From a virus: a DNA stretch of 64,000 nt. Positions 1 to 64,000 of this stretch are shown one piece after another. The stretch covers positions 1 to 64,000 of the IMG/VR virus record IMGVR_UViG_3300046373_000172. The stretch is one strand, 5' to 3'. Under the pieces are notes generated by a model. That model saw only the letters and a list, made by a program, of their open reading frames with translations, made no database searches and was not told the origin of the DNA. Position 1 is the first letter of the stretch. Each line of letters begins with the position of its first letter. The position numbers and the translations under genes are program-made.

Positions 1-1
1 C

Positions 2-304
2 GAGCGCCGCCCTAGTTATGCCAGCGCCGGCCTGGAGGGTGACCTGGAATACACGGAAGGGTGCATCTGGAAGACGAACTGCGTGCCGGAGCGTGGCGAT
101 AGCTACTTGGCCTCCGTCTGGGCCACGCCACTGTTGCTCGTCGAAGGTGAGGAGATCGAGTGCTGGAAGCTGCAGTCCGAGACGCCCGGCTGGGACGCTC
201 AAACGTACTGGCCGAAGGAAGCGATCGATATCCTGATCGCCGCCGGCAACCCGCAGCTGGACCACACCAGCCTGTTACGGCTTGAGCATACGAGGAGTGA
301 GTAA
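2..304 (+). CDS. Hypothetical phage protein, 5' truncated by window edge
   Basis: The reading frame is open from the first bases of the window to a TAA at 302-304, so the true start lies upstream; 100 codons are visible. A GTG at 83 is a possible internal start, but the upstream codons (…SYASAGLEGDLEYTEG…) look like real protein. The sequence is acidic and Trp-rich with no recognised motif. The stop overlaps the next start as TAATG, so the two genes are probably translationally coupled. Confidence 0.6.
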   Translation, partial: ERRPSYASAGLEGDLEYTEGCIWKTNCVPERGDSYLASVWATPLLLVEGEEIECWKLQSETPGWDAQTYWPKEAIDILIAAGNPQLDHTSLLRLEHTRSE

Positions 305-573
305 TGGAACATCCAAAATTCCCCAGCACATACGAGGTCGAGAGCCTGGCCAGCCAGATTCTCAGCATGGCCGAGGAGCGCGACTACTGGCGCCGCCAGG
401 CGCTGCGCTACCAGCACATGCACGAGGAGCACATGGACGACCTCGACAAGCAGCTGAAGCAGCACGAGGAGAACGCCGGCAACATACTCATGGCGATCCT
501 TGATCCGGACTCCGGCATCAACTGCATGGCGCGTGCTGTCCAGCGTGATCCTTTGAAGGGAGCGAAAGCGTGA
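304..573 (+). CDS. Hypothetical protein, coiled-coil-like
   Basis: 89 residues. Residues 15-60 are charged and helical (HMHEEHMDDLDKQ type) and could form a short coiled coil. The ATG overlaps the preceding stop and the TGA overlaps the next GTG. Not recognised; function unknown. Confidence 0.65.
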   Translation: MEHPKFPSTYEVESLASQILSMAEERDYWRRQALRYQHMHEEHMDDLDKQLKQHEENAGNILMAILDPDSGINCMARAVQRDPLKGAKA

Positions 574-791
574 GCGCCAAACTTCGACGCCAGAACCGCA
601 AGCTCAGACTTGCGGCCCGGGCCACCGTCACCTTCGTCAACGCCTTCCTCAAGGACGCCGACGCACCCGAAACCCAGGCGCTGTACCTGATCTACTTCAT
701 GCGCCACGAGTGGGCCTGCGCCCACGTCAGCCTGGCCAAGCGCCAGGTCATTTACGACATTGCAAGGAGACGTTATGGCAAAGACATCTGA
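570..791 (+). CDS. Hypothetical basic protein
   Basis: 73 residues from a GTG that overlaps the preceding stop as GTGA. The N-terminus is strongly basic (KLRRQNRKLRLAAR), which would suit nucleic-acid binding, followed by an aromatic helical segment (LYLIYFMRHEW). The C-terminus overlaps the next gene by 17 nt. No family recognised. Confidence 0.6.
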   Translation: MSAKLRRQNRKLRLAARATVTFVNAFLKDADAPETQALYLIYFMRHEWACAHVSLAKRQVIYDIARRRYGKDI

Positions 792-1173
792 CCTGACAGG
801 CGCGGCGCTGGACTACGCTGTGGCCCGGGCGCTGGGCATCCCGGCAGAAGACCTGAAAATTCCGACGTACCGCGGCGATTCTCTGTTCCGCTACGGCAGG
901 GACGAAGAAGGCAGCCTGGATGGAACGTACATGACCGGGCCGGACCTGATCTTCTCCCGCAAGTGGGAGGCCGGCGGCCCGGTCATCGAGAAGCACAAGA
1001 TCAGCATCACCGTGGACCACAGCGGCGTATGGCTCGCGTACATCGAGTACAACTATGCCGACGAGCGCCGGTTCAGGCAGGCTGGACCGACCCCGCTCGT
1101 CGCCGCGATGAGGACGTTCGTGTCTAGCGTCACAGGACCAGAAGTCGACCTGCCTGAAGGCCTCGTGCCATGA
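775..1173 (+). CDS. NinX-like protein (DUF2591 family), copy 1
   Basis: 132 residues. ATG 775 follows AAGGAGA at good spacing and is preferred over ATG 760. The N-terminus (KTSDLTGAALDYAVARALG) matches the start of the NinX/DUF2591 family of lambdoid phages, and the later 'DHSGVWLAYIE' and 'TPLVAAMR' segments also fit that family. The molecular function of NinX is unknown. A second, diverged member lies at 1994-2308. Confidence 0.75.
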   Translation: MAKTSDLTGAALDYAVARALGIPAEDLKIPTYRGDSLFRYGRDEEGSLDGTYMTGPDLIFSRKWEAGGPVIEKHKISITVDHSGVWLAYIEYNYADERRFRQAGPTPLVAAMRTFVSSVTGPEVDLPEGLVP

Positions 1174-1436
1174 AACTCTTCCTCGTCCACCTCAAGTCGC
1201 CCAGCCGCGTGCTCAAGGAGATCGAGGTCGAGATCAAGGTCTGCAAGAAGACCGTGTGGGCGATCGAAAAGGACGGCGCCCGCCACCTCTTGGGCTCGTC
1301 CGTGTTCCAGACCCTGCCGGCGGCCGAGCGCTGTCGCACCGCGCTGCTACAGCGGCTGGTCGACGACAAGTACATCAAATATGCGAAGCCTGACTTATGG
1401 GGCCGGGCAAAACGCGAATTGGAAAGGCTGCACTGA
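1170..1436 (+). CDS. Hypothetical protein
   Basis: 88 residues, ATGA overlap with the NinX-like gene upstream. The N-terminal half looks like beta strands with alternating Lys/Glu; the C-terminal half is basic and helical (WGRAKRELERLH). No known motif. Confidence 0.65.
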   Translation: MKLFLVHLKSPSRVLKEIEVEIKVCKKTVWAIEKDGARHLLGSSVFQTLPAAERCRTALLQRLVDDKYIKYAKPDLWGRAKRELERLH

Positions 1437-1437
1437 T

Positions 1438-1722
1438 ATGACCCTCCTCATCAAAACCACCTACCACGACCGGTACGAACCTGTCAGGGTCAACCGGTCC
1501 AGCAACGCCAACCGCGCCGTGGCGCAGTGCGTCTACCACATGCAGGTCAACCACTACGGCGCCACGGTGGCCGAAGTGTATGACGCCTACACCGGCGAAC
1601 TGCACGCCCAAGTGCGCCGCTACAAGAGCGGCGAGATCAAGATCGTCTACAGGCGAGACCCTCGCAAGTTCGAGTGCCGCATCGCTGCGTCGGCGTTGTT
1701 CGACGCGATGGAGAGGAAATGA
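1438..1722 (+). CDS. Hypothetical protein
   Basis: 94 residues from ATG 1438, chosen because it sits just after the upstream stop (1434-1436) with a GGAAAGG-like ribosome site nearby. An in-frame ATG at 1381 lies inside the previous gene and is unlikely. Predicted alpha/beta with a Tyr/Arg-rich centre. Not recognised. Confidence 0.65.
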   Translation: MTLLIKTTYHDRYEPVRVNRSSNANRAVAQCVYHMQVNHYGATVAEVYDAYTGELHAQVRRYKSGEIKIVYRRDPRKFECRIAASALFDAMERK

Positions 1723-1997
1723 CCCTCTACGACCACCTCCTCGCCACCCGCACCAAGGAAGACCTCGCCCGCATGCTGGCCCAGGAGGCCAAGGCGAACG
1801 CCGCCCTGAAGGACCGCATCTCGGAACTGAAAGTCGAACTGTTCTGGCTTCTGGCGAAAGAGCGCGACGACTTCAAGCTGGTGGCGTGGCGCTACAAGCC
1901 CAGCGACGGCCTCTCTTGGTTTGCCTACACAGAGCGTGAACCGCAAGCCTTGGGCTACGACCCGAACCCCACACCGCTGTACGAAAGGACAACATGA
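1719..1997 (+). CDS. Hypothetical protein with N-terminal helix
   Basis: 92 residues from ATG 1719 (GAGAGGAA upstream, ATGA overlap). Residues 8-45 are a Leu/Glu/Lys-rich helix likely to oligomerise; residues 55-75 contain WRYKPSDGLSWFAYTE. Function unknown. Confidence 0.65.
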   Translation: MTLYDHLLATRTKEDLARMLAQEAKANAALKDRISELKVELFWLLAKERDDFKLVAWRYKPSDGLSWFAYTEREPQALGYDPNPTPLYERTT

Positions 1998-2308
1998 AAA
2001 CCAATCAGCTTAAAGGACTGCAACTCGCCTGGGCCGTCGGCAAGGCGCTCGACAAAGACTCCCCGCTGCACACCCGCGCCGACTTCGCCCAGAGCATGCA
2101 AACCTGGCTCGACGCCGGCGGCGCGCTGAAGGTGCTGGATGACCACAAAATCAGCGTGGTCTACGAAGACGCCGAGTGGCACGGCTGGATCGGGGAGAAC
2201 GGCTTCGCGGACGAGATGCGCGGCCAGTCCATGATGGAAGCCGGCTTGCGTGCCCTGGTTCTGGAAGTCCTGGGCGAGAATGCCGGCGTGCCGGAGGGCT
2301 TGGGATGA
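1994..2308 (+). CDS. NinX-like protein (DUF2591 family), copy 2
   Basis: 104 residues. It shares the NinX/DUF2591 plan of copy 1: N-terminal 'LKGLQLAWAVGKAL', an acidic middle, and C-terminal 'ADEMRGQSMMEAGLRALV'. Two divergent NinX paralogues within 1.3 kb suggest duplication or separate acquisition. The last codons overlap the next start as ATGA. Confidence 0.65.
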   Translation: MKTNQLKGLQLAWAVGKALDKDSPLHTRADFAQSMQTWLDAGGALKVLDDHKISVVYEDAEWHGWIGENGFADEMRGQSMMEAGLRALVLEVLGENAGVPEGLG

Positions 2309-2508
2309 GAGCCCTTGAAAAAGCCTTGCAGGCCGTGGACCACATCCAGGATGACAGCCGGTGGATCGCAAGTGGCCTGCGTGACATCCGGGACGAGCAG
2401 TTGCCGCTTGAGGACGTAGCCAAGCTTCAAACCCTGTCCAAGAATCTGCGCCGCGCGGCGGACGACCTGGAATTCTACCTTGCGCAGATGAAGGAGACTT
2501 TGAAATGA
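2305..2508 (+). CDS. Hypothetical helical protein
   Basis: 67 residues. Start chosen at the ATG that overlaps the upstream TGA; the longer in-frame extension to 2176 is a shadow of the NinX-like gene. Almost entirely helical and acidic, with heptad-like Leu spacing. No family recognised. Confidence 0.6.
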   Translation: MRALEKALQAVDHIQDDSRWIASGLRDIRDEQLPLEDVAKLQTLSKNLRRAADDLEFYLAQMKETLK

Positions 2509-2708
2509 GCGCCACCGAAGCCGCCGACAAGCTGGCCCGCACCGCCTGCGACCTCTCCGAAGTCATCCGGCTGCACATAAGCACCGGCGTCAGCCACGAG
2601 CCGGCCAACATGAAGAAGTACCTGGCCGAGGTGCGCAAGGCACGTATCCAGCTGAACAAGATCGACCAGTTCTTCCAACTTCAACTCAAGGAGCATCAGC
2701 ATGGATAA
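2505..2708 (+). CDS. Hypothetical helical protein
   Basis: 67 residues, ATGA overlap upstream. Helical with two amphipathic segments (residues 3-30 and 35-62). It resembles the preceding gene in size and composition, and the two may be partners. Function unknown. Confidence 0.6.
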   Translation: MSATEAADKLARTACDLSEVIRLHISTGVSHEPANMKKYLAEVRKARIQLNKIDQFFQLQLKEHQHG

Positions 2709-3090
2709 GGCGTTTATCCTCAAGAACATCGACGAGGCCGTCAAGGTGATCCAGGCCTATCCACCGGCTTTATTCAACTTGAGCCTTTACCGTGCGGAGC
2801 ATAAGTGCGGCACTATTTACTGTGCTGTCGGTCTGCTGGCTACCGCGTCCTACTTCAAGGGCCTGGGCTGGGGCTACGAAGAGGGTAGTGACCACCCCAA
2901 AATTAACGGGACTCATTTTGAGGCGGAAGTCGATGATTTCTTCGGCCCTGATGCAGACGATTGCCTGTTCTTTCCCAGAGGCATGGGAGAGTACGACGGC
3001 GAGATCCTGGAAGAGATGGATCTGACCGACCAGGAACTGGCGCTGGCCAGGTTGGACGTGCATCGTCAGAAAATTCTGAAGGAGCTGTGA
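2701..3090 (+). CDS. Hypothetical phage protein with CGTxxCA motif
   Basis: 129 residues. Residues 25-45 (NLSLYRAEHKCGTIYCAVGLL) resemble a motif recurrent in small phage proteins, in which a Cys-Gly-Thr-x-x-Cys segment starts a helix. The C-terminus is acidic. Local codon use is slightly more AT-rich than its neighbours. Molecular role unknown. Confidence 0.65.
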   Translation: MDKAFILKNIDEAVKVIQAYPPALFNLSLYRAEHKCGTIYCAVGLLATASYFKGLGWGYEEGSDHPKINGTHFEAEVDDFFGPDADDCLFFPRGMGEYDGEILEEMDLTDQELALARLDVHRQKILKEL

Positions 3091-3296
3091 TGATCGCCAT
3101 CTTTTTCGGCCTCGTCCTCATGGGCCTCTGCCTCTCGATTGCGGCGCTAAAAGCCTGGAATAACTGGCTGACACCTCTGCTGGAAAAATACACTGACCTC
3201 GGCTGGGAGAGCAACGCAATGGCCACCCTGCTCGGTCTGGCCGCCATCGGCGCCCTGCTGGTGCTGGGCGGGGTGCTGTGGAGGGTGTATGGCTAA
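3090..3296 (+). CDS. Small membrane protein, two predicted TM segments
   Basis: 68 residues. Start at 3090 overlaps the preceding stop; the in-frame extension upstream is a shadow. Hydrophobic segments at residues 2-20 (IAIFFGLVLMGLCLSIAAL) and 45-65 (ATLLGLAAIGALLVLGGVLW) are predicted to span the inner membrane. It could be a host-membrane modifier or accessory holin; location alone does not decide. Confidence 0.65.
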   Translation: MIAIFFGLVLMGLCLSIAALKAWNNWLTPLLEKYTDLGWESNAMATLLGLAAIGALLVLGGVLWRVYG

Positions 3297-3651
3297 TCTT
3301 CCGTCCGTCAAGACCCTCACCCAAGTCTTCGGGGAGAACGCCAAGCTGGCGCGCAAGACCTTGGAGATGACGGACCAGGGCCTGCGGCAGATCATCGAAG
3401 CGCAAGACTTGCTGCGCGAGTGCTTCAATCTGCCGGCCACCGAGCACGTCCGGATGCATGTGCTGAACAAGCTGGCCGAGACGCACGGCGTGGAGAGTGT
3501 CGAGGTGTGCGTCGAACGGCGGTACGGCGACCCCGACAACTACGCAGAATTCCTCAACACCGGCGAGATGTACGCCGCCACCCTTATCCTTTACCGGGGT
3601 CGCTACCGCGTCCAGGACCTCGGCACCTTCCTTGAAAGGAATTCGAAATGA
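3289..3651 (+). CDS. Hypothetical protein
   Basis: 120 residues, overlapping the upstream membrane protein by 8 nt. N-terminal 60 residues helical, C-terminal 50 residues beta-rich and aromatic (AATLILYRGRYRVQD). Not recognised. Confidence 0.65.
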   Translation: MANLPSVKTLTQVFGENAKLARKTLEMTDQGLRQIIEAQDLLRECFNLPATEHVRMHVLNKLAETHGVESVEVCVERRYGDPDNYAEFLNTGEMYAATLILYRGRYRVQDLGTFLERNSK

Positions 3652-4052
3652 GACACCAAGAGCGCATCACCCTGCAAGACAATCTGATCTCGGCCGCGGT
3701 CAAGCTGGCCGAAGGCAACCCCGGCGCCGTTACCGCGCTGCTCGAACTGGCCAAGCAGAACGAGCGCATCGATCCTGACTGCGCCTTCGGCCCTGTCGGC
3801 CCGCTGTTCCAACTCGACACGCTGGGCATCTACGGCAGCCGCATCTGGATGCTGTACAAGGACGTCTGCGGTCAGAACGTGCTGTACACCTTGGCCGTGC
3901 TGCGCGCCGTGCAACTTGGCATCGTGCCGCCGTTCGATCTGGACGCGGCGATCAACTTTCCTTCAGAGATCGGAATCAGCCTGATCTGGTGCCAGGAGAC
4001 CCTGGCCGAGGTGCAGAAACGCCTGCCAGACTTCGGGAGGACTCAGGCATGA
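3648..4052 (+). CDS. Hypothetical protein
   Basis: 134 residues, ATGA overlap on both sides. Helical repeats with conserved-looking 'DTLGIYGSRIWMLYKDVCGQ' and 'AVLRAVQLGIVPPFDL' segments. The latter resembles phage proteins annotated only by uncharacterised domains. Function unknown. Confidence 0.65.
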   Translation: MRHQERITLQDNLISAAVKLAEGNPGAVTALLELAKQNERIDPDCAFGPVGPLFQLDTLGIYGSRIWMLYKDVCGQNVLYTLAVLRAVQLGIVPPFDLDAAINFPSEIGISLIWCQETLAEVQKRLPDFGRTQA

Positions 4053-4237
4053 AAGACAAACTCGCCATGCTGGTGAACGTCCTGGGCAGCTTCGGCCACA
4101 ACGCCCTGAGCGTGCTTGACCTGACCCCGGAAAAGCCCAAGCCGAAGAAGCCTCGCCCGATGAGCGTGCACGACCACAACGCCTTGGCCAAGGCCGAGCA
4201 GAAACGACAGCGCAAAGCGCAAAGGAGTCGGAAATGA
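4049..4237 (+). CDS. Hypothetical Lys/Pro-rich protein
   Basis: 62 residues from the ATG overlapping the upstream stop. Residues 1-22 are hydrophobic/helical, followed by a basic KPKPKKPRP stretch and a basic C-terminus (QKRQRKAQRSRK). It may bind nucleic acid or membrane. No family recognised. Confidence 0.55.
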   Translation: MKDKLAMLVNVLGSFGHNALSVLDLTPEKPKPKKPRPMSVHDHNALAKAEQKRQRKAQRSRK

Positions 4238-4554
4238 AGCCACACAAGCACGCAGAAGTGATCAAGGCCTGGGCCGACGGCGCGGAGATCGAGTATCGGA
4301 GACCTGGCGAAATTTGGAAGACTAGCGGTCCTGTAGGGCCGGCCTGGAACCCCGACTCAGAGTACCGCGTCAAGCCCAAGCCTCCGCAGACGCTCCAGTT
4401 CCTCCTGTCCAAAAACCACTTCCACGACCTGCGGGTGATGACGGTCTGTGGGAAAGGTGAGCCGTCCGAACTGTCGCCGAACGGTGCTGTCCTCACCCTC
4501 GAAATCGAACCCGATACCTGGACCCTCGTGTCCGCCAAACTGGAGAAGCCATGA
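4234..4554 (+). CDS. Hypothetical phage protein, 'KHAEVIKAWADGAEI' family
   Basis: 106 residues. The opening 'KHAEVIKAWADGAEIEYR' followed by 'W…P.SEYRVKP' is a layout seen in many small phage proteins of unknown function. The C-terminal half is unrelated to that core. ATGA overlaps on both sides. Confidence 0.65.
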   Translation: MKPHKHAEVIKAWADGAEIEYRRPGEIWKTSGPVGPAWNPDSEYRVKPKPPQTLQFLLSKNHFHDLRVMTVCGKGEPSELSPNGAVLTLEIEPDTWTLVSAKLEKP

Positions 4555-4721
4555 CCCTCTCCACCGCCCTCTACAGTATCGGCGGCAGCCTGATCGGCGC
4601 CGGCGGCTACATGCTGTTCGCCGACTGGAAAGACCGCATCACCACGCAGACGGCGCCCATCACGTTCGCCGCCGGCGTGGTCCTGATCACCATCGCAACC
4701 CTGACAGGAACCCTGAAATGA
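4551..4721 (+). CDS. Small membrane protein (56 aa), two TM segments
   Basis: A 56-codon frame from ATG 4551 to TGA 4719-4721 that fills an otherwise empty gap and uses ATGA overlaps at both ends, the local signature of real genes. Residues 4-24 and 36-54 are hydrophobic (TALYSIGGSLIGAGGYMLF; APITFAAGVVLITIATLTG), separated by a charged turn. Predicted inner-membrane hairpin; function unknown. Confidence 0.6.
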   Translation: MTLSTALYSIGGSLIGAGGYMLFADWKDRITTQTAPITFAAGVVLITIATLTGTLK

Positions 4722-4903
4722 ACCTCGTCAAAATCCCCGGCACCGACATCTGGGTCAACCCGGCCCACGTCGTCGGCGTCATCAGGCAAGGCGACGCCAC
4801 CCAGGTCATGATGACCTACATGGACATGGACGACATCGTGACGACCTGCTCGCTGGCGGTCGTCGTCACCGCGATCAACGGCGGAGGGACCCAGCATGTC
4901 TAA
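4718..4903 (+). CDS. Hypothetical protein
   Basis: 61 residues from ATG 4718, which overlaps the TGA of the small membrane protein; the frame is open upstream to 4448 but only as a shadow. Beta-rich with an acidic Met/Asp patch (MTYMDMDDIV). No motif recognised. Confidence 0.6.
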   Translation: MNLVKIPGTDIWVNPAHVVGVIRQGDATQVMMTYMDMDDIVTTCSLAVVVTAINGGGTQHV

Positions 4904-5363
4904 CCGGAACGAAATCACCGGCATCCGGTTTGGCTACATCGCGGCCGACAAGCTCGACGGCGACGTGGTGCACGAGCTGATGTATGGCGCCGGCGCGGTC
5001 AACCTCAGCGAGAAGGAGGCCGAGCGCGAAGAGGTCGCAAGGCAGGAGGCGGAGTACGACGCCAAGCTGGAAGTCTACCGCGAGAGCGGCGTCTACGTTG
5101 ACGTGGAGCCCTTCGAGCCTGACCTCAACACCTTCGAGTCCCAGGTTGACGAGCCCACTGTCGAAGGCGTCTACGAAGGCGTCAGCTACTGTTCCTCGTG
5201 GCTTGGCGGCGCGCTCAACTTCTTTATCACCGAAAGCCCGCACACCGGCGAGTTCGTCGCCTGCTCTCCTTGCGCCCCTGGAGCGGCGGATTTGGGCAAC
5301 CCACAGCCCGGCGGCGTCGTAGGGTACAACGTGCCGCCCGAGTGGCGCTGGAAGGAGGTGTGA
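4896..5363 (+). CDS. Hypothetical phage protein with CSPC motif
   Basis: 155 residues. N-terminal half: acidic helix. C-terminal half: 'SYCSSWLGGALNFFITESPHT' then 'FVACSPCAPGAADLGNP', an arrangement (SWLGG…spacer…CSPC.PGA.DL) recurrent in phage proteins of unknown function. The Cys pairs may bind a metal. Good ribosome site; the next ATG follows by 1 nt. Confidence 0.7.
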   Translation: MSNRNEITGIRFGYIAADKLDGDVVHELMYGAGAVNLSEKEAEREEVARQEAEYDAKLEVYRESGVYVDVEPFEPDLNTFESQVDEPTVEGVYEGVSYCSSWLGGALNFFITESPHTGEFVACSPCAPGAADLGNPQPGGVVGYNVPPEWRWKEV

Positions 5364-5364
5364 C

Positions 5365-5724
5365 ATGAAATTCTTCGAGCACGAGGGCAACCTTCTGCGA
5401 CACAGCGACTGTGCCATCGTTCGCCCCAGGTTCTCCTACCACGACAAAGAGCCCGACACCAGCCTCAAGCTGCGCGCCACGCTCCGGGCCGGCCCGTATG
5501 CCTGGCCCGGCGGTTACGAGTTGTGCTTCGTGATGAAGGACGGCGGCGCCATGCACTTCACCTGCGTCAAGCGGGAGTTCAAACGCATCGCCAAGGAGTT
5601 GAGGAACCCAGGCGACCCAGCCTGGCTACCAGCTTGCCTGGACACGAACTGGGAGGAAAACGACTTGTACTGCGAACATTGCAACGAGAAGATCGCTCCG
5701 GCGTATGGAGATGATGATGCCTAA
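5365..5724 (+). CDS. Hypothetical protein with C-terminal CxxC
   Basis: 119 residues. Residues 45-70 (GGYELCFVMKDGGAMHFTCVKREF) contain two spaced Cys; the C-terminus ends in YCEHCNEKI, a possible half zinc ribbon. Ribosome site GGAGG precedes the ATG. No enzyme motif seen. Confidence 0.65.
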   Translation: MKFFEHEGNLLRHSDCAIVRPRFSYHDKEPDTSLKLRATLRAGPYAWPGGYELCFVMKDGGAMHFTCVKREFKRIAKELRNPGDPAWLPACLDTNWEENDLYCEHCNEKIAPAYGDDDA

Positions 5725-5896
5725 ATTACCTCCTGAGATGGGGCAGATCTACCAGGCCTGCACAGAGGTGGTGACGCTGTGCCAGATGCGCGCCGCCTGC
5801 GAACCGGGTGAACCGGTGCGTGACAAGCTCGACGAGAGGCTGCTGGTCCAGTTGGACCTGCTGAAGGAATTTCTGGAGGGCGATCAGCATGCCTAA
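5717..5896 (+). CDS. Hypothetical helical protein
   Basis: 59 residues. Four in-frame ATGs occur at 5705, 5711, 5714 and 5717. The last was chosen because GGAG at 5707-5710 is then correctly spaced. The protein is helical and acidic toward the end (LLVQLDLLKEFLEGD) and overlaps the next gene by 8 nt. Function unknown. Confidence 0.55.
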   Translation: MPKLPPEMGQIYQACTEVVTLCQMRAACEPGEPVRDKLDERLLVQLDLLKEFLEGDQHA

Positions 5897-6113
5897 GGTT
5901 CTCTGGATCCACGAGGAGCACAGCACCTATGCCGACGGCGCCCTCACCCGCCACCCACCAAGCTTCCTGCCGGCCGACCTCGACCGGTCCGGCTTGGTCG
6001 ACATCACCAGCATCGGCGATGCCTTCCGCGTCTACCTCGACCCGGTGACGGGCAAGGTGCACGACGGCGCCGTCTATTACGAACAACATCTGAAGGAGCA
6101 GAACGATGGGTAA
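5889..6113 (+). CDS. Hypothetical protein
   Basis: 74 residues; opens 'PKVLWIHEEHSTYADGAL' and continues beta-rich with 'FRVYLDPVTGKVHDGAVYYE'. The repeated short-strand pattern suggests a small beta barrel or hairpin fold. Overlaps both neighbours by 8 nt. No family recognised. Confidence 0.6.
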   Translation: MPKVLWIHEEHSTYADGALTRHPPSFLPADLDRSGLVDITSIGDAFRVYLDPVTGKVHDGAVYYEQHLKEQNDG

Positions 6114-6405
6114 GACACCACTCGCACTTGGCATCAAGCGCGGCACATTCATCCCGCCGGAAGGCGGCTGGCAGGAGCACACCTGTTACGTGGTTGACGT
6201 GGCCTACGGCCAGTTCAATCCAATCCACCGGGCCATCCTCAGTATCGGCTTCATTCCCGATCCGAAGCGGCCATTCGCCGGCGGCTACACCAGCATGATG
6301 GGCACCGTCGACACCGACGAATTCGAGCCGCCTGGCTCGCTTTACTACATCAAGGCCGTCGCCGCCATTCCAGGCATCGGCGCCACTCTCAAGGAGCTCC
6401 CATGA
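6106..6405 (+). CDS. Hypothetical protein
   Basis: 99 residues, GGAG ribosome site. Contains aromatic/Gly loops ('FIPPEGGWQEHTCYVVDVAYGQ', 'PKRPFAGGYTSMMG'). Predicted mostly beta. Not recognised. Confidence 0.6.
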   Translation: MGKTPLALGIKRGTFIPPEGGWQEHTCYVVDVAYGQFNPIHRAILSIGFIPDPKRPFAGGYTSMMGTVDTDEFEPPGSLYYIKAVAAIPGIGATLKELP

Positions 6406-6719
6406 TCATCCCTGTCAAACTCTACGCCTACATCCCGGAATTCACGCTGAGCCACATCAAGCCGAGTGACTTCAAGGACGGCGAGATCGCAAAACACCTG
6501 ATGTTCACTGACTACGACCCCAAGTCGCACGGCGGCACGGTCGTCGGCACTGTCAACGTCGAAGTCGAACTGCTGCCGACCGACAAGATCATCGTCAACG
6601 CCGCCGACGCGCTGCGTGCCAAGGCGATCGAGATCCGCGCTAAGGCGACCAAGGAATGCGCCGAGTTGGAAGGCCGGGCGCAGCAACTGCTGGCCATCGA
6701 GAACAGGAGCATGAAATGA
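6402..6719 (+). CDS. Hypothetical protein with C-terminal helix
   Basis: 105 residues. Residues 1-60 predicted beta (IIPVKLYAYIPEF; GTVVGTVNVEVEL); residues 65-105 form a long Ala/Lys/Glu helix (ALRAKAIEIRAKATKE) likely to oligomerise. ATGA overlaps on both sides. Confidence 0.6.
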   Translation: MIIPVKLYAYIPEFTLSHIKPSDFKDGEIAKHLMFTDYDPKSHGGTVVGTVNVEVELLPTDKIIVNAADALRAKAIEIRAKATKECAELEGRAQQLLAIENRSMK

Positions 6720-6904
6720 CCACGTACCGCGTGACCTGGGAAATCGACATCGAAGCCGACAACCCGACCGACGCTGCCCGCGAGGCGAGAAAGATCCAGC
6801 GCGACCTGGAAAGCACGGCCACCGTGTTCGCTGTGTCCGAAACGTTCAGCCCGGGCATGACCAAGATCTCTATCGTCGACCTGGCAGAAAGGACGCCCAA
6901 ATGA
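6716..6904 (+). CDS. Hypothetical phage protein, 'TYRVTWEIDIEAD' family
   Basis: 62 residues. 'TYRVTWEIDIEADNPTDAAREARKIQRD' followed by 'STATVF.V' is a recurrent small phage protein pattern of a two-stranded sheet plus helix. The role of this family is not known to me. Start taken at the ATG overlapping the upstream stop. Confidence 0.65.
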   Translation: MTTYRVTWEIDIEADNPTDAAREARKIQRDLESTATVFAVSETFSPGMTKISIVDLAERTPK

Positions 6905-7356
6905 AATCCACCGCAGCATCCCGGCGTAAGGCCGACCTTCTGGTCCGGCTGATCGCCACCTTCCGCGACGGCGTCGAGGTGAACGTCCCCTTCATCTGCA
7001 GCTTCTCCGGCTACTCCTGCTCTGGCGCGCGCAAGCTGCTCAAACAACTTGGGCAGGACGGCGTGCTGGACTTGGCCGAGGTGCCGCGCTTCCAGAACAA
7101 GGTGACCGTCGGCTTCCTGAGCCCGGACCGGGCGCACGTTCAGCAGTACGTGCTGGACCTGCAGGCCTTCGTCGCTGGCGGCCCGCTCGAAGCGCTGCCC
7201 TACAAATACTCGGGCCGCTACAAGGTACCGCCGGCCGAGCGCAACATCCACCTGGCGCCGGACGACGAGCCGTTCCGCGTCAAGTTCCCCGCATTGATCA
7301 TCCCGGCACCGGACCCGGTGTTGGCGGCGTTGTTTGGCATGAGGAGTGCAACATGA
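6901..7356 (+). CDS. Putative winged-helix-like protein
   Basis: 151 residues. Residues 9-65 look like a helix-turn-helix unit (RKADLLVRLIATFRDG; SGYSCSGARKLLKQLGQDG with a following strand). The remainder is Pro-rich and unassigned. It may bind DNA as a phage or host regulator; this rests only on secondary-structure pattern. Confidence 0.5.
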   Translation: MKSTAASRRKADLLVRLIATFRDGVEVNVPFICSFSGYSCSGARKLLKQLGQDGVLDLAEVPRFQNKVTVGFLSPDRAHVQQYVLDLQAFVAGGPLEALPYKYSGRYKVPPAERNIHLAPDDEPFRVKFPALIIPAPDPVLAALFGMRSAT

Positions 7357-7544
7357 GTGACGATGACGAGAAGACCTACAAGGTCGTGCGCAAGTTCTTC
7401 AAGGGCGAGAGCCGGACGCTGAAGACTGGCCTGACGCTGGAAGAAGCGCAGGAGCACTGCGAGGATCCGGAGACGAGCAGTAGCACCTGCACGCACAACC
7501 CGGAGGCATCCAGCCCCTGGTTTGACGCTTATTACGAGGAGTGA
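7353..7544 (+). CDS. Hypothetical phage protein, 'GLTLEEAQEHC' family
   Basis: 63 residues. 'YKVVRKFFKG…LKTGLTLEEAQEHCEDPETSSSTC' followed by 'WFDAYYEE' matches a small family common in tailed phages, with two Cys and an acidic C-terminus. The function of the family is unknown. ATGA overlap upstream. Confidence 0.7.
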   Translation: MSDDDEKTYKVVRKFFKGESRTLKTGLTLEEAQEHCEDPETSSSTCTHNPEASSPWFDAYYEE

Positions 7545-7545
7545 T

Positions 7546-8451
7546 ATGAAGAACCTGAGAGACATCGATACCGTGGCCCACCACTGGGCCAATCGCGTCG
7601 GCGACAGCGGCAAGGCGTCCAGCCTGTGGTTCCAAGGCGACACGCTGTACAGCTATGCCGAGCCGATCGCCAAGCTGCTGCCAGACGGCACGGTGATGCA
7701 CACCACGCGGACCTGGAGCAACACGACATCGAACCACCAGTCGAAGGCGCGCTATGCCGCCAACCACCTGCGTGCGGTATCGTGCCGGGCGGTGCAGGAC
7801 TCGCCGGCGGAGAACATGGCCTACGCTCGCAGGCAGGTTGCGGACCGTCTGGAGCGCGCCGAGAAGGTGTTTGTTGTCCGCAAGGACGGTGTTCAGACGG
7901 TCAACTCGGTTAAAGCGCAGGTTAATCTGCGGGCCCAAGCCCTGCATCTCGCCGAGAAGGCCAATGCGTATCTGGAGGCCTGCCAGCGCAACAATCTCGG
8001 CCTCGCGGAGTCCATGATCGACACGACCGACCTGGAAAGTGTGCGTGCGGAGTTACAGCGCCAGCGGGCCGCGGAGGACGCACTGCGTGAAGCGGCCCGG
8101 CTGCGCAGGGCAGAGAGTGCCAAGGAGGGCCTGGCACTGTGGCGCACTGGTGAAGGCGTGCCCCACGACCTGCACGCCCTGCCTGTAGCGCTGCGGCTCA
8201 ACGGAGACCGGGTGCAGACCAGCTACGGTGCTGAGATCCCGGTGCGTGACGCTCGCCGGCTGTGGCCCTTCCTGTTGTCGATCCGGCAGGGCTCCATGGG
8301 AGGCGTGACCTCTGGGTTCAAGCTCGGACCTTACACGCTGAACCGCATCGAAGCCAACGGCGACATCGTTGTCGGCTGCCACCAGATCGCCTTCAGCGAG
8401 ATGGAAGGTATCGCCGTGCAGCTTGGGCTCGTTGAGAAGGAGGCATCATGA
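7546..8451 (+). CDS. Hypothetical phage protein, 301 aa, C-terminal 'GCHxIxFxEM' domain
   Basis: 301 residues from ATG 7546 with a GAGGAG ribosome site 1 nt after the previous stop; an in-frame ATG at 7522 lies inside that gene. Residues 1-100 contain many Ser/Thr/Asn and Trp. Residues 150-205 form a basic/acidic coiled coil (ELQRQRAAEDALREAARL). Residues 250-300 (YTLNRIEANGDIVVGCHQI…EMEGIAVQLGL) resemble a C-terminal domain found in diverse phage proteins of unknown function. It is the largest protein in the first 15 kb. Confidence 0.65.
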   Translation: MKNLRDIDTVAHHWANRVGDSGKASSLWFQGDTLYSYAEPIAKLLPDGTVMHTTRTWSNTTSNHQSKARYAANHLRAVSCRAVQDSPAENMAYARRQVADRLERAEKVFVVRKDGVQTVNSVKAQVNLRAQALHLAEKANAYLEACQRNNLGLAESMIDTTDLESVRAELQRQRAAEDALREAARLRRAESAKEGLALWRTGEGVPHDLHALPVALRLNGDRVQTSYGAEIPVRDARRLWPFLLSIRQGSMGGVTSGFKLGPYTLNRIEANGDIVVGCHQIAFSEMEGIAVQLGLVEKEAS

Positions 8452-8654
8452 GCCGCACCGTCACCGCCAACGTCGTGATCACGATGGAACTCCAGGACCT
8501 CTGCACCTGGTCCGATACGACGAACATGAAGCAGATCATCGAGCAGGCCAAAGAGATGGCTGAAAGCCGGGTGCGCAAGATGGCCGGCCACGACGGCAAG
8601 GCCCGCTTTATCAGTTGCGGTGCTGTCACCGTTAAAGCTGTGGAGGAAAAATGA
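8448..8654 (+). CDS. Hypothetical protein
   Basis: 68 residues, ATGA overlap with the 301-aa gene. A Thr/Val strand, a helical centre (IIEQAKEMAESRVRKMAG) and a C-terminal strand: a compact alpha/beta fold. Not recognised. Confidence 0.6.
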   Translation: MSRTVTANVVITMELQDLCTWSDTTNMKQIIEQAKEMAESRVRKMAGHDGKARFISCGAVTVKAVEEK

Positions 8655-8896
8655 CCACCCACCAAACCACCATCGACGGCTATCTCGTCGACGTCGACAC
8701 CGACATGGACGGCGAAGGCGCCACAGGCTGCTGGGTCAGCCGCGTGGTCGACAACCGCACGTACAGTGCCAGCCTCGAAGCACTGATGGCGGACGGGGAT
8801 CTGTGGTGCTGCGCCGGCTTGCAAGACCGGGTACACGCCGTCCCCAACGGCACCATCAACAAAATCGAACAATACGCCGCCAGCAAGGGCTACTAA
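8651..8896 (+). CDS. Hypothetical acidic protein
   Basis: 81 residues, ATGA overlap upstream. Asp-rich (DVDTDMDGEG) with a Trp/Cys patch (LWCCAGLQD). Strongly acidic small phage proteins can act as DNA mimics, but nothing in this sequence shows that. Function unknown. Confidence 0.6.
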   Translation: MTTHQTTIDGYLVDVDTDMDGEGATGCWVSRVVDNRTYSASLEALMADGDLWCCAGLQDRVHAVPNGTINKIEQYAASKGY

Positions 8897-8906
8897 GGAG
8901 CATCAC

Positions 8907-9545
8907 ATGATATCGAGCAGGGCAGAGGCGCAGAATCAGGAAAAGCGCAAAGTGTTTATCGGCCTGGGCTACAGATTCTCTATCGGGCAAGACGGCTGGA
9001 CACTCCTTAAAGACGACGACGTCATCGCCGACGGCGGCCAGAAGGGCAAGGGCGAGCAGCACTACCGCGAATGCCTGGACGCCGCGATCGGCGCCGCCAC
9101 CAAACACCACAACAGCCAAGTGAAGGAGATTCCAGTGCAGATTCCTGAAGAAGTGAAAGCGGCCGTGACGGCCAAGCCCACAGAGGAAGAGGGCAAGCCC
9201 AAGTCGATCCACCGCCGCGCGGTGCAGTCAGCGATCGGCTTCCTGAAGCTGTCCGGCGCCCTGTACACCGTCGAGTTCGAAGGCGAGACGTACACCAACA
9301 TGCCGAAGACGCCGACCAAAGCGTTCTACCAGCCGCACTACTTGCCCTTGCTGGACAAGTTCAAGGGGCAAACCGAATTCATTACCTCGATCAGTGTGCC
9401 GGAAGAGTTCGAGTTGAACCTGTATGCCAACGCCCTTCGTAATGAGTTGCAGCGCCGCTATGGCGCCGGCCATTACACCACCCAGGTTGACAAGGCCTCG
9501 CGGACGCTCGACATCATGGTGTCCTCGCCACCGGAGGGAGTATGA
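8907..9545 (+). CDS. Hypothetical protein, 212 aa
   Basis: 212 residues, AAGGAG ribosome site. Residues 15-70 look like a single-strand-type beta barrel (KVFIGLGYRFSIGQDGWTLL). Residues 75-100 are a charged linker. Residues 105-210 form a second alpha/beta domain (FLKLSGALYTVEFEGETYTN). Possibly two domains fused; no family recognised. Confidence 0.6.
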   Translation: MISSRAEAQNQEKRKVFIGLGYRFSIGQDGWTLLKDDDVIADGGQKGKGEQHYRECLDAAIGAATKHHNSQVKEIPVQIPEEVKAAVTAKPTEEEGKPKSIHRRAVQSAIGFLKLSGALYTVEFEGETYTNMPKTPTKAFYQPHYLPLLDKFKGQTEFITSISVPEEFELNLYANALRNELQRRYGAGHYTTQVDKASRTLDIMVSSPPEGV

Positions 9546-9913
9546 AACTGCGCCCACCCTTTATCATCTCCGCCCGGCTGCTGCCGGCCCTGAAGATCGG
9601 CGACGTCACGCTCAGCCTGGACGATCGCTATGCCCACGGTGACCGCGACGTCTGCACGTTCTACTTCGACGGCCCGGACTTCGCCCACACGGACGTCGGC
9701 CTGTCGGTGCTGCCGGGCACGCCGGCGCAGCGCTGCTTTGAAAGCATGCTGTCGTTCCTGGGCGCTGCGGCCGAGGCCTGGGACCGCCCTGACAGCGACA
9801 ACCGCACGCTGTTCCCTCCTGCTGTTATGCAGTGGGCGAATGAGAACAGCAGCGAGATTTACCAAGTCGAATCGGACTTGGAACACAACCCGAACCTGAT
9901 AACGGAGGCATGA
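9542..9913 (+). CDS. Hypothetical protein
   Basis: 123 residues, ATGA overlap upstream and 4-nt overlap downstream. N-terminal half predicted beta with FYFDGPDF; C-terminal half helical and acidic. Not recognised. Confidence 0.6.
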   Translation: MKLRPPFIISARLLPALKIGDVTLSLDDRYAHGDRDVCTFYFDGPDFAHTDVGLSVLPGTPAQRCFESMLSFLGAAAEAWDRPDSDNRTLFPPAVMQWANENSSEIYQVESDLEHNPNLITEA

Positions 9914-10431
9914 TGAAACTCATCTACTGCGGCACCAACATCCAGGCCCAAGTGGGCGACCGCCTGGTACTGCTCGGCACAGCCACCGAAGTGACGATCG
10001 AAGCGATCGGCCCGGAAGGCGTGACCGTGCACGGCGAATACGAAGACCACGAGTGCGAGATGAAGCCGTTCACCCGGGTCGTGACGCCGGAGGCGATCAA
10101 CACCTACGTGGCGGAGATCACCGTGTTCAAGGGCGCCGCTGTCGGACCCAGCACGTACAAGCCGGCCTCTGCCGGCTGGTCGGAGGAAGTAGCCAAGCGT
10201 CTGAATGAGGAGGAGGAGGGGGTGATGAGACTCCACTTTGCACTTTCCGGACCGGAGTTCGACGCCATCCTTGCAGGCTTACGACTCCTTGGGCAAGCCG
10301 TTGTAAGAGAGCGCATGACGTCGCACCACTTCGATGTCAGCCAGGTCTGGACCAACGCCGGCAAGCATGAAGGCCTGCCGGCCAAGGCAATCGAGGCCCT
10401 GGCCACACGCCTGAACGAGGAGACGAAATGA
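9910..10431 (+). CDS. Hypothetical protein; apparent in-frame fusion of two small genes
   Basis: 173 residues. Residues 1-104 form one unit (beta barrel-like 'VGDRLVLLGTATEVTIEAIGPEGV', ending in an acidic KRLNEEEEG tail). From Met106 (ATG 10225) a second unit starts (RLHFALSGPEFDAILAGLRLLG). ATG 10225 has an excellent internal ribosome site (GGAGGAGGAGG) and overlaps a TGA at 10223 in another frame. One G fewer in the run at 10215-10222 would end the first unit there, so this is probably two cistrons joined by an indel. Confidence 0.6.
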   Translation: MMKLIYCGTNIQAQVGDRLVLLGTATEVTIEAIGPEGVTVHGEYEDHECEMKPFTRVVTPEAINTYVAEITVFKGAAVGPSTYKPASAGWSEEVAKRLNEEEEGVMRLHFALSGPEFDAILAGLRLLGQAVVRERMTSHHFDVSQVWTNAGKHEGLPAKAIEALATRLNEETK

Positions 10432-10712
10432 AAACTTACGAAGGCTACTACCCGTACGTCATCAAGGTGCCGGACCTGTTGTTCCGGCTCGAAGCGCCCG
10501 GCACCAAGAGCTCCTACGAGATAGCCGGCGGCCGGCTGATACTCTCGGCCGGCCCGCTGGAGACGGCGATGGCCCAGCGCATCATGGTGCTGGAAGTCCA
10601 ACTCAAGGAGGCCAGCGGCTTCCTCGCCAATCAGACATTTGACCGGGATCAGCAGGAAGACATCGACGACCTGGTTACGGACATCAACGACACGCTGAAG
10701 GAGGAGTCATGA
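10428..10712 (+). CDS. Hypothetical protein
   Basis: 94 residues, ATGA overlap upstream. N-terminal strands with Tyr/Pro (YEGYYPYVIKVPDLLFRL), C-terminal acidic helix (DQQEDIDDLVTDINDTLKEE). Function unknown. Confidence 0.6.
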   Translation: MKTYEGYYPYVIKVPDLLFRLEAPGTKSSYEIAGGRLILSAGPLETAMAQRIMVLEVQLKEASGFLANQTFDRDQQEDIDDLVTDINDTLKEES

Positions 10713-11131
10713 ATCACCAGTGGAAAGGCCTGAAGTGCCTGCCGCTGAGTCCTTGGATGACAAGCGGCCCAGGCTTTGAGCCTGCTGTCAGAGACTGCCA
10801 GCCGTTCACACCTTTCATCGGGCGTAACGGCCGCTACGCCATGCGGGCTCCGGGCCGGTATATCGGCTGGTTCGAGGTGGACGGACGAGCCTGGGTGGAC
10901 GACATGTTCGAGTACGACTATCAACGGCTCGAACGGCAACGCCTGACGCTCGACCAGCTGGCCGCGGCCAAGCTGCTGGCGATGACGGCCGGCGGGCGCC
11001 TGAGGGACGTGGCGTTGATGGCTTGGTGGGAGGAAAAAGAATTCCGGAGCGAGCAGAGGCCCTACATGCGCCTCAAGAAGCGGCTCCGTGCCCTGAAGGC
11101 CAAGGCACAGAAATTGCGGGAGGCGAAATGA
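10709..11131 (+). CDS. Hypothetical protein with basic C-terminal helix
   Basis: 140 residues. Residues 1-65 are Pro/Gly/Trp-rich (LPLSPWMTSGPGF; RYIGWFEVDGRAWVDDMF); residues 70-140 are helical and very basic at the end (RLKKRLRALKAKAQKLREAK), plausible for nucleic-acid contact. ATGA overlap with the next gene. Confidence 0.6.
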   Translation: MNHQWKGLKCLPLSPWMTSGPGFEPAVRDCQPFTPFIGRNGRYAMRAPGRYIGWFEVDGRAWVDDMFEYDYQRLERQRLTLDQLAAAKLLAMTAGGRLRDVALMAWWEEKEFRSEQRPYMRLKKRLRALKAKAQKLREAK

Positions 11132-11376
11132 AGCTCTCGTTCGAAGACGCCAAGCGGCAGTACATTTACCGCTACACGATGGAGCACATTCCCGGCTGGG
11201 CGCGAAGGCCTTGCGAAGGCAACGGCAAATTCTACGCGCCGCAGTACAGCACGGATCGGGAATGGTACGACAAGACACAATTCCCGCCCGACTCCGGACA
11301 CAAGACCGACTGCTGCTCCAGCGACCAATCCTGGCCACTTGGGCAGTGGCTGGACAAGCCCTACATGAAAGCCTAA
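11128..11376 (+). CDS. Hypothetical phage protein, 'NGKFYAPQY…WPLGQWL' family
   Basis: 82 residues. 'FEDAKRQYIYRYTMEHIPGWAR', 'NGKFYAPQYSTDREWYD' and 'WPLGQWLDKPY' reproduce a conserved small phage protein family with no known activity. Cys pair at 'DCCSS'. Start taken at the ATG overlapping the upstream stop. Confidence 0.7.
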   Translation: MKLSFEDAKRQYIYRYTMEHIPGWARRPCEGNGKFYAPQYSTDREWYDKTQFPPDSGHKTDCCSSDQSWPLGQWLDKPYMKA

Positions 11377-11378
11377 TC

Positions 11379-11576
11379 ATGCCTTACACCGTCTACGCAT
11401 ACGACTCCCGGCGCCAGGCCGACGTCGACGCCTACACCGAGGTCTTCCGCGACCTGTCGACGAAAGAGATGCAGGCCGAAGTGACCCGCCTGCATCGCTG
11501 CCACTACTGGGTTCATGTCTATCGTGGCGGTGAATTTCAATACAAATGCTACCCAAAAGGGGAGGAACAGGAATGA
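11379..11576 (+). CDS. Hypothetical protein
   Basis: 65 residues from ATG 11379, two bases after the preceding stop. Aromatic and His-rich (RLHRCHYWVHVYRGGEFQYKCY). Predicted ferredoxin-like alpha/beta. Not recognised. Confidence 0.55.
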   Translation: MPYTVYAYDSRRQADVDAYTEVFRDLSTKEMQAEVTRLHRCHYWVHVYRGGEFQYKCYPKGEEQE

Positions 11577-11980
11577 TCCCATTCGCATACCGCGGCGTCT
11601 ACAACATCCACCATGCTGTCGGGCCTCAAGATCACGACTTCATCGAAGAACTGCAAGGCACGACGCTGTGGGCCGACACCGGCTTCGACGGCCAGGACAT
11701 TTGCATGCAGGACGTGCTGCAGCAGGCAGTCGATGCGCCGATCGGCAAGCTGCCGGCCGGCATCCACGTCGTCTGGGCTGTCGGCTACGTCGAGTTCGGA
11801 CACAGCACCAGCTACGATGGCGACGATTACTGGGAAGAGGTGCACGTCGAAACCGAAACCTGGAAGGACGCCCAGCTGCACGACCTGCTCACCGTCATGG
11901 ACGAGGAGCCCGGCATCGACTTGAGCACCGAGGTTGCAGCGCTCAAGGCCAAGGTCACATCCGTCTCACCCTTCTCATGA
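11573..11980 (+). CDS. Hypothetical protein
   Basis: 135 residues, GGAGGAACAGGA ribosome site, ATGA overlap upstream. Acidic and aromatic with 'GIHVVWAVGYVEFGHSTSYDGDDYWEEVHV'. No motif recognised. Confidence 0.6.
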   Translation: MIPFAYRGVYNIHHAVGPQDHDFIEELQGTTLWADTGFDGQDICMQDVLQQAVDAPIGKLPAGIHVVWAVGYVEFGHSTSYDGDDYWEEVHVETETWKDAQLHDLLTVMDEEPGIDLSTEVAALKAKVTSVSPFS

Positions 11981-12186
11981 AACGCTTCCTCTTCCTCGCC
12001 GCTGCCGGCTTCGTCGCCGGCGGCCTTTACATTCTTTGGAGCCACCATGCCTTTCCCCACCACCGACAATCTCGCCGACCTGGACACGCTGTACCGACGG
12101 CGCCTGGACGAGATCAACCAGAGTTTCGCCCACCACATGATCTGCGTCTTCCGCCACTCCCTGGCCAGCCACGCACCGGCAGTTGA
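11977..12186 (+). CDS. Possible small membrane protein
   Basis: ATG 11977 overlaps the upstream TGA and begins KRFLFLAAAGFVAGGLYILW, a textbook signal-anchor. The frame stays open to 12186, but most of it then overlaps the gene at 12047 in another frame and looks non-native (His/Pro/Arg-rich). The N-terminal 20-30 residues are probably translated; the real extent is uncertain. Confidence 0.35.
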   Translation: MKRFLFLAAAGFVAGGLYILWSHHAFPHHRQSRRPGHAVPTAPGRDQPEFRPPHDLRLPPLPGQPRTGS

Positions 12187-12361
12187 AGTCACCATCGGCG
12201 CCTTCGGCCTGCTGGTCGACGGCGAGCACTGGCACGGCGCCACGACCGGCGCGCTGGCTGAAGCGCTGCTGACGATCGACCTTGCCATCCTCGACACACC
12301 GATCCCGAATCGGTACTTCGTCGGCGCTGTGCTGACCGAGTTGGAGGTGGCCCATGGCTAA
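12047..12361 (+). CDS. Hypothetical protein
   Basis: 104 residues from ATG 12047 (GGAGCC upstream). Helical N-terminus (LADLDTLYRRRLDEINQSF), then a beta-rich part and a helical C-terminus. The stop lies just inside the next gene (8-nt overlap). Function unknown. Confidence 0.6.
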   Translation: MPFPTTDNLADLDTLYRRRLDEINQSFAHHMICVFRHSLASHAPAVEVTIGAFGLLVDGEHWHGATTGALAEALLTIDLAILDTPIPNRYFVGAVLTELEVAHG

Positions 12362-12941
12362 GTGGAAAGCTAAGCCGAATGGCTGGCTGCAGTTGGACCT
12401 GGAAGACCGGGGCACCAGCGAGGCTTATGTAGGGCCTAATGCAACCTGGCTGGAGCTCCTGCACAACCAAGCTGTTGACGGAATGCAACAGCAGATCGAC
12501 AATCTGTCCAAACAACTGGAGGCGACCCGTGAACACCAAGCAGCTGCTGGCCAAAGCGCACCACCTTGCCCACCTGGAGGATCAGATCGCCCTGCGCCAG
12601 ATGCAGATGGCCAATCCGAACGGGTTTCTTTCGGATACGGGCCTTGCCCACCTCAAGCAGATCATCAGCCACGCCAAGAAGACCGCGCTGGTGTTGAAAC
12701 GGGAACTGGCGGCGATGCTGAGCTGATCCGCAGCACGATCGAAATCGCAACCAAGCTGGTGCTGGAAATGGCTGCGCAGGTCTGCACGCATGCCGAAAGA
12801 ACCAAAAGCGCAGAGGCACGACTTGGGTCGATTGAAAAGATGCTGGCCAGGATGGAGCAAGAGACCATCACCCGAGCCTGGGTAAGGGAGGAGCTTGAGC
12901 GCTGGGACAACGTCAGCCGGACCAAGTTCTTGGGAGACTGA
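12354..12941 (+). CDS. Long ORF spanning an embedded gene; probably two cistrons in one frame
   Basis: 195 codons without a stop. Residues 1-59 (MAKWKAKPNGWLQL…QQQIDNLSKQLEAT) and residues 124-195 (LIRSTIEIATKLVLEMAAQVC…) look like real protein. Residues 60-123 are Pro/Gly/Arg-rich and coincide exactly with a well-formed gene in another frame (12529-12726). The third part could start at CTG 12723, which overlaps the embedded gene's stop as CTGA, or at ATG 12768. A stop appears to have been lost after residue 59. Confidence 0.45.
   Translation: MAKWKAKPNGWLQLDLEDRGTSEAYVGPNATWLELLHNQAVDGMQQQIDNLSKQLEATREHQAAAGQSAPPCPPGGSDRPAPDADGQSERVSFGYGPCPPQADHQPRQEDRAGVETGTGGDAELIRSTIEIATKLVLEMAAQVCTHAERTKSAEARLGSIEKMLARMEQETITRAWVREELERWDNVSRTKFLGD
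12529..12726 (+). CDS. Hypothetical helical protein, embedded in another frame
   Basis: 65 residues from GTG 12529, preceded by GGAGG at ideal spacing (12518-12522) and overlapping a TGA as GTGA. The sequence (NTKQLLAKAHHLAHLEDQI… and TALVLKRELAAML) is a convincing helical protein, unlike the Pro/Gly-rich reading of the same DNA in the longer ORF. Function unknown. Confidence 0.6.
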   Translation: MNTKQLLAKAHHLAHLEDQIALRQMQMANPNGFLSDTGLAHLKQIISHAKKTALVLKRELAAMLS

Positions 12942-12942
12942 C

Positions 12943-13383
12943 ATGGCCGGCAATGCCAAACCCCGCAAGAAGTACGTGCCCAAGAGCGTCAAGGGCGCCC
13001 TGCCGATCAGCATTCGCCATCCGAAAGTCGAGCAGGACTACCAGAAGTACAAGTTCCACCAGGCCTTGTCCGATCTACGCTCCGGCAAGGCTACTGACAA
13101 CGACATCGGCAACATGGCGCTGCGCCTGGCGGTCTGCACCGTGCTGGCCAAGGCGCTCTATCAGGGCGAGCCGGTGGCCATCATGGAGAAGGGCATCTAC
13201 ACGCTGGAGGAGGTCAAGTGCCGCTTTCACCGGGTCGGGAAGTGGGGCGCGCTGCCGGCCGAACTCGATGCCATCGGCGCGGCGTTGTTGCTGGCCGACG
13301 AATTGCAGGACGCCACCACCCGGCGCGAGCAGAAAATGGCCGCGGAAGCCATCTACAAGAGCTTTAAGCCTGTCAAGAAGTGA
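12943..13383 (+). CDS. Hypothetical basic helical protein
   Basis: 146 residues; ATG follows the preceding stop by 1 nt. Basic N-terminus (GNAKPRKKYVPKSVKG) then helices with 'DNDIGNMALRLAVCTVLAK' and 'ALPAELDAIGAALLLADEL'. The last gene before a possible promoter at 13382. No family recognised. Confidence 0.65.
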   Translation: MAGNAKPRKKYVPKSVKGALPISIRHPKVEQDYQKYKFHQALSDLRSGKATDNDIGNMALRLAVCTVLAKALYQGEPVAIMEKGIYTLEEVKCRFHRVGKWGALPAELDAIGAALLLADELQDATTRREQKMAAEAIYKSFKPVKK

Positions 13384-13410
13384 GACAGTTATGGTAAAGT
13401 TTGATATTGA
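13382..13410 (+). promoter_or_regulatory. Candidate promoter, shared GACA-N10-AGTTTGAT element
   Basis: GAGACA (13382-13387), a 17-nt spacer ending AAGTTTGA, then TATTGA (13405-13410). The same GACA…AGTTTGAT arrangement occurs at 22595 and 29489. It lies in the 36-nt gap before the gene at 13420 and leads into an ACGGAGGCAATG ribosome site. Confidence 0.5.
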
Positions 13411-13419
13411 ACGGAGGCA

Positions 13420-13656
13420 ATGATGACCCGTAAAAAGGATCAACCGGTCGAATGGGCCGGCTTCAGGCTTTGGCTGGGCGAGATCGGCTGCACCCTCTAC
13501 CCGACGAAAGGTGAGTGGGAGGTGCTGCGCTGGGAGTGGCCTACCGGCGATGGGCCGCGCATGCTTTACAAGAACAAGCTCGGCAAGATGGGCGGCTTCA
13601 GCAGCCCTGATGCCGAAGATGACTGGCTTGAGTACCTGGACGAGCAGCTGAAATGA
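13420..13656 (+). CDS. Hypothetical Trp-rich protein
   Basis: 78 residues; ATG 13420 or 13423 after CGGAGG. Trp/Gly-rich small beta fold (GFRLWLGEIGCTLYPTKGEWEVLRWEWPTG). First gene after the candidate promoter at 13382, so possibly the head of a new transcript. Function unknown. Confidence 0.65.
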   Translation: MMTRKKDQPVEWAGFRLWLGEIGCTLYPTKGEWEVLRWEWPTGDGPRMLYKNKLGKMGGFSSPDAEDDWLEYLDEQLK

Positions 13657-13868
13657 AGCATCTGATCTGGCTCCGATATCGCGGCCCTGAGTGGTTTCGC
13701 CGGCTTTACTTTACCGAGCGGTCTCCGGAGGAGGTCCAGGCTATCTTGAAAGCGGTCAAGTTGCCTCCCGGCGCCGAGTTGAAGATCTACTCGGGAGAGC
13801 AGCCCAAGCCTGGCGAGCCGGCAGATCCGGGCAAGCTTTTAGCGACTTTAAGAGGACCTGAACCATGA
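13653..13868 (+). CDS. Hypothetical protein
   Basis: 71 residues, ATGA overlap upstream. Starts 'KHLIWLRYRGPEWFRRLYFT', then a helix (SPEEVQAILKAVKL) and a Pro-rich tail. Compact alpha/beta fold expected; not recognised. Confidence 0.6.
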   Translation: MKHLIWLRYRGPEWFRRLYFTERSPEEVQAILKAVKLPPGAELKIYSGEQPKPGEPADPGKLLATLRGPEP

Positions 13869-14089
13869 ATCTCAAACTGACCAAGCAGCAGACGCCCGGC
13901 TGCGGCAGCCTGGGTGACGAGTTCACGCTGGAGATCGGTGCGCCGAAAGGCCTGCCGCCCGGCGTCTACGTCGTGACCCAGTTGAACGGCCAGAGCGGCA
14001 CCTTCCGGGCCGACTGCCTGACGCACTACTTTCAGGCCCAGATCCCGGACATTTTGCAGGTCCACCCTGCCAACGGCAACATTCACTAA
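13865..14089 (+). CDS. Hypothetical protein
   Basis: 74 residues, ATGA overlap upstream. Gly-rich beta pattern (CGSLGDEFTLEIGAPKGLPPGVYVV) that suggests a small barrel. Ends 8 nt before the next ATG. Function unknown. Confidence 0.6.
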   Translation: MNLKLTKQQTPGCGSLGDEFTLEIGAPKGLPPGVYVVTQLNGQSGTFRADCLTHYFQAQIPDILQVHPANGNIH

Positions 14090-14097
14090 GGATTCAC

Positions 14098-14565
14098 ATG
14101 AAAACAGGCGACGTTTTAATCACCAAAGAAGTTGTGCACCGCGGCTTCGATCGCGGCTCGTCCACGCTCAAGGCGCGGCCAGACTACCGTATGGTCCTGC
14201 TGTACCTCGGCTCGGTCAACGCGGAGTCCATTAAGGACTACCGCATCGACGGCGCGCTGGCGGCGATCGGCTACCACACCGGACAGGAAATCACGGCCCT
14301 GTCCGAGGCGGCAGCCAAGTGGGCCGAACAGCTGGCGCTGGGCGACGCAGGGCTGGCGAACCAGGCCCGGGACGCGGCGCGCTGGAGGTTGATGGAGACC
14401 GTGATGTTGAACCCTCGCTGCCGCGCCGCCGTACTGATGGAAGACCTGACGGACGAGCAGCCGGCTGATCTTTCGGACGAAGAGGCGGTGGCCTGGACAC
14501 TGTCCAAGATGGACGAGGTCATCGCCAAGCTGAAGGAATCCACGGACAGGGAGCCCACGCCATGA
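14098..14565 (+). CDS. Hypothetical protein, 155 aa
   Basis: 155 residues, AAGGA ribosome site. Residues 1-65 are beta-like ('GDVLITKEVVHRGFDRGSSTLKARPDYRMVLLYLG'); residues 65-150 are helical and acidic. No catalytic motif seen. Confidence 0.6.
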   Translation: MKTGDVLITKEVVHRGFDRGSSTLKARPDYRMVLLYLGSVNAESIKDYRIDGALAAIGYHTGQEITALSEAAAKWAEQLALGDAGLANQARDAARWRLMETVMLNPRCRAAVLMEDLTDEQPADLSDEEAVAWTLSKMDEVIAKLKESTDREPTP

Positions 14566-14870
14566 AATACTGGATGACCGCACGCTGGTCGATTCGACTC
14601 ATCGTGCTGGTGTCGTACATTGCCGCCGGCGTGTCGTTTGCCTTCGAGCACTACCTGACCGGCGCCCTGCAGCTGATTCTGGGCTGGGCCTCCTGGCGTC
14701 TGATCGTGGCGTCCGGCCTGCTGATGGACTGCGTGGCGCACATGGAAAAGCTGCGCGCCCTGCTCGCCAGCCAAGGCGAGATCATCGCCGCCCAGCAGGT
14801 GTTGCTGAACCAGTGCGGCGCCGCGATCGAAGAAACCACGACGGTGCTGGCCACCGCGAAAGGAGGCTGA
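14562..14870 (+). CDS. Membrane protein with cytoplasmic coiled coil
   Basis: 102 residues, ATGA overlap upstream. Two hydrophobic segments at residues 10-27 (IRLIVLVSYIAAGVSFAF) and 33-55 (TGALQLILGWASWRLIVASGLL), then a helical tail of about 45 residues. Predicted inner-membrane hairpin; function unknown. Confidence 0.6.
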   Translation: MKYWMTARWSIRLIVLVSYIAAGVSFAFEHYLTGALQLILGWASWRLIVASGLLMDCVAHMEKLRALLASQGEIIAAQQVLLNQCGAAIEETTTVLATAKGG

Positions 14871-14871
14871 G

Positions 14872-15126
14872 ATGATTCCCCGCTATACCGTCGTCCTGCG
14901 CCGGCCGGACTACATGGGCAGCGCCTACCCGGCCTACACGATCCAGCAGGTGACGCTGCCGCTGGGCGCCGTCACGCTGCCGGACGCCAGGCGCCACACC
15001 TTGGCCACCGAGTCGGCCCAAGTCCAGGCCTTCCTGGAGGATGCCGAGGCGGTGGCGCCCAGCGACTACGCGCTGGTTGTGCTGTTTAACGAGACCGTCA
15101 ACCCGGTCGCATTTGGAGAAGACTGA
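14872..15126 (+). CDS. Hypothetical protein
   Basis: 84 residues with a GGAGG ribosome site. Beta-rich N-terminus (RYTVVLRRPDYMGSAYPAYTIQQV), helical middle, 'DYALVVLFNETV' C-terminal strand. Stop overlaps the next ATG by 1 nt. Confidence 0.6.
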   Translation: MIPRYTVVLRRPDYMGSAYPAYTIQQVTLPLGAVTLPDARRHTLATESAQVQAFLEDAEAVAPSDYALVVLFNETVNPVAFGED

Positions 15127-15314
15127 TGAGTGATCAAGAGGAGCGGCGCCGCGCCGACGCCGCACGCGGCCTGAAGCAGGCGCTGGATACGTTCGATCCC
15201 AGGGGTTTCACCGACCTGTGGAAGGTGCTTGCGCAGCAGCGCAAGATCCGCTACGACGAGCACCTGACGGCCGGCTTCTCGCCGGAGCAGGCGCTGTTTC
15301 TGTGCAAGGACTGA
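15126..15314 (+). CDS. Hypothetical helical protein
   Basis: 62 residues, TGATG overlap. Charged helical N-terminus; C-terminal 'HLTAGFSPEQALFLCKD' resembles the end of many small phage proteins where a short helix carries a conserved Cys. Function unknown. Confidence 0.6.
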   Translation: MSDQEERRRADAARGLKQALDTFDPRGFTDLWKVLAQQRKIRYDEHLTAGFSPEQALFLCKD

Positions 15315-15317
15315 GCC

Positions 15318-16295
15318 ATGGCCTTGACGATGAAAGACCCTACCAGTCCAGGGGACAGCCAGGTCTGGAAAGACCTGGTTGTGCATCCGACCAACACCAG
15401 CAGACACGAGGCTCCGGCCGACCTGAAGAAGTGGCTTGGGCAGCACCTTGAGGTGAAGACGAATAACTCTCGTATCTCGATCTCGCTGCTGGACCCAGCA
15501 GGCAATCAGCTGGGCTGGTTCGACAAGCCAGACCGGTTTGAGGAATCCCGGCCCGGCACCCATGCGGTGGTGACGCACCCTAATCGCGTGACTTTAGTCG
15601 TACCTCTGCGGCCTCCGAAGTCGGCTGAGCCCAAGTCTCAGTGGAGTGTGCCTTCGCCTCCGCCACCGCAGGTTGACAGTGTCGCGCAACAGCTCGTCCA
15701 GGCTAACCGACTGGGCGCTCACATCGTGATGGAAACCCCGGACCGCCTCCAGATGTCGGACGGCTCCTTCATCTGGAAAACGAGACCGGCGCCCAAGTTC
15801 GAGTACGTCGAGCCTGAAGACTTCCATGCCGAGCATATCAGGTACGGCAAGCAGTCTGAGTATTCCCAGCCACCCACCAAAACCCCACCACAAAAAGGAA
15901 ACACCATGACCATCTCCAACACCATCACCGCCACCATCAACGCCAACAAGGCTGCCGCCGCCACCGCCGGCTACATGGAAGCCGGCCGCATCGCCAATAG
16001 CCAGGTCATCAAACTGATCAGCCCGCACTTGCCGTTCCTGCTCAAGGCTTACGCCGACACGCCGTTCGGCAAGCTGGTCGTCGCCAACATCGCGGCGCTG
16101 GCCGCCAAGCAGCTGCGCCCGCAAGACGCTACCTTGGCCGCGCTGACCGACGCCATGACCGTCCAAGCATTTCAGGCCATCTACCAGCAGGTCGACTTCG
16201 AGGCGATGATCAACAGCCTGCTGTCGTCGCCGGAAATGAAGTCGGCGATCGACAAGCTGCCGAAGGACCCAACGCCGACTGGCCAGGCCGAGTAA
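15318..16295 (+). CDS. Two-part ORF: unknown N-terminal protein fused to a conserved phage helical protein
   Basis: 325 codons. Residues 1-196 end in a Pro/Thr/Lys-rich tail (SQPPTKTPPQKGNT). From Met197 (ATG 15906, AAAAAGGAAACACC upstream) begins a 129-residue Ala-rich helical protein (TISNTITATINANKAAAATAG…) resembling a small phage protein usually encoded alone. ATG 15906 sits in an ATGA context, so a 1-nt loss upstream would give the usual overlapping-gene junction. Probably two translation products. Functions unknown. Confidence 0.6.
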   Translation: MALTMKDPTSPGDSQVWKDLVVHPTNTSRHEAPADLKKWLGQHLEVKTNNSRISISLLDPAGNQLGWFDKPDRFEESRPGTHAVVTHPNRVTLVVPLRPPKSAEPKSQWSVPSPPPPQVDSVAQQLVQANRLGAHIVMETPDRLQMSDGSFIWKTRPAPKFEYVEPEDFHAEHIRYGKQSEYSQPPTKTPPQKGNTMTISNTITATINANKAAAATAGYMEAGRIANSQVIKLISPHLPFLLKAYADTPFGKLVVANIAALAAKQLRPQDATLAALTDAMTVQAFQAIYQQVDFEAMINSLLSSPEMKSAIDKLPKDPTPTGQAE

Positions 16296-16298
16296 GCC

Positions 16299-16763
16299 AT
16301 GCCTATCCGTATCCCAGGTGGGCCTGGCCCACTTGAGCAGCTGGAAGAACTCGTAAGGGTCCACGGACCCTTCACGACGTTCGCCTGGACGCATTTTCCA
16401 CCCAACCCTGAAAGCACTCCCATGACCCGCATCTACGAAGACAAAAACGGCGTGGCCGTCAACGCCATCTCCTCCCTCGCTGACGGCACCAACGTCGAAG
16501 GCCACATCTACGACGTGCTGTCCGGCACGCTGCAGCAGCGCATCAACTTTCAACTTGGGCCGGCACCGGCCAACGGCGTGAACGGCTTGACGACCGAGGC
16601 GCTGCTGGCGATCGCCATCCACCGCACGCAGTTCCTGGACGAGCAGTTCCCGAGCCAGTTCAACAAGCGCGCCATCAACGACATGCAGAACGCCCTGCAC
16701 GAGTTTGAAGAACGCACCCGGTCCCGCACCGAGCGCGGCGTCGAAGGCAAGGAGGTGATCTGA
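16299..16763 (+). CDS. Candidate Acb2/Tad1-like hairpin-domain protein (anti-CBASS/anti-Thoeris)
   Basis: 154 codons; the conserved protein probably starts at Met42 (ATG 16422), giving 113 residues. Its C-terminal ~75 residues read INFQ.GP…GVNG, then a long helix, a loop and a second helix ending ER.RSRTERGVEG. This is the pattern of phage proteins annotated with the Acb2/Tad1 hairpin domain. Acb2 proteins oligomerise and bind cyclic oligonucleotide signals of CBASS; here the activity is inference from sequence memory. The first 41 codons cover two strong hairpins and may be leader rather than coding. Confidence 0.55.
   Translation: MPIRIPGGPGPLEQLEELVRVHGPFTTFAWTHFPPNPESTPMTRIYEDKNGVAVNAISSLADGTNVEGHIYDVLSGTLQQRINFQLGPAPANGVNGLTTEALLAIAIHRTQFLDEQFPSQFNKRAINDMQNALHEFEERTRSRTERGVEGKEVI
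16318..16372 (+). promoter_or_regulatory. Two inverted repeats in the leader of the Acb2-like gene
   Basis: GTGGGCC-T-GGCCCAC at 16318-16332 and AAGGGTCC-AC-GGACCCTT at 16355-16372 are perfect inverted repeats within 55 nt. They lie between ATG 16299 and the likely start at 16422. They could be an operator pair or RNA hairpins controlling translation. Confidence 0.4.
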
Positions 16764-17233
16764 TGTGGCCCTTCGACATCCCGCGCAAGCGGCGAGAGTT
16801 GGCCCGGCGCGCGGAAGAAGCGGAGCGTCAGCGGGAGCAGGACTTGATCGACGCCCGTACCAAGGCGGCGGCCGAGCGTCAGTCGGCCCGGACTCGCCAG
16901 GCCGCGATCGAGGCGGTGCAGCGCATGGACCGGGCTTCGCCGACCATCCAAGGGCTGCCCATGTCGACCCGCTCAGGCTGGCCGCCGGATCGCCGCGCGT
17001 CGAAACGGGAAGACCGGCGCGAGGACTCAGCCAGATCCTCGTTTGACGACTCGGAGCCTTTCAGCTTCTACTCGGCGCTGGCTTCTACCCGGCGCTGGCT
17101 TCTACCTCCAGCTCGTCAGACGATTCCTACTCGTCCAGCAGTTCCAGCTGTGACTCGTCCTCGTCGAGCGATTCGTCTTCGTCTTCGTCCTCGTCCAGCG
17201 ACTCCGGCAGCTGCGGCGGCAGCGACTAATTAA
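16763..17233 (+). CDS. Coiled-coil protein whose Ser-rich tail is frameshifted by a 17-bp tandem duplication
   Basis: The ORF begins MWPFDIPRKRRELARRAEEA, a charged helix to about residue 60, then a variable linker. At 17073-17106 a 17-nt exact tandem duplication shifts the frame. Without one copy the protein would end in a Ser/Asp-rich tail with SCGGSD at its C-terminus (stop at 17227-17229), a tail typical of this phage protein type. The current frame gives an Arg/Pro/Ala-rich tail to 17233 that looks like the wrong-frame reading of Ser codons. Function unknown; it sits directly downstream of the Acb2-like gene. Confidence 0.6.
   Translation: MWPFDIPRKRRELARRAEEAERQREQDLIDARTKAAAERQSARTRQAAIEAVQRMDRASPTIQGLPMSTRSGWPPDRRASKREDRREDSARSSFDDSEPFSFYSALASTRRWLLPPARQTIPTRPAVPAVTRPRRAIRLRLRPRPATPAAAAAATN
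17073..17106 (+). repeat. 17-bp exact tandem duplication causing a frameshift
   Basis: CGGCGCTGGCTTCTACC occurs at 17073-17089 and immediately again at 17090-17106. Because 17 is not a multiple of 3, it moves the downstream Ser-rich coding frame out of register. Confidence 0.9.
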
Positions 17234-17236
17234 ACC

Positions 17237-17258
17237 GGTGCCGGCCGCGGCCGGCACC
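17237..17258. repeat. 22-bp perfect palindrome
   Basis: GGTGCCGGCCGCGGCCGGCACC is self-complementary over 22 nt and lies in the 44-nt gap between two genes. There is no T-tract, so it is not a classical terminator; an operator or RNA hairpin is possible. Confidence 0.75.
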
Positions 17259-17273
17259 ACAAAGGATCCCACC

Positions 17274-17483
17274 ATGATTATCGAGACTCCGAATACCCGC
17301 GCCGCCTTCTACGAGCGCCGCTTTGGCGGCGGATACAGGACTGCCCGGACCCGCAAGACCTGCATGCAGTTCGGCTGCTTCAAGCCGATCCTGCCCGGAG
17401 AAAAATTTTTCGACACCCAGGAGCCGACCACCTTCCCGGCCACCAAGTGCATCTGCGAAGGCTGCGCGGAGACTTCGGTATGA
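17274..17483 (+). CDS. Small Cys-rich protein, possible zinc binding
   Basis: 69 residues from ATG 17274 (AAAGGATCCCACC upstream). Six Cys arranged C-x4-C and C-x-C-x2-C around 'CMQFGCFKPILPGEKFF' and 'CICEGC', consistent with one zinc site. N-terminus basic/aromatic. ATGA overlap with the J-domain gene. Confidence 0.6.
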   Translation: MIIETPNTRAAFYERRFGGGYRTARTRKTCMQFGCFKPILPGEKFFDTQEPTTFPATKCICEGCAETSV

Positions 17484-18124
17484 CCCTCTACGAAACCCTC
17501 GGCCTTGCGCCCACCGCCACGCGCGAACAGATCCGGCAAGCCTACCGCAAGCTGGCGCAGAAGCACCACCCGGACAGGTCTACAGGCGACAAAGCCGTCT
17601 TCCAAGCCGTCCAGCAGGCCTACGACATCCTGATGGACCCGGAGCGCCGGGCGCGCTACGACCAGAGCGGTGACGTCGGCGGCCAGGAAGTGAGCGACGA
17701 CGAGAAGCTGACCGCCGCGGCGCAGCAAGCCTTGATGTCGCTCCTGCTGCAGGTGATGGAAGCCACGCACAACATCAGCGCGGTCGACCTGCTGGCCAAG
17801 TGCCTGGAGAGCGTGGCCAGGGCGCAGAGCGTGGCCCAGACAGACCTGCGCAAGGTCGAGGCGGGACAAGAGAAAGCGCGCAAGGCAGCGCAGCGCTTCC
17901 AGGAGAAGGAAGGCAAGGAGAACCGGATGTCCCTGCTTGGGCAGACGCTGGCCGGCCAGTACGACAAGCCGATCGCCGACATCAAGGCCATCATCGCCCG
18001 CAACGACCGTATGAAGCTGATCCTGCAAGAGCACACTTACCGGGTCGACGTGCCGGACGCCCCGGAGAGCGCGAAGGGCTTTACATTCTCCGACTGGACC
18101 ACCCTGCGCATCGAAGGCCTTTAA
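17480..18124 (+). CDS. J-domain (DnaJ-like) protein
   Basis: 214 residues. Residues 1-60 are a canonical J-domain: 'LYETLGLAPTATREQIRQAYRKLA', HPD at residues 30-32, and 'AVQQAYDILMDPERRARYD'. The J-domain stimulates Hsp70 (DnaK) ATPase. Residues 70-155 are helical; residues 160-214 are a unique C-terminal domain with no zinc-finger or G/F region, so this is a class C J-protein. It may recruit host DnaK to a phage task. It ends tail-to-tail with the minus-strand fibre block (4-nt overlap). Confidence 0.85.
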   Translation: MTLYETLGLAPTATREQIRQAYRKLAQKHHPDRSTGDKAVFQAVQQAYDILMDPERRARYDQSGDVGGQEVSDDEKLTAAAQQALMSLLLQVMEATHNISAVDLLAKCLESVARAQSVAQTDLRKVEAGQEKARKAAQRFQEKEGKENRMSLLGQTLAGQYDKPIADIKAIIARNDRMKLILQEHTYRVDVPDAPESAKGFTFSDWTTLRIEGL

Positions 18125-18417
18125 ACCACTTCCAGGAAGCCGTCGTTCGGCTCGGGCAGGATCAACACCTGCCCGTCGCTGCATGTGGCCGCGCACTGCG
18201 GCACGTAAGTCACCCCCGGCACGCCGCCGCCGATCAACTGCGACACCACCGAGCCCGAGATGGCCGCGATGTCGACGATCATGCCGGGCATCGGTGTGCC
18301 GTGGCTGGACGCCACCGTCCACACGGCCGTGACGATCGTCACGCCGGGCGGCAAACTGTTCACGTAATCCACGGAGAAGACCTCAATCTCGGCCGCGCGC
18401 TTGGGGGTAAAGTTCAT
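18121..18417 (-). CDS. Tail-fibre-module protein, unknown
   Basis: 98 residues from the ATG (complement of 18415-18417) with an AAGGATTG site, just after the upstream gene's stop. Beta-rich, Gly/Val/Ser (GGGVPGVTYVPQCAATCSDGQVL). Last gene of the minus block. Probably a small structural or fibre-associated protein; this is inferred from location. Confidence 0.55.
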   Translation of the reverse strand: MNFTPKRAAEIEVFSVDYVNSLPPGVTIVTAVWTVASSHGTPMPGMIVDIAAISGSVVSQLIGGGVPGVTYVPQCAATCSDGQVLILPEPNDGFLEVV

Positions 18418-18418
18418 G

Positions 18419-19156
18419 TCAATCCTTGGGCAGTTTGCCGGAGTTAAGTCGGATGCGCGGGGCGCCCACATACAGGTTGTTCGGGTTGATTTCCAGTTCG
18501 ATGTCGATCCTGCAGGTGCCGGCGAATGTGTCGGCCCCTTCTTGCACGCTGATCGCCAAGACTGGCTGCGGGAAGAACGCGCCGACCGCGGCGAACGTGT
18601 CCGCCCCTTCCGTCCAGGCCAGTGCCCCAACTTGGGTCTGCGTCGCCACTAAGGCGAACGTGTCTGGCCCTTCGATCGAGGCGATGGACGCCGAGTGCAC
18701 TTCGCCGGAGATGGCGAACGTGTCGGTACCTTCCACCCAGGCGATAGACGCCCCAAGGTGGACCCCGGCTGCAGCGAACGTGTCCGCCCCTTCCGTCCAC
18801 GACAGGCGCACACCTGTCGAGCCGAACGTGAAGGTGACCGGCTGCGGACTGCCAACCGCCACCAAATCCAGGTAGAGCTGGACGTAGGCGACGTAGTTGC
18901 CGTCCAGCGCGGCCGAGGCGCGGAAGCTGGTGTCGTCGTAGACGAATAAGTTCAGGCCTGCCGGCCACGACGTCACCTTGCCGATCACGCGCTTGGTCAA
19001 GTCCCCGGCGTCGAGCCAAGGGAAGACAATGCCCGGGCCGTCCTGCCCCGAACTTGGGATGGTCGAGCCCAGCACGCCGCCGCCCGGATCCCCGAGCGTG
19101 CAGTAACCCGCGCCGTTCCAGTCGACGGTGTCAACGAGGACGTATGCGGTTGTCAT
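18419..19156 (-). CDS. Tail-fibre-like protein with EGADTFA repeats (distal)
   Basis: 245 residues. Residues 1-110 are a Gly/Asp-rich beta domain. Residues 115-225 hold five repeats of about 20 residues with the core (W/I)xEGxDTFAxxG. The same repeat fills part of the upstream gene. Such beta repeats are usual in phage adhesins. ATGA-type overlap with the upstream gene implies co-translation. Likely part of the host-binding apparatus; not demonstrated. Confidence 0.65.
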   Translation of the reverse strand: MTTAYVLVDTVDWNGAGYCTLGDPGGGVLGSTIPSSGQDGPGIVFPWLDAGDLTKRVIGKVTSWPAGLNLFVYDDTSFRASAALDGNYVAYVQLYLDLVAVGSPQPVTFTFGSTGVRLSWTEGADTFAAAGVHLGASIAWVEGTDTFAISGEVHSASIASIEGPDTFALVATQTQVGALAWTEGADTFAAVGAFFPQPVLAISVQEGADTFAGTCRIDIELEINPNNLYVGAPRIRLNSGKLPKD

Positions 19157-19760
19157 GACGCAGTCACCGCCGGCAAGCGTCGGCCGAAGCCGGCGGAGGT
19201 CAAGTCAGGCTCCACGTAGTAAGTCGTGCCGGCCGCCAGCGACGTCGACGCCACCACCAGGTGGCCGGTGCTGTCGGTGGTCAAGCCGGTCGCGCGCAGC
19301 ACCAGGTTGCCTGTCGGGTCGAAGATGTTCAGGTTGCAGCCGGTCATGCCGGACAGCACCGTGCCGTTGAGCAGCGAGCAGATCGGCGACGTCACATGGC
19401 CCATCGCTGGGCCGGACGTGCCGGCGGCGGCGAACGTGTCGGCGCCTTCGGTGAAGGCCAGCGCTACCGCCGTGGCGTAGGTGCTGGCCGCCGCGAAGGT
19501 GTCGGCATTTTCCGTGAAGGCGACCGCGCCGCTCTGCGTCACCCCTTGGGCAGCGAACGTGTCGGCGCCCTCGACCCAAGCCAGGGAGGCGGTCATGCCA
19601 CCAGCCATCTGGATGTCGTCCGGCGCTTCGGTCCAGCCGATCGAGGCGAACGAATGCGAAGCGCCGATCGAGAACGAGTCGGCACCTTCCGTGAAGGCGA
19701 TGGCGGCCTGGTGGTGCTCGGCCGCGGCGGCGAACGTGTCGGCGCCTTCGGTGAGGGCGA
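18516..19760 (-). repeat. 60-bp/20-residue EGADTFA repeat array across two genes
   Basis: On the plus strand the unit appears as GCGAACGTGTC(G/C)G..CC(T)TC at 18592, 18654, 18714 and 18774, and again near 19433, 19493, 19553, 19674 and 19734. The two clusters lie in adjacent genes read in the same direction and are similar enough at DNA level to recombine. Confidence 0.8.
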
Positions 19761-20451
19761 TGGTGCCTGTGACGGCAGCGACCCGGGTGATCGGGTGGGA
19801 AGGCGTGATCGTGGCAACGGACACGCCGCCGACGGCGGTCATGGTGCGGCTGCCGCCCAGCGAGGTGTAGGTGCCGCCGGCGCTGTAAGTCTCGAACGTC
19901 CAGCCGTCCACCCAACCCGTGATCGCCTCTGGCTTGACACTGTCGGCCAGCAGGTTGTCGACGTCGGTGGCGGTCAGCGCGACGTTGAAGAAGTGCGCCT
20001 CGGCGATGTGGCCGTTGGTGAACAGGCTGGCGGCGGCGTTGTTGTAGTGGTACGCGCCGGCCACGACACGGTCGTGATTCGACGTGCTGTCGGTCATCGA
20101 CGCACTGCTGGTGCCGGGGCTGCTGCTGCTGCCGTAATAGACCTTGCGATCCGTGGCGCTGGCGAAAACGCTCACCATCAAGCGCATGGTGGCGTTCGGG
20201 TTCGGGCTGGTCGTCTTGGTCGCGTTGTCGCCTGACCCCGGGTTGCGGTAGGTCGCATACTTGGACGAGCCGTTGGCGTCGAGCCAGCCGACTGCGTACC
20301 GATCAGCATTGCTCTGCCCCTGGCTCAGCCAGAATTGGCCTGCGCCGGTGCCGTCCGCCGACACCCACTCCATGATGGAATAAGGGTAGGCGGAGACAAT
20401 CTTGGCGTTGTGCTCCAGGTAGCCGGTCGTGCCGTTTAGTTTCAGTGCCAT
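19153..20451 (-). CDS. Tail-fibre-like protein: LamG-like N-terminus plus EGADTFA repeats
   Basis: 432 residues. Residues 1-190 begin ALKLNGTTGYLEHNA and contain the Gly/Trp/Asn pattern of a concanavalin/LamG-type carbohydrate-binding fold. Residues 225-350 hold six copies of a 20-residue repeat, one degenerate (EAPDDIQMAGG). The C-terminal 80 residues are a fibronectin-like beta domain. Likely receptor-binding or fibre protein, by architecture and neighbours. Confidence 0.65.
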   Translation of the reverse strand: MALKLNGTTGYLEHNAKIVSAYPYSIMEWVSADGTGAGQFWLSQGQSNADRYAVGWLDANGSSKYATYRNPGSGDNATKTTSPNPNATMRLMVSVFASATDRKVYYGSSSSPGTSSASMTDSTSNHDRVVAGAYHYNNAAASLFTNGHIAEAHFFNVALTATDVDNLLADSVKPEAITGWVDGWTFETYSAGGTYTSLGGSRTMTAVGGVSVATITPSHPITRVAAVTGTIALTEGADTFAAAAEHHQAAIAFTEGADSFSIGASHSFASIGWTEAPDDIQMAGGMTASLAWVEGADTFAAQGVTQSGAVAFTENADTFAAASTYATAVALAFTEGADTFAAAGTSGPAMGHVTSPICSLLNGTVLSGMTGCNLNIFDPTGNLVLRATGLTTDSTGHLVVASTSLAAGTTYYVEPDLTSAGFGRRLPAVTAS

Positions 20452-21555
20452 TTAAGCCGCCGTTTTAATGAAATACATGTTGGACGCGGCCCGGGCCAAG
20501 AGGACAAAGCCTTTCAACGCCGGCACGTAGCGGAAGCGATTGTTGACGCCGGAGTTGGTGGCCGCGACAGGCCGAACGGCGCCGACTAGCGTCAGCAGCG
20601 ACATGTCCCACACGGTCGTCCCGTTCGGCTGGATGACGTAGATCCGACCCTCCTGACCAGCTTGGCCACAGTAGTACAGGAAGCGGTCGTTGTCCGGGTC
20701 GTATTCCATCGCGTTGTATCCCAAGTTCGGGATGTCGGCCAAGAACGTGGTGTAGGCCGAACTGGCGTTGAAGGTGATCGCCGTCTGCGTCGTCCCGGCT
20801 GCGTTATAGACGAACGAGGCCAAGCTGGAGGCCACCTCGCCGCCTTCCCCGACGCCGAAGCACAGCGCGTAGAGTTGGTTGCGGACCGGATCGAACGCCA
20901 TCGGGTCGCGCGGGAAGTACGATGAACTGCGCCAAGTATTCGTGGCTGGGTTGAACAGTTGCCCCCGGGCGTAGATCTTGTTGTTTGCCGTGATCATCGT
21001 GCTGCCGTAGCAGCCAGGTATCACGTCCGCCCAGGTGTACCGAGGATCCCAGGTGTTCGTCGCCAGGTTGAAGGCGTTGGAGTCGGGCAGCGTGTAGTTA
21101 CCGCCGCCACCGAAGGCGTAGGGGTACTTGGTGCCCAGCAGGAAAATCTTGTCGAGCGTCGGGTTGTACTGCGTCCCGTAGTAGTTGTGCCGCGCGGCCG
21201 GCTTGCCGTCCAGCCAGTACGCCACATTGTCGACAACGTCGGAGAAGTTGCTTCCCGCCATGCGGGCGGTGAACTGCCCCGGGCTGTCGACGCCAATCAC
21301 GCAACCATACACGCCGTTGTCAAAGGAGTCATGGTGCCCGCCGGCGGCAGCGATCAAGACCTCGCTGTTGATGGTGCGCACACACATCCCCGAGTAAGCT
21401 TCGACGTGAGCCCGCGCAGGGCTTGCCGTGCCTGGGATCTCCATCCACTCGTTCAGCGCCTTCCCCGCCAGCCAGGCAGGCGGAGGCACGGTGCGACCGC
21501 CAAGCATGGTCGCACCGCTCGCAACGGCGTAGAAAACCGGGGCCGGCGTTGCCAT
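20452..21555 (-). CDS. Kelch/galactose-oxidase-like beta-propeller tail protein
   Basis: 367 residues. Repeated blade-like motifs: 'IAAAGGHHDSFDNGVYGC', 'KIFLLGTKYPYAFGGGGNY', 'NAFNLATNTW', 'KIYARGQLFNPATNTW', 'DNRFLYYCGQAGQEGRIYV'. The xLxTNTW and GG pairs are typical of kelch blades. Sugar-binding or receptor recognition is likely given the neighbouring fibre genes. No enzymatic residues recognised. Confidence 0.65.
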   Translation of the reverse strand: MATPAPVFYAVASGATMLGGRTVPPPAWLAGKALNEWMEIPGTASPARAHVEAYSGMCVRTINSEVLIAAAGGHHDSFDNGVYGCVIGVDSPGQFTARMAGSNFSDVVDNVAYWLDGKPAARHNYYGTQYNPTLDKIFLLGTKYPYAFGGGGNYTLPDSNAFNLATNTWDPRYTWADVIPGCYGSTMITANNKIYARGQLFNPATNTWRSSSYFPRDPMAFDPVRNQLYALCFGVGEGGEVASSLASFVYNAAGTTQTAITFNASSAYTTFLADIPNLGYNAMEYDPDNDRFLYYCGQAGQEGRIYVIQPNGTTVWDMSLLTLVGAVRPVAATNSGVNNRFRYVPALKGFVLLARAASNMYFIKTAA

Positions 21556-21558
21556 GGC

Positions 21559-21945
21559 TTATGGATTGCCGTCGGTGATGGTCCAGCTGGTGATCGACAC
21601 GGCGCCGCCGGAAACGATCGTCAGCGTGTTCAGGATCACCTGGGCCGCCGAGGTACCGACGGTCAAGTCGATGCAGTACGTGGTGCCATCGGTCTTGTTC
21701 AGCCGCGCCCAGCCAGCGGTGCCGGATGCCACAGCAGTCGTCGCCGACGGCAGGGTAGGCGACAACACGCCAGCCGAAGCGCCAGGGGCGAACGGCGTGG
21801 CGCAGGTGAAGGAGGCCAGCAAGGTGCCTTCACTGCCGCCGGTAGCCGGCTTGGTACCGGAGTAGATCTCCAACTTGGCGGTATTGCCCACCACCGTCGT
21901 GATTGCATCCATTTTTGCATTGCGCAGTTCGGGGCTATAACCCAT
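21559..21945 (-). CDS. Small phage structural protein, first gene of the fibre block
   Basis: 128 residues. 'NTAKLEIYSGTKPATGGSEGTLLASFTCATPFAP' and 'TAGWARLNKTDGT' are features of a small beta-sandwich protein common near phage fibre genes. Preceded by AGGAG. First gene downstream of the minus-strand promoter candidate. Confidence 0.65.
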   Translation of the reverse strand: MGYSPELRNAKMDAITTVVGNTAKLEIYSGTKPATGGSEGTLLASFTCATPFAPGASAGVLSPTLPSATTAVASGTAGWARLNKTDGTTYCIDLTVGTSAAQVILNTLTIVSGGAVSITSWTITDGNP

Positions 21946-21975
21946 GATATGTACTCCTAGTGAAAGATACCTTGA

Positions 21976-22004
21976 ATTCTGGCATCAAAATTGCTTTAAG
22001 TCAA
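21976..22004 (-). promoter_or_regulatory. Candidate promoter for the minus-strand fibre block
   Basis: On the minus strand TTGACT (complement of 21999-22004), 17 nt, then CAGAAT (complement of 21976-21981). It lies in the AT-rich divergent gap upstream of the gene starting at 21945. An ATTTTGAT sequence in the spacer recalls the AGTTTGAT element of the plus-strand promoters. Confidence 0.45.
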
Positions 22005-22023
22005 AATTTAACGGAGGCAAGAA

Positions 22024-22101
22024 ATGGATGTGGAAGAGGAGCGTAGAATGTTCGAACAGTGGTGGGCACGAGACGACCTGAAACTGTTCAAACGAGGATG
22101 A
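22024..22101 (+). CDS. 25-residue peptide
   Basis: ATG 22024 follows ACGGAGGCAAGAA, the strongest ribosome site in this gap. The 25 codons (DVEEERRMFEQWWARDDLKL core) end at TGA 22099-22101, which overlaps an ATG of the next gene. FEQWW-type segments occur at the N-termini of small phage proteins. Likely real, or a translated leader; function unknown. Confidence 0.5.
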   Translation: MDVEEERRMFEQWWARDDLKLFKRG

Positions 22102-22103
22102 CC

Positions 22104-22544
22104 ATGCGAGACGACAACGAGTCCGGCGCCAAGCCGGACCACACCATTCTGGGAACCCATCCGGACGATCTGGCAATAGACCGTTTCGCCGCGATGATGA
22201 AGGAGAAGATGGCCAAGTCTCGGGCCAACGGCCGTTCCGGCTGGGACGATCCGCAACAGGTGACGATCGGAGAACTCAGCTGCGACTTGAGGATCCACAC
22301 TGGCAAGGGTGACCCGGTCGACGTCGGGCTGTTCGCCATGATGATCGCCCTGCGCGGCGGCCACATCATCCAGTGCGTGCCACTGCCGGCCAGCCACTTG
22401 GACTACGACGCCTTGATGCGACAGATCGACGTGCACCGCGCCTTGCGAGAGGAGCGTGTGGCGGCCGAGCAACGTAATGTGACACGGCGGGCGGAGGTCC
22501 GGGAGAACCCCGGCCGGCGCCGCGCCGACAAGAAAGACGAGTAG
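22104..22544 (+). CDS. Hypothetical phage protein, 'GWDDP…KGDPVDV' domain
   Basis: 146 residues. Start 22104 is favoured over 22098 because GAGG at 22094-22097 is then properly spaced. 'DRFAAMMKEKMAKSRANGRSGWDDP' followed by 'KGDPVDVGLFAMMIALRGG' matches a domain found in many phages whose function is unknown. The C-terminus is basic (NPGRRRADKK). Followed at once by a terminator. Confidence 0.7.
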   Translation: MRDDNESGAKPDHTILGTHPDDLAIDRFAAMMKEKMAKSRANGRSGWDDPQQVTIGELSCDLRIHTGKGDPVDVGLFAMMIALRGGHIIQCVPLPASHLDYDALMRQIDVHRALREERVAAEQRNVTRRAEVRENPGRRRADKKDE

Positions 22545-22547
22545 TTC

Positions 22548-22574
22548 AAAGGCGCCATCGGCGCCTTTTCTTTT
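22548..22574 (+). terminator. Rho-independent terminator
   Basis: AAAGGCGCC-ATC-GGCGCCTTT followed by TCTTTT, directly after the stop at 22544. It separates the small 22.0-22.5 kb unit from the replication operon. Confidence 0.85.
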
Positions 22575-22594
22575 GACCGGAGGCAATAATTTCT

Positions 22595-22624
22595 TTGACA
22601 CAAATGCAGAGTTTGATCTACCCT
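22595..22624 (+). promoter_or_regulatory. Candidate promoter of the replication/recombination operon
   Basis: A perfect TTGACA at 22595-22600; the shared AGTTTGAT element at 22610-22617; -10 candidate TACCCT at 22619-22624 (18-nt spacing). It lies between the terminator and the RdgC gene. A preceding CGGAGGCAA at 22578 has no start codon after it and may be a duplicated remnant of the leader seen at 13412 and 22011. Confidence 0.6.
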
Positions 22625-22652
22625 AACGTACCTCTTTCCTACAGGAATTTAC

Positions 22653-23528
22653 ATGTTTCCCAAATCCGTAACTGTGCTGGCGATCACGCCGGAAACCGAC
22701 CTCACCAAGCTGAACGAGCAGGCCCTGGAAGCGGCGCCGTATAAGCCGATCGGCGCCACCGAGGAAGAGTCCTCCGGCTGGGTGCCGGCGTTCGAAGACC
22801 AGTTCCTGTTCCAGTACCACGGCTTCTCACTGCTGAAGTTCGCCATCGAGAAGAAGTCGGTGCCGGCGTCGGCCGTCAAGAAGTTGCTGAACGCCAAGAT
22901 CGTGGCGGACGAAGAACAGCGCGGCAGCAAGCCGGGGCGCCTGCGCCGTAAGGAGTTGAAGCAGGAGGCCAAGGAAGAGTTGCTGGCCCGCGCCATTCCG
23001 AGTTATAGCGAGGTGCCGGTCTTCCTGGACCAGGCGCGGCGCCGGCTGCTGATCGGCACGGCCACGGCGTCGGCGGCGTCGTCGATCATGGGCGCCCTGT
23101 ACGGCGCGTCAGAGGTGCAGCTGCAGTCGCTGCCCAAGTGGCCCGGCCGCGAGGCGGTGACGACCTGGCTGTGCTTGGACAGCGACGACGAAGATCACCC
23201 TATGCCGGACCTGTTGACGGCCGACGATTACGCCCTGTTCGACTGCCCCGGCGAGACCGGCAAGACGATCCGCTTCGACAAGGCCAACCTGGATGACGCC
23301 GACGTGCAGCTGGCGATTGCGGCCGGCGCCGTGCTGGCCGAACTGGCGATGACGTGGGACGCCAAGGTGTCCTTCATCTGGAAGGATTCGGAAGTCACGC
23401 TGACAGGCGTGAAGCACCTTGGGGTGCTGGAGGCTGCCGGCCCGGACGTGGACGCCTTCCAGAACGACTTCTACCTGACCAGCCAGACGCTGCAGGCGCT
23501 GGTCGACTACCTGGAGGCTTGTGCATGA
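22653..23528 (+). CDS. rdgC: RdgC-like recombination-associated protein
   Basis: 291 residues, close to the ~300 of bacterial RdgC. Key family features: N-terminal 'ALEAAPYKPIG…SSGWVPAF', 'LLKFAIEKKSVPASAVKKLL' (RdgC has L…EKK.LPASVV), 'GRLRRKELKQEAKEELLARA' and 'SYSEVPVFLDQARRRLLIGTAT'. RdgC is a ring-shaped DNA-binding protein that restrains RecA-mediated exchange. As the first gene of the operon it may protect phage DNA or steer recombination. Start ATG 22653 follows ACAGGAATTTAC. Confidence 0.85.
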   Translation: MFPKSVTVLAITPETDLTKLNEQALEAAPYKPIGATEEESSGWVPAFEDQFLFQYHGFSLLKFAIEKKSVPASAVKKLLNAKIVADEEQRGSKPGRLRRKELKQEAKEELLARAIPSYSEVPVFLDQARRRLLIGTATASAASSIMGALYGASEVQLQSLPKWPGREAVTTWLCLDSDDEDHPMPDLLTADDYALFDCPGETGKTIRFDKANLDDADVQLAIAAGAVLAELAMTWDAKVSFIWKDSEVTLTGVKHLGVLEAAGPDVDAFQNDFYLTSQTLQALVDYLEACA

Positions 23529-23737
23529 AGCATTTCTCAGAACACAACCCCCGCTGGCGTTACCTGGAGACCGAGCAGCCGCCGCTCAACACCAAGATTA
23601 TGCTGTTGACCGTCGGCAATCAGCAGCTAGAGGGCGTGTGGAAGGGCAAGCCACTTGGCCAGAACAAGCACTACAAGGCCTGGTCCGGGCTGCTGTCCCG
23701 CGACAAGCTGGTCGAAGCGACGTTGGGGTACCTCTGA
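23525..23737 (+). CDS. Hypothetical protein
   Basis: 70 residues from the ATG overlapping the rdgC stop. Basic, with 'PPLNTKIMLLTVGNQQLEGVWKGKPLGQNKHYKAWSGL': a small beta fold resembling phage proteins annotated with uncharacterised domains. Between rdgC and the helicase; role unknown. Confidence 0.6.
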   Translation: MKHFSEHNPRWRYLETEQPPLNTKIMLLTVGNQQLEGVWKGKPLGQNKHYKAWSGLLSRDKLVEATLGYL

Positions 23738-24132
23738 TGGATCCGGCGGTCGCTCGCGTCATCCACCCGAACTGGTTCCCGTCGCCCGACGCCTGGGTCT
23801 GGACTCGGCCGGCCGGCGGGCGGCAGGGCTTCGGCACCAACTGGCGCCAAGAAGGGCAGGTCGGCTTGTCCAACCTGCTATGGCTGGTGCTCGATCGCCA
23901 GACGCCGCCGGCGCTGTTCGAGGCGGCGTCGCATCCGGTCTACCCGCTGGTGCTGGCCCACTGTCGCGGCGCACTGGAGGTGGTCACCAACCTGGCCGAG
24001 ATCGGCACCCTGGAAGAGTTCCACAGGCTCCTGTCAGGCCTGATGCGCAACCATGCCAAGGTACCGGGCGTCGACCTTGGCCCCCTGCTGCGGAAACTGG
24101 CAGAGAAGAGGATCCGACATGCGAACGCTTGA
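23737..24132 (+). CDS. Hypothetical protein in the helicase operon
   Basis: 131 residues, TGATG overlap upstream and 14-nt overlap with the helicase. Trp/Pro-rich N-terminus (HPNWFPSPDAWVWTRPAGG) and helical C-terminus (EEFHRLLSGLMRNHAKV). Unrecognised; tight coupling suggests a partner of the SNF2-like helicase. Confidence 0.6.
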   Translation: MDPAVARVIHPNWFPSPDAWVWTRPAGGRQGFGTNWRQEGQVGLSNLLWLVLDRQTPPALFEAASHPVYPLVLAHCRGALEVVTNLAEIGTLEEFHRLLSGLMRNHAKVPGVDLGPLLRKLAEKRIRHANA

Positions 24133-25549
24133 AGCGGTCCTTCGGGATCATGGATTACCCTTCCCGGACGTCGGCGGCGTGCCGGCTAAGTTAGAAGACC
24201 TGCAGATCGAGGACATCAACCGCCTTGCCACGATGGGCCGCGCGCTGGCCGATCTCCCGATTGGCTATGGCAAAACGGTTATTTCGACTTATTCCGCCCT
24301 GATGCTGGAGCCGGACGTCACGCTGATTTTGATGCCACCGATCTTGAAAGCGCAGTGGCAAAAGTGGATCAATTCCATCCCCGGCGCCGGCCAGGTTGTC
24401 GTCTACGACGGCACGCCTAGTGAGCGCCGAAAGCTTAACCTGCGCGGCGCCAAGTGGATCATCACCAGCTACGGTCTGATGCGCAACGATTTCGACTATC
24501 TGCTCGCCCAACTTGGGCCGCGCAACTTGCTGACAATAGTTGATGAGGCGCAATGTTGCAAAAATTACAAGAGTTCGCTGTTCGATTGCGTCAAGCAGAT
24601 CTCGGAGGGCAAGCCGCTGTTCCTCTTGTCGGGCACCCCGGTGTCCTGGCCGGGCGACACGTACGCCTACATCAAGCTGAACAACCCGGGCGCCTATGCG
24701 AGGTACCGGCAGTTCGAGAACATTCACGTCGCCGAGCGAGACTTCTTCGAGAAGCCGACCGCCTGGCGCGAGTGGGAATTGATGCAAAGCAATTTCAATG
24801 CCAACCGGATCTATCGGTCTAAGGAAGAAGTGCACGCGGCTCTGCCCAAGGCGAACTTCATCCCGGTCTACTATGAGCTCGACAAGGAGCACATGGCGCT
24901 TTATACCAAGCTGATGCAGGAGCAGCTGCTGGAGCTCGATGACGGCACCAAGATCGACGCCACCACCGCGCAGACGCTGTACCACCAGAGCCAGCAGATC
25001 ATCAGCAACTGGGGCTATTTTTCTGGTAATCCGAAGAACGTCGGCAAGGTGTACGAGCTGATCGATGAGATCTGCGACCAGATCAACCTTGGGCAGCCGG
25101 ACGCCTCGAAAGTCATTGCCTGGAGTCAGTACAAGCGCACTTCGGCCGCGTTGCAGGATCACATGGACGCCCGACTGAAGAAGATCGGCTGTCGCTCGAT
25201 GGCGGCCTACTCTGGCGCCGACTCGGTCAAGTCGGTGGCGGCGTTCATGGACGACCCCAGGACGGTCAGTCTGGTGGCCCAACCCGGTTCGGCTGGCGCC
25301 GGCCTGAATCCTCAAGCGCTGTGCTGGAACACAATCTTTGTGGAGCTTCCTACAAGGACGATCGCGTTCCTTCAAGCGGCCGGCCGTATCGACCGTAAAG
25401 GCCAGCGCTTCAACCCGAACATCTACCTCTTTATCGCTCGCGGCACCATCCAGGAGGCGCTGCTGGCCAACCTGATGTCGAACGATGACGAGGTGATCCG
25501 CGCCACCGGTACAAAAAATTCCATCAGGAATCTAATTTTTCCGAAGTAA
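24119..25549 (+). CDS. SNF2-like superfamily 2 helicase/translocase
   Basis: 476 residues. Motif I LPIGYGKT (residues 48-55), Ia 'LILMPPILKAQW', II VDEAQ, III 'LFLLSGTPV', V 'QPGSAGAGLNPQ', VI 'QAAGRIDRKGQ'. The QxxGRxxRxGQ signature and GTPV place it in the SNF2/RapA-like group of ATP-driven dsDNA translocases. It probably remodels replication or recombination intermediates. Start ATG 24119 follows AGAGGATCCGAC. Confidence 0.85.
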   Translation: MRTLEAVLRDHGLPFPDVGGVPAKLEDLQIEDINRLATMGRALADLPIGYGKTVISTYSALMLEPDVTLILMPPILKAQWQKWINSIPGAGQVVVYDGTPSERRKLNLRGAKWIITSYGLMRNDFDYLLAQLGPRNLLTIVDEAQCCKNYKSSLFDCVKQISEGKPLFLLSGTPVSWPGDTYAYIKLNNPGAYARYRQFENIHVAERDFFEKPTAWREWELMQSNFNANRIYRSKEEVHAALPKANFIPVYYELDKEHMALYTKLMQEQLLELDDGTKIDATTAQTLYHQSQQIISNWGYFSGNPKNVGKVYELIDEICDQINLGQPDASKVIAWSQYKRTSAALQDHMDARLKKIGCRSMAAYSGADSVKSVAAFMDDPRTVSLVAQPGSAGAGLNPQALCWNTIFVELPTRTIAFLQAAGRIDRKGQRFNPNIYLFIARGTIQEALLANLMSNDDEVIRATGTKNSIRNLIFPK

Positions 25550-25589
25550 AATAGTTGCCCGACCACCGATCCTTGAAAGACCTAGTGTT

Positions 25590-26096
25590 ATGAAAATAGA
25601 ATCAACGGAGTTGACATCCGAGGAGCGCAATGAGTTTGACCGCCAGTGGTCTGCTCTGTATGGGAAGAAAATCGCAGCGTGGGACATCCTGGCCCGGCCG
25701 CTCACACACACCGTGCACCGGGCCAAGCGCATGCTGGTCTGGAGCCTTGGGCCTGACGGCACGCCAAGGGTGCTGCGCACCTACACCATGACCGACCTGC
25801 TGATCACGTTCGCCGGCGTGTCGATCACGCTGACCGACGCCGCCGGGGAGGTGGTGACCATTACTCACCGCCCGACACAGATCCCCGGCCACCTGATCTA
25901 CGCCTGGCTGCCGGCCTTCCTGGACGTGCGCTACGCCCCACGCAGCTATTCCGATTCTGACCCCAGCTTCCGACGCACCACCTGCCGGCTGCGCTCCCGC
26001 GCCGCCGGTGACGTCCGCATCAAGCCGGTGCCGGGCGTCTCCTACTTCTCGGATGTCCGCGAGTTCCAGAAAATCTGCCCAGACTACCAGGGGTAA
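25590..26096 (+). CDS. Hypothetical protein upstream of the primase-helicase
   Basis: 168 residues. The 40-nt gap upstream contains TAAAAT (25547-25552), a possible -10 without a good -35. Residues 60-110 are strongly beta ('TDLLITFAGVSITLTDAAGEVVTI'), C-terminal part basic. Five nt separate it from the primase-helicase. Not recognised. Confidence 0.6.
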   Translation: MKIESTELTSEERNEFDRQWSALYGKKIAAWDILARPLTHTVHRAKRMLVWSLGPDGTPRVLRTYTMTDLLITFAGVSITLTDAAGEVVTITHRPTQIPGHLIYAWLPAFLDVRYAPRSYSDSDPSFRRTTCRLRSRAAGDVRIKPVPGVSYFSDVREFQKICPDYQG

Positions 26097-26101
26097 GCGC
26101 C

Positions 26102-29100
26102 ATGCCTAATTTCTACTACTACCAGAAGCAGGGTGGCGAGAACGTCTGGCTGCCGTCGCCGGTGGCGGATCGTGTGCGGCTCGAAGACGAGGATCGGCCG
26201 GAGTTCATCTCCGTGCTGGCCGTGTCGCGCATCATCGACGACGAGATCACCTACGAAGACAAGCTCAAGCTGACCTATGCCGGCCCGCTGTACTTCGACT
26301 GGGACTCGTCCGACGAGCAGCTGGTGATCGAGAAGGTGAACCAGTTCCTGGACCACCTGGTCACGCTGCGGGTCAACCTGGAGATGTGCAAGCTGTTCGC
26401 CACGGGCGGGCGGGGTTACCACTTGGAGATCCCGCAGTCGATGCTGATGGACAAGATCCCGCCCAAGGGTGTGCTGGGCCTGCCTTACATCTACCGTGAG
26501 ATGGCCTACGAGATGGCGGTCGACACCTTGGACTTGCGTATCTACTCGGGGCTGAAGGGCCGCATGTGGCGCGTGGCGAATGTGCGCCGGGACAACGGCC
26601 GCTACAAGGTGCCTATCCGTGTTTCGGAGATGCGCGCCATGACGCCGGAGATGTGCCGCGAACTGACCTCTTCGCCACGCCGGGTGGTCGAAGTGGTCAA
26701 CGCCGCCTACTCGCCCGAGCTGGCCATGATCTACGAGACGGGCAAGCAGAAGGTCGAAGACATCACGCTCAAGCGCAAGCGCTTCAAGCCTGACCCGGAA
26801 GCGGCCAAGCGGGCGCACTCCGAGTCGATCCAGGCGGCGATGGCCGGCTTTGGCCTGAAGGATGGCGCCGGCTTCCACCCGATCGGCATGCAACTTGCCC
26901 AAGCCGCCTGCACGGCGGGCCTGTCGATGGAGCAGTTCATCACCGAGTGCGCCGGCTTGATCGCCAACCACCGCGGCGACGGCGAGCGTTACAGCACACC
27001 GAAGAAGCGCGAGGACGAACTGCGCCGGATGCACCGCTACATGGACGGCAACGCCTGCTACGAGTTCTCGATCGGCGCCATCAAGTCGCTGCTGGCCCAC
27101 CCGGCGCCCGACCTGGACGGCGTGCCGATCTCGGCGGAGGAGCTGAAAGAGGTGATCGCTGCGGCGGACACCTCGGCCGGAGAGGAAGACGAGTATGGCG
27201 ACGTGGCGCGCGGCATCACGCTGTCCAAGTACGGCGTGTACAAGTGGGTCGAGGGGATCAGCAAGCGGGTCTGCGCGGTGTCGTTCGACACCTCGGACCT
27301 GCTGCTGTCGTCGGAGAGTTCGACCATCATCGGCTACTCGTCGACCGTGCTGGTCAACGGGCGTTCGGTCGGGCGCCAGGTGTTGGAGACCGAGATCTTC
27401 AGCGCGCTCAATCCGTTCAACCGGTTCGCACAAAAATATGGCCACACCTTCGTGGGCAATGACCAAGACGTGCGCGTGGCGATGATGCGCTTCGTCGAGG
27501 CGGCAAAGAAAAGAGGCAGTCAAATGTACGTGGTAAAACGAGAAGGCCTGGACGTGCTCAGCGTGCCGGATCACCCGGACGAATTCTTCCGCTCCCCCTT
27601 CGTGGTGTGGGCCGAGGCGTCCGAAGTGTGGACGTCGGAAGAACTGGCCGAGCGCGGTATGAAGATGAAGTTCCTGGGGCACCCCGACCAGCGCGGCGTG
27701 ATGCGCACCGACCTGTCCCTGGCGCCGTCGCTGCCGTCCTGGCTCAAGGAACCTGGCAACAAGGAGCTGATGCGCCTGACGCTCGAGAACCTGATGTCGT
27801 GCCAGAAGGCGGACTTGATGGGCAAGCTGATCGGCTGGTACGTGTCCTGCTTCTGGAAGCAGATCTTCAACCACACCTATTCCAAGTTCCCGCTGCTGCA
27901 CGTGAACGGCGCAGCGGGGGTGGGGAAATGCTTGGGCAGGGGCACCCCGGTGTTGCTGGCCTGCGGCCAAACCTGCAACGTCGAAGACATTCGGACTGGG
28001 GACCTGCTTATGGCGCCCGACGGAGGTGTGCGCACGGTACTGTCTACGACCCAGGGCTTTGACCGCATGTTCCGCGTCTCCCAGTGGTTTGAAGGCAAGC
28101 CGCTGGAAACCTACACCGTGAATGCTGCGCACATCTTGAGCCTGCGGCATTACCGCACTGGTGAGGTGTTGAACACCAACGTCGAAGATTTCCTCGACAT
28201 TGACGGGCCAGAGGACAATATCTACCTGGGGTGGCAGGTCCCTGGGATTTTGGAGAAGGACTTGACCCCTCGGCTGGTCGAGATCGAGATTGAAGAGATG
28301 CCGGCAGACGATTACTACGGCTTCACGATCGACGGCGATCACCTGTTCCTGTTGGGCGACTTCACGGTCACCCACAACACGGAGACGAACGAACTACTTG
28401 GCTCCTTCTTCTTCTACAAGCAGGAGGTGCACACGATGTCGCCGTCGTCGACCATCTTCGCCTTAAACCAGCACTTGGCTGCGTCGGCGTCGATTCCCCT
28501 GATCGTCGACGAATACAAGCCGGCGGAGATGAAGGCCGAGCTGCACAACCGGATGAAGCAGATGTTCCGGGACGCCTACAACCAGCGCCAGATTTCACGC
28601 GGCGGCGGTACCCGGGAGTCGGACGACTTCCGCACGCTGCAGCAAGTCGAGATGGCCGCGCCGCTGGTGTTTATCGCGGAAGCGGCCGAGGACGAGGCGG
28701 CGGTGATGGAGCGCGTCGTCTTGGCCACCTTCACCCGTCCGCCGGCGATCATCGGGCTGAAGAACCTGGCCAAGTTCCAGCAGGTGCGCCAGCACCGCCA
28801 CTTGCTTGGCATCCTTGGGCAGCACATGGCCGCCAAGATCGTGCGCACCTTGACCTTCGACGGTTTCCGCGCAGAGTTCGACGCCCTGTATGAGGTGGCG
28901 CAGAATACCTACATGCTGACCGAGAAGGACTTGACCAACACCACGCTGACGGACACGGAGCGCATGAACAAGCAGAACGCCAAGGAGCGCTCGGTGTTCA
29001 ACCACACGGTGGCCAAGTACGGCTTCCAGCAGTTCCGCGCGCTGGTCAATGAGATCGTCGACGACGAAAGCCTGGACCCGTTGATGGCGACGCTGGAAGA

Positions 29101-29491
29101 CGGCATCTACTCCCGCCTGTCGGACCTGAACGCAGCCACCACGCCGGAGCACATCAAGGTGCTGGCCGAACTGGCGCAGATGAGCCACCACGTGCACAAC
29201 GACCACGCCGACGCGATCAACTTAGGTACCGAATACGCCTTCGTGCAGCACGGTGTCCAGGAGTGCATCGAGATCGCTGTGCGCCCGGCATATGCCAAGT
29301 ACCGCTCGTACTGCCGCAGCATCGGCAGCCCGGCGCTGTTCACGTCGCCGCAGGCCTTCATGCTGTCGCTGAAGGACTCGCCGGCCTTCGTCAAAGAGGG
29401 TACCGGCCAGACCCTGCTGGTGCCCAAGGTGTTCACGCTGAACAACGAGGAACTGGCGAAATACGGCGTGGATCCGTTCAAGAATCGCTAG
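26102..29491 (+). CDS. Primase-helicase (AEP-like primase plus P-loop helicase) with an intein
   Basis: 1129 residues, 979 after intein removal. The N-terminal domain has the archaeo-eukaryotic primase pattern: metal-binding YFDWDS (64-69) and GGRGYHLEIP (102-111). Residues ~230-330 are a linker/PriCT-like helical part. The C-terminal helicase has Walker A GAAGVGK (603-609) interrupted before Thr760 by a 150-residue intein, Walker B 'IPLIVDEY' and a sensor 'APLVFIAEA'. It should prime and unwind at the fork, supplying the phage DNA polymerase I. The active helicase depends on intein splicing. Confidence 0.85.
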   Translation: MPNFYYYQKQGGENVWLPSPVADRVRLEDEDRPEFISVLAVSRIIDDEITYEDKLKLTYAGPLYFDWDSSDEQLVIEKVNQFLDHLVTLRVNLEMCKLFATGGRGYHLEIPQSMLMDKIPPKGVLGLPYIYREMAYEMAVDTLDLRIYSGLKGRMWRVANVRRDNGRYKVPIRVSEMRAMTPEMCRELTSSPRRVVEVVNAAYSPELAMIYETGKQKVEDITLKRKRFKPDPEAAKRAHSESIQAAMAGFGLKDGAGFHPIGMQLAQAACTAGLSMEQFITECAGLIANHRGDGERYSTPKKREDELRRMHRYMDGNACYEFSIGAIKSLLAHPAPDLDGVPISAEELKEVIAAADTSAGEEDEYGDVARGITLSKYGVYKWVEGISKRVCAVSFDTSDLLLSSESSTIIGYSSTVLVNGRSVGRQVLETEIFSALNPFNRFAQKYGHTFVGNDQDVRVAMMRFVEAAKKRGSQMYVVKREGLDVLSVPDHPDEFFRSPFVVWAEASEVWTSEELAERGMKMKFLGHPDQRGVMRTDLSLAPSLPSWLKEPGNKELMRLTLENLMSCQKADLMGKLIGWYVSCFWKQIFNHTYSKFPLLHVNGAAGVGKCLGRGTPVLLACGQTCNVEDIRTGDLLMAPDGGVRTVLSTTQGFDRMFRVSQWFEGKPLETYTVNAAHILSLRHYRTGEVLNTNVEDFLDIDGPEDNIYLGWQVPGILEKDLTPRLVEIEIEEMPADDYYGFTIDGDHLFLLGDFTVTHNTETNELLGSFFFYKQEVHTMSPSSTIFALNQHLAASASIPLIVDEYKPAEMKAELHNRMKQMFRDAYNQRQISRGGGTRESDDFRTLQQVEMAAPLVFIAEAAEDEAAVMERVVLATFTRPPAIIGLKNLAKFQQVRQHRHLLGILGQHMAAKIVRTLTFDGFRAEFDALYEVAQNTYMLTEKDLTNTTLTDTERMNKQNAKERSVFNHTVAKYGFQQFRALVNEIVDDESLDPLMATLEDGIYSRLSDLNAATTPEHIKVLAELAQMSHHVHNDHADAINLGTEYAFVQHGVQECIEIAVRPAYAKYRSYCRSIGSPALFTSPQAFMLSLKDSPAFVKEGTGQTLLVPKVFTLNNEELAKYGVDPFKNR
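27929..28378 (+). other. Mini-intein (150 aa) in the helicase P-loop
   Basis: Starts at Cys610 (CLGRGTPVLLACG; splicing block A), has a block-B-like 'YTVNAAHILSLR', block F 'DDYYGFTIDGDHLFLLGDF', and ends HN at residues 758-759 followed by Thr760, the +1 nucleophile. The insertion lies between Lys609 and Thr760 of Walker A, a classic intein site. It has no homing-endonuclease domain. Confidence 0.9.
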
Positions 29492-29517
29492 ACAGCCGTG
29501 CAGAAGTTTGATATCGT
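29489..29517 (+). promoter_or_regulatory. Candidate promoter, shared GACA-N10-AGTTTGAT element
   Basis: TAGACA (29489-29494), 17 nt ending AGAAGTTTGA, then TATCGT (29512-29517). The best match to the element at 13382. It overlaps the end of the primase-helicase gene and drives the isolated gene at 29586. Confidence 0.55.
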
Positions 29518-29524
29518 AGAATTT

Positions 29525-29574
29525 CCTCTGGTAAAGAGGTGCTACCCGGAAAGACCGGTCAACATTAACGTTAA
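29525..29574 (+). promoter_or_regulatory. Leader hairpin and palindrome before the 267-aa gene
   Basis: CCTCT-GGTAA-AGAGG (29525-29539) can form a 5' hairpin, and TTAACGTTAA (29565-29574) is a perfect palindrome just upstream of the ribosome site AAAGGAAAC. Both fit RNA stability or operator roles for a highly expressed gene. Confidence 0.4.
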
Positions 29575-29585
29575 AGGAAACACAA

Positions 29586-30389
29586 ATGGCACTCGTAAAC
29601 AAAGCACCTGAATTCGACGCTGGCGACGACATGGAAGAAGCAGTCGGTACCGACACAGCTACCCAGACTGTTTCTGCGGCAGATCGCGTTGCCGCAGCCG
29701 CTGCAAAACAGGCAGCTGCTGTTGCAGCTGCGGCCACCACGGCCCCTGCTGTGGTCAAGCCTTCGGCGCTGGCGGTGGCCAAGCCGGTCATGACGAATCC
29801 TCTGGAAGGCCTGAAAGATCTGATCCCGGTCACTTACGGCTCGCTCAAGTCGATCATGGTCACCAGTGGCAACGTGGTGCTGAAGGACGGCATGGAGACG
29901 CTGGGCACCCACGTCGGCCTGGAAATCCTGTCCTACCAAGACCAGTGGGTCTGCTCGCCAGGCGGCGACAGCAACGATGAAAAGTCGCTGCCGTACCTGA
30001 AATTCTCGGACGATGGCAAAACCGAACGCGAGTCCGGCGAGCCTCTGGCCGACTTTGTGCAGCTGGCCAAAAGCAACGGCTACGAAAACGCCAAGATCGT
30101 GAAACGTCTGATCGTGGTCGGCGCGCTGGTCTACCCAGGCAAGGACAAGAAGGGCAACCTGATGTCCGAACTGGAAAACGAAGTCGTGATGATCGATCTG
30201 GCGCCCGGCTCGGTCGGCAACTTCATGGCCTACCAGGCCACGTCGATGTTCAAAACTTCGCGGGGTTTGATCACCCCGGAGCAGGCCCGTATCGTTCGCC
30301 TCGAAGCTGTGCCGAAGTCCAAGAAGTCGAAGAACTGGACCGACGCCGAGTTCAAGACGTACAACCCTGAGACGGACTACGTCAAGTAA
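29586..30389 (+). CDS. Abundant-type unknown replication protein (possible ssDNA-binding protein)
   Basis: 267 residues with its own promoter, 5' hairpin and terminator, and codons closer to the preferred set than neighbours. Residues 25-65 are an Ala-rich linker; residues 70-267 form one alpha/beta domain ('DQWVCSPGGDSNDEKSLPYLKF…', 'AKIVKRLIVVGALVYPGKDKKGN'). The tail ends 'TYNPETDYVK'. Position between primase-helicase and exonuclease plus apparent high expression would suit a single-strand-binding protein, but I see no OB-fold signature. Function inferred only. Confidence 0.6.
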   Translation: MALVNKAPEFDAGDDMEEAVGTDTATQTVSAADRVAAAAAKQAAAVAAAATTAPAVVKPSALAVAKPVMTNPLEGLKDLIPVTYGSLKSIMVTSGNVVLKDGMETLGTHVGLEILSYQDQWVCSPGGDSNDEKSLPYLKFSDDGKTERESGEPLADFVQLAKSNGYENAKIVKRLIVVGALVYPGKDKKGNLMSELENEVVMIDLAPGSVGNFMAYQATSMFKTSRGLITPEQARIVRLEAVPKSKKSKNWTDAEFKTYNPETDYVK

Positions 30390-30410
30390 GCCTCCAACGC
30401 TTCACCACCA

Positions 30411-30435
30411 AAGCGACCTTCGGGTCGCTTTTTTA
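30411..30435 (+). terminator. Rho-independent terminator
   Basis: AAGCGACC-TTCG-GGTCGCTT followed by TTTT; a stable UUCG tetraloop. It isolates the strongly expressed 267-aa gene from the exonuclease gene. Confidence 0.9.
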
Positions 30436-30447
30436 TAGCGAGAACGT

Positions 30448-31131
30448 ATGGACGAACAGATAAAACGCTACATCATCGGCGACACCGAGACGACCGGCCT
30501 GCCGCCGAACAAGCATGCCTGCCAGGTAGGGCTGATCGAGATCGACCCGATCACGTTGGACGTGATGTGGGAGATCGAGTCGCTGATTGACCCGCTGCAT
30601 CCGATCGAGCCAGGCGCCCAAGCGATTCACGGCATCTCCGACGCCATGGTGCGCTGCGAGCCGACGATGGCGGAATTCATCGACCGGGACTTGGCCGGCG
30701 GCTTGTCGGGCAGCATCACCATGATCTGTCATAACGTCAGCTTTGACCTGAGCCTGCTGCAGCCGATCGGCGGCATCGACCGCACCATCTGCACGCTGGT
30801 CGAAGCACGCCAGTGCATCCGTGGCACCAAGAGCCACAAGCTGGCCGACTTGGCCGAGCACTTCGGCTTCGTGCCGGACGTGGCGCACAAGGCCTTGGCC
30901 GATTGCCACACCACGCGCCTGCTGCTGATCAAGCTGATGGAGATCACCGGCCAGACGCTGGACCAACTAGCCACGCCGAAGAAGCGCGTGGTGCACGTTC
31001 AGCCTTGGGGCATCCACAAGGACAAGCTGCTGGTCGACATCCCGTCCGGCTACCTGACCTGGCTGTTGACCCTGAAGGACTTGGAACCCAACCTGCGCGA
31101 GAGCGTGGAGAAAGCGCTGGCACTGAAATGA
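30448..31131 (+). CDS. DnaQ-like 3'-5' exonuclease (DEDDh)
   Basis: 227 residues. ExoI 'GDTETTGL' (residues 11-18), 'AIHGIS' and 'CHNVSFDLSLL' (ExoII), then 'HKALADCHTT' with the DEDDh His and Asp. The C-terminal part ('VQPWGIHKDKLLVDIPSGYLTWLL') resembles the DUF3820 motif often fused to DnaQ-type nucleases. Likely proofreading or processing nuclease acting with the phage polymerase, whose own exo domain has an altered ligand. Confidence 0.88.
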   Translation: MDEQIKRYIIGDTETTGLPPNKHACQVGLIEIDPITLDVMWEIESLIDPLHPIEPGAQAIHGISDAMVRCEPTMAEFIDRDLAGGLSGSITMICHNVSFDLSLLQPIGGIDRTICTLVEARQCIRGTKSHKLADLAEHFGFVPDVAHKALADCHTTRLLLIKLMEITGQTLDQLATPKKRVVHVQPWGIHKDKLLVDIPSGYLTWLLTLKDLEPNLRESVEKALALK

Positions 31132-31397
31132 CCCCGATTAAAGATCTGCGCGACGTGATGCACGTTGCCAGCTATGCAGTAGACACGGCTAAGCTGCTGG
31201 CGGCGTTCGGGATTTCTCCGGGCGCTGGCGTGACTCACCTGAACCTGAAAGTGGCGTCCGCTGATATGGTCGAGCTGACCGTGCGCCGCTACATCACGCA
31301 GCCAGAACTGGACGCGCTGATGGTCGCCCTGGAGCAAGAGCCCAGGCCTGTCCTGGTCGACACGCTCTCCGTAAAGCACACCTTCCCCTGCGTATAA
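31128..31397 (+). CDS. Hypothetical protein
   Basis: 89 residues from the ATG overlapping the exonuclease stop. 'THLNLKVASADMVELTVRRYITQPELDALMVALEQE' has the strand-helix form of small phage proteins; no motif recognised. Confidence 0.6.
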   Translation: MTPIKDLRDVMHVASYAVDTAKLLAAFGISPGAGVTHLNLKVASADMVELTVRRYITQPELDALMVALEQEPRPVLVDTLSVKHTFPCV

Positions 31398-31406
31398 GGA
31401 ACTGCC

Positions 31407-31934
31407 ATGAACATCGGCAAAACCCAAATGATGCAGGACCTCCAACGCTACCTTGCAATCTTCCCGAAAGCACCTATGACCTCCTTCGCCCAAAACATCA
31501 CCACCTTCAACGCCATGTACAAGATGCCAATCGCCCCGGCGCCGCGCTTGATCTCCGCCAAGCGCCTGATCGACTTCAAGTCGATCCTGGGCAAGGAGCT
31601 GAACGAGATCGACGACATCCTGGCCAAGTGGGAAAGCAAGAGCCTGAGCCCTGAAGGCCAGCTCGAACTGCTGACTGACATCGCCGACCTGTTGGGCGAT
31701 CTGCAGGTCTACTGCGCCAGCGAGATGGCCAAGTGGGGCCTGCCGCTGGAAGCCACCTTGCAGATCATCATGGAGTCGAACTTCAGCAAGATGGGCGCCG
31801 ACGGCTTGCCGATCTACGACGATCAGGACAAGCTGCAGAAAGGCCCTCACTACTGGAAGCCTGAACCACGTATCAGCGACATGCTGTCAGGCCGCATCGA
31901 AGCCCATCGGCTGCTGATGAAAGCGCCGCTGTAA
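31407..31934 (+). CDS. MazG-like/PRA-PH-type nucleotide pyrophosphohydrolase
   Basis: 175 residues. 'ITTFNAMYKMPIA', 'FKSILGKELNEIDDIL', 'LLTDIADLLGDLQVYCASEMAKWGLP' and 'IIMESNFSKMGADGLPIYDDQDKLQKGPHYWKPEP' match the all-alpha NTP pyrophosphatase family (E…ELxE, D…D metal sites; SNxSK; KGPxYxxP). Likely hydrolyses non-canonical or excess dNTPs, or counters host starvation signalling. Its place beside dNMP kinase and ThyX supports a nucleotide role. Confidence 0.8.
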   Translation: MNIGKTQMMQDLQRYLAIFPKAPMTSFAQNITTFNAMYKMPIAPAPRLISAKRLIDFKSILGKELNEIDDILAKWESKSLSPEGQLELLTDIADLLGDLQVYCASEMAKWGLPLEATLQIIMESNFSKMGADGLPIYDDQDKLQKGPHYWKPEPRISDMLSGRIEAHRLLMKAPL

Positions 31935-31936
31935 CC

Positions 31937-32974
31937 ATGGCCATCGCACAATCCCAAGTGCGCTCGCTGGCCCGGGCGATCGCCAACGGCATCGCCTTGG
32001 CCGACCTCGACTCCGAAGAGGTGGCGCCGGGCCGCATCGTGCACACCGACTTGCCGTGGACTGTCCCCGGCTTGCAGGTGGGCGCGCAGCTGGCCGGCGC
32101 CGAGGTGCAGGACTTCCTGGACGCCCCCTTGAGCGTGGACCCGGTCAAGCTGGCCGCCTTCTGGCACAAGACGCTGTACGACTTGTGGCACACGCCGGGC
32201 ACCCAGCTGCGCAAGGGCTATATCCTCAACACCTGCCAGTTCCGGCTGTGGCGCCAAGGCCAGCGCATGCTGCGCTTTGCCATGCCGCCCGGCTCGGACG
32301 ACATGCAGCTGGAACTGACGACCGGCTTGCAGCTGTCGATGGAAGTGGCCCACACCGCCTACATCTCGCTGCCGGTGCGTCACTTCGTACGCACCGACGA
32401 CGACTACTTCGTCGAACTGGCCAACGGCCAGGAGTTCGGCGTGCGCGCCGGCCGGCCGATCATCGAGTCGCCCTGGCAGTACGACGGGCGCGGCCAGATG
32501 TACGACTTGGCGGAGATGCCACGCGGCCCGACCAGCTACGCCTGCCAGCACGATCAGATTGCCCATGTGCGCTCGCTGATTTACGTGCACAAGGAGCGCT
32601 TCAAGGCCAACTTCGAAGGCCTCGACGTCGCGCTGCAGGCCATGCGCTTCCTCACCAACAACACGCCCTGCCCGGACTTGCTGCCGCAGGTGCGCCGGGC
32701 GCCCGTGACCACGCAGCTGGACAAGGAGCGTGAGCGGATCCTGTGGGACGCGATCAGCGTCATGGAATCGAGCATGGCGGACCGGGCCAAGCTGATCGCG
32801 CTGGAGTCCTTGCTGGTGCCGACGGTGATGTCGCTGTCCAAGTTCCGGCGGGCGATCTTCTCGTCGCCGCGCTACCCCTTCACGATGACGATACAAAAAC
32901 ACGATGCCGTGCTGAACACGGTGCGCCAACTTTACGAGACGGAGGTCCCATGCAGTCTAAAACGCAATCAATGA
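31937..32974 (+). CDS. Conserved-looking unknown protein, 345 aa
   Basis: 345 residues, follows the MazG-like gene by 2 nt. Alpha/beta without recognised motifs. The segments 'TLYDLWHTPGTQLRKGYILNTCQFRLWRQGQ' and 'HFVRTDDDYFVELANGQEFGVRAGRPIIESPW' look ordered. The last 25 nt overlap a small membrane-protein gene. Size and operon position suggest a role in replication or nucleotide metabolism; unproven. Confidence 0.6.
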   Translation: MAIAQSQVRSLARAIANGIALADLDSEEVAPGRIVHTDLPWTVPGLQVGAQLAGAEVQDFLDAPLSVDPVKLAAFWHKTLYDLWHTPGTQLRKGYILNTCQFRLWRQGQRMLRFAMPPGSDDMQLELTTGLQLSMEVAHTAYISLPVRHFVRTDDDYFVELANGQEFGVRAGRPIIESPWQYDGRGQMYDLAEMPRGPTSYACQHDQIAHVRSLIYVHKERFKANFEGLDVALQAMRFLTNNTPCPDLLPQVRRAPVTTQLDKERERILWDAISVMESSMADRAKLIALESLLVPTVMSLSKFRRAIFSSPRYPFTMTIQKHDAVLNTVRQLYETEVPCSLKRNQ

Positions 32975-33171
32975 CCGAGGTGGTCGTGTCGACCGGGGTG
33001 GCGTTCTTGATTTCGGCGGTGCTGCAGCAGTTCGTCGTGGCGTCTCTGTTCCACCTCAACACCTCGCCGGCGGCGAACCTTGGGCTGACCTGCTTCTTCA
33101 CGGTCGTCTCGCTGGTGCGGTCGTACCTCTTCCGCAGATTCTTCAACTGGCTTCACAGGAGCAATGCATGA
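32950..33171 (+). CDS. Small membrane protein (DUF7220-like)
   Basis: 73 residues from ATG 32950 (ACGGAGGTCCC). Two hydrophobic segments (VVVSTGVAFLISAVLQQFVVASLF; NLGLTCFFTVVSLVRSYLFRRFF) and the RSYxxRRxFN ending match a small membrane protein common in phages. Function unknown. Confidence 0.7.
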   Translation: MQSKTQSMTEVVVSTGVAFLISAVLQQFVVASLFHLNTSPAANLGLTCFFTVVSLVRSYLFRRFFNWLHRSNA

Positions 33172-33725
33172 ACCCTAAATCCATTCTGATCGGCCTGGCC
33201 GGGCCGGCCGGCGCCGGCAAGGACACCGTCGCCGATTACCTGGTCGAGAAGCACAGCTTCCAGAAGCTGTCCTTCGCCGGCCCGCTCAAGGCGATGCTGG
33301 CCGCCGGCGGCATGCCGGAGCCGCAGGACCGCGCGCTGAAGGAGTTAGCCATTCCAGGCTTCGACTTCAGCTGGCGCCAAGCCGCCCAGTCACTTGGGAC
33401 GGAGTGGGGCCGCGAGCTAGACCCGGACCTGTGGATCAAGCTGGTAGAGAAGCGCATCGCGTCGATCGACAACGTGCTGTCCTCCCGCGGCTCCCGCATC
33501 GTGCTGTCGGATGTGCGGTTTGTGAACGAGGCGGAAATGATTAACCGTATGGGCGGCTCGGTGGTGCACATCCTGGGTCGCCAAGCAGACTTAGGGCTGG
33601 CCGCGTCTCATGTCAGCGAGGCCAAGCTGATGATCGAGGATCAGGATCTGATCATCGACAACCGCGGCGACATCGAGCAGCTGCACGCCGAGATCGAAGA
33701 AGTCATGTACGCGGTGGGCAATTGA
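33168..33725 (+). CDS. Deoxynucleoside monophosphate kinase
   Basis: 185 residues. Walker A 'GLAGPAGAGKDTVADYL' (residues 9-25), 'QKLSFAGPLKAML' as in T4 gp1-type dNMP kinases, then 'SWRQAAQSLGTEWGRELDPDLWIKL' and 'RIVLSDVRFVNEAEMI'. It converts dNMPs to dNDPs for phage DNA synthesis. ATGA overlaps on both sides within the replication operon. Confidence 0.85.
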   Translation: MNPKSILIGLAGPAGAGKDTVADYLVEKHSFQKLSFAGPLKAMLAAGGMPEPQDRALKELAIPGFDFSWRQAAQSLGTEWGRELDPDLWIKLVEKRIASIDNVLSSRGSRIVLSDVRFVNEAEMINRMGGSVVHILGRQADLGLAASHVSEAKLMIEDQDLIIDNRGDIEQLHAEIEEVMYAVGN

Positions 33726-33988
33726 TGGAGCGCTCCGCTGACCCGATCGACAACGCCAGCGCCGAGACTGACTTGGCGGACGAGCAGGCGGTGCTGCGCC
33801 GGCGCCATGCCGAAGCGCTGCGCATCCGGCGCACCGCCATCGCCTTGGCCGACGGCGACTTCAACGGCATCAACTGCGTGGAGTGCTACGACGAGTTGCC
33901 GGCGGTGCGGATCGCCGACCACCGGATGCTGTGCACACCTTGCGCTTCAGCGCAGGAGAAGAAAGACAAACTGAAAGGGATACGATGA
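33725..33988 (+). CDS. DksA/TraR-like C4 zinc-finger protein
   Basis: 87 residues. N-terminal acidic helix, central helix, then C-x2-C…C-x2-C ('NCVECYDELPAVRIADHRMLCTPC'), as in TraR and phage DksA homologues. These bind the secondary channel of host RNA polymerase and change promoter choice without ppGpp. TGATG overlap with the kinase. Start ATG 33725 rather than TTG 33722. Confidence 0.8.
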   Translation: MERSADPIDNASAETDLADEQAVLRRRHAEALRIRRTAIALADGDFNGINCVECYDELPAVRIADHRMLCTPCASAQEKKDKLKGIR

Positions 33989-36900
33989 AACGAACCCGCA
34001 TTGGCTACGATATGTCAGCATTTTTATGGAACGCCCTGCTGTACGGCAAGGACGTAGAGAACGGGCACCAAGCCATCCACAAGGAGAAGCCTTGCTGGAT
34101 CAACTCCTGGCACCACGGCTACGACAACGTCGTGCCGCGCATGGCCGAGTTGCTGACCAAGTACCGCCTGAACCCGATCGACATGATCCTGGTTTTCGAG
34201 GGTAAGAATTCCAAGTCCAAGCGTCTGATGATCGACAAGAATTACAAGCAGGGCCGCGAGCATCCGGAAGATGCCTACGTTGAATTCCTGACGCTGCGCG
34301 ACAAGGTCAAGGCGCTCTGGCTCAGCCTCGGCGCCCAGGTGCTGACGCAGGACTATGCCGAGGGTGACGACACGCTGGCCTGGCTGGCCGAGAACACCGA
34401 GGACGATCTGATCATCGCCACCTTCGACAACGACTTGTCGGCGCTCAACGGCGTCAACGGGTATGGCGCCACGACCACCGTCTGGGTCAACGACCTGGAG
34501 GCGCACAACAAGTACGGCATTTTCGACTACCACCTGATCACCACCTACAAGGCGCTGGTCGGCGATTCGTCCGACAACATCAAGGGCTGTGTCGGCTTCG
34601 GCCCTAAAACGTTCCTGAAGTTCTGCGACCAGTATGGCTACGACGGCCTGCAGGAGCTGCACAACCTGCTGTCGATGTCCGACTTGTCGCCGCTGGCCGA
34701 GATGGCCGCCTCCGGCAAGCACCCGCTGGTGGCGATGATCGTCGACCAGGGGCCGGACGTGATCCGCTGCTTCGACCTGGCCAAGCTGCGCCCCGAGTGG
34801 GTCAACACGATGGCCTACCCGTTGACGTGGGAAGCGGGCATGGTAACGCCGCTGAGTGCTGCGTCAGATCCACTGATGAAGAAGTATTACGGCCGCGCGC
34901 GGCTGGTGTCAGCCGGCTCGTTCGCCGCGGCGATCGAATGGGCCAAGCCCTTGATTCTGGCGTCGCGGGATGTGGCGCTGGATATCGAAACCACGACGAG
35001 CGAGGAGTCTTCCGAATGGCTTGAACGCAAAGGCAACATCGATGGCGTCGACGTGTTCGGCTCCACCCTGTGCGGACTTGGGCTGACCTTCGGTCCGAAC
35101 AACCAATACACGCTGTACTTTTCCGTCAACCATGCAGACACCGACAACATCGCGTCGGAAGACCTGCGCCAGTTCATCGCCTGGATCCCACAGGACAAAC
35201 ACCTGGTGATCCAGAACACGAACTTCGAGCTCCCCGTGCTGTACCAGGCATGGGGCGACAAGCAGCTGGACAACGGCTTCTACGGCTACCTGCCCAATGT
35301 GCTCGATACCAAACTGGAAGCTTCGTACCAGGACGAGAACAGCCCACTTGGGCTGAAGCAGCGCTCCCTGAAGATCTTGAATTATAAGCAGCAGACGTAC
35401 GAGGAAACGACGCGCTTGACCGGCACCCCTTCCGAATTGTTCAAGGGGGGCCGGCTGGTGTCGACGCAGTACAAAAAGCAAATGGTCGGCACCGGGAAGT
35501 TCGAATTGGTGCCTCTGCTGGACGACAGCGGAGTTCCGATGCTGGACGAAGACGGCGCCCAAGTGCTGCAGCAGGGTGGCGAGATCATGAAGGAAGAACT
35601 GGTGCTGGTGCCTTCCGGCCGCACGATGACCGCCGTCGTCGACCTGAAAACCGGCAAGCGCCTGCACTATATTTATGCCGATCAGGACGAGATCGATTCC
35701 AGCGAAGAGTACGACCCGTCCGACACGGCGCCGGAAATGGTGCCAGTGGTCGATACCGAAACGCGCCAGTACAAGATGCATGAGTTGCCGGCTGCGCACG
35801 TCTTCGGTTACGGCGCTGACGATCCGATTTGCACGATCGCCTTGCACAATTTCTACAAGCTGTTCATGCAGCTGGAGCACACGTACGAGACCTACCTGAA
35901 GGTCGAGATCCAGGCGGCGTATGCCAACGCCATGGCGTTCGTCTCCGGCATCCCGTTCTCGATGGAGCGCATGATGTCCTGCGAGCGGGAGGACAATGCG
36001 TCGGTAGCCAAGTCGTGGCCGGTGCTACGCTCCTTCCTGATCGACAAGGGCTGGGCCGGCACCGTGCCTCCCGTTTACACGGTGGACATCACGGCGGCGC
36101 AGGTGAAGGAAGCGTTCGAAATCGTCGCCGGCCGCAAGCTGGAGACGATGATGCGCACGGTCTCCAAGTTGGCGATCTTCGCCCGCGAAGACGGCGAGCC
36201 GATCTTTGCCGAACTGCTGTCGCGGGTCGACAAGGAGAAAACGCCGGAAGCGGTCCAGGCGTTTAACGCCTACGTGCTGGGCCGGTTCAAGGGCGAGCCG
36301 GAGTTCAACGCCGACAGCCCGGTGCAGATGAAGCGCCTGCTGTACGAGACCTTGGGCCTGCCGGTCCGCTTGACCAATAAGGTGACGGACGCCCAGCGCG
36401 CCAAAGGTGAGACTCAGGGCACCGCGAAGACGGATGACCTGGCGCTGCAAACGGCGCTGCACTATGACAGCGAGTTCACCGACCTGTCCGTGCTCAAGGC
36501 GATCCAGGTCATGAAGCAGTGCGGCACCCGGTCGAAGCTGTACTACAAGCCGTACCGAAACTTCCCCCACTGGCGTGATGGCTTGTTGCACCCGTCGACG
36601 AACCAGTGCGCGACGGTCACGCGCAGGAACAGCGCCAGCGACCCGAACTACACCCAGTGGCCTGCCAAGGGTGAAGGCTTGCGCTTCCGGGAGTGCATTG
36701 TGGCGCGTAAGCGGGGCCGGGTCATCATCTCGTCGGACTGCTCCGGCCAGGAGTTGCGCTTGGCGGCGGACTTTAGCCGGGACCCGAACATGCTGTCCTG
36801 CTATATCGGCGAGAACCTGCGGGACATCCACTCGATGGTGGCTGCGGCGGCAACGAAGTACTTCTGGGATCGGGAGTGGTCGTACGAAGAATTCTATGCT

Positions 36901-37596
36901 GCGTTGAAGGGTCTGGACGAAGAATTGGCTGAGAAGGTGGACGCCCTGCGCTCCAAGTCGAAGGCGGTGACGTTCGGGGAAATTTATGGAAGCATGGCCA
37001 AGTCTTTGTCCGAGCGGTTGATGATTTCGGAAGAGGAGGCGCAACTGTTCCTGGATGCGAAGAAGGCACAGTTCCCCGGCGTCGACATTTGGAAGGACGA
37101 AGTAGTGGCGTTCGCCCGCCGACACGGTTACAGCTTGACGATGATGGGCGGCCGGCGCCACATGAGGGAAGTGCTGCAGGGTGGCGACAAGTGGGAGATC
37201 AACCGGGCCGAACGCCAGCTGAGTAACTTCTGCATCCAGTCTTCCGGCGCGGAAGCCATCAAGATCGCCCTTGGGAAGTGTGCGTTCAGCGAGGTCATGC
37301 ACCGCTGTGATGTGCATATCATCGGCAGCCTCCATGATGAACTTATTGTTGACGCGCCCCAGGAACACGCCTATGAAGTGGCAACGGAGATGGTCAAGTT
37401 CTTACAAGCGCCTTACGGCAACATGATCGTACCGTTCATCTCGGAAACCACTCTCGGCCTGGACTTCGGGCACCAGCTGAAGCTCCCTCTTGGGTTCACC
37501 CCGGAGCAGGTGCAGGCCGTCTTGGAGAAGATGAACCGGGAGGCCGACGAACGTAAAAACCCAGCAGCAAAACTCGTCCTGAAGGAAGCAGCATGA
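33985..37596 (+). CDS. polA: DNA polymerase I, three-domain (5' nuclease, 3'-5' exo, family A pol)
   Basis: 1203 residues from ATG 33985. Residues 1-270: FEN/PIN 5' nuclease ('VFEGKNSKSKR', EGDD, 'TFDNDLSALNG', 'VGDSSDNIKGCVGFGPKTF'). Residues 325-620: DEDD exonuclease with D333/E335 (DIETTT), 'NTNFE' where the usual Asp is Glu415, and Asp612/613. Polymerase: motif A 'SDCSGQELRLAADFSRD' (Asp918), motif B K993…F997…Y1001, motif C HDE (1117-1119). Full Pol I architecture is uncommon in phages, which usually split the 5' nuclease. It could extend primers and remove RNA alone. A residue 510-600 insertion has no counterpart I recognise. Confidence 0.92.
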   Translation: MKRTRIGYDMSAFLWNALLYGKDVENGHQAIHKEKPCWINSWHHGYDNVVPRMAELLTKYRLNPIDMILVFEGKNSKSKRLMIDKNYKQGREHPEDAYVEFLTLRDKVKALWLSLGAQVLTQDYAEGDDTLAWLAENTEDDLIIATFDNDLSALNGVNGYGATTTVWVNDLEAHNKYGIFDYHLITTYKALVGDSSDNIKGCVGFGPKTFLKFCDQYGYDGLQELHNLLSMSDLSPLAEMAASGKHPLVAMIVDQGPDVIRCFDLAKLRPEWVNTMAYPLTWEAGMVTPLSAASDPLMKKYYGRARLVSAGSFAAAIEWAKPLILASRDVALDIETTTSEESSEWLERKGNIDGVDVFGSTLCGLGLTFGPNNQYTLYFSVNHADTDNIASEDLRQFIAWIPQDKHLVIQNTNFELPVLYQAWGDKQLDNGFYGYLPNVLDTKLEASYQDENSPLGLKQRSLKILNYKQQTYEETTRLTGTPSELFKGGRLVSTQYKKQMVGTGKFELVPLLDDSGVPMLDEDGAQVLQQGGEIMKEELVLVPSGRTMTAVVDLKTGKRLHYIYADQDEIDSSEEYDPSDTAPEMVPVVDTETRQYKMHELPAAHVFGYGADDPICTIALHNFYKLFMQLEHTYETYLKVEIQAAYANAMAFVSGIPFSMERMMSCEREDNASVAKSWPVLRSFLIDKGWAGTVPPVYTVDITAAQVKEAFEIVAGRKLETMMRTVSKLAIFAREDGEPIFAELLSRVDKEKTPEAVQAFNAYVLGRFKGEPEFNADSPVQMKRLLYETLGLPVRLTNKVTDAQRAKGETQGTAKTDDLALQTALHYDSEFTDLSVLKAIQVMKQCGTRSKLYYKPYRNFPHWRDGLLHPSTNQCATVTRRNSASDPNYTQWPAKGEGLRFRECIVARKRGRVIISSDCSGQELRLAADFSRDPNMLSCYIGENLRDIHSMVAAAATKYFWDREWSYEEFYAALKGLDEELAEKVDALRSKSKAVTFGEIYGSMAKSLSERLMISEEEAQLFLDAKKAQFPGVDIWKDEVVAFARRHGYSLTMMGGRRHMREVLQGGDKWEINRAERQLSNFCIQSSGAEAIKIALGKCAFSEVMHRCDVHIIGSLHDELIVDAPQEHAYEVATEMVKFLQAPYGNMIVPFISETTLGLDFGHQLKLPLGFTPEQVQAVLEKMNREADERKNPAAKLVLKEAA

Positions 37597-37871
37597 ACAG
37601 CACCGTCTACAAATACCCGATTCACCTGACTGGCCTGCAGGTGCTCACACTGCCGGCCCCCGCGCGCATCCTCGACATCCAGATCCAGGACGGCTACCCG
37701 CAGTTGTGGGCGCTGGTCGAGCCGGACCAGCCGATGCAGAATTACGAGGTGATCACCATAGGCACCGGCCAGACCTGCTACCACGACCTGCGCGGCTCGA
37801 TCTTCCAGAAGACGCTGATCGACGGCAGCTTCGTCTGGCACATCTTTGTTCGCCTCCTCCCAACCCTCTGA
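37593..37871 (+). CDS. Hypothetical phage protein (DUF7352-like)
   Basis: 92 residues, ATGA overlap with polA. 'VLTLPAPARILDIQIQDGYPQLWALVEPDQP' followed by 'YEVITIGTGQ' fits a small beta-sandwich family frequent in phages. No activity known. Confidence 0.7.
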   Translation: MNSTVYKYPIHLTGLQVLTLPAPARILDIQIQDGYPQLWALVEPDQPMQNYEVITIGTGQTCYHDLRGSIFQKTLIDGSFVWHIFVRLLPTL

Positions 37872-37879
37872 AAGAGACT

Positions 37880-38205
37880 ATGACCATCCACTACATTGAC
37901 GGCCCTGCGGCCTGCGGCAAGACTCGGCACCTGGACGCGCTGAAAGCGATATACGAGAAGCGTGGTGTCGAGGTGCTTGGGCCTATCGACCCTGCAGGAG
38001 TGCTGGGCTTGCTCCGCTCACCGGCTTACCGGCTTACCTCGACGCCCACCTGAAAGACCGCTCGAAAACGGTCCTGATGGTGGACGACTGGCAGGAGCGC
38101 GGCAAATGGCCGGGGCCCCTGCGAGAGCAGATTAAGGCTGCCGGCTTCCGCAAGGTCTTCATCGCCCGCAGTGACACCGCGCGCAACACCTGGGAGGGCG
38201 TATGA
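37880..38205 (+). pseudogene. P-loop ATPase-like gene broken by an 8-bp tandem duplication
   Basis: ATG 37880 encodes 'TIHYIDGPAACGKTRHLDALKAIYE' with a Walker A (GPAACGKT), then stops early at 38053. After an 8-nt tandem repeat (CCGGCTTA at 38021 and 38029) the other frame continues 'AYLDAHLKDRSKTVLMVDDWQERGKWPGPL…GFRKVFIAR' to TGA 38203-38205, including a Walker B (VLMVDD). Removing one 8-nt copy gives one ORF of 105 codons. Likely a recently inactivated small ATPase/kinase-like protein. Ribosomal hopping over the repeat is an alternative. Confidence 0.75.
38021..38038 (+). repeat. 8-bp tandem duplication disrupting the ATPase frame
   Basis: CCGGCTTACCGGCTTACC: period 8, 2.25 copies. Deleting 8 nt restores frame between the Walker A and Walker B halves. 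Confidence 0.85.
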
Positions 38206-38435
38206 ACCACCGAAAAGAAGACGCCTGCGAGATCTGCCAAGTGCTCGACTCCAAGGCGTACAGCGAGCCCAAGCGGCAGATGCTGCACCAGCTGCTGGCG
38301 TACGAATTCGCCATCCTCGACGTGATGTCGGACCCGGAGAACGAAGGCATCGAGACCGACGAGGACGAGATCGAGGGCCTGATGAACGAAATTATTGCCG
38401 TGTCCGAGGTGGACGCCGGCGTGACGATGAATTGA
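38202..38435 (+). CDS. Hypothetical acidic protein with CxxC
   Basis: 77 residues. Starts 'NHRKEDACEICQVLD' (CEIC), then becomes very acidic (ENEGIETDEDEIEGLMNEI). ATG overlaps the stop of the broken ATPase gene in its restored frame, evidence that that frame was once used. Function unknown. Confidence 0.6.
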   Translation: MNHRKEDACEICQVLDSKAYSEPKRQMLHQLLAYEFAILDVMSDPENEGIETDEDEIEGLMNEIIAVSEVDAGVTMN

Positions 38436-38443
38436 AAGAGATC

Positions 38444-39352
38444 ATGACCAAACCTACACTCTCCTCCCAGCTGGCCGTCGACTACGAGCCAGGCAAAGCG
38501 CGCTTCCCTTTGATGGCCTTCCACAAGGTCGACGGCGTGCGCGGCAACCACTTCACCGGCGGCTTGACCGGCCGCTCGCTCAAGGCCTTCAAGAACAAGG
38601 CCGTCACCGCGGCGTACGCCTCGGACGTGTATGCCGGCATGGACGGAGAATTCACGATCGACGGCCGGCTGACAGGGCATGACCTGTGCAGCCTGACGAC
38701 GGGCTTGATGGGCCGGATCGCCGGCGAAGCGAACGTGGCGTGGAACTTGTTCGACTGGCTGGCGCCACATGTGGTGGACATGCACTACTTCAAACGCTAC
38801 ACGGCGCTGTATGCCTACCTCGAAGCCAGCAAGCCGGCAGGCGTACATCTGCTGCCTTTCGAGTGGGTACACAATGTTGAAGAGGCCCAGGCGTTCATCG
38901 ACAAATCCCTGACGCTTGGGTACGAAGGCGCCATCTTCCGCGACCCCAAGGAGATGCACAAGTCCGGCCGCGCCACGGCCAAGTTGAACTCCTTCTGGCG
39001 TTTCAAGCCTGCCTCGGACAAGGACGCCATCGTAATCGAGGTCTACGAGGCGGACGAGAACCAGAACGAGGCGAAGAAGAACGAGCTGGGCCAGACCGAG
39101 CGCTCCACTCACAAGGGGAACAAGGTCGCCAAGGGCATGGCCGGCGGCTTCATCTGCACCGACGTCGAATCCGGCGACCGTATCCGGGTGCCGGCCGGCA
39201 CCCTGAAGCACGACGAACGTATCGAGGCTTGGGTGAATCGTTCGGCATACCCGGGCCGGGCGCTGAAATACCGTTCGCTGGACACCGGCGTGAAGGACGC
39301 CCCAAGACAGGCCCGCTTCGTGGGCTGGCGTATCGAGGAAGACATGTCATGA
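38444..39352 (+). CDS. ATP-dependent DNA ligase
   Basis: 302 residues. Adenylation motif I 'HKVDGVRG' (Lys28), motif III-like 'AGMDGEFT', motif IV 'LGYEGAIFRDP', motif V 'SFWRFKP' and a C-terminal OB-type region ending 'ARFVGWRIEE'. A compact T7-like ligase that would join Okazaki fragments behind polA. Start ATG 38444 follows AAAGAGATC, 9 nt after the preceding stop. Confidence 0.85.
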   Translation: MTKPTLSSQLAVDYEPGKARFPLMAFHKVDGVRGNHFTGGLTGRSLKAFKNKAVTAAYASDVYAGMDGEFTIDGRLTGHDLCSLTTGLMGRIAGEANVAWNLFDWLAPHVVDMHYFKRYTALYAYLEASKPAGVHLLPFEWVHNVEEAQAFIDKSLTLGYEGAIFRDPKEMHKSGRATAKLNSFWRFKPASDKDAIVIEVYEADENQNEAKKNELGQTERSTHKGNKVAKGMAGGFICTDVESGDRIRVPAGTLKHDERIEAWVNRSAYPGRALKYRSLDTGVKDAPRQARFVGWRIEEDMS

Positions 39353-39636
39353 TCTGGACCGCTTGCGCCATCGTTGCCGCCGTCTGGGTCTACGTTCTTT
39401 GGACGTACGACGAAGACGAGACAGCAACCAGGCCTCCGCACCTGCCTGAAATCAGCGTCGCCATTCGGCATGTGGAATTCGCTGTGGCCAGGCTGCAGCA
39501 CGACTGCTACAACGGCCACGAACTGCTGCTGGCGATCGACTACGCCGAGCGGCAACTGGCGCTGGCCAGGCGCCACATCTACAGTGTGGACGTGGAAGAA
39601 CGCCCTCCGGCAGCGCCGGAAGACTTGATGCTTTAA
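39349..39636 (+). CDS. Small membrane-anchored protein
   Basis: 95 residues, ATGA overlap with the ligase. N-terminal TM segment (IWTACAIVAAVWVYVLWTYD) followed by an acidic helical cytoplasmic or periplasmic domain (ISVAIRHVEFAVARLQHDCYNGHELLLAIDYAERQLALARRH). Unknown function. Confidence 0.6.
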   Translation: MIWTACAIVAAVWVYVLWTYDEDETATRPPHLPEISVAIRHVEFAVARLQHDCYNGHELLLAIDYAERQLALARRHIYSVDVEERPPAAPEDLML

Positions 39637-39647
39637 CGGGAGAGACC

Positions 39648-39920
39648 ATGGAACTGAGCCGCGCCGAGATCGCTTGTGCGCAGAAACTTCGGCACAGGAG
39701 CAAGACGATAGCGCGTGCCGCCGGTGCGTTGGAGATGCGCAAACGGCCGGGTACACGTCTTTATGTGTACCAGTGCTCAGTCTGCAACGATTGGCACCTG
39801 ACCAAGCGACCGCAGGAGAGTGCGTCTTCTGCGGTCGGCTTTGAGGGCAAGGCCCGGCGCCCGGCGAAGCCTCCCAAGAGGCGTGACCGAAGACCAACTG
39901 ACGATTTAACTGGAGAATGA
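39648..39920 (+). CDS. Small zinc-finger-like basic protein
   Basis: 90 residues. 'YVYQCSVCNDWHLTKRP' is a C-x2-C…H half finger recurrent in small phage proteins (YxCxxCxxWHLT). The C-terminus is very basic (KARRPAKPPKRRDRRP), suggesting nucleic-acid binding. ATGA overlap with the next gene. Confidence 0.65.
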   Translation: MELSRAEIACAQKLRHRSKTIARAAGALEMRKRPGTRLYVYQCSVCNDWHLTKRPQESASSAVGFEGKARRPAKPPKRRDRRPTDDLTGE

Positions 39921-39922
39921 GA

Positions 39923-40120
39923 ATGGACGTACGAAAAATCATCACCCTGGACACCGAGGACTTGCGCGCGGCGCTGCACCTGTGGGTCCGCGAGAAGACC
40001 GGCTGCATGCTTGGCCCGCTGCTGAGCGCCGACGGCGGCCGGCACCTGGCCAAGTTGGGCGAAGTGTCCGGCGTGACCGTGACGTTTGAAATTGTTGAAG
40101 TACCGAAGGAAGCAAAATGA
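39923..40120 (+). CDS. Hypothetical protein
   Basis: 65 residues. ATG 39923 is favoured over 39917 because GGAG at 39912-39915 is then correctly spaced. Contains 'TLDTEDLRAALHLWVREKTG' and a beta C-terminus (VTVTFEIVEV). Ends in an ATGA overlap with thyX. Unknown. Confidence 0.55.
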   Translation: MDVRKIITLDTEDLRAALHLWVREKTGCMLGPLLSADGGRHLAKLGEVSGVTVTFEIVEVPKEAK

Positions 40121-40791
40121 CCCAAGAAATTAAACTCCTAAACCACGGCTACGTCCGACTGGTCGATCACATGGGCAACGACCTGTCGGTGGTGCGCAGC
40201 GCCCGGGTTTCCTACGACGCGGACTGGCGTGCTGGCGAAGACGACGGCAAGGATGCCAAGCTGATCAACTACCTGATGAAGAACAAGCACACGTCGCCGT
40301 TCGAGTCGGTCACGTTCACCTTCGAAGTCAAGGCACCGATCTTCGTCTTCCGGCAGTGGCACCGTCACCGCACCTGGTCTTTCAACGAGATCTCGGCGCG
40401 CTACGCGGAACTGCCGGAAGAGTTTTACGTGCCGGAAGTCGACAAGATCACGACACAGTCGGTGAACAACAAGCAACAGCGCACCGACGAACAGCTTGCC
40501 GATGCCGCCCACTGCGCCAGGGTCATCGAAAATTCCTGTCAGGACTCATTCCACAATTATCACGAACTGCTGAAGCACGGCTGCCCAAGGGAGTTGGCGC
40601 GCGGCGTGCTGCCGGTGAACACCTATAGCAAGATGTTCGCCACGATCGACCTGCACAACCTGCTTGGGTTCCTGCGGTTGCGCGACCACTCGCACGCCCA
40701 GTACGAGATCCAGGTTTATGCTCAGGCCATGGCCGTGCTGATCGAGCCGATCGTGCCTGTCTCGATCGCCGCCTTCCACGCGAACACATAA
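40117..40791 (+). CDS. thyX: Flavin-dependent thymidylate synthase ThyX
   Basis: 224 residues, normal ThyX length. 'RQWHRHRTWSFNEISARYAEL' contains the RHRxxSxNExSxR signature. It also has 'KHTSPFESVTFTFEVKAPIFVFRQW' and the C-terminal 'LPVNTYSKMFATIDLHNLLGFLRLRDHSHAQYEI'. It makes dTMP from dUMP with FAD and folate and supports dNTP supply during replication. Confidence 0.93.
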   Translation: MTQEIKLLNHGYVRLVDHMGNDLSVVRSARVSYDADWRAGEDDGKDAKLINYLMKNKHTSPFESVTFTFEVKAPIFVFRQWHRHRTWSFNEISARYAELPEEFYVPEVDKITTQSVNNKQQRTDEQLADAAHCARVIENSCQDSFHNYHELLKHGCPRELARGVLPVNTYSKMFATIDLHNLLGFLRLRDHSHAQYEIQVYAQAMAVLIEPIVPVSIAAFHANT

Positions 40792-41219
40792 TGCCGTGCC
40801 GGTTCCGCGACGAAGATGCTTGCACACACCCGCTTCACGAGGGAAGGCCAACCTGTGTCATGGTCGACCCAAGGGCGGCGGACTGCCGGATCTGGAAGTA
40901 CGAAAGGCAGCGGAGCCGGACCGTGGTCGCACCGTTTCTCGGCATACGCCAGTCTGGCGTCACCAAAGAGCCTGGGCCGAGAGGCAGTCAGATCTTCGGA
41001 CCACCTCGCCCCACCCCAGCACAACGACGCGCAGCAGACAAGAAAGCCGAAGTCGAAGTGTTAGACGATCAGGAATTTTTCAGAGCCGCTGAGAAAGCGG
41101 CTCAAGTTGAGCTAACCCGTGCGTCGCCGTTTGACGCCTTATTTCAAGGAACATCATGCCAATCAAAACCGCCGCAAATCGTGGCAAAACCGCCGAGAAG
41201 AAAGTCAGTGAAATCCTGA
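40791..41219 (+). CDS. Hypothetical Cys/His-rich protein
   Basis: 142 residues, TAATG overlap with thyX. N-terminus 'PCRFRDEDACTHPLHEGRPTCVM…ADCRIW' has four Cys and one His in a zinc-like arrangement. The rest is basic and likely disordered. Its last 64 nt overlap the nuclease gene in another frame, longer than any other overlap between confident genes here, so the C-terminus may be altered. Confidence 0.5.
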   Translation: MPCRFRDEDACTHPLHEGRPTCVMVDPRAADCRIWKYERQRSRTVVAPFLGIRQSGVTKEPGPRGSQIFGPPRPTPAQRRAADKKAEVEVLDDQEFFRAAEKAAQVELTRASPFDALFQGTSCQSKPPQIVAKPPRRKSVKS

Positions 41220-41644
41220 AGCGCGCCGAAGCGACCCGGATCTGGTTTACGGCCGGGCGCGTGCCAGATGCGCACGCCGCCGGCGGCCGGTTCACACCCC
41301 AAGCTGGGGACTTCGCCGCTTACAGCCGGGTGCGTACGATGCCAGACGGCCTCTACCTCTCTCGTAACTTCCTGGTAGAGGTGAAAGAATTGAAACACGA
41401 ATTTCGTCTGCCGTTTGCATCCTACTCCGCCGATAAGGTGGCCCGGGTACAGAAGCGCGTGCTGGCCGGCAGCGAGGCGATCGTCGCTATCCTGCACACC
41501 ACGACCGGCTTGTGGCGGCTGGTGCCGTTCTCGGTGTTCAACGATCGCTCGACTGGAGGGTCGTGGGACTTGCGGCCGTTTGCGCCGGTGGCGATTGAAA
41601 CCGCGTTGCTGGAGTTTATGGGCTTGACGAAGGAGGCGGCATGA
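41156..41644 (+). CDS. Putative PD-(D/E)XK nuclease (resolvase-like)
   Basis: 162 residues, CAAGGAACATC ribosome site. 'GKTAEKKVSEILKRAEA' resembles the N-terminal helix of phage resolvase-like nucleases. 'PQAGDFAAYSRVRTMPDGLYLSRNFLVEVKELK' supplies GD…(E)VK, the PD-(D/E)XK core. Likely cleaves branched DNA or resolves recombination intermediates. Directly upstream of sbcD with a 4-nt overlap. Confidence 0.7.
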   Translation: MPIKTAANRGKTAEKKVSEILKRAEATRIWFTAGRVPDAHAAGGRFTPQAGDFAAYSRVRTMPDGLYLSRNFLVEVKELKHEFRLPFASYSADKVARVQKRVLAGSEAIVAILHTTTGLWRLVPFSVFNDRSTGGSWDLRPFAPVAIETALLEFMGLTKEAA

Positions 41645-42684
41645 GCGCCCTCACCGTATTGAACGACTGGCACCTCGGCGCCATCCGAAGTGCCGGCACC
41701 ACGCCGGCCACCGCCTACCAACTTCGGCTGGATCTGCTGCACCATTTCGAAGACGTCTTGTACGGAATCGAGACTGACCTGCTGCTCAACGGCGACTTAT
41801 TCGACACCGCCAACATCCCGACAGCAGACCTGCTGCGCACATTCCAGACTTTGTCCGACTGGCTGACGCGGACCGGCAAGCGTCTGCTGGGGAGTAACGG
41901 CAACCACGACCTGTCGAAGAACAGCACCATCCTGTCGTCATTCCAGCTGCTGATGAAGCTGCTGCGCGAAGTGCACGGCCCGGACCTGGTCTTCCACATC
42001 GAGACCGGCACGGACATCGGCGCCGGCCAGTACGTCATCCCGCATGTCGCAAATCAATCACTTTTCGATGTCGAATTGGCAAGGGTGCCAGCGTGCGACT
42101 ATCTGTTCGTTCATTGTAATTATGACAATGAATTCGCCGTTGAGTCGGACCATTCGTTGAACATGTCCAAGGCGCAGGCCGAGGCTTGCTTGGCGAAGCG
42201 GATCGTGTTCGGCCACGAACACCAGGCCCGCACCGAGTTGGGTGGCAAGGTGATTATCGTGGGCAACCAGACGCCTTCGTCGATCAGCGACTGCCTAGGC
42301 AACAGCAGCAAGACCTACTTGCAGATCCTGCCAGGCGTTGGCGAGGTCTTTCCGGTCAGTTGGAACGAGGACGATGAATATTCCGAACAGGACTGGCGCG
42401 ACCTGCAGGACCGCGGACGCTTCATAAGAGTGACCGGCACTGCCACGGCCGAGGAAGGTGCCCAAGTTGTGCAGGCCATTGCCCGCTTCCGCCAGCAGGC
42501 CAAAGCCTTGGTCATCACCAACGCCGTGAAGGTGCAGGGCGTGAACGACCAGGACGACCTCGTGCTGACACAGGAAGCTGTCTCCGCCTTCAATGTGCAG
42601 GAAGCGCTGCTGGAAATCCTGACGCCGGAAGAAGGCGCCAAAATTCTCAAACTGCTGAATCCGGAGACTGAAAATGCTCAATGA
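41641..42684 (+). CDS. sbcD: SbcD/Mre11-like nuclease subunit (T4 gp47-like)
   Basis: 347 residues. Phosphoesterase motifs: 'LNDWHLG' (I), 'LLNGDLFD' (II), 'GSNGNHD' (III), 'FVHCNY' (IV) and 'VFGHEHQ' (V). The Mn-dependent nuclease works with SbcC in end processing and recombination-dependent replication. A small unrelated gene separates it from sbcC. Confidence 0.88.
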   Translation: MSALTVLNDWHLGAIRSAGTTPATAYQLRLDLLHHFEDVLYGIETDLLLNGDLFDTANIPTADLLRTFQTLSDWLTRTGKRLLGSNGNHDLSKNSTILSSFQLLMKLLREVHGPDLVFHIETGTDIGAGQYVIPHVANQSLFDVELARVPACDYLFVHCNYDNEFAVESDHSLNMSKAQAEACLAKRIVFGHEHQARTELGGKVIIVGNQTPSSISDCLGNSSKTYLQILPGVGEVFPVSWNEDDEYSEQDWRDLQDRGRFIRVTGTATAEEGAQVVQAIARFRQQAKALVITNAVKVQGVNDQDDLVLTQEAVSAFNVQEALLEILTPEEGAKILKLLNPETENAQ

Positions 42685-42997
42685 CCAAGACAAAGAACGG
42701 CTGCGCCGGCTGTGTGCCAGCGCGGCGCCCGGCCCTCGGCTTCTGTACCCTCGCTGCATAGGCAACAGCGACGCTATCGAGAAGGGCGCGGACCCGATTG
42801 ATGTCGCCGCCGGCAGTGACGACTGGTGCCTCGGCTGGGAAGTCACCGATCACGACGACGTGACTCGAACAGGCTTCCACCCGATCAGCCGGGGCGAGTT
42901 TAACGGACCAGACGCGGCGCTCATTATGGCCACACCGCCGGAAGTGATCCTCGCCCTGCTGGACGAAATCCAACAACTGAAAGCCCTCCATGCTTAA
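42674..42997 (+). CDS. Hypothetical phage protein between sbcD and sbcC
   Basis: 107 residues, overlapping sbcD by 11 nt and sbcC by 8 nt. The C-terminal 'GPDAALIMATPPEVILALLDEIQQL' matches a C-terminal motif of small phage accessory proteins (Ea22-like). It looks like a later insertion between the two subunit genes. Confidence 0.65.
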   Translation: MLNDQDKERLRRLCASAAPGPRLLYPRCIGNSDAIEKGADPIDVAAGSDDWCLGWEVTDHDDVTRTGFHPISRGEFNGPDAALIMATPPEVILALLDEIQQLKALHA

Positions 42998-45155
42998 CTC
43001 CGTACACCTGGAAAATTTTCGTAAGCACGCCGACCGTACTGTCACGTTCGGACCTGGTATTAACGCGATCCGAGCCGCAAACGAAAATGGCAAAACGACA
43101 ATACTTACCGCCATCGCCTACGCCCTGTTCGGCACCACCGCGCTCGACGAGTCGCTGGACGACGTTGTAACTTATGGTGTGCCTGTCGGGAAACTAAAAG
43201 TCACCGTCGCCTTCGACATGTATGACGTCGACTATATCGTCACCCGCGGCAAGGCCGGCGCCGAACTCTTGGCCAACGGCCAGGTGCAGGTCACCGGCCA
43301 GCGCGAAGTGACCAAGGCGATCGAGGCGCTGTTCGGCGCCAACGCCGACATGGCCGGCAAGCTGATGATCGCCTCCCAGTCGTCGCTGCGCGGCGCGCTG
43401 GCCGACGGGCCGAAGGCGGCGGGAGAATTAATTGAATATTTGGCCGACTTCGACTTGATCGACCGCGTCATCAACTTGGTCCAGTCCAAGCTGGTGAATG
43501 GCGCCACGACCAGCGTCGAATCCCGCATCGCGCTGCTGACGACGCAGGCGGAAGAGAAGGCGCTGATCGGCTTGGCACCGCTGGAGGCGGAAGTGGCAAA
43601 AGCGGAAGCCGGCGCGGCGACGGCGCACGTAGCGCTCACGAAGCTGCTGGAGCAGAGCGAGGCGCTGGACGTCAACGCTGCGAACACGGTGCTGGCTGAC
43701 CAGAAACGGCTCCAGGCGTCGATCGACCGCCGGACAGTGGAACTGGCCGCGCTGGACGCCAAACTCGCTGTGGCGCTGCCTGTGGCGCCGGCGGACGAGG
43801 AAGTGGCGGCGCTGCGCATCAAGGTCGAGCAGCAGAAGGACTTGGCGTCCGCCTTGGCCCTGAAAGCCGAGTTGGTGCGCGCGCCGACGGCGGTGCTGTG
43901 GGACGAGCCGCTGGAGAACCTGCACGCCGAGATCGCCAAGGCGCTCGACGCGGTGAAGGCGACCGAAGCGGACCATGCGCAGGCGGACGCCGCGCTGCGC
44001 AACGCCGAGCGCGCGGCGGCCCGCTTCAAGTCCGACCAGGCCTTGGAGATCGCCCAGCTGGAGGGCCGGCTGATCAAGGACGAGTCCTGCGCCTTCTGCG
44101 GCAAGGACTTGAAAGACATCCCGGAAGTGGCGTTGAACAACAACCCGCTGTACGCCAAGATCCAAGTGGCCAGGGCGGCTGTGGCGCCAACGACCGAGAA
44201 AGAGCAGGCCTGGCTGACCAAGGCGCAGCTTGCCGACTCGAAGTCGCGCACCTACCTCCTGGATCTGCGCGACGTCGACCAGGCCAACGCCAAGGTGTCC
44301 CAGCTTTACGCCCGCGCCGAGCGCTTCATCAAACTCGACACCAGCACGGTGCCGGCGCAGTGGACCTGGATCGGCCCGACCGGCGCCCCGCAGGACTTCG
44401 CCGGCGACCTGGCCAAGTTGGAAGCCCAAGGTCGGGCGGCTGTGGCCGGCGCGGCGGCGCGGCGGGAGCAGACCGGGCAACGCATACAGCTCGCAGGCCT
44501 GATGACCCATGACGAACTGGAGCTGGAAGACCTGAAGACGGTGGAAGCTCAGGCCACGCTTGACACAGCCGCCGCGCTGAAGCCCCTGCTGGTCGAAGCA
44601 CAGACCCTGCTGAAGGCGGCGAACGCAGCGGTCGAGGAAGCGCAAGGTGACCTGAACATCGCCCGCACGGAAAATCACTACGCCCTCAAGGGTCAGGCCG
44701 AAGCCAAGGTGCAGCTGGCTGCCGCCCAGGCTGAGATGCTGGAGATGCAGGCCAACAACGTGCTGATCAAGAAGGTGCGCGGCGCCCGCGCCACCATCAC
44801 AGACAAACTGTGGAACATCACGCTGGCGGCGGTGTCGCGCTACGCCGGCCAGGTGCGCGGCGAGGTGTCGACCATCACCCGCGGCGAGGGCGGCTTCCGG
44901 ATCAACGGCAACCCGGTCGCCGGCTTGTCCGGATCGGCCAAGGATGTGCTGGGCTTGGCCATCCGGATCGCGCTGACCAAGACCTTCATCCCGGCCACGC
45001 CGTTCATGATCCTTGACGAAGCGGCAGCGGCCTGCGACGATCAGCGTGAGATCGCCATGCTTGGCCTGCTGGCCACGCTGGACTTTGACCAGGTGATCCT
45101 TGTGACGCACTCGGACCTGGTCGACGCCTATGCACAGAACGTCATCACACTTTAA
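42990..45155 (+). CDS. sbcC: SbcC/Rad50-like ATPase (T4 gp46-like)
   Basis: 721 residues, short for the family. N-terminal Walker A 'AANENGKTTILTAIAYALFG' (Lys35); long coiled coils at residues ~180-330 and ~390-600 around a zinc hook CAFC (Cys367, Cys370). C-terminal signature 'LSGSAKDVLGLAIRIALTK' and Walker B 'PFMILDEAAAACDD'. It tethers DNA ends and drives the SbcD nuclease. Final gene of the replication operon apart from one small ORF. Confidence 0.9.
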   Translation: MLNSVHLENFRKHADRTVTFGPGINAIRAANENGKTTILTAIAYALFGTTALDESLDDVVTYGVPVGKLKVTVAFDMYDVDYIVTRGKAGAELLANGQVQVTGQREVTKAIEALFGANADMAGKLMIASQSSLRGALADGPKAAGELIEYLADFDLIDRVINLVQSKLVNGATTSVESRIALLTTQAEEKALIGLAPLEAEVAKAEAGAATAHVALTKLLEQSEALDVNAANTVLADQKRLQASIDRRTVELAALDAKLAVALPVAPADEEVAALRIKVEQQKDLASALALKAELVRAPTAVLWDEPLENLHAEIAKALDAVKATEADHAQADAALRNAERAAARFKSDQALEIAQLEGRLIKDESCAFCGKDLKDIPEVALNNNPLYAKIQVARAAVAPTTEKEQAWLTKAQLADSKSRTYLLDLRDVDQANAKVSQLYARAERFIKLDTSTVPAQWTWIGPTGAPQDFAGDLAKLEAQGRAAVAGAAARREQTGQRIQLAGLMTHDELELEDLKTVEAQATLDTAAALKPLLVEAQTLLKAANAAVEEAQGDLNIARTENHYALKGQAEAKVQLAAAQAEMLEMQANNVLIKKVRGARATITDKLWNITLAAVSRYAGQVRGEVSTITRGEGGFRINGNPVAGLSGSAKDVLGLAIRIALTKTFIPATPFMILDEAAAACDDQREIAMLGLLATLDFDQVILVTHSDLVDAYAQNVITL

Positions 45156-45163
45156 GGAGAATT

Positions 45164-45364
45164 ATGAGCATCCCACAAGACGGCTGGATCCCTTCCGCAG
45201 AATGGTGCGCCAAGTACAAGGAGGCCGCGCCGACCGTCCGGCGCCGGGTGCAGGATGGCGCCTGGAAGCGCGGCGTGCACTGGGCGGCGCCGGACGGCGG
45301 TTGCTCCTACGTGCACGAGCCGCGCTGCCGGCAGTGGTTGATCGAACGAGGTAAGCTGAAATAA
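45164..45364 (+). CDS. Excisionase/MerR-like small DNA-binding protein
   Basis: 66 residues, AAGGAGAATT ribosome site. 'GWIPSAEWCAKYKEAAPTVRRRVQDGAWKRGVHWAAP' then 'SYVHEPRCRQWLIERGK' has the winged-helix pattern of phage excisionase-type proteins. No integrase is visible, so it may be a transcription regulator. Stop lies inside the stem of the terminator. Confidence 0.6.
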   Translation: MSIPQDGWIPSAEWCAKYKEAAPTVRRRVQDGAWKRGVHWAAPDGGCSYVHEPRCRQWLIERGKLK

Positions 45365-45395
45365 ATAAAGCCCGCGAAAGCGGGCTTTATTTATT
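45360..45395. terminator. Bidirectional rho-independent terminator
   Basis: AATAAATAAAGCCCGC-GAAA-GCGGGCTTTATTTATT, with A/T flanks giving U-tracts in both directions. It sits between the convergent replication and lysis/tail blocks and overlaps both stop codons. Confidence 0.92.
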
Positions 45396-45906
45396 TATTT
45401 ATGGCTTGCTGCTGGCCGAAATAGAAAGCCCGCCACCCAAGGGCTTGCTCACGCCAGGCTCGGCACGACGTGGCGTTGTGGGTTTCGGTCTCGGCAATGG
45501 CAGAGATCGGAATGCCGGCGGGTCCACGGTCAGACTCGGCGGCGGGTCCATCAAGGTCACCTGCCCAGGCGGCGTTGTATGCGCGCACCCAGCCAACGTT
45601 GACGCCATACATAGCATCGTCAGTGGGGACCACCAGGTCGTGAATGATTTGCACACTTTTCTCTCCCTGCACGTAAATTTTCTGAATCCGATCCCGATAC
45701 ACAGTCTCGGTCTTCGTCACCACTTTCACCTGAGCCTGTGCGATGCGCGTCGTCTCCGTCGCCTGCTTCATCACGTACTCAGTGTGCTTCTCGCCGGCGC
45801 GGCGCTCGCCTTGCAGGTTGCCCAGACCCCAGGCCGCCGTCACGATAACGGCCAGCGCGGCCCAGCGTGCCCAAGGTGGGAGGACGATCCCGGTGAGGTT
45901 CACCAC
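45391..45906 (-). CDS. i-spanin (Rz-like)
   Basis: 171 residues. One N-terminal TM (PWARWAALAVIVTAAWGLGNL) then a periplasmic charged coiled coil (QATETTRIAQAQVKVVTKTETVYRDRI) and a variable tail. Size, topology and position after the endolysin fit the inner-membrane spanin, which links to the o-spanin to disrupt the outer membrane. Confidence 0.82.
   Translation of the reverse strand: MVNLTGIVLPPWARWAALAVIVTAAWGLGNLQGERRAGEKHTEYVMKQATETTRIAQAQVKVVTKTETVYRDRIQKIYVQGEKSVQIIHDLVVPTDDAMYGVNVGWVRAYNAAWAGDLDGPAAESDRGPAGIPISAIAETETHNATSCRAWREQALGWRAFYFGQQQAINK
45399..45656 (-). CDS. o-spanin lipoprotein (Rz1-like), nested in the i-spanin gene
   Basis: 85 residues read in a different frame inside the i-spanin gene. 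It has a signal sequence with lipobox LAGC (Cys24), then a Pro-rich mature part (TTPPGQV…PPPSLTVDPPAF…PRPKPTTP). Nested Rz1 with Pro-rich periplasmic chain is typical of Gram-negative phages. Confidence 0.8.
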   Translation of the reverse strand: MCKSFTTWWSPLTMLCMASTLAGCAHTTPPGQVTLMDPPPSLTVDPPAFRSLPLPRPKPTTPRRAEPGVSKPLGGGLSISASSKP

Positions 45907-46415
45907 AGCACCTTGCGCGCCGCGTCGAACAGCGCCAGGCGCTCGGCCAAGCCGCGCGTGCCTCCGTTGATGCGCCGGGTCACCTTGACCTGGTCGCCGG
46001 TGTCAGCCAGCGCGTTCAGGTTCTTTGTGTCCCAGAACCAGCCGGCGCTGCGCGCGGCGTACTCTGGCAGTTCCAGCAGTTCCGGGTGGCTGATCAGATC
46101 GAGACCAAGGCTGAAGCCGCACGCCTTGTAATTGTCGCGGCCGGTCACCTGCAGCAGGCCGCGGCCCTTGTAGCGGCGGCCGTCGCCGGGCTGCGTGTTG
46201 CCCAAGTCGAGGCGGCCTTCATAAGCGTCGCCGACGGCCAACTCGCGCACCCAGCGCAGCTGACCGGACTCGTGCGCCACCTGGGACAAGAACGAGGCCT
46301 GGCGCGCGGGCGTGCTGATGTGGAACTCGATCATGGTGTCGTTCAGCGGCGCCAGGAACAGGCCGGCCCGGTTGCCGGCCAGCGGCATGATCGCGCGCAG
46401 TTGGTCGAGCGTCAT
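45900..46415 (-). CDS. GH19-family endolysin
   Basis: 171 residues from the ATG at 46413-46415 (complement). 'FLSQVAHESGQLRWVREL' with the catalytic-type Glu, 'YKGRGLLQVTGRDNY' and 'AARSAGWFWDTKNLNALAD' are hallmarks of phage chitinase-like GH19 lysozymes that cleave peptidoglycan glycosidic bonds. No signal peptide, so release depends on the holin. 4-nt overlap with both neighbours. Confidence 0.9.
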   Translation of the reverse strand: MTLDQLRAIMPLAGNRAGLFLAPLNDTMIEFHISTPARQASFLSQVAHESGQLRWVRELAVGDAYEGRLDLGNTQPGDGRRYKGRGLLQVTGRDNYKACGFSLGLDLISHPELLELPEYAARSAGWFWDTKNLNALADTGDQVKVTRRINGGTRGLAERLALFDAARKVLW

Positions 46416-46693
46416 GCTGGTTTCCGGCGGTCGCCAAGCAGGAACAGCGCGATGCCGACGGCGAACAGGCAGATGAAGATGTCGGACATGACGAAGCAGG
46501 ACAGCAAGCCGCAGGCGCCGGCCGTGGCCAGCACGACATAGGCGGCGCTGATGGTCAGCGTGGCCTCCTCCGACATCTTGGTCAGGGCGAACACCGCGTG
46601 GCCGGTGATGAACAGGCACGCCAAGGCCTGCAGCACCACAGTGAAGTGGTGCATCGTGGGCGTCAGATTGATGAGTTGTTCAAGGGTTGGCAT
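46412..46693 (-). CDS. Holin-like membrane protein 1
   Basis: 93 residues, AGGAGAAT ribosome site. Three predicted TM segments: FTVVLQALACLFITGHAVFAL, TLTISAAYVVLATAGACGLLS and IFICLFAVGIALFLL, with a short basic end (GDRRKPA). Position immediately before the endolysin fits a holin or antiholin. Confidence 0.7.
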   Translation of the reverse strand: MPTLEQLINLTPTMHHFTVVLQALACLFITGHAVFALTKMSEEATLTISAAYVVLATAGACGLLSCFVMSDIFICLFAVGIALFLLGDRRKPA

Positions 46694-46702
46694 GTCATTC
46701 TC

Positions 46703-47011
46703 CTATTTCAGCCAAGGTAGTTGGATGTCTTTCAAACGGTCCACGAGGGCTAGGAGGGCAGGGATGGCGCGCATCGCCACGAGGCCTGTGGCGAAGATGA
46801 CAGCGTTGTCTAGGCTGTCGGGTGCTCCGGTAAAGTGCACGATCAAGGGCGCTACGTAAATGGCCGCGATACCGCCGGTCGCAAACGACAACGCCGCTTG
46901 GGTCTTGGTCAGCTCCTTGGCATAGCGCAAGGAGATGGCCGAGCCCGCGAACGCCGCGATCAGGGCGGCGTACTTGATGCCGGCGATGCTGTCGGGCGTC
47001 GGCTGTTCCAT
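46703..47011 (-). CDS. Holin-like membrane protein 2
   Basis: 102 residues from ATG 47011 (complement), which has GGAG six bases upstream; the longer start at 47044 overlaps a TACAAT promoter-like hexamer and lacks a ribosome site. Three TM segments: YAALIAAFAGSAISL, AALSFATGGIAAIYVAPLIV and AVIFATGLVAMRAIPALLALV. First gene of the lysis cassette; one of the two membrane proteins is probably the holin, the other an antiholin or pinholin. Confidence 0.65.
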   Translation of the reverse strand: MEQPTPDSIAGIKYAALIAAFAGSAISLRYAKELTKTQAALSFATGGIAAIYVAPLIVHFTGAPDSLDNAVIFATGLVAMRAIPALLALVDRLKDIQLPWLK

Positions 47012-47023
47012 CGAAGGCTCCAT

Positions 47024-47074
47024 GACTGTTAATTTGTGGAACATTGTAACGTAAATTGCCTGTGGTTAACAGTC
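47024..47074 (-). promoter_or_regulatory. Inverted repeat and candidate lysis promoter
   Basis: GACTGTTAA (47024-47032) and TTAACAGTC (47066-47074) form a 9-bp inverted repeat around an AT-rich segment. Within it, on the minus strand, TACAAT (complement of 47043-47048) is a good -10, though the -35 is weak. It would separate lysis from the upstream tail genes. Confidence 0.4.
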
Positions 47075-47504
47075 AGCTGAAGAACAGACGGCGCAGTACG
47101 AGGTTTTCGTACGACAGCACCGGCGTCGTCAGGACGAAGGCTTTCAGGGCCGCATCCACACCCGGCAGGTCCTTCGACACCAGCAGGTCGAGCGAGGCGG
47201 CGACGTCGGGCCGCTTCAGGTCGACCCAGTTGCGCGCCATGACGTTCTTCACCACCGCCTGCACCTCGTTGTCGGTGCTGGCCAGCACCGACATGGCCGC
47301 CGCGCCGAAGCGGTCGAAGAACGATCCGATGTCGATCAGCCACTCCGTGGGGTTGGGGGTGACGACGTGAAACTCACGCGCCGGATCAACAAAAATCGTG
47401 CTGCCCACCTGCCAGCCGTACTGGTCTTCGACGTACGTGATAAGGTCAGGGCTCTCGGCGAGCACCTGTTCACCACGCCGCAGTTTGTAAATTACGGCGT
47501 CCAT
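47073..47504 (-). CDS. Hypothetical protein at the end of the tail-fibre genes
   Basis: 143 residues from the ATG at 47502-47504 (complement), overlapping the upstream stop by 1 nt (TAATG). Alpha/beta with 'YGWQVGSTIFVDPAREFHVVTPNPTEW'. Could be a fibre chaperone or structural component; location is the only clue. Confidence 0.55.
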   Translation of the reverse strand: MDAVIYKLRRGEQVLAESPDLITYVEDQYGWQVGSTIFVDPAREFHVVTPNPTEWLIDIGSFFDRFGAAAMSVLASTDNEVQAVVKNVMARNWVDLKRPDVAASLDLLVSKDLPGVDAALKAFVLTTPVLSYENLVLRRLFFS

Positions 47505-49138
47505 TAGCTCATCCCCAGGAGTTGTGCAATCGTGCCGGCGACCGTTCCGCGCGTGCCGGGGATGACGTTGGCCCGGTTGTCGAAGTTGCCTCCCTGGGCG
47601 TAATCGGTGTTCAGGGTGTAAGTACCCTTCGTACCGATGCGGCACTGCGCGCCCTTAGCCACGGTTTCCAAGGCCACGCCGAGTACAGATCGGCGCATGA
47701 CCTTGTAGACACCGAACTTTGGACCGACACCCGAAGTCGCTCCGACATAACTGAGGGCCAGCAATCCGCTGGAGGTCAACACGATGCAGGCGTCTGCCAT
47801 CGAGACGCTTGTGCCAGATTCAAACTGCGCGGCGTTGGGCGATGCGACTCCGGTAGGAGATACGCTGATGAGCCGAACGTCATAGAATGAGTTGGCATTG
47901 TCCCAGCCCACAGTCAACATGGCAAAGCCTGCCGCGCCCAGGCTCACCAGTAGGGTTCCGCAGTTGGACCGGCCGACCGAACTCCCACCAGAGCCACCAA
48001 TCCCGAGCGTCGTAGGAGGGAATATCGTGCCTCCGTTATTGTCAAAAATCGCCAGGCTCTGGTAATTTGCGGATTGGCGATTAGCGACACCAAACCCCGA
48101 CGAGGTAACTGCCAACGATGCCCACTCGCCGGGCATGCTGACGAGGGTATTTGTGCCCAGGTCTACAGTTGTAAGGAGGGAGCCAGCCGAGCTATAGACC
48201 AGTAAGTCAATATACCCATCTGTTGTTCCTGTAACCTGGAATACCAAGTTGCCGTTGGTCAGCTCGACGCACATCTGCTCGTAGTTGCCGCCCCCGTCAG
48301 CAGCCTGGCCGGCGTTAGACGCGATTCGCAGAGTGGTCACGGCGCCTTGCAAAGTGCCAGAGGCGTTATACCTCCCGAAGCGGTATGCCTGGTCAGCGGA
48401 ACGGGCGTAGGCAATCACAAAACCGCCTGCTGCCAGCGGCCGGACACACACGCCGTTGGCACTGCCACCTCCCACACCCTCTATGAGTGTCTCCACTCCT
48501 TGGAGAGCACCGGAAGAGTTAAAGCGGCTGAAGGAAAACGCTCCACCAGTCTTCAGGTACGCAATAGCGATGTCGCCGTTGGCAAGCACGTCAAAATTCC
48601 ACACGTACTCTGCCGCCGCGCCAAGTGTTGCCACCGCCGCCACGGCCACGGCAACCGTACCGTCGTTGTTGTAGATAGCCAGTTTTAAGCCGGTACTCTC
48701 CTGCCACACAATGGCAAAAGTAGTGGCATTGATCTTCTGTACCCGATAGCCAGAAATCCCCGAAGAAGAGCTGATGGTTGCTCGTGCGACCGTCCCACCT
48801 AGCAGACTCTTGATCCGAAGATTCAGTGCCGTGGTCGCTGTCGTACCATCTCCAGAGTACGTATAGGCAATGTTGCCATTGCCAAGTTCGCACATGGTCC
48901 GGGCGCGCCCGTAGCGCTTGCCCCAGTTTCCGCTAGCTTCGGACAGTGTAGGGGTAGCCACAACCTGGACGCCTGCCGTCGTGTTGTTCTCGTTGGCCAT
49001 CCCGGCAATTGGGGATGTAATGACTGCCACCCCCGACTCCGAATTACTCAGGAGGTCGCCTGCCGTGGTCGCCTGCCCTACTACAAGACGGAACGTCCCT
49101 TGTGGGTCCGCGTTTACAAAGTCCAGCATGTCGCTCAT
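47504..49138 (-). CDS. Beta-propeller-like tail fibre protein
   Basis: 544 residues. Repeated blades of ~50-60 residues with 'GNIAYTYSGDG', 'TFAIVWQESTGLKLAIYNNDGT', 'GGFVIAYARSADQAYRFGRYNASGTLQG' and 'GLLALSYVGA'. The form is typical of propeller domains in phage fibres and surface adhesins. The C-terminal 60 residues (TKGTYTLNTDYAQGGNFDNRANVIPG) differ. The DNA is visibly less GC-rich in 47.9-48.9 kb than around it, suggesting separate acquisition. Likely host recognition. Confidence 0.65.
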   Translation of the reverse strand: MSDMLDFVNADPQGTFRLVVGQATTAGDLLSNSESGVAVITSPIAGMANENNTTAGVQVVATPTLSEASGNWGKRYGRARTMCELGNGNIAYTYSGDGTTATTALNLRIKSLLGGTVARATISSSSGISGYRVQKINATTFAIVWQESTGLKLAIYNNDGTVAVAVAAVATLGAAAEYVWNFDVLANGDIAIAYLKTGGAFSFSRFNSSGALQGVETLIEGVGGGSANGVCVRPLAAGGFVIAYARSADQAYRFGRYNASGTLQGAVTTLRIASNAGQAADGGGNYEQMCVELTNGNLVFQVTGTTDGYIDLLVYSSAGSLLTTVDLGTNTLVSMPGEWASLAVTSSGFGVANRQSANYQSLAIFDNNGGTIFPPTTLGIGGSGGSSVGRSNCGTLLVSLGAAGFAMLTVGWDNANSFYDVRLISVSPTGVASPNAAQFESGTSVSMADACIVLTSSGLLALSYVGATSGVGPKFGVYKVMRRSVLGVALETVAKGAQCRIGTKGTYTLNTDYAQGGNFDNRANVIPGTRGTVAGTIAQLLGMS

Positions 49139-50067
49139 TTAAGTCTCCATTCAGTGCCGTTGTACCAGACCCGGAATCTCGCGCCCGGGATCCGGCATGT
49201 CATGTCCTGGGCCAGGCCCATAATGTTCTTGCCATTTCTGGCGATCGTCAGAGCGTTGGTGCCGAAGGTCCCGGCCATGTCCTCGAATTCATACTCGTCG
49301 TTCGCCGCCGGCGTCGCCGGCATAGTCATGGTGATCGGGCCAGTGCGGGTGTCGACCGAGGTGCGCTTATAAAGCACTGCACCGGACGTGGTGGCAGACG
49401 TCTGGCCAGACTTGAGTAATAGCGACACCGTCGCGTCTACGTCCACCGTTAGCGTGCGCGCTGTCGTCGAGCCGCCTGTCGCGGTAAACCCGGTCGTCAG
49501 CGGCGTGATGCCGGCGCCGGGCGGACCTTGGATACCAGCGATCGACAAGTTCCAGTCGTTGAAGGTGCCGGAGCCGCCCGTCATCGTGACGTTCAAGACC
49601 AAGGTGGTGCCCGAGTACGACACCACCTGGCCGGCCATGTAATTCGAGTTGTTCGCCCGACTCACGCCGGTGATGAACACACCGCTGGTGTACTGCTCGC
49701 CGGTCTGCGTGACGAAGGTCTTGTTGCCGGTGCCGATCAGCAGGTTCGACGCCGACGTGCCGACAAAGGCGCCGGCGATCGCCGCGGCGCTGGCGGCCGA
49801 CGCCGCGGCGGCGATGGCCTGGTTGGTGGCGATCGTCGCTTGGGCTGTCGCCGTGCCGGCATTCGTGCTGGCACTAGAAGCCGACGCCAGGGCGGAATCC
49901 CTAGACGCGGTGCACGACGCCTCCAGCGTGGTAACGTTGGATTCAAGCGTATTGAGCTCGTTCTGCAGCGTCGGCAGCACAGCCATGAGCCCGGCGACGT
50001 TCGTGTCGAACGTGTCCTGGTCCTGGTTGCGATCCGGCAGGGTGGCCGGTAGGGAATTAACAGGCAT
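49135..50067 (-). CDS. Tail fibre protein with coiled coil and Gly-Pro-Pro motif
   Basis: 310 residues. Residues 20-100 are an Ala/Ser/Thr coiled coil (NELNTLESNVTTLEASC…); a single GPPGAG segment near residue 180; residues 195-310 form a C-terminal beta domain ('TLTVDVDATVSLLLKSG', 'ITMTMPATPAANDEYEFEDMAG'). A trimeric fibre is likely by comparison with phage fibres. ATGA overlaps on both sides. Confidence 0.65.
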   Translation of the reverse strand: MPVNSLPATLPDRNQDQDTFDTNVAGLMAVLPTLQNELNTLESNVTTLEASCTASRDSALASASSASTNAGTATAQATIATNQAIAAAASAASAAAIAGAFVGTSASNLLIGTGNKTFVTQTGEQYTSGVFITGVSRANNSNYMAGQVVSYSGTTLVLNVTMTGGSGTFNDWNLSIAGIQGPPGAGITPLTTGFTATGGSTTARTLTVDVDATVSLLLKSGQTSATTSGAVLYKRTSVDTRTGPITMTMPATPAANDEYEFEDMAGTFGTNALTIARNGKNIMGLAQDMTCRIPGARFRVWYNGTEWRLK

Positions 50068-51119
50068 TACACTTTTCCTTCAATTTGCAAGGCCATGTTG
50101 GACTTGGTGGGGAACGCGATGACATTCTTGAAACTGGAGAAGGTCCCGTACATCTGGGTCCACTCGGACTCTTTCCAGCCGATCCAGACCACCGGCGTCT
50201 GCTTGATTTTGGACAACATGTTCTGTACGGAATCTATCACATCGTTGCCCAGTTGTACATCCACCGACATCCGTTTGGCGAAGCCGCGCTCCACGGTTTC
50301 GCTGGTGCCGTCGACGTTGAAGCGGGTCGTCGAGTAGTCTTTCATCTCGGTCGTCAAGCCGTACTGGGACAGGCCCAGGCTGCGCACCGGGCCGATGCAG
50401 CACATGCCGCACGACGCCGTGCCGCCCGGTTTCCGGATCTCGATCGAGATCGTGGCGCCGATGTAGGCCGGCAGCGTGATCGAGAAGGCGGTGGTGCGGC
50501 GCACAATCTCGTTGAACGACCAGCCCCAGAAGCTGCTGGCGCTGTTCGACTGGACCAGGTTGTAAGTCTCGTCGGATACCAAGCCGGCCACCGGGTCGGT
50601 CATCGTCACCTGGATCTCGTCACCTTCGACCACGCCCAGGTAGAAGCCGGTCACCATCGAGGTCGATTTCAGGGTGATCGAGATGGCGTCGGCGCGCGAC
50701 GTCAGCGTGCTGTTGATGCCGTCGAACATGGCGCGGCGGTTGGTCACCCCAAGCCGGGTCCACTTGAGGGTGTCCGTCAGCGGCTGATTGAGGTTGCCGG
50801 CCACGTTCGACTTGTACAGATCGTGCACGTTGGTGCCGATGTTGGTGACGATGTCGCCCAGGGCGTAGGTGCTGGTGGTGGAATATGGCGCGTAGACCGT
50901 GGCCACCGGCTTCCACCAGGTCGGAGACGACGCCGGCGGGTGACCGTTGTTCGCGTTGTTCAGCGACTGGTAGATGACCTGCAGGGTGCCAGTCAGGACA
51001 CCCACCAAGGTGTCGACCGTGTAGGTGGTGCCCAGCACGAAGGCCGGCGCCAGCGTCTCCGGCACGTTGCTGGTCAACAGCACCGAATCCGAGATGGTGA
51101 GGGGTTGGATCACGTACAT
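50067..51119 (-). CDS. Distal tail protein with carbohydrate-binding-like region
   Basis: 350 residues, 1 nt after the tape measure stop. 'YSTTSTYALGDIVTNIGTNVHDLYKS' resembles CBM5/12-type modules. The C-terminal third ('VVWIGWKESEWTQMYGTFSSFKNVIAFPTKS') ends 'SNMALQIEGKV'. The gene after the tape measure in siphoviruses usually encodes a distal tail or baseplate hub component; assigned on that basis. Confidence 0.6.
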   Translation of the reverse strand: MYVIQPLTISDSVLLTSNVPETLAPAFVLGTTYTVDTLVGVLTGTLQVIYQSLNNANNGHPPASSPTWWKPVATVYAPYSTTSTYALGDIVTNIGTNVHDLYKSNVAGNLNQPLTDTLKWTRLGVTNRRAMFDGINSTLTSRADAISITLKSTSMVTGFYLGVVEGDEIQVTMTDPVAGLVSDETYNLVQSNSASSFWGWSFNEIVRRTTAFSITLPAYIGATISIEIRKPGGTASCGMCCIGPVRSLGLSQYGLTTEMKDYSTTRFNVDGTSETVERGFAKRMSVDVQLGNDVIDSVQNMLSKIKQTPVVWIGWKESEWTQMYGTFSSFKNVIAFPTKSNMALQIEGKV

Positions 51120-51120
51120 G

Positions 51121-54100
51121 TTATACCTCGGTCCTTTCGTGCGGCAGGCCAGCTTTGTCCCAGCTGTCTTCGATGTCTTCTATGTTTTTCAGGCTCTTGG
51201 CCATGGCGTAGGTGCCTGCCGCAGCCTCTTCCCGGAAGCGCGAGATCTCGCCCAGGACACGCTCCATCAGCGCTTCCATCGCGCGGTTCGACGAGCCACT
51301 GCTGTAGTCGCGGAAGGCTTGCGCGGCGTGCGCCGGCAGCACGGCTTCGCCGGCGTGCAGGTTGGCGCGGTAGTTGTCGCGCGGGACCGACCACAGGCCG
51401 GATGCGTGCGAGCCGTCCGGGTTGAAGAACAGGTACTGCGCTGCCCCAAGTTCGCCGGCCGTGATTCCGGCTATGCCCGCCGCTTCGCGGTTGGCGGCCT
51501 TGGAACTGCCGCCGGCCTGCAGGATCGCCAGCGCGGCGGCCGTGTTGGTGCTGGACGCCGCGGCGCCGAAGATCCAGGTGGCGCCGTTGGTGCCGGCCGG
51601 CGTCGTGACAGCGGGCGTCGTCGGGGTCACCGGCGTGCTGGTGCCGCCCGTCGACGGGATCACCGTCGGCGTGGACGTCACGGGCAGGCCGGTCGAGCCA
51701 CCGCCGGTGACGATCGGGGTGCCGGTCTTGGCGGCCGACACAGCGCCGATCGCCGCCAACACCGAAATGTTGTAGGCGACCAGCGCATCCTTGATCGAGC
51801 GGACCTCGACGAAGGTGCCGTTCATCACGTCCAGCTGATCCTGCGCAGCCTTGATCTGGTCGTCGTAGCCCTTGACCTCCAGGTCGTACGCCTTCTGCAA
51901 CTCGTCGAGCTGCTTCTGGAAGCCGTCGTCGCTGGCGGTGGTCTGCTTCTTCAACTCCTCCAGCTGGTCCTTGGCCACCTTCAGGTTCTTGTCCGAGGTG
52001 TCGACGGCGCCTTTGGTCAGGTCGTTCAGCTCGGTCAGGTTGTTCTTCGTGACCTGGAAGTCGTACAGATAATCGCTGTACGACTTGAACATGTCTTCGC
52101 TCGGCGCGGCGACCGCCTTCAGCGCGCCGGCCAGCGCTTCCGAGTCCGGCGCCACGCCGGTGGTCTTGAAGGTCGTCAGCGCGGCGGCGATCTTGGCCTG
52201 GCCGGCGATGCGGTCGGCCACGGCTTCGGCCTGCACCGACATGCCGTCCAGGGTCGACTTCAAGGCGCTGGCCAAGGTGGTCAGCTTCTTGTTCTCGTCG
52301 TCCTTGACCGTGATCGCATCTTCCGACGATTTCACTTGCAGGTCCAGACTGTTCTTGGCGGCCGTCTTCTGGTCGTTCAAGACCTTGACCTGCGCGTCGT
52401 ACGCCGTCTTGGCCGCGTCCTTGCCGGTCGTGATGGCCTTGTTCAGCACCGCAAAATCGGCCGAGGCCTTGTCCTTCAGCTTGGTCAGCAACTCCGTGGC
52501 GTTCCACAGGATCTGCGTGGCGGCGGCGACGGCCGGGTTGAGCAGCTTCAGGGCGGCGGTGTGCTGCTTCTGCAGCGTTGCGGCAGCAGCAGCGGTGTTG
52601 CCAGTAGCCGCGTACAACTGCGACTGCAGGTCCAGGATCGAGTTCTGGTCGGCCAGCGCTTCGGCGGCGGCGGCGGCGGCGGCCTGCACGTCCCACATCT
52701 TGCGGGTCGCGTTGGCCAGCGCCGGCGTCATCTCCATCAGCGCAATCTTGTGCTGCTGCTCCGTGACGTAAGCCAGGTTCGCTTTGTCGTTCAGCGCGGT
52801 GTACATCTGCGCCTGGGCGTCCAGGATGCCGTTGGTCTCCTGCTGCTGCTTGGCCAATTCCTTGGCGTAGTCCTGCGCGGCCCAGGTGATCTTCAACTGG
52901 TCCTGCACGGCCTGGGTCGAGTGCTCCAGCTGGAAGGTGCGTTGCTTCTCCAGCACGATAGCCTGGCCGATCAAGCTGTTGCTGGCCACGTACTGATCCA
53001 TTTGCAGACCCAAAAGCGTGCTGGTCTCTGCGTCCTTTTCGTTCTTCGCCTTGAGCGCGATTTCCGCGTCGTTCGCAGCGCGCGCGGCGGTCTTCAGCAC
53101 CGGCGTCAGGTCCTTGATCGAGATCTCGAACTGCTCGTGCGCGACCTTGGCCGCCATCACTTTATCGTTGGTGGCGGCGTACAGGCGTGCCTGGAATCCC
53201 AGGAGCGTGTTGTGGTTCTCCATCCGGGTGTTGGCGGCCGTCTGCTTGGCCTCGGCCTCGTGCGCTGCGTTGGCCCAAGCCCGGATGTTGTCCGGCAGAT
53301 CGGCCACAGACGCTTCGAACTGCTTCTGCGCGACGGCAGCGGCCAGCGCTTTCTCGCCAGTGGCGGCGTAGAGTTGCGCCTGGTAGCCCAGGATCGAGTT
53401 GTTCTTGGCCGTTTCTTCGTTCGCCGCCTTGGTGGCGAGTTTGGCGTCGTTCGCCTTGGTCGCCATCACTTGCAGGTCTGGTGCCAGGTCCTGGATCGAC
53501 TGGTTGAACTGGACCTGCGCGACCTGCGCGGCCAGCAGCTTGTCGCCGGTCGCCTCGGCGTATTGGCCCATGTAATCGAGCATGCTGGCGGTGTGCGCCA
53601 GTTCGGCGTTGCGCGCCTTCTCGGCCTTCTCGACGGCCCACAGGTCTTTCGACGCGGCCTGCAGGGCGGGCGACATGTCTTTCAGCGCGATCGTGTGCTG
53701 TTCTTCCAGCACGCGCGCGGCGCCGGCTTCGTCTTTCAGCGTGCCGTACATCTGGGCCTGCAGACCCAGCACCGTGTTGTGGTCCTCGGTCGCCTTCTTC
53801 TCGGCCAGCTTGATTTGCAGGCTATCGTACAGCGCAACATTGGCGCTGTTGATCGTCAGCCGCTCTTTGTCCTTCAGCTGCTGCGACGTCATCGTGGCTT
53901 CGTCGTACTGATCCTGCAGGGTTTTGCCCTGGTCCAGGATCTCGACCATCGTCATGGCGGCAGCGCCCGTGGCGGCAATCGCCGGGTGCAGCTGTGCAAA
54001 GCCGTCCTGCAACTGCATCAGCGAGTTGAAGGTTTTCACTTGCGAGGAGTCTGTCAGGTCCAAGCCGGACACCAGGGCCTTGAACTCGTCCCGGGTCTTC

Positions 54101-57100
54101 GGAATGGACGTCAGCCCAAGGGTGCCCAGGGCGTCGTCCATCTGCTTGGACACGGGCGCCAGCTGCTCGGCTTGCGTCAGGTAGTTCGTGGCGTAGGACG
54201 TCATCGTCTGCGACAGCGCGTCAAGCCCGCCGGACAGGTTGATGAAGTCCTCGCGCGCCTTGATCGAGGCGATACCGGCGTTGCCGAAGGCTTCCTTGCC
54301 GGTCTTGCCCAGCAACTGCGCGATCGTGTCAGTCGACTTGAAGTTGCCCGACAGGCGCTGCAGCGTAGCGCTGGCCGCCTCGCCCTGCTTGGCGAAGTCG
54401 GCGATGTTCGGGATCAGCTTGGCCGACATCTCGTCGCCGATCGTGGTGAACATGGCCGTCACCGCTGCTTGGTTCTTGCTGAGATCTTCAGCCGCGGCTG
54501 CTGCAACTTCCTCTGGCGTTTTATTCGAAGCCCTGGCCTGCGCTTCCGCGTTATTCGTCAGACGCACGTCGAACTTGCTGGTGTAGCCCTGCAGCGGCGC
54601 GGCACTCACACCAAGCTGCTTGGCGTAGTTCTCGGCTGCCGTCTTCAGTTCGGTGAAGGTGGCCACCAGCGTGTTTTTGATGTCCGCCGGGATGTCCTGA
54701 GATAGGGCCGTACGCTTGTCGCTACGGAACCAGCCACCCTTCTCCAGGATGTTCTGATACGCTTCGCCGCCGACGGCCGACTCTCCGACCACACCGCGGA
54801 TACCGGCGCTCTCCAGCGTCGGGTTTTGACGGCCGAACAGTTTGGCGATGGTGGACTGGCCCGACAGGATGTTGGCCGCCGTATTGCTCATCCCAAGTGC
54901 TCGGTGGAAGCTGTCCAGCGCCATGATGCCGCTGCCCAGCACCTGGCCCGTGCCACTTACCGTGCCGTTGTGCGTGTCCCAGCCCTGGGCATACAGGCCC
55001 TTGGCGGCGGACATGCCGGCGATGATCCAGCCGATGATCGGGATGGCCGAAGAAGCGCTGGCGCCGGCGGACAGACCGCCGGCGGCGGCAGCACCGCTCT
55101 CGGCCGCGGCCGTGCCGGCCGTCAGCTTGATCGCCATCGCGGCGGCTTCGGCGACTTCCTGCGTGGTCATCGACGAGGCCATACCGGCGCCGAACGAGCT
55201 GACCGTCGACGAGGCGGCGCCGGTGAAGCCCATTGAGGAGCCTACGCCACTGATCAGGCCGCCCAGACTGCTGGAGACGCCGCCGGCGAAGCCGTCGTAG
55301 ATCGACTTGCCGATCGACAGCCAGTTGCCGGCCGCGCCGAAGGAAGCCAGGCCAGTCGTCGTGCCGCCGCTCAAAGCCGTGGCAGCATTGGCCGCCATCT
55401 GGCCCGACACGCTCTCGCTGATCGACGCGCCGATGTTGATGATCCAGCGTTTCACAGTCAGCTGGTACAGCATCTCCATGATGCTGGTCTTGAGCACCTT
55501 GCCGATCTTCTTGAAGATGCTCTCGCCGTCGGTGCCGACCTTCATCCAGGCGTCGTGCGCCGTCTTCTCGAAGTTCTTCCAGACGTCGTCCCACACACTG
55601 CCAAAAGCGTTGGCCGCCTTGATCGTCTCCTTGTTCAGCGTCGCCACGGCCTTGCCGGCAGCGGCAGCCTTCTTGGCCAGGTCAGCGTCGTCAGGGCTGG
55701 CGTCCGCCAACTCCTTCAACTCGACGACCATCGCCTTCAGGGCCGGGATCATCTTGGCCTGGATATCAGTCGCCGCTTCCTCCAGCCCAAGCAGTCCGGA
55801 AATGCCACCGTCGGCCGACGCAGCGGCTTTAGCCTCGGCCAGCTTCTCCTGCACCTGCGTGAGCGCGGCGTCGAAGCCCGACTTGTTCATGTCGAAGACG
55901 GCGGTCTTCTCGCCGGAGTCCCGCTGCTCAAGGAGGTGCCGCAGCCGCACGGTTTCCGCCAGCTTAGCGTTGTAGGCCGACAACTTGGCAACGTCTTGCA
56001 GGTCCAGCATAAAAGCTTTTCCCGCGTCCTCCAGGTTCAGCTTTGCCAGGTCTGCCTCGATGCCGGCAATCTCCTTGCCGTAAGTCGCCTGAAACTTAGC
56101 AAGGTAAGCCTGCTGCAGGTCGCCCTTCTTCGCGTACATCTCAGCGTCAGACTCAAGGTTCTTCTTGATCAGCCCGTCGGTGTAAGACTGTTCGGCGATC
56201 AGGTACTGCTGCTCCAACTCCCTGGATTTGGCTTTGGCTCCTTCGGCCACGCCGTAGGCTTTTTGTTGGGCGGCGCGCTTCTTCTCGACACCATCCAGCA
56301 GCTTGGCCTCTTCCATGGCCGTCAGGTAAAGCTGCGCCTGCTTGTCCTTTTCCAGCGCCAGTGTCTGCTTCAGGAAGTCAATCTCCCCGACACGTCCAGC
56401 GTTGTGATCGGACTTCAGCTTGAAAGCCTCGGTCGTACGCTGGAGCTCTGCGATACGCTTCAGGGTTTCCAGCTTCTCCTTGTCGACACCCAGCTCCTGC
56501 ATGTCGGTCTTCGCTGGTGCTGGCTTGAGCAGGTCGTTGTACTCGCGGCGCGTGACGTTGTAGGCCGCCAGCGCCTGCTCGTAGGTGTAAGTCTTACTCG
56601 CCAGCTTCTCCAGGATCCCAAGGGCACTCTTGGCCTTCTCTTGCGCGGCCGTGGTGATCCCGTCCGTCACCGGCACGATCAGGCCCTCCTTCGTGGTCAA
56701 GGTGTCGCCGCGGTGCGCCAACTCTTCCAGCTGGTCCATCAGCGCCTTCAAGGAGGTCGCCGACTTCTGCGTCGACATGCTCTCGGTGCGATGCTTCTCC
56801 AGCTTATCCAGCTTGTCGTAAATCTCTTGCGCCGCCTCATATTGCTTGCGCAGACCCTCGACGTGCGCCACCATCATCGCCGTCGAGGTATCGGAGTCCT
56901 GCTTCACCTGCAGGCGCGACTGCGCTGCGTCGTACGCCAGGCGGAGTTCCTGTGCACGGTCGCGGGCGTCCTGCACCGTCGAGATCTCGCCGGCAGGCGC
57001 GCGGTACGTTGTGCCCAGAGTCAGTTTGTTGCGCTTCTCGATCTCCTCTTGCAAGGCGGCGTTGCGCTTGTCCAGTGCTTCCGTCTCGTTGTGCAGCATC

Positions 57101-59592
57101 TCGATCCGGTTCTCGGTCGAGTTCTTGATGCGGGTGTCGTTGTTGGCCGTCTTGTCCGTCTCGTAGTTGTACAGAGACCACGCCAGCGTGGCAGCACCGA
57201 TCGCCAGCCCAAGTGGGCCGAGCACCCCGAGCGCCGCGCGCGCGGTGACGCCGAACACGGCGGTCAGGCTCTCGGCAGCGATGATGCCGCGGTTGTAGAC
57301 CGCCACGGCCGCCGTGAGAGAACCCCACAGCGCGGGAATCCCTGCCATCGCGGCGTAGGCGGCCACCATCATACCGATCGAGGCGACGTTGTCGACCAGG
57401 GCTTTCGTCACACCGATCGCCGTTACGGCTAGGCCAGATAGCAGACGGACAGCGCCCTCGCTGCGCGCGACAGCCGCCAGCTGATCCACCAGGCTCTGCA
57501 GCGCCGGGGAAGCATCGGAAAAGGCATGCACGAAAGTGGCCGAGGCGCTGTTGCGCAGCCGGCGGAAGGCGCCCTCGCTGGTGTCCTCCAACTTGATCAC
57601 GGCGTCCGACATAAACCCGGTCGCGTCCTGGCTCTCCTTCAGCTTTTTGCTGTAGTCATCTAGGTTGGCCAGGATCGTGGCCATACCCTTGGTCGCCTTC
57701 TTGGTGCCGATGTCCGACAGGAATCCGGCCTGCGCCGACTCGCTGTACTGCGACAGAGCGTTGCGCAGGTCGAGCAGCACAGCGGTGGAGTTGCGCAACT
57801 CGCCGTTGGCCTCTTGCGTGTCCACTTTCAAGATCTTCAGCGCTTTGGCAGCGCCGGCTGTCGGCGTGTACAGGCTGTCAAGCATACTGCGATACGCCGT
57901 ACCGGCCGCCGAGCCAGTGATGTTGATCTTGGCCAGGGTGCCCAGGCCGGCCGCCACCTCTTCGATCGAGACGTGGTACATCGAGGCCACCGTGGAGGCC
58001 TGCTTCAACGACTCGGTCAGCGCCGCCACCGAAGTGTTCGAGGCCGCAGCCGTCTTGGCCAGAATGTCGCCGACGCGCCCAACCTCGGTCACCTGCAGGT
58101 TAAACGCCGACAGGGCGCCGGTGGCGGCCAACGCGGCGGCCTCGACGCCCATCTCACCGATGACCGCCAGGTTCAGCACTTCCGGCAGTACGGAAAGCGA
58201 GTCCTTCACGGACAGGCCGTTCTGGGCCAGCGCGCGCATACCTTCAGCGGCCTCCTTGACACTGGCCACCGTACCGGCCGTGATGTGCAGGAAGTCCTCG
58301 ATCGGTACAGCCTCTTTGGACAAAGCGGCGACGAACTGCAGCTGGTACTCGACGTCCTTGCCGACTTCAACAATCTGGCGCAGCGAGCCGGCGATGGCGG
58401 CGCCGGCGGCGATCGGGATCAGGGATCCATAGGTCAGCCACAAGCCACCCAGGCTGCCAGACAGGCCGCGCGCGAAGGCGTGCGCCTCGTTCATGGCGGC
58501 GTTGTGGTGCTCGATGGCGTCTTGTGACTTCTTCACCTGCTCCGGCAGTGAGGCGTATTGCGCGCGCAGGGCGGCGATGTCCGCCGTGGCGGCGCTGCTG
58601 CCGAACTTCTGAGTGGCGTTGCCGCCCATATTGGAGTAGACCGCCGCCTTCTCGGCCGCCGCGATCTGCTGGGCCAGGCTGGAAGTCAGGAAATTCGTGT
58701 TCAGGACGCGCTGCTTCTCCAGTCCGGCTTCCCGGATGTGGTACAGCTCCATCTCCTGCAGCTGCGCCGCCTCGACTTCCTTGGCTTTGGTGGCCAAGCT
58801 GTCCTGCAGCCGCTTGTGGTTCAGCGTGTCTTCGAACTCGATGCGCTTACGCAGCAGCGCCGCGCGCTGGTTCTCCGCCGCGATGTCGGCTTCGAGGATC
58901 TTTTCGTTGGTGGCGATCTCTTCGCTGACGCGCTTGAGCTGGATCGTGTCCTGCAATTCGATGCGCTTCTTCAGCGCGTTGGCGCGCGCGTTCTCCGAGG
59001 CGATGTCCGCCTCCAAGAGTTTTTCGTTGGTAGCGATCTCGGCCTGCAGGCGCTGGTGTCCCAGGGTATCTTCGAACTCGATGCGCTTCTTCAGGACGGA
59101 GGCGCGCGCATTCTCAGCGGCGATTTCGCTTTCCAGTTGGGCGTCGTGGAACTTGTTGGCCGAGGCCAGCTGACGTGCTTCGTGCGCCAAGGTGTCGGCT
59201 TCCTGCTTGGCCCAGAACTTGTTCGACATGACGACGATGCGATCGCCCTGGGCGGCCAGCGCCGCCTCGTACTTGTCGTACGTCTCCTGCTGCAACTTGA
59301 GCTTGCGGTCGGCATCGGCCTTCTCTTGCGCCAGCAGCTTCTCGGACTCAGTCTTGCGCTTTTGACGGATCTTGGTGTCGAAATCGCCCAGCTGCATCTC
59401 GATGCTTTTGAAGCCCATCGTGACCTGGGTCTGCATGTCCTTGAACTGCTTGGACAGGTCGTCCGGGCCGCGGGACAGGCCCAGGCCATCAAAACCCTTG
59501 TGCAGCTGCTCGACCGCCGCCGTCAACTCCTTGATCGCGGCAAGGCTGTCGACCTGTACTTGGAGGATGATTGGATCAGTAGGCTCGCTCAT
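51121..59592 (-). CDS. Tape measure protein, 2823 aa
   Basis: A TP901-type tape measure core lies at residues ~400-720 ('VASVKEAAEGMRALAQNGLSV', 'VGRVGDILAKTAAASNTSV'). Residues 140-280 hold three 40-residue coiled-coil repeats (58.8-59.2 kb); residues 1910-2380 hold seven ~63-residue helical repeats. A Gly/Ala hydrophobic part at 1410-1540 and a Ser/Thr/Pro-rich segment near 2640 follow. At about 0.15 nm per residue the tail could be near 420 nm if unprocessed. The tape fixes tail length and often helps eject DNA. Confidence 0.92.
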   Translation of the reverse strand: MSEPTDPIILQVQVDSLAAIKELTAAVEQLHKGFDGLGLSRGPDDLSKQFKDMQTQVTMGFKSIEMQLGDFDTKIRQKRKTESEKLLAQEKADADRKLKLQQETYDKYEAALAAQGDRIVVMSNKFWAKQEADTLAHEARQLASANKFHDAQLESEIAAENARASVLKKRIEFEDTLGHQRLQAEIATNEKLLEADIASENARANALKKRIELQDTIQLKRVSEEIATNEKILEADIAAENQRAALLRKRIEFEDTLNHKRLQDSLATKAKEVEAAQLQEMELYHIREAGLEKQRVLNTNFLTSSLAQQIAAAEKAAVYSNMGGNATQKFGSSAATADIAALRAQYASLPEQVKKSQDAIEHHNAAMNEAHAFARGLSGSLGGLWLTYGSLIPIAAGAAIAGSLRQIVEVGKDVEYQLQFVAALSKEAVPIEDFLHITAGTVASVKEAAEGMRALAQNGLSVKDSLSVLPEVLNLAVIGEMGVEAAALAATGALSAFNLQVTEVGRVGDILAKTAAASNTSVAALTESLKQASTVASMYHVSIEEVAAGLGTLAKINITGSAAGTAYRSMLDSLYTPTAGAAKALKILKVDTQEANGELRNSTAVLLDLRNALSQYSESAQAGFLSDIGTKKATKGMATILANLDDYSKKLKESQDATGFMSDAVIKLEDTSEGAFRRLRNSASATFVHAFSDASPALQSLVDQLAAVARSEGAVRLLSGLAVTAIGVTKALVDNVASIGMMVAAYAAMAGIPALWGSLTAAVAVYNRGIIAAESLTAVFGVTARAALGVLGPLGLAIGAATLAWSLYNYETDKTANNDTRIKNSTENRIEMLHNETEALDKRNAALQEEIEKRNKLTLGTTYRAPAGEISTVQDARDRAQELRLAYDAAQSRLQVKQDSDTSTAMMVAHVEGLRKQYEAAQEIYDKLDKLEKHRTESMSTQKSATSLKALMDQLEELAHRGDTLTTKEGLIVPVTDGITTAAQEKAKSALGILEKLASKTYTYEQALAAYNVTRREYNDLLKPAPAKTDMQELGVDKEKLETLKRIAELQRTTEAFKLKSDHNAGRVGEIDFLKQTLALEKDKQAQLYLTAMEEAKLLDGVEKKRAAQQKAYGVAEGAKAKSRELEQQYLIAEQSYTDGLIKKNLESDAEMYAKKGDLQQAYLAKFQATYGKEIAGIEADLAKLNLEDAGKAFMLDLQDVAKLSAYNAKLAETVRLRHLLEQRDSGEKTAVFDMNKSGFDAALTQVQEKLAEAKAAASADGGISGLLGLEEAATDIQAKMIPALKAMVVELKELADASPDDADLAKKAAAAGKAVATLNKETIKAANAFGSVWDDVWKNFEKTAHDAWMKVGTDGESIFKKIGKVLKTSIMEMLYQLTVKRWIINIGASISESVSGQMAANAATALSGGTTTGLASFGAAGNWLSIGKSIYDGFAGGVSSSLGGLISGVGSSMGFTGAASSTVSSFGAGMASSMTTQEVAEAAAMAIKLTAGTAAAESGAAAAGGLSAGASASSAIPIIGWIIAGMSAAKGLYAQGWDTHNGTVSGTGQVLGSGIMALDSFHRALGMSNTAANILSGQSTIAKLFGRQNPTLESAGIRGVVGESAVGGEAYQNILEKGGWFRSDKRTALSQDIPADIKNTLVATFTELKTAAENYAKQLGVSAAPLQGYTSKFDVRLTNNAEAQARASNKTPEEVAAAAAEDLSKNQAAVTAMFTTIGDEMSAKLIPNIADFAKQGEAASATLQRLSGNFKSTDTIAQLLGKTGKEAFGNAGIASIKAREDFINLSGGLDALSQTMTSYATNYLTQAEQLAPVSKQMDDALGTLGLTSIPKTRDEFKALVSGLDLTDSSQVKTFNSLMQLQDGFAQLHPAIAATGAAAMTMVEILDQGKTLQDQYDEATMTSQQLKDKERLTINSANVALYDSLQIKLAEKKATEDHNTVLGLQAQMYGTLKDEAGAARVLEEQHTIALKDMSPALQAASKDLWAVEKAEKARNAELAHTASMLDYMGQYAEATGDKLLAAQVAQVQFNQSIQDLAPDLQVMATKANDAKLATKAANEETAKNNSILGYQAQLYAATGEKALAAAVAQKQFEASVADLPDNIRAWANAAHEAEAKQTAANTRMENHNTLLGFQARLYAATNDKVMAAKVAHEQFEISIKDLTPVLKTAARAANDAEIALKAKNEKDAETSTLLGLQMDQYVASNSLIGQAIVLEKQRTFQLEHSTQAVQDQLKITWAAQDYAKELAKQQQETNGILDAQAQMYTALNDKANLAYVTEQQHKIALMEMTPALANATRKMWDVQAAAAAAAEALADQNSILDLQSQLYAATGNTAAAAATLQKQHTAALKLLNPAVAAATQILWNATELLTKLKDKASADFAVLNKAITTGKDAAKTAYDAQVKVLNDQKTAAKNSLDLQVKSSEDAITVKDDENKKLTTLASALKSTLDGMSVQAEAVADRIAGQAKIAAALTTFKTTGVAPDSEALAGALKAVAAPSEDMFKSYSDYLYDFQVTKNNLTELNDLTKGAVDTSDKNLKVAKDQLEELKKQTTASDDGFQKQLDELQKAYDLEVKGYDDQIKAAQDQLDVMNGTFVEVRSIKDALVAYNISVLAAIGAVSAAKTGTPIVTGGGSTGLPVTSTPTVIPSTGGTSTPVTPTTPAVTTPAGTNGATWIFGAAASSTNTAAALAILQAGGSSKAANREAAGIAGITAGELGAAQYLFFNPDGSHASGLWSVPRDNYRANLHAGEAVLPAHAAQAFRDYSSGSSNRAMEALMERVLGEISRFREEAAAGTYAMAKSLKNIEDIEDSWDKAGLPHERTEV
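52440..53830 (-). repeat. Seven ~63-residue tandem repeats in the tape measure
   Basis: The motif (L)xxQ.Q.YxA…A..V..QF…L.P recurs at about 52612, 52801, 52990, 53181, 53370, 53560 and 53750, spacing 189-190 nt with one longer unit. Each unit is a helical hairpin. Copy number change here would alter tail length. Confidence 0.8.
58800..59160 (-). repeat. Three 120-bp (40-residue) coiled-coil repeats in the tape measure
   Basis: Blocks at 58801, 58921 and 59041 share (C/G)xxTTCGAACTCGATGCGCTT-type DNA exactly 120 nt apart, coding for KRIEFEDTLxHxRLQ-like units. Confidence 0.85.
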
Positions 59593-59619
59593 GGTGGCTC
59601 CGGGTTTCTGGCAATCAAG

Positions 59620-59650
59620 AGTATAACCGGCAACGGTTGTTTCGCGGCAA
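59620..59650 (-). promoter_or_regulatory. Candidate promoter for the tape measure gene
   Basis: Minus strand TTGCCG (complement of 59645-59650), 19 nt, TATACT (complement of 59620-59625), in the 117-nt gap after a terminator. It would let the tape measure and distal genes be transcribed apart from the tail tube. Confidence 0.4.
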
Positions 59651-59680
59651 TTTTCGTGCCAGCAGGTAATTTCCTGCAGA

Positions 59681-59710
59681 TAAAATAAAAGCCCGCTCGT
59701 GGCGGGCTTT
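59681..59710 (-). terminator. Rho-independent terminator between tail chaperones and tape measure
   Basis: On the minus strand AAAGCCCGC-CACGA-GCGGGCTTT followed by TATTTTA; the stem begins within the GT stop codon. It should limit readthrough from the tail tube/chaperone genes into the tape measure. Confidence 0.85.
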
Positions 59711-59994
59711 CACTGCTTGGGTTTGGCGTCGCTGGCCTTGTTCTTTTTGGCCAGGTAGTCCAGGTACGTATCGTCCAGGTTGGTGATGTGATCGAACAGA
59801 CGCCCGCGTTCTTCTACCTGACGGATCTCGAACAGGGTGCAGTAGGCCAGAATCTCAGACACCTTCAGGGGGAGCGGACCACCCATGCTGACATCCCGGC
59901 TACGGGCCAGGCGGTTGTACGCCTGGTAGTAATACCCAAGTCTGGAGGCCAGTTCCGGGCGTGACTCCAAGGCTTTGGGCGTCACGCCCGTCAT
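59710..59994 (-). CDS. T part of the tail assembly chaperone, expressed as GT by -1 frameshift
   Basis: 94 residues from ATG 59994, but its frame is open upstream into the G gene and joins it at the slippery site 60069-60063. The junction reads …VDEKN then LRTYLQWHLEWGSHVEHLIEV, adding no stop; the fusion is ~253 residues. The T domain (PELASRLGYYYQAYNRLARSR) binds the tail tube or tape in other siphophages. A low ratio of GT to G is normally required for tail assembly. The ATG is probably not an independent start. Confidence 0.82.
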   Translation of the reverse strand: MTGVTPKALESRPELASRLGYYYQAYNRLARSRDVSMGGPLPLKVSEILAYCTLFEIRQVEERGRLFDHITNLDDTYLDYLAKKNKASDAKPKQ

Positions 59995-60008
59995 TGCTTT
60001 GACCTCGA

Positions 60009-60470
60009 TCAGGTGCTCAACGTGGCTTCCCCATTCGAGGTGCCACTGGAGGTAGGTTCGGAGTTTTTTTCGTCGACCTCCTTCGACTTGGCCTGATAGT
60101 TGGACAGCTTGCTGGACTCGTTCGAGACCCAGTTGGCGAAGTCTTTGTGCGCCAGGATGGTCTTGGCGGAGAAGATGTTGTATTCCAGCGGGGCGCCCTT
60201 GTAGGTGACGTTACCGCGCCAGCCCAGCAGGATCGACTTGGCCATCAGGTCGATGTTGATCTTGCGCGACAGGGCGGCCGAAGCGATCTGCTCGGCTTCG
60301 GTGTCTTTCGCGTCCAGGATCACCTTGTTGCCCTCGTACTGCACGTTCAGCATGCGGTTGTACTTCTCGTTGCCGCTGCGCGCGATCAGGAATTCAGCAT
60401 CGCCCTTGGCGATCCACACGCCGTTTTCTTCAGCGTCCAGGTCGGTCGCGTAAAGTGCAAAAATATCCAT
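60009..60470 (-). CDS. Tail assembly chaperone G
   Basis: 153 residues from the ATG at 60468-60470 (complement). 'LDAEENGVWIAKGDAEFLIARSGNEKYNRML' is the typical N-terminal pattern of siphophage G-type chaperones. The C-terminus is polar and ends 25 residues past the slippery heptamer. Lies between the tail tube gene and the tape measure, the conserved place for G/GT. Confidence 0.82.
   Translation of the reverse strand: MDIFALYATDLDAEENGVWIAKGDAEFLIARSGNEKYNRMLNVQYEGNKVILDAKDTEAEQIASAALSRKINIDLMAKSILLGWRGNVTYKGAPLEYNIFSAKTILAHKDFANWVSNESSKLSNYQAKSKEVDEKNSEPTSSGTSNGEATLST
60063..60069 (-). other. Slippery heptamer A AAA AAC (-1 programmed frameshift)
   Basis: On the minus strand the G frame reads GAA AAA AAC (60071-60063). 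The heptamer A-AAA-AAC is in the correct X-XXY-YYZ phase, and slipping back one base opens a frame running without stop into the T ORF. Confidence 0.88.
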
Positions 60471-60591
60471 GTGATAACTTTCTGTGAGGTGGTTTGCGGA
60501 AACATGATTATGCAGGGAAAGTTTCCGTGCGTCAAAGTAAAAGGCCGGGCATTTCTGCCCGGCCAGTACCACTTCCCCACCACGAGAACTG

Positions 60592-61821
60592 TTACGGTAC
60601 GACGGCGACGCCGACGCGGTCAATGAAGAGGGTCTTGCGCAGCGCCGGCACGGCGTTGCCCAGGTCCTGGTATGCGGTGTAGTCGAACGATGCCATCAGA
60701 TCGGAATCCTTGCCGCCGGCCTGGATCTTGGCGCCGGTCAGCTGGACTTTCGGGAACGTGAACACGTAGCCGTTGCCGTCCTTGTCCTGGGTCGACACCG
60801 TGATGCTGGTGTAGGTGTCGTTCAGGTACTTGGCGAACATCGAGCCGTCAGCGAAGTAGACTTCCAGCGTGCCCTTGGCCATGAAGGTACCGATGCCGGC
60901 GCCGACCATGCCCAAGTTGCCGATCGCTTCCTGCGCGCGCAGCGCGGAATCGATGTCGAGGCTCATCGACTTAATGTAGGTGCCGGTCAGCGGCGAGCCG
61001 CCTTCCCAGATGTTGCCGACGCCACGGACACCATTCTGGATGTCGTACGGCAGCGAGGCGGTAGCGGCGGCCGGGAACTGGGTCGCGCTCTCGTCCAGGA
61101 GCATATCCTTACCGATGAACGAGAAGGTGCCGTCCGTCAGCGCCGACGAGGCGAAGCTGGTTGAGAACTTCGACACATACATGCCGCGGTAGGCGAAGAA
61201 CGAACTGGTGTCGGCCGACTCGCGCTGCAGCGTGAAGCTGGTCAGCGTGACGCCGTTCGCGGCGCGCGAGGACTGCACGACGCACAGGGCGACACCGGAA
61301 GCGGCGACGCCTGGCGTATTGGTATCGAGCGTGATGACGGTCGAGGTCGGCGCAGTGACGGTCGAGACGCGGAACAGCTTGCCGTTGTTGGCAGCGTTGC
61401 CTGGCGCGACCAGGCGGAACCACTGGCCCTTGGCCAAGGCGGTAAAGATGCTCGAACCCGAGGTCGCTACCGAGGCGGTAATGGTCGTGGTCGTGATGTC
61501 CGCCGTAAACGTGGCGCCGACGCCGTTGGTGCCGAAAGCCACCCACGCGGTACGCATGACGGAGGCGAACAGCGGGTCGTACTCGCCGTACTGCATGTGG
61601 ATCTTGATGTCGCCGGACGCGGCGGCGTTGACCGTCGTGCTGGAGGTCAGCTGCGCGGAGCTGTTGATTTCCTTGTCATTCTCTTTCGTTAGCTGGAAAT
61701 CCAACGATTCGCCGGTCATGCGTAGGTTTTTCGGCACGCCGGTGACCGGAATTACAGCAAAATCGGCTTCCGGCATGTACGACATTTGCACCAGGTTGTT
61801 TGAGGCGAGGACGACAGTCAT
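60592..61821 (-). CDS. Major tail tube protein
   Basis: 409 residues. Fits phage tail-tube proteins: 'NNLVQMSYMPEADFAVIPVTGVPKNLRMTGES', many Ser/Thr/Gly beta strands and 'TISVSTQDKDGNGYVFTFPKVQLTGAKIQAGGKDSDLMASFDY' near the C-terminus, which is the tube domain ending. A middle part (residues 100-180) looks like an inserted beta domain. Directly upstream of G/GT, as expected for the tube gene. Confidence 0.82.
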   Translation of the reverse strand: MTVVLASNNLVQMSYMPEADFAVIPVTGVPKNLRMTGESLDFQLTKENDKEINSSAQLTSSTTVNAAASGDIKIHMQYGEYDPLFASVMRTAWVAFGTNGVGATFTADITTTTITASVATSGSSIFTALAKGQWFRLVAPGNAANNGKLFRVSTVTAPTSTVITLDTNTPGVAASGVALCVVQSSRAANGVTLTSFTLQRESADTSSFFAYRGMYVSKFSTSFASSALTDGTFSFIGKDMLLDESATQFPAAATASLPYDIQNGVRGVGNIWEGGSPLTGTYIKSMSLDIDSALRAQEAIGNLGMVGAGIGTFMAKGTLEVYFADGSMFAKYLNDTYTSITVSTQDKDGNGYVFTFPKVQLTGAKIQAGGKDSDLMASFDYTAYQDLGNAVPALRKTLFIDRVGVAVVP

Positions 61822-61865
61822 GTTATTGCTCCCAGTAAATTTCCAAGGAGCATATCACTTGCCTG

Positions 61866-61888
61866 TGGACAAGTGTGCCGAGTTTGAC
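61866..61888 (+). promoter_or_regulatory. GACA-N9-AGTTTGAC element in a tail intergenic gap
   Basis: TGGACA (61866-61871) + 9 nt + AGTTTGAC (61881-61888), followed by TATTTG. It is a near match to the plus-strand promoter element but points against the tail genes; could be an antisense promoter or a regulator binding site. Confidence 0.3.
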
Positions 61889-62307
61889 TATTTGCTCTGA
61901 CGGTGGTACCAATAGTCGATAATGGCCGGCGTATAGTGCCAACCTTTGAGGTCGTGCGGCTCGGTGGCAACCACGGCATGGCAACGCACCGGGCCTACAG
62001 TCTTCATGTCAAAGTAGTCGGTAAGGAAGTCCAGCAGCGCGTCGGCGCCGGCCGCGCCAGTGCCAACCCGCGCCGCGGCATACAACAGGATCTGGCCGCG
62101 CTGCTCGACCAGCGGCCGGGCGCCGATGTCAGCCTGCCCGCCCCCCATAGGTACGATCTGCACGCTCAGGTACGGGTAGCTTTGCGTGGCCTGATCGACG
62201 ACGTCACGGTTGTCCAACTCGACCACCAGTGGGTAGGCAGTCCAGTCAGTCTGGATCTGCTTCAGCACGGCTTGGATCGCCGCGCGCGCGTCTGTTAAAT
62301 GTCCCAT
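61888..62307 (-). CDS. Tail terminator/completion protein (DUF4128-like)
   Basis: 139 residues from the ATG at 62305-62307 (complement), after GGAGG. 'YPYLSVQIVPMGGGQADIGARPLVEQRGQILLYAAARVG' and 'YDYWYHRQ' fit small phage proteins that cap the tail tube. Located just before the tail tube gene, the usual place. Confidence 0.72.
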   Translation of the reverse strand: MGHLTDARAAIQAVLKQIQTDWTAYPLVVELDNRDVVDQATQSYPYLSVQIVPMGGGQADIGARPLVEQRGQILLYAAARVGTGAAGADALLDFLTDYFDMKTVGPVRCHAVVATEPHDLKGWHYTPAIIDYWYHRQSK

Positions 62308-62322
62308 GATTCCTCCATGCAA

Positions 62323-62350
62323 TGATTATCGCACGGAAAGAAAGTGCTTG
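62323..62350 (-). promoter_or_regulatory. Weak candidate promoter of the tail module
   Basis: Minus strand GATAAT (complement of 62323-62328) with no convincing -35, upstream of the tail terminator gene. It overlaps the divergent plus-strand promoter. Transcription may instead come from further right. Confidence 0.3.
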
Positions 62351-62376
62351 CGTAATGTCCTGCATTGTCCTACAAT
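62348..62376 (+). promoter_or_regulatory. Candidate sigma70-type promoter
   Basis: TTGCGT (62348-62353), 17 nt, TACAAT (62371-62376), located upstream of the ribbon-helix-helix gene (ATG 62398) with an AGGAGAG ribosome site between. The RHH protein could autoregulate here. Confidence 0.55.
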
Positions 62377-62397
62377 AGAAACTCACCAGGAGAGACC

Positions 62398-62559
62398 ATG
62401 AAAACCCAACCCGTCACCACACCCTACACCCTAAGAATTCCCGCTGACTTGCGGCAGCAGGCCGAAGCCCAGGCCGCCGCCGAACAGCGCACGCTGAGTG
62501 GGCTGATCCGTCTGCTGCTGATCGAACACTTGAAGAAAGTTGCTGATGGCAAAGCTTGA
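62398..62559 (+). CDS. Ribbon-helix-helix (Arc/CopG-like) DNA-binding protein
   Basis: 53 residues from ATG 62398 (AGGAGAGACC). 'TPYTLRIPADLRQQAEAQAAAEQRTLSGLIRLLLIEHL' has the RHH plan: N-terminal strand, helix, S/G turn, helix. Likely a dimeric transcription repressor, maybe of its own promoter and the endonuclease it overlaps by 14 nt. Opposite in direction to the tail module. Confidence 0.75.
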   Translation: MKTQPVTTPYTLRIPADLRQQAEAQAAAEQRTLSGLIRLLLIEHLKKVADGKA

Positions 62560-64000
62560 AGACTACCTTGAACGTTTGCGAGAAGTGCATGGTGACAAGT
62601 ACACCTACCTGCGTATGGACGTAAAAGGGTGGAACTTCTCTATCACGTTCTCCTGCCCAGAGCACGGAGAACACACCCAAGGCCTGCACAACCACTTAAA
62701 GGGCCGAGGCTGCAGGAAGTGCGGTTCGGCCGCACGTAAGAGAACTTTTGCAGATTGGGTAGCTAGCTTCAGAAAGGTGCACGGAGATGCTTACAGCTAC
62801 CTGAGGGTCGAGGAAGTCAACGGAAATGCGTATGTGCACTACCTCTGCGAAAAGCACGGAGAACACCGGCAGACCGCGCATGATCACCTCAAAGGTGCCG
62901 GCTGCGTTCGGTGTGCTTATGCTTCTCGGAAAAGGACCGAGTCAGATTGGATCGAGGCGTTCAAAGCTGTGCACGGGACTACTTATGGGTATCTCGGCAT
63001 GGAAGAGAAGAGGGAAGGCTACTTTAACGTGCTAGCTGTCTGCCCGGATCACGGAGAAGTGAAAATTGACGCCAACACCCATCTGGCCGGCGCAGGTTGT
63101 CGGCTATGCGCCTGGAAATCGGCAGGAGAAAAGAATAAGGTAAGCCGGGAGGAGTACGTCGAACGCGCCAGAAGCGTACATGGAGAGCTTTACACCTACG
63201 GAGATCTGGTGGAGCCTGGACCTCTTCAAAAACTAGAGGTATTCTGCCCGGAGCACGGCCTGTTCGTGCAGAGGATATCTGGCCACCTGTCTGGCTACGG
63301 TTGCCCCAAGTGCGTGGGCGTGATCTCCAGGCCGAACCTGGAGTTGCAGGGTTTCTTGGAAAGTCACGGCGCCGAGACGCGCCTGGAAGAACGCATCCCC
63401 GGAACCACCAAAAAGATGGACATCTTCCTGCCCGCCCAGCAACTTGGCATCGAATATCACGGCAACATCTGGCACTCCAGCCGGTGGCAGCGCAGCGACG
63501 ACGCCCATCTGACCCGCCTCCAGCTAGCTCAGGCGGCCGGGATCCGCCTGATCCAGATCTTCTCGGACGAGTGGACCTGCCGGCGCCAGGCGGTGGAACT
63601 GCTGCTCAAGCGCGCGGCCGGCGTGCCGGAAGCTGCCGTGCACGGCAGGAAGTGCACCATCGTCGACGTCAGCCACAAGGATGCCTCCAGCTTCTACGAC
63701 CTGTGGCATGTGCAGGGGAAGACCACGGCCAGTTCTCAGTACGTCGGCCTGCAGCACGGCGACGACCTAGTGGCGGTGATGGGCTTCTCCTACAACACCT
63801 CGGCGCGGCGCGAGAAGGCGGCCCAGCACAAGGTGGAGTTGACCCGCTTCGCCACCTGCAGGTCGGTGCGCGGCGGCTTCTCGAAGTTGCTGCAGCACTG
63901 GCTTAAAAGCCACCCGGACGTCGAGCAGGTCGTGTCGTATTCCGACAACCGGCTGTTCCTGGGCCGGATGTACGAAGCGTGCGGGTTTGTGAAGGACGGC
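62546..64000 (+). CDS. Zinc-repeat homing-endonuclease-like protein, 3' truncated by window edge
   Basis: 485 codons in view, no stop. Residues 1-258 contain four tandem ~65-residue units, each with C-x2-H (CPEHGEH/CEKHGEH/CPDHGEV/CPEHGLF) and C-x2-C (CRKC, CVRC, CRLC, CPKC), likely one zinc site per unit. Residues 270-360 (ELQGFLESHGAETRLEERIPG…KMDIFLPAQQLGIEYHGNIWH) resemble Vsr-like/phage free-standing homing endonucleases, followed by the domain usual in them ('SYSDNRLFLGRMYEACGF'). It may cleave DNA and spread itself. The first 800 bases are clearly less GC-rich than the rest. Confidence 0.8.
   Translation, partial: MAKLEDYLERLREVHGDKYTYLRMDVKGWNFSITFSCPEHGEHTQGLHNHLKGRGCRKCGSAARKRTFADWVASFRKVHGDAYSYLRVEEVNGNAYVHYLCEKHGEHRQTAHDHLKGAGCVRCAYASRKRTESDWIEAFKAVHGTTYGYLGMEEKREGYFNVLAVCPDHGEVKIDANTHLAGAGCRLCAWKSAGEKNKVSREEYVERARSVHGELYTYGDLVEPGPLQKLEVFCPEHGLFVQRISGHLSGYGCPKCVGVISRPNLELQGFLESHGAETRLEERIPGTTKKMDIFLPAQQLGIEYHGNIWHSSRWQRSDDAHLTRLQLAQAAGIRLIQIFSDEWTCRRQAVELLLKRAAGVPEAAVHGRKCTIVDVSHKDASSFYDLWHVQGKTTASSQYVGLQHGDDLVAVMGFSYNTSARREKAAQHKVELTRFATCRSVRGGFSKLLQHWLKSHPDVEQVVSYSDNRLFLGRMYEACGFVKDG

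Follow-up and report, generated by a model that had tools for sequence, protein, structure and literature searches.

Tad1 and Acb2, whose family definitions are taken here from a review (PMC12043709), have in common a helical hairpin and the Pfam family PF24729. In Tad1 an N-terminal antiparallel sheet (beta1-4) is combined with two long helices, whereas Acb2 consists of a short helix and two long helices, and the Tad1 pocket is composed of conserved loops together with the C-terminal tail (PMC12043709). Ligand range varies among the known homologues of both (PMC12043709). Virions of phage phiKZ inject its Tad1, gp184, into cells (PMC10449902; PMC13282480), and this protein is reported to block both CBASS and Thoeris (PMC13282480).

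The window analyzed here is a 64,000-nucleotide stretch (positions 1 to 64,000) of the 87,475-base virus record IMGVR_UViG_3300046373_000172. It encodes a protein that is a member of the Tad1 family and not an Acb2. This protein type is already known and the gene is a further Tad1 example, useful rather than surprising, which extends a characterized family of immune-signal sponges to little-sampled phages with relatives in Burkholderiales and Acinetobacter genomes.

Extent of the tad1-like gene

An earlier sequence-only reading had placed a candidate Acb2/Tad1-like sponge in a plus-strand open reading frame of 154 codons. The frame is present as described, but its start was placed too far upstream, and codon-position G+C, a leader hairpin and the start methionine of relatives together move it 41 codons downstream. 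The features concerned are:

16299..16763, plus strand, open reading frame of 154 codons
16296..16421, plus strand, leader separating the upstream gene from tad1, comprising the initial part of that frame, with flat codon-position G+C
16422..16763, plus strand, tad1-like gene of 113 amino acids plus stop, with conserved start, coding signature and homology, assigned to Tad1 on the basis of a PDB search, a profile and the predicted fold

G+C at the three codon positions was 0.66/0.54/0.59 over codons 1-41 (16299-16421) and 0.61/0.39/0.89 over 16422-16763, compared with 0.61/0.42/0.81 for the mean plus-strand gene. Since the first 41 codons carry no coding signature and have no counterpart in relatives, and since the methionine equivalent to 16422 is the start in relatives from other viruses (consensus M-R/T-I-H/Y-x-D-H-N-G-V), the true start is almost certainly the ATG at 16422, giving a 113-residue protein whose numbering is used below. 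The leader is probably not translated; it can form strong hairpins, among them AAGGGTCC-AC-GGACCCTT at 16355-16372, which is a perfect 8-bp inverted repeat, and its RNA fold of -46.4 kcal/mol compares with -38.1 in shuffled sequences (z -2.4). The ATG at 16299 directly follows the stop of the upstream gene, and a longer form may be produced from it by coupled translation. A strong Shine-Dalgarno sequence was found at neither ATG. The minus-strand frame of 16299-16763 is also open and was set aside because codon signature and homology both lie on the plus strand. The upstream gene (15318-16295, plus strand) encodes a C-terminal DUF7566 domain (PF24450, 1e-26; residues 187-307), and its weaker codon signature before 15906 suggests that its own true start is perhaps near that position.

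Family membership and predicted fold

The C-terminal motif on which the earlier call was based (INFQ.GP...GVNG...ER.RSRTERGVEG) is present, and the likeness is far beyond chance. A single-sequence search of the PDB gave Tad1 as the best match, with CmTad1 (8kbb) at E 6e-7 for the 154-codon form and 3e-7 for the 113-residue form, over residues 39-111 of the latter. The same search matched phiKZ gp184 (8y6v chain I, from a phiKZ particle structure) at E about 3e-4 to 7e-4. This homology covers the C-terminal 75 residues, gp184 being a 230-residue protein with a long N-terminal extension. The window protein matched PHROG 2428 at E 5e-29, as did the Tad1 of Bacillus phage SBSphiJ7 (OM982674) at 8e-47, and the two proteins are 43% identical over residues 82-150 of the 154-codon frame. 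The SBSphiJ7 protein differs in its length of 142 residues, in a longer loop ahead of the FQ.GP motif, in one additional residue at the turn between helices 1 and 2, and in its neighboring genes within a Bacillus herellevirus. A tblastn search of a phage collection returned SBSphiJ7 Tad1 and the SPG24 'Tad1' among 26 records.

To avoid circularity, known Tad1s were kept out of a profile (A3) whose only members were the window protein and 11 of its close relatives in viruses. Against the PDB it recovered all deposited Tad1 sequences at E 8e-20 to 8e-12 and gp184 at 1e-11, with no other match up to E 1 and no Acb2 among them; against SBSphiJ7 Tad1, hhalign gave a probability of 99.6% with 38% identity over 76 columns. 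No match for the window protein was found in Pfam, NCBIfam or PADLOC, including PF24729 (Acb2_Tad1_hairpin) at E up to 1. At E up to 0.1 that model recognized 14 of the 31 relatives, and it matched SBSphiJ7 Tad1 at 3e-8; as it overlooks the window protein along with roughly half the relatives, surveys based on PF24729 undercount Tad1. In a tree the window protein grouped with relatives from proteobacterial phages, apart from the Bacillus and Lactococcus Tad1s, and because the deep split is weak (66/88) no claim is based on it.

Structure prediction with AlphaFold2, using 31 window and metavirome sequences and no templates, produced a model with pLDDT 92.5 and pTM 0.79 in which two elements are predicted:

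16425..16550, plus strand, N-terminal four-stranded beta-sheet, residues 2-43 (strands 2-6, 11-18, 24-34 and 37-43), pLDDT >90 over most of its length
16593..16736, plus strand, helical hairpin, helices 58-75 and 79-105, aligning with solved Tad1 chains

Foldseek comparison of this model with the PDB gave 10 significant matches, all of them CmTad1 (apo, with cAAA or with cAAG; E 1e-5 to 1e-4, probability 1.0, TM 0.74-0.80), the eleventh match being at E 0.8. The hairpin fold proposed for checking by structure prediction was thus recovered, with a TM of 0.80 to CmTad1 (PDB 8kbb, 8kbc, 8kbd) over the whole chain, and the NFQ.GP...NG loop and C-terminal tail are also common to the two proteins. 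However, identity in the fold alignment is 24-26%, the N-terminal sheet is barely alignable by sequence, and the window protein is shorter by about 20 residues. The window protein is therefore predicted to have the Tad1 plan. It follows from this plan that the N-terminal region previously described as extra (NGVAVNAISSLADGTNVEGHIYDV), which is coding and conserved, corresponds in the model to the beta strands of the Tad1 fold and not to an addition to Acb2. It is this predicted sheet (residues 2-43) that sets a Tad1 apart from an Acb2. The earlier assignment to an Acb2/Tad1-type protein is accordingly borne out and narrowed to Tad1; solved Tad1 structures are matched by its sequence, by the profile and by the predicted fold alike.

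Putative ligand pocket and proposed mode of action

Conservation among 31 relatives is concentrated in two further features:

16548..16586, plus strand, loop FQ.GP...GVNG, residues 43-55, with F43, Q44, N54 and G55 invariant and G46 in at least 90% of relatives
16713..16748, plus strand, basic end of helix 2 and C-terminal tail RT..R..RGVEG, residues 98-109

By analogy with solved Tad1s, the loop is expected to line the putative ligand pocket. Besides the four invariant loop residues, E59, L61, R68, R98 and G109 are invariant in the 31 relatives, while H28, G46, N58, C78, N81, A84, L95, T99, R102, R105, G106, V107 and E108 are present in at least 90% of them. The window protein keeps all nine invariant residues and the near-invariant ones except N58 (T) and C78 (S), with L95 replaced by F; at positions 78 and 80 it has S and F, residues that are C and E in the majority of relatives. 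Proteins of the proteobacterial-phage branch are about 110-120 residues long, start with MxRIHTDHNGV and have one residue fewer than gram-positive Tad1s between R68 and F71, before the helix 1-2 turn. Residues F82 and N92 of CbTad1 reportedly contact gcADPR. Counted along the CbTad1 chain, they would fall on the F in 'KSFQ' and on the N in 'SREN', equivalent to F71 and N81 of the window protein, a tentative mapping that serves as a lead.

Taken with the behavior of solved Tad1 proteins, homology, predicted fold and conservation make it very probable that the protein serves as a phage Tad1-family sponge for the Thoeris signal gcADPR and for CBASS cyclic di- and trinucleotides, alarm nucleotides with which bacteria set off antiviral suicide. 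Each 113-residue protomer, with its predicted N-terminal four-stranded sheet and C-terminal helical hairpin, would assemble by analogy into a hexamer (a trimer of dimers). The FQ.GP..GVNG loop, the turn between helices 1 and 2 and the RT..R..RGVEG tail would together form pockets where the two chains of a dimer meet, suited to gcADPR and cyclic dinucleotides; cyclic trinucleotides would instead be taken up at the trimer interfaces. The protein would presumably be made during infection and would hold the alarm signals of the host in undegraded form, and with the signals sequestered the Thoeris and CBASS effectors would stay off.

Relatives, genomic setting and alternative readings

A scan of viral contigs with the single protein gave no confirmed relative, while alignment-based scans of IMG/VR gave 80 and 52 loci. 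Six relatives were found in GTDB genomes, including Polaromonas, Piscinibacter, Rhodoferax, an uncultured betaproteobacterium and Acinetobacter. In the family to which the Polaromonas relative belongs, 10 of 101 genomes encode SMODS (CBASS-type nucleotidyltransferase) domains, and targets therefore exist in plausible hosts. The relatives reside in unrelated phages and prophages; across 26 compared loci with G+C of 36-69%, almost no neighbors beyond tad1 are common with the window, the exceptions being common phage genes (thymidylate synthase, SbcCD). Such scant sharing across varied G+C fits a mobile accessory counter-defense gene. In the window, tad1 is one of a series of small genes on the plus strand; a DnaJ-domain gene and then tail-type genes on the opposite strand come after it, and a replication module with genes for RdgC, a helicase, a primase and a polymerase lies further downstream. 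Elsewhere, tad1 is found inside or beside a head/packaging operon in four unrelated prophages or phages (L112, L094, L101, L104), between portal/head-morphogenesis and major head genes in L112 and between two head-morphogenesis-type genes in L094, and in L099 it follows an SSB gene. Since phiKZ gp184 is injected with the virion, packaging of some of these relatives is conceivable by analogy. A separate observation concerns Burkholderia phage FLC9 gp131 (LC667451; L006:1353-2369), annotated only as hypothetical, in which a cyclophilin-type peptidyl-prolyl isomerase (PF00160, 2.5e-44) is joined to a C-terminal Tad1 domain (PHROG 2428, 6e-29).

The presence of relatives within head-gene operons of unrelated prophages, together with the PDB entry of gp184 and its entry into cells by injection (PMC10449902), might indicate a structural or virion-associated protein that has the Tad1 fold but no sponge function. 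We consider this very improbable, as the window gene lies away from head genes and the near-absence of common neighbors among relatives is unlike a structural gene; moreover, virion delivery is compatible with sponge function because phiKZ Tad1 is reported to block CBASS and Thoeris (PMC13282480). The reading that the window protein is an Acb2, with a short N-terminal helix and two helices and active against CBASS only, has next to no probability. The helical hairpin and the sponge principle are common to both families, and T4 Vs.4, an Acb2, matches PF24729 at 7e-20. However, the 43 N-terminal residues are predicted as four strands, a sheet that Acb2 does not have, and no Acb2 chain appeared among the PDB sequence, profile or fold matches of the window protein. 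A wider profile (A2) likewise produced no real alignment with T4 Vs.4, giving a chance alignment of 15 columns at an hhalign probability of 3%, and Acb2 membership was rejected.

It is unlikely that the protein descends from a Tad1 but has a pocket altered by drift so as to bind another nucleotide signal, such as cyclic trinucleotides alone or a signal outside those assayed so far, leaving Thoeris unblocked. Ligand range may differ because of the one-residue deletion beside the helix 1-2 turn in this branch and the S78 and F80 substitutions; against this, the family-invariant F43, Q44, N54, G55 and R98 and the near-invariant N81, R102, R105 and G106 are all retained. It is likewise unlikely that the proteobacterial-phage branch combines a shifted pocket and a ligand range unlike that of studied Tad1s with packaging and injection of its head-operon members in the manner of phiKZ gp184. 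The branch offers test proteins for how few changes shift ligand range.

Several other features were observed in the window. The DnaJ-domain phage protein of the accessory region (PF00226, 4.5e-21) is encoded at 17480-18124 on the plus strand, and on the minus strand (18419-20451) two adjacent tail-type genes carry 'EGADTFA' repeats, with DNA repeats of about 56 nt in 7 copies. An RdgC-like gene (22653-23528, plus strand; PF04381, 5.6e-40) heads the replication module, and a primase-like protein of 1129 amino acids (26102-29491, plus strand) has, over residues 610-687, a Hint domain of the kind associated with homing endonucleases and thus probably contains an intein. Where gene blocks converge, a perfect 17-bp inverted repeat with a 4-nt loop and A/T runs alongside (45359-45396) is likely a bidirectional terminator.
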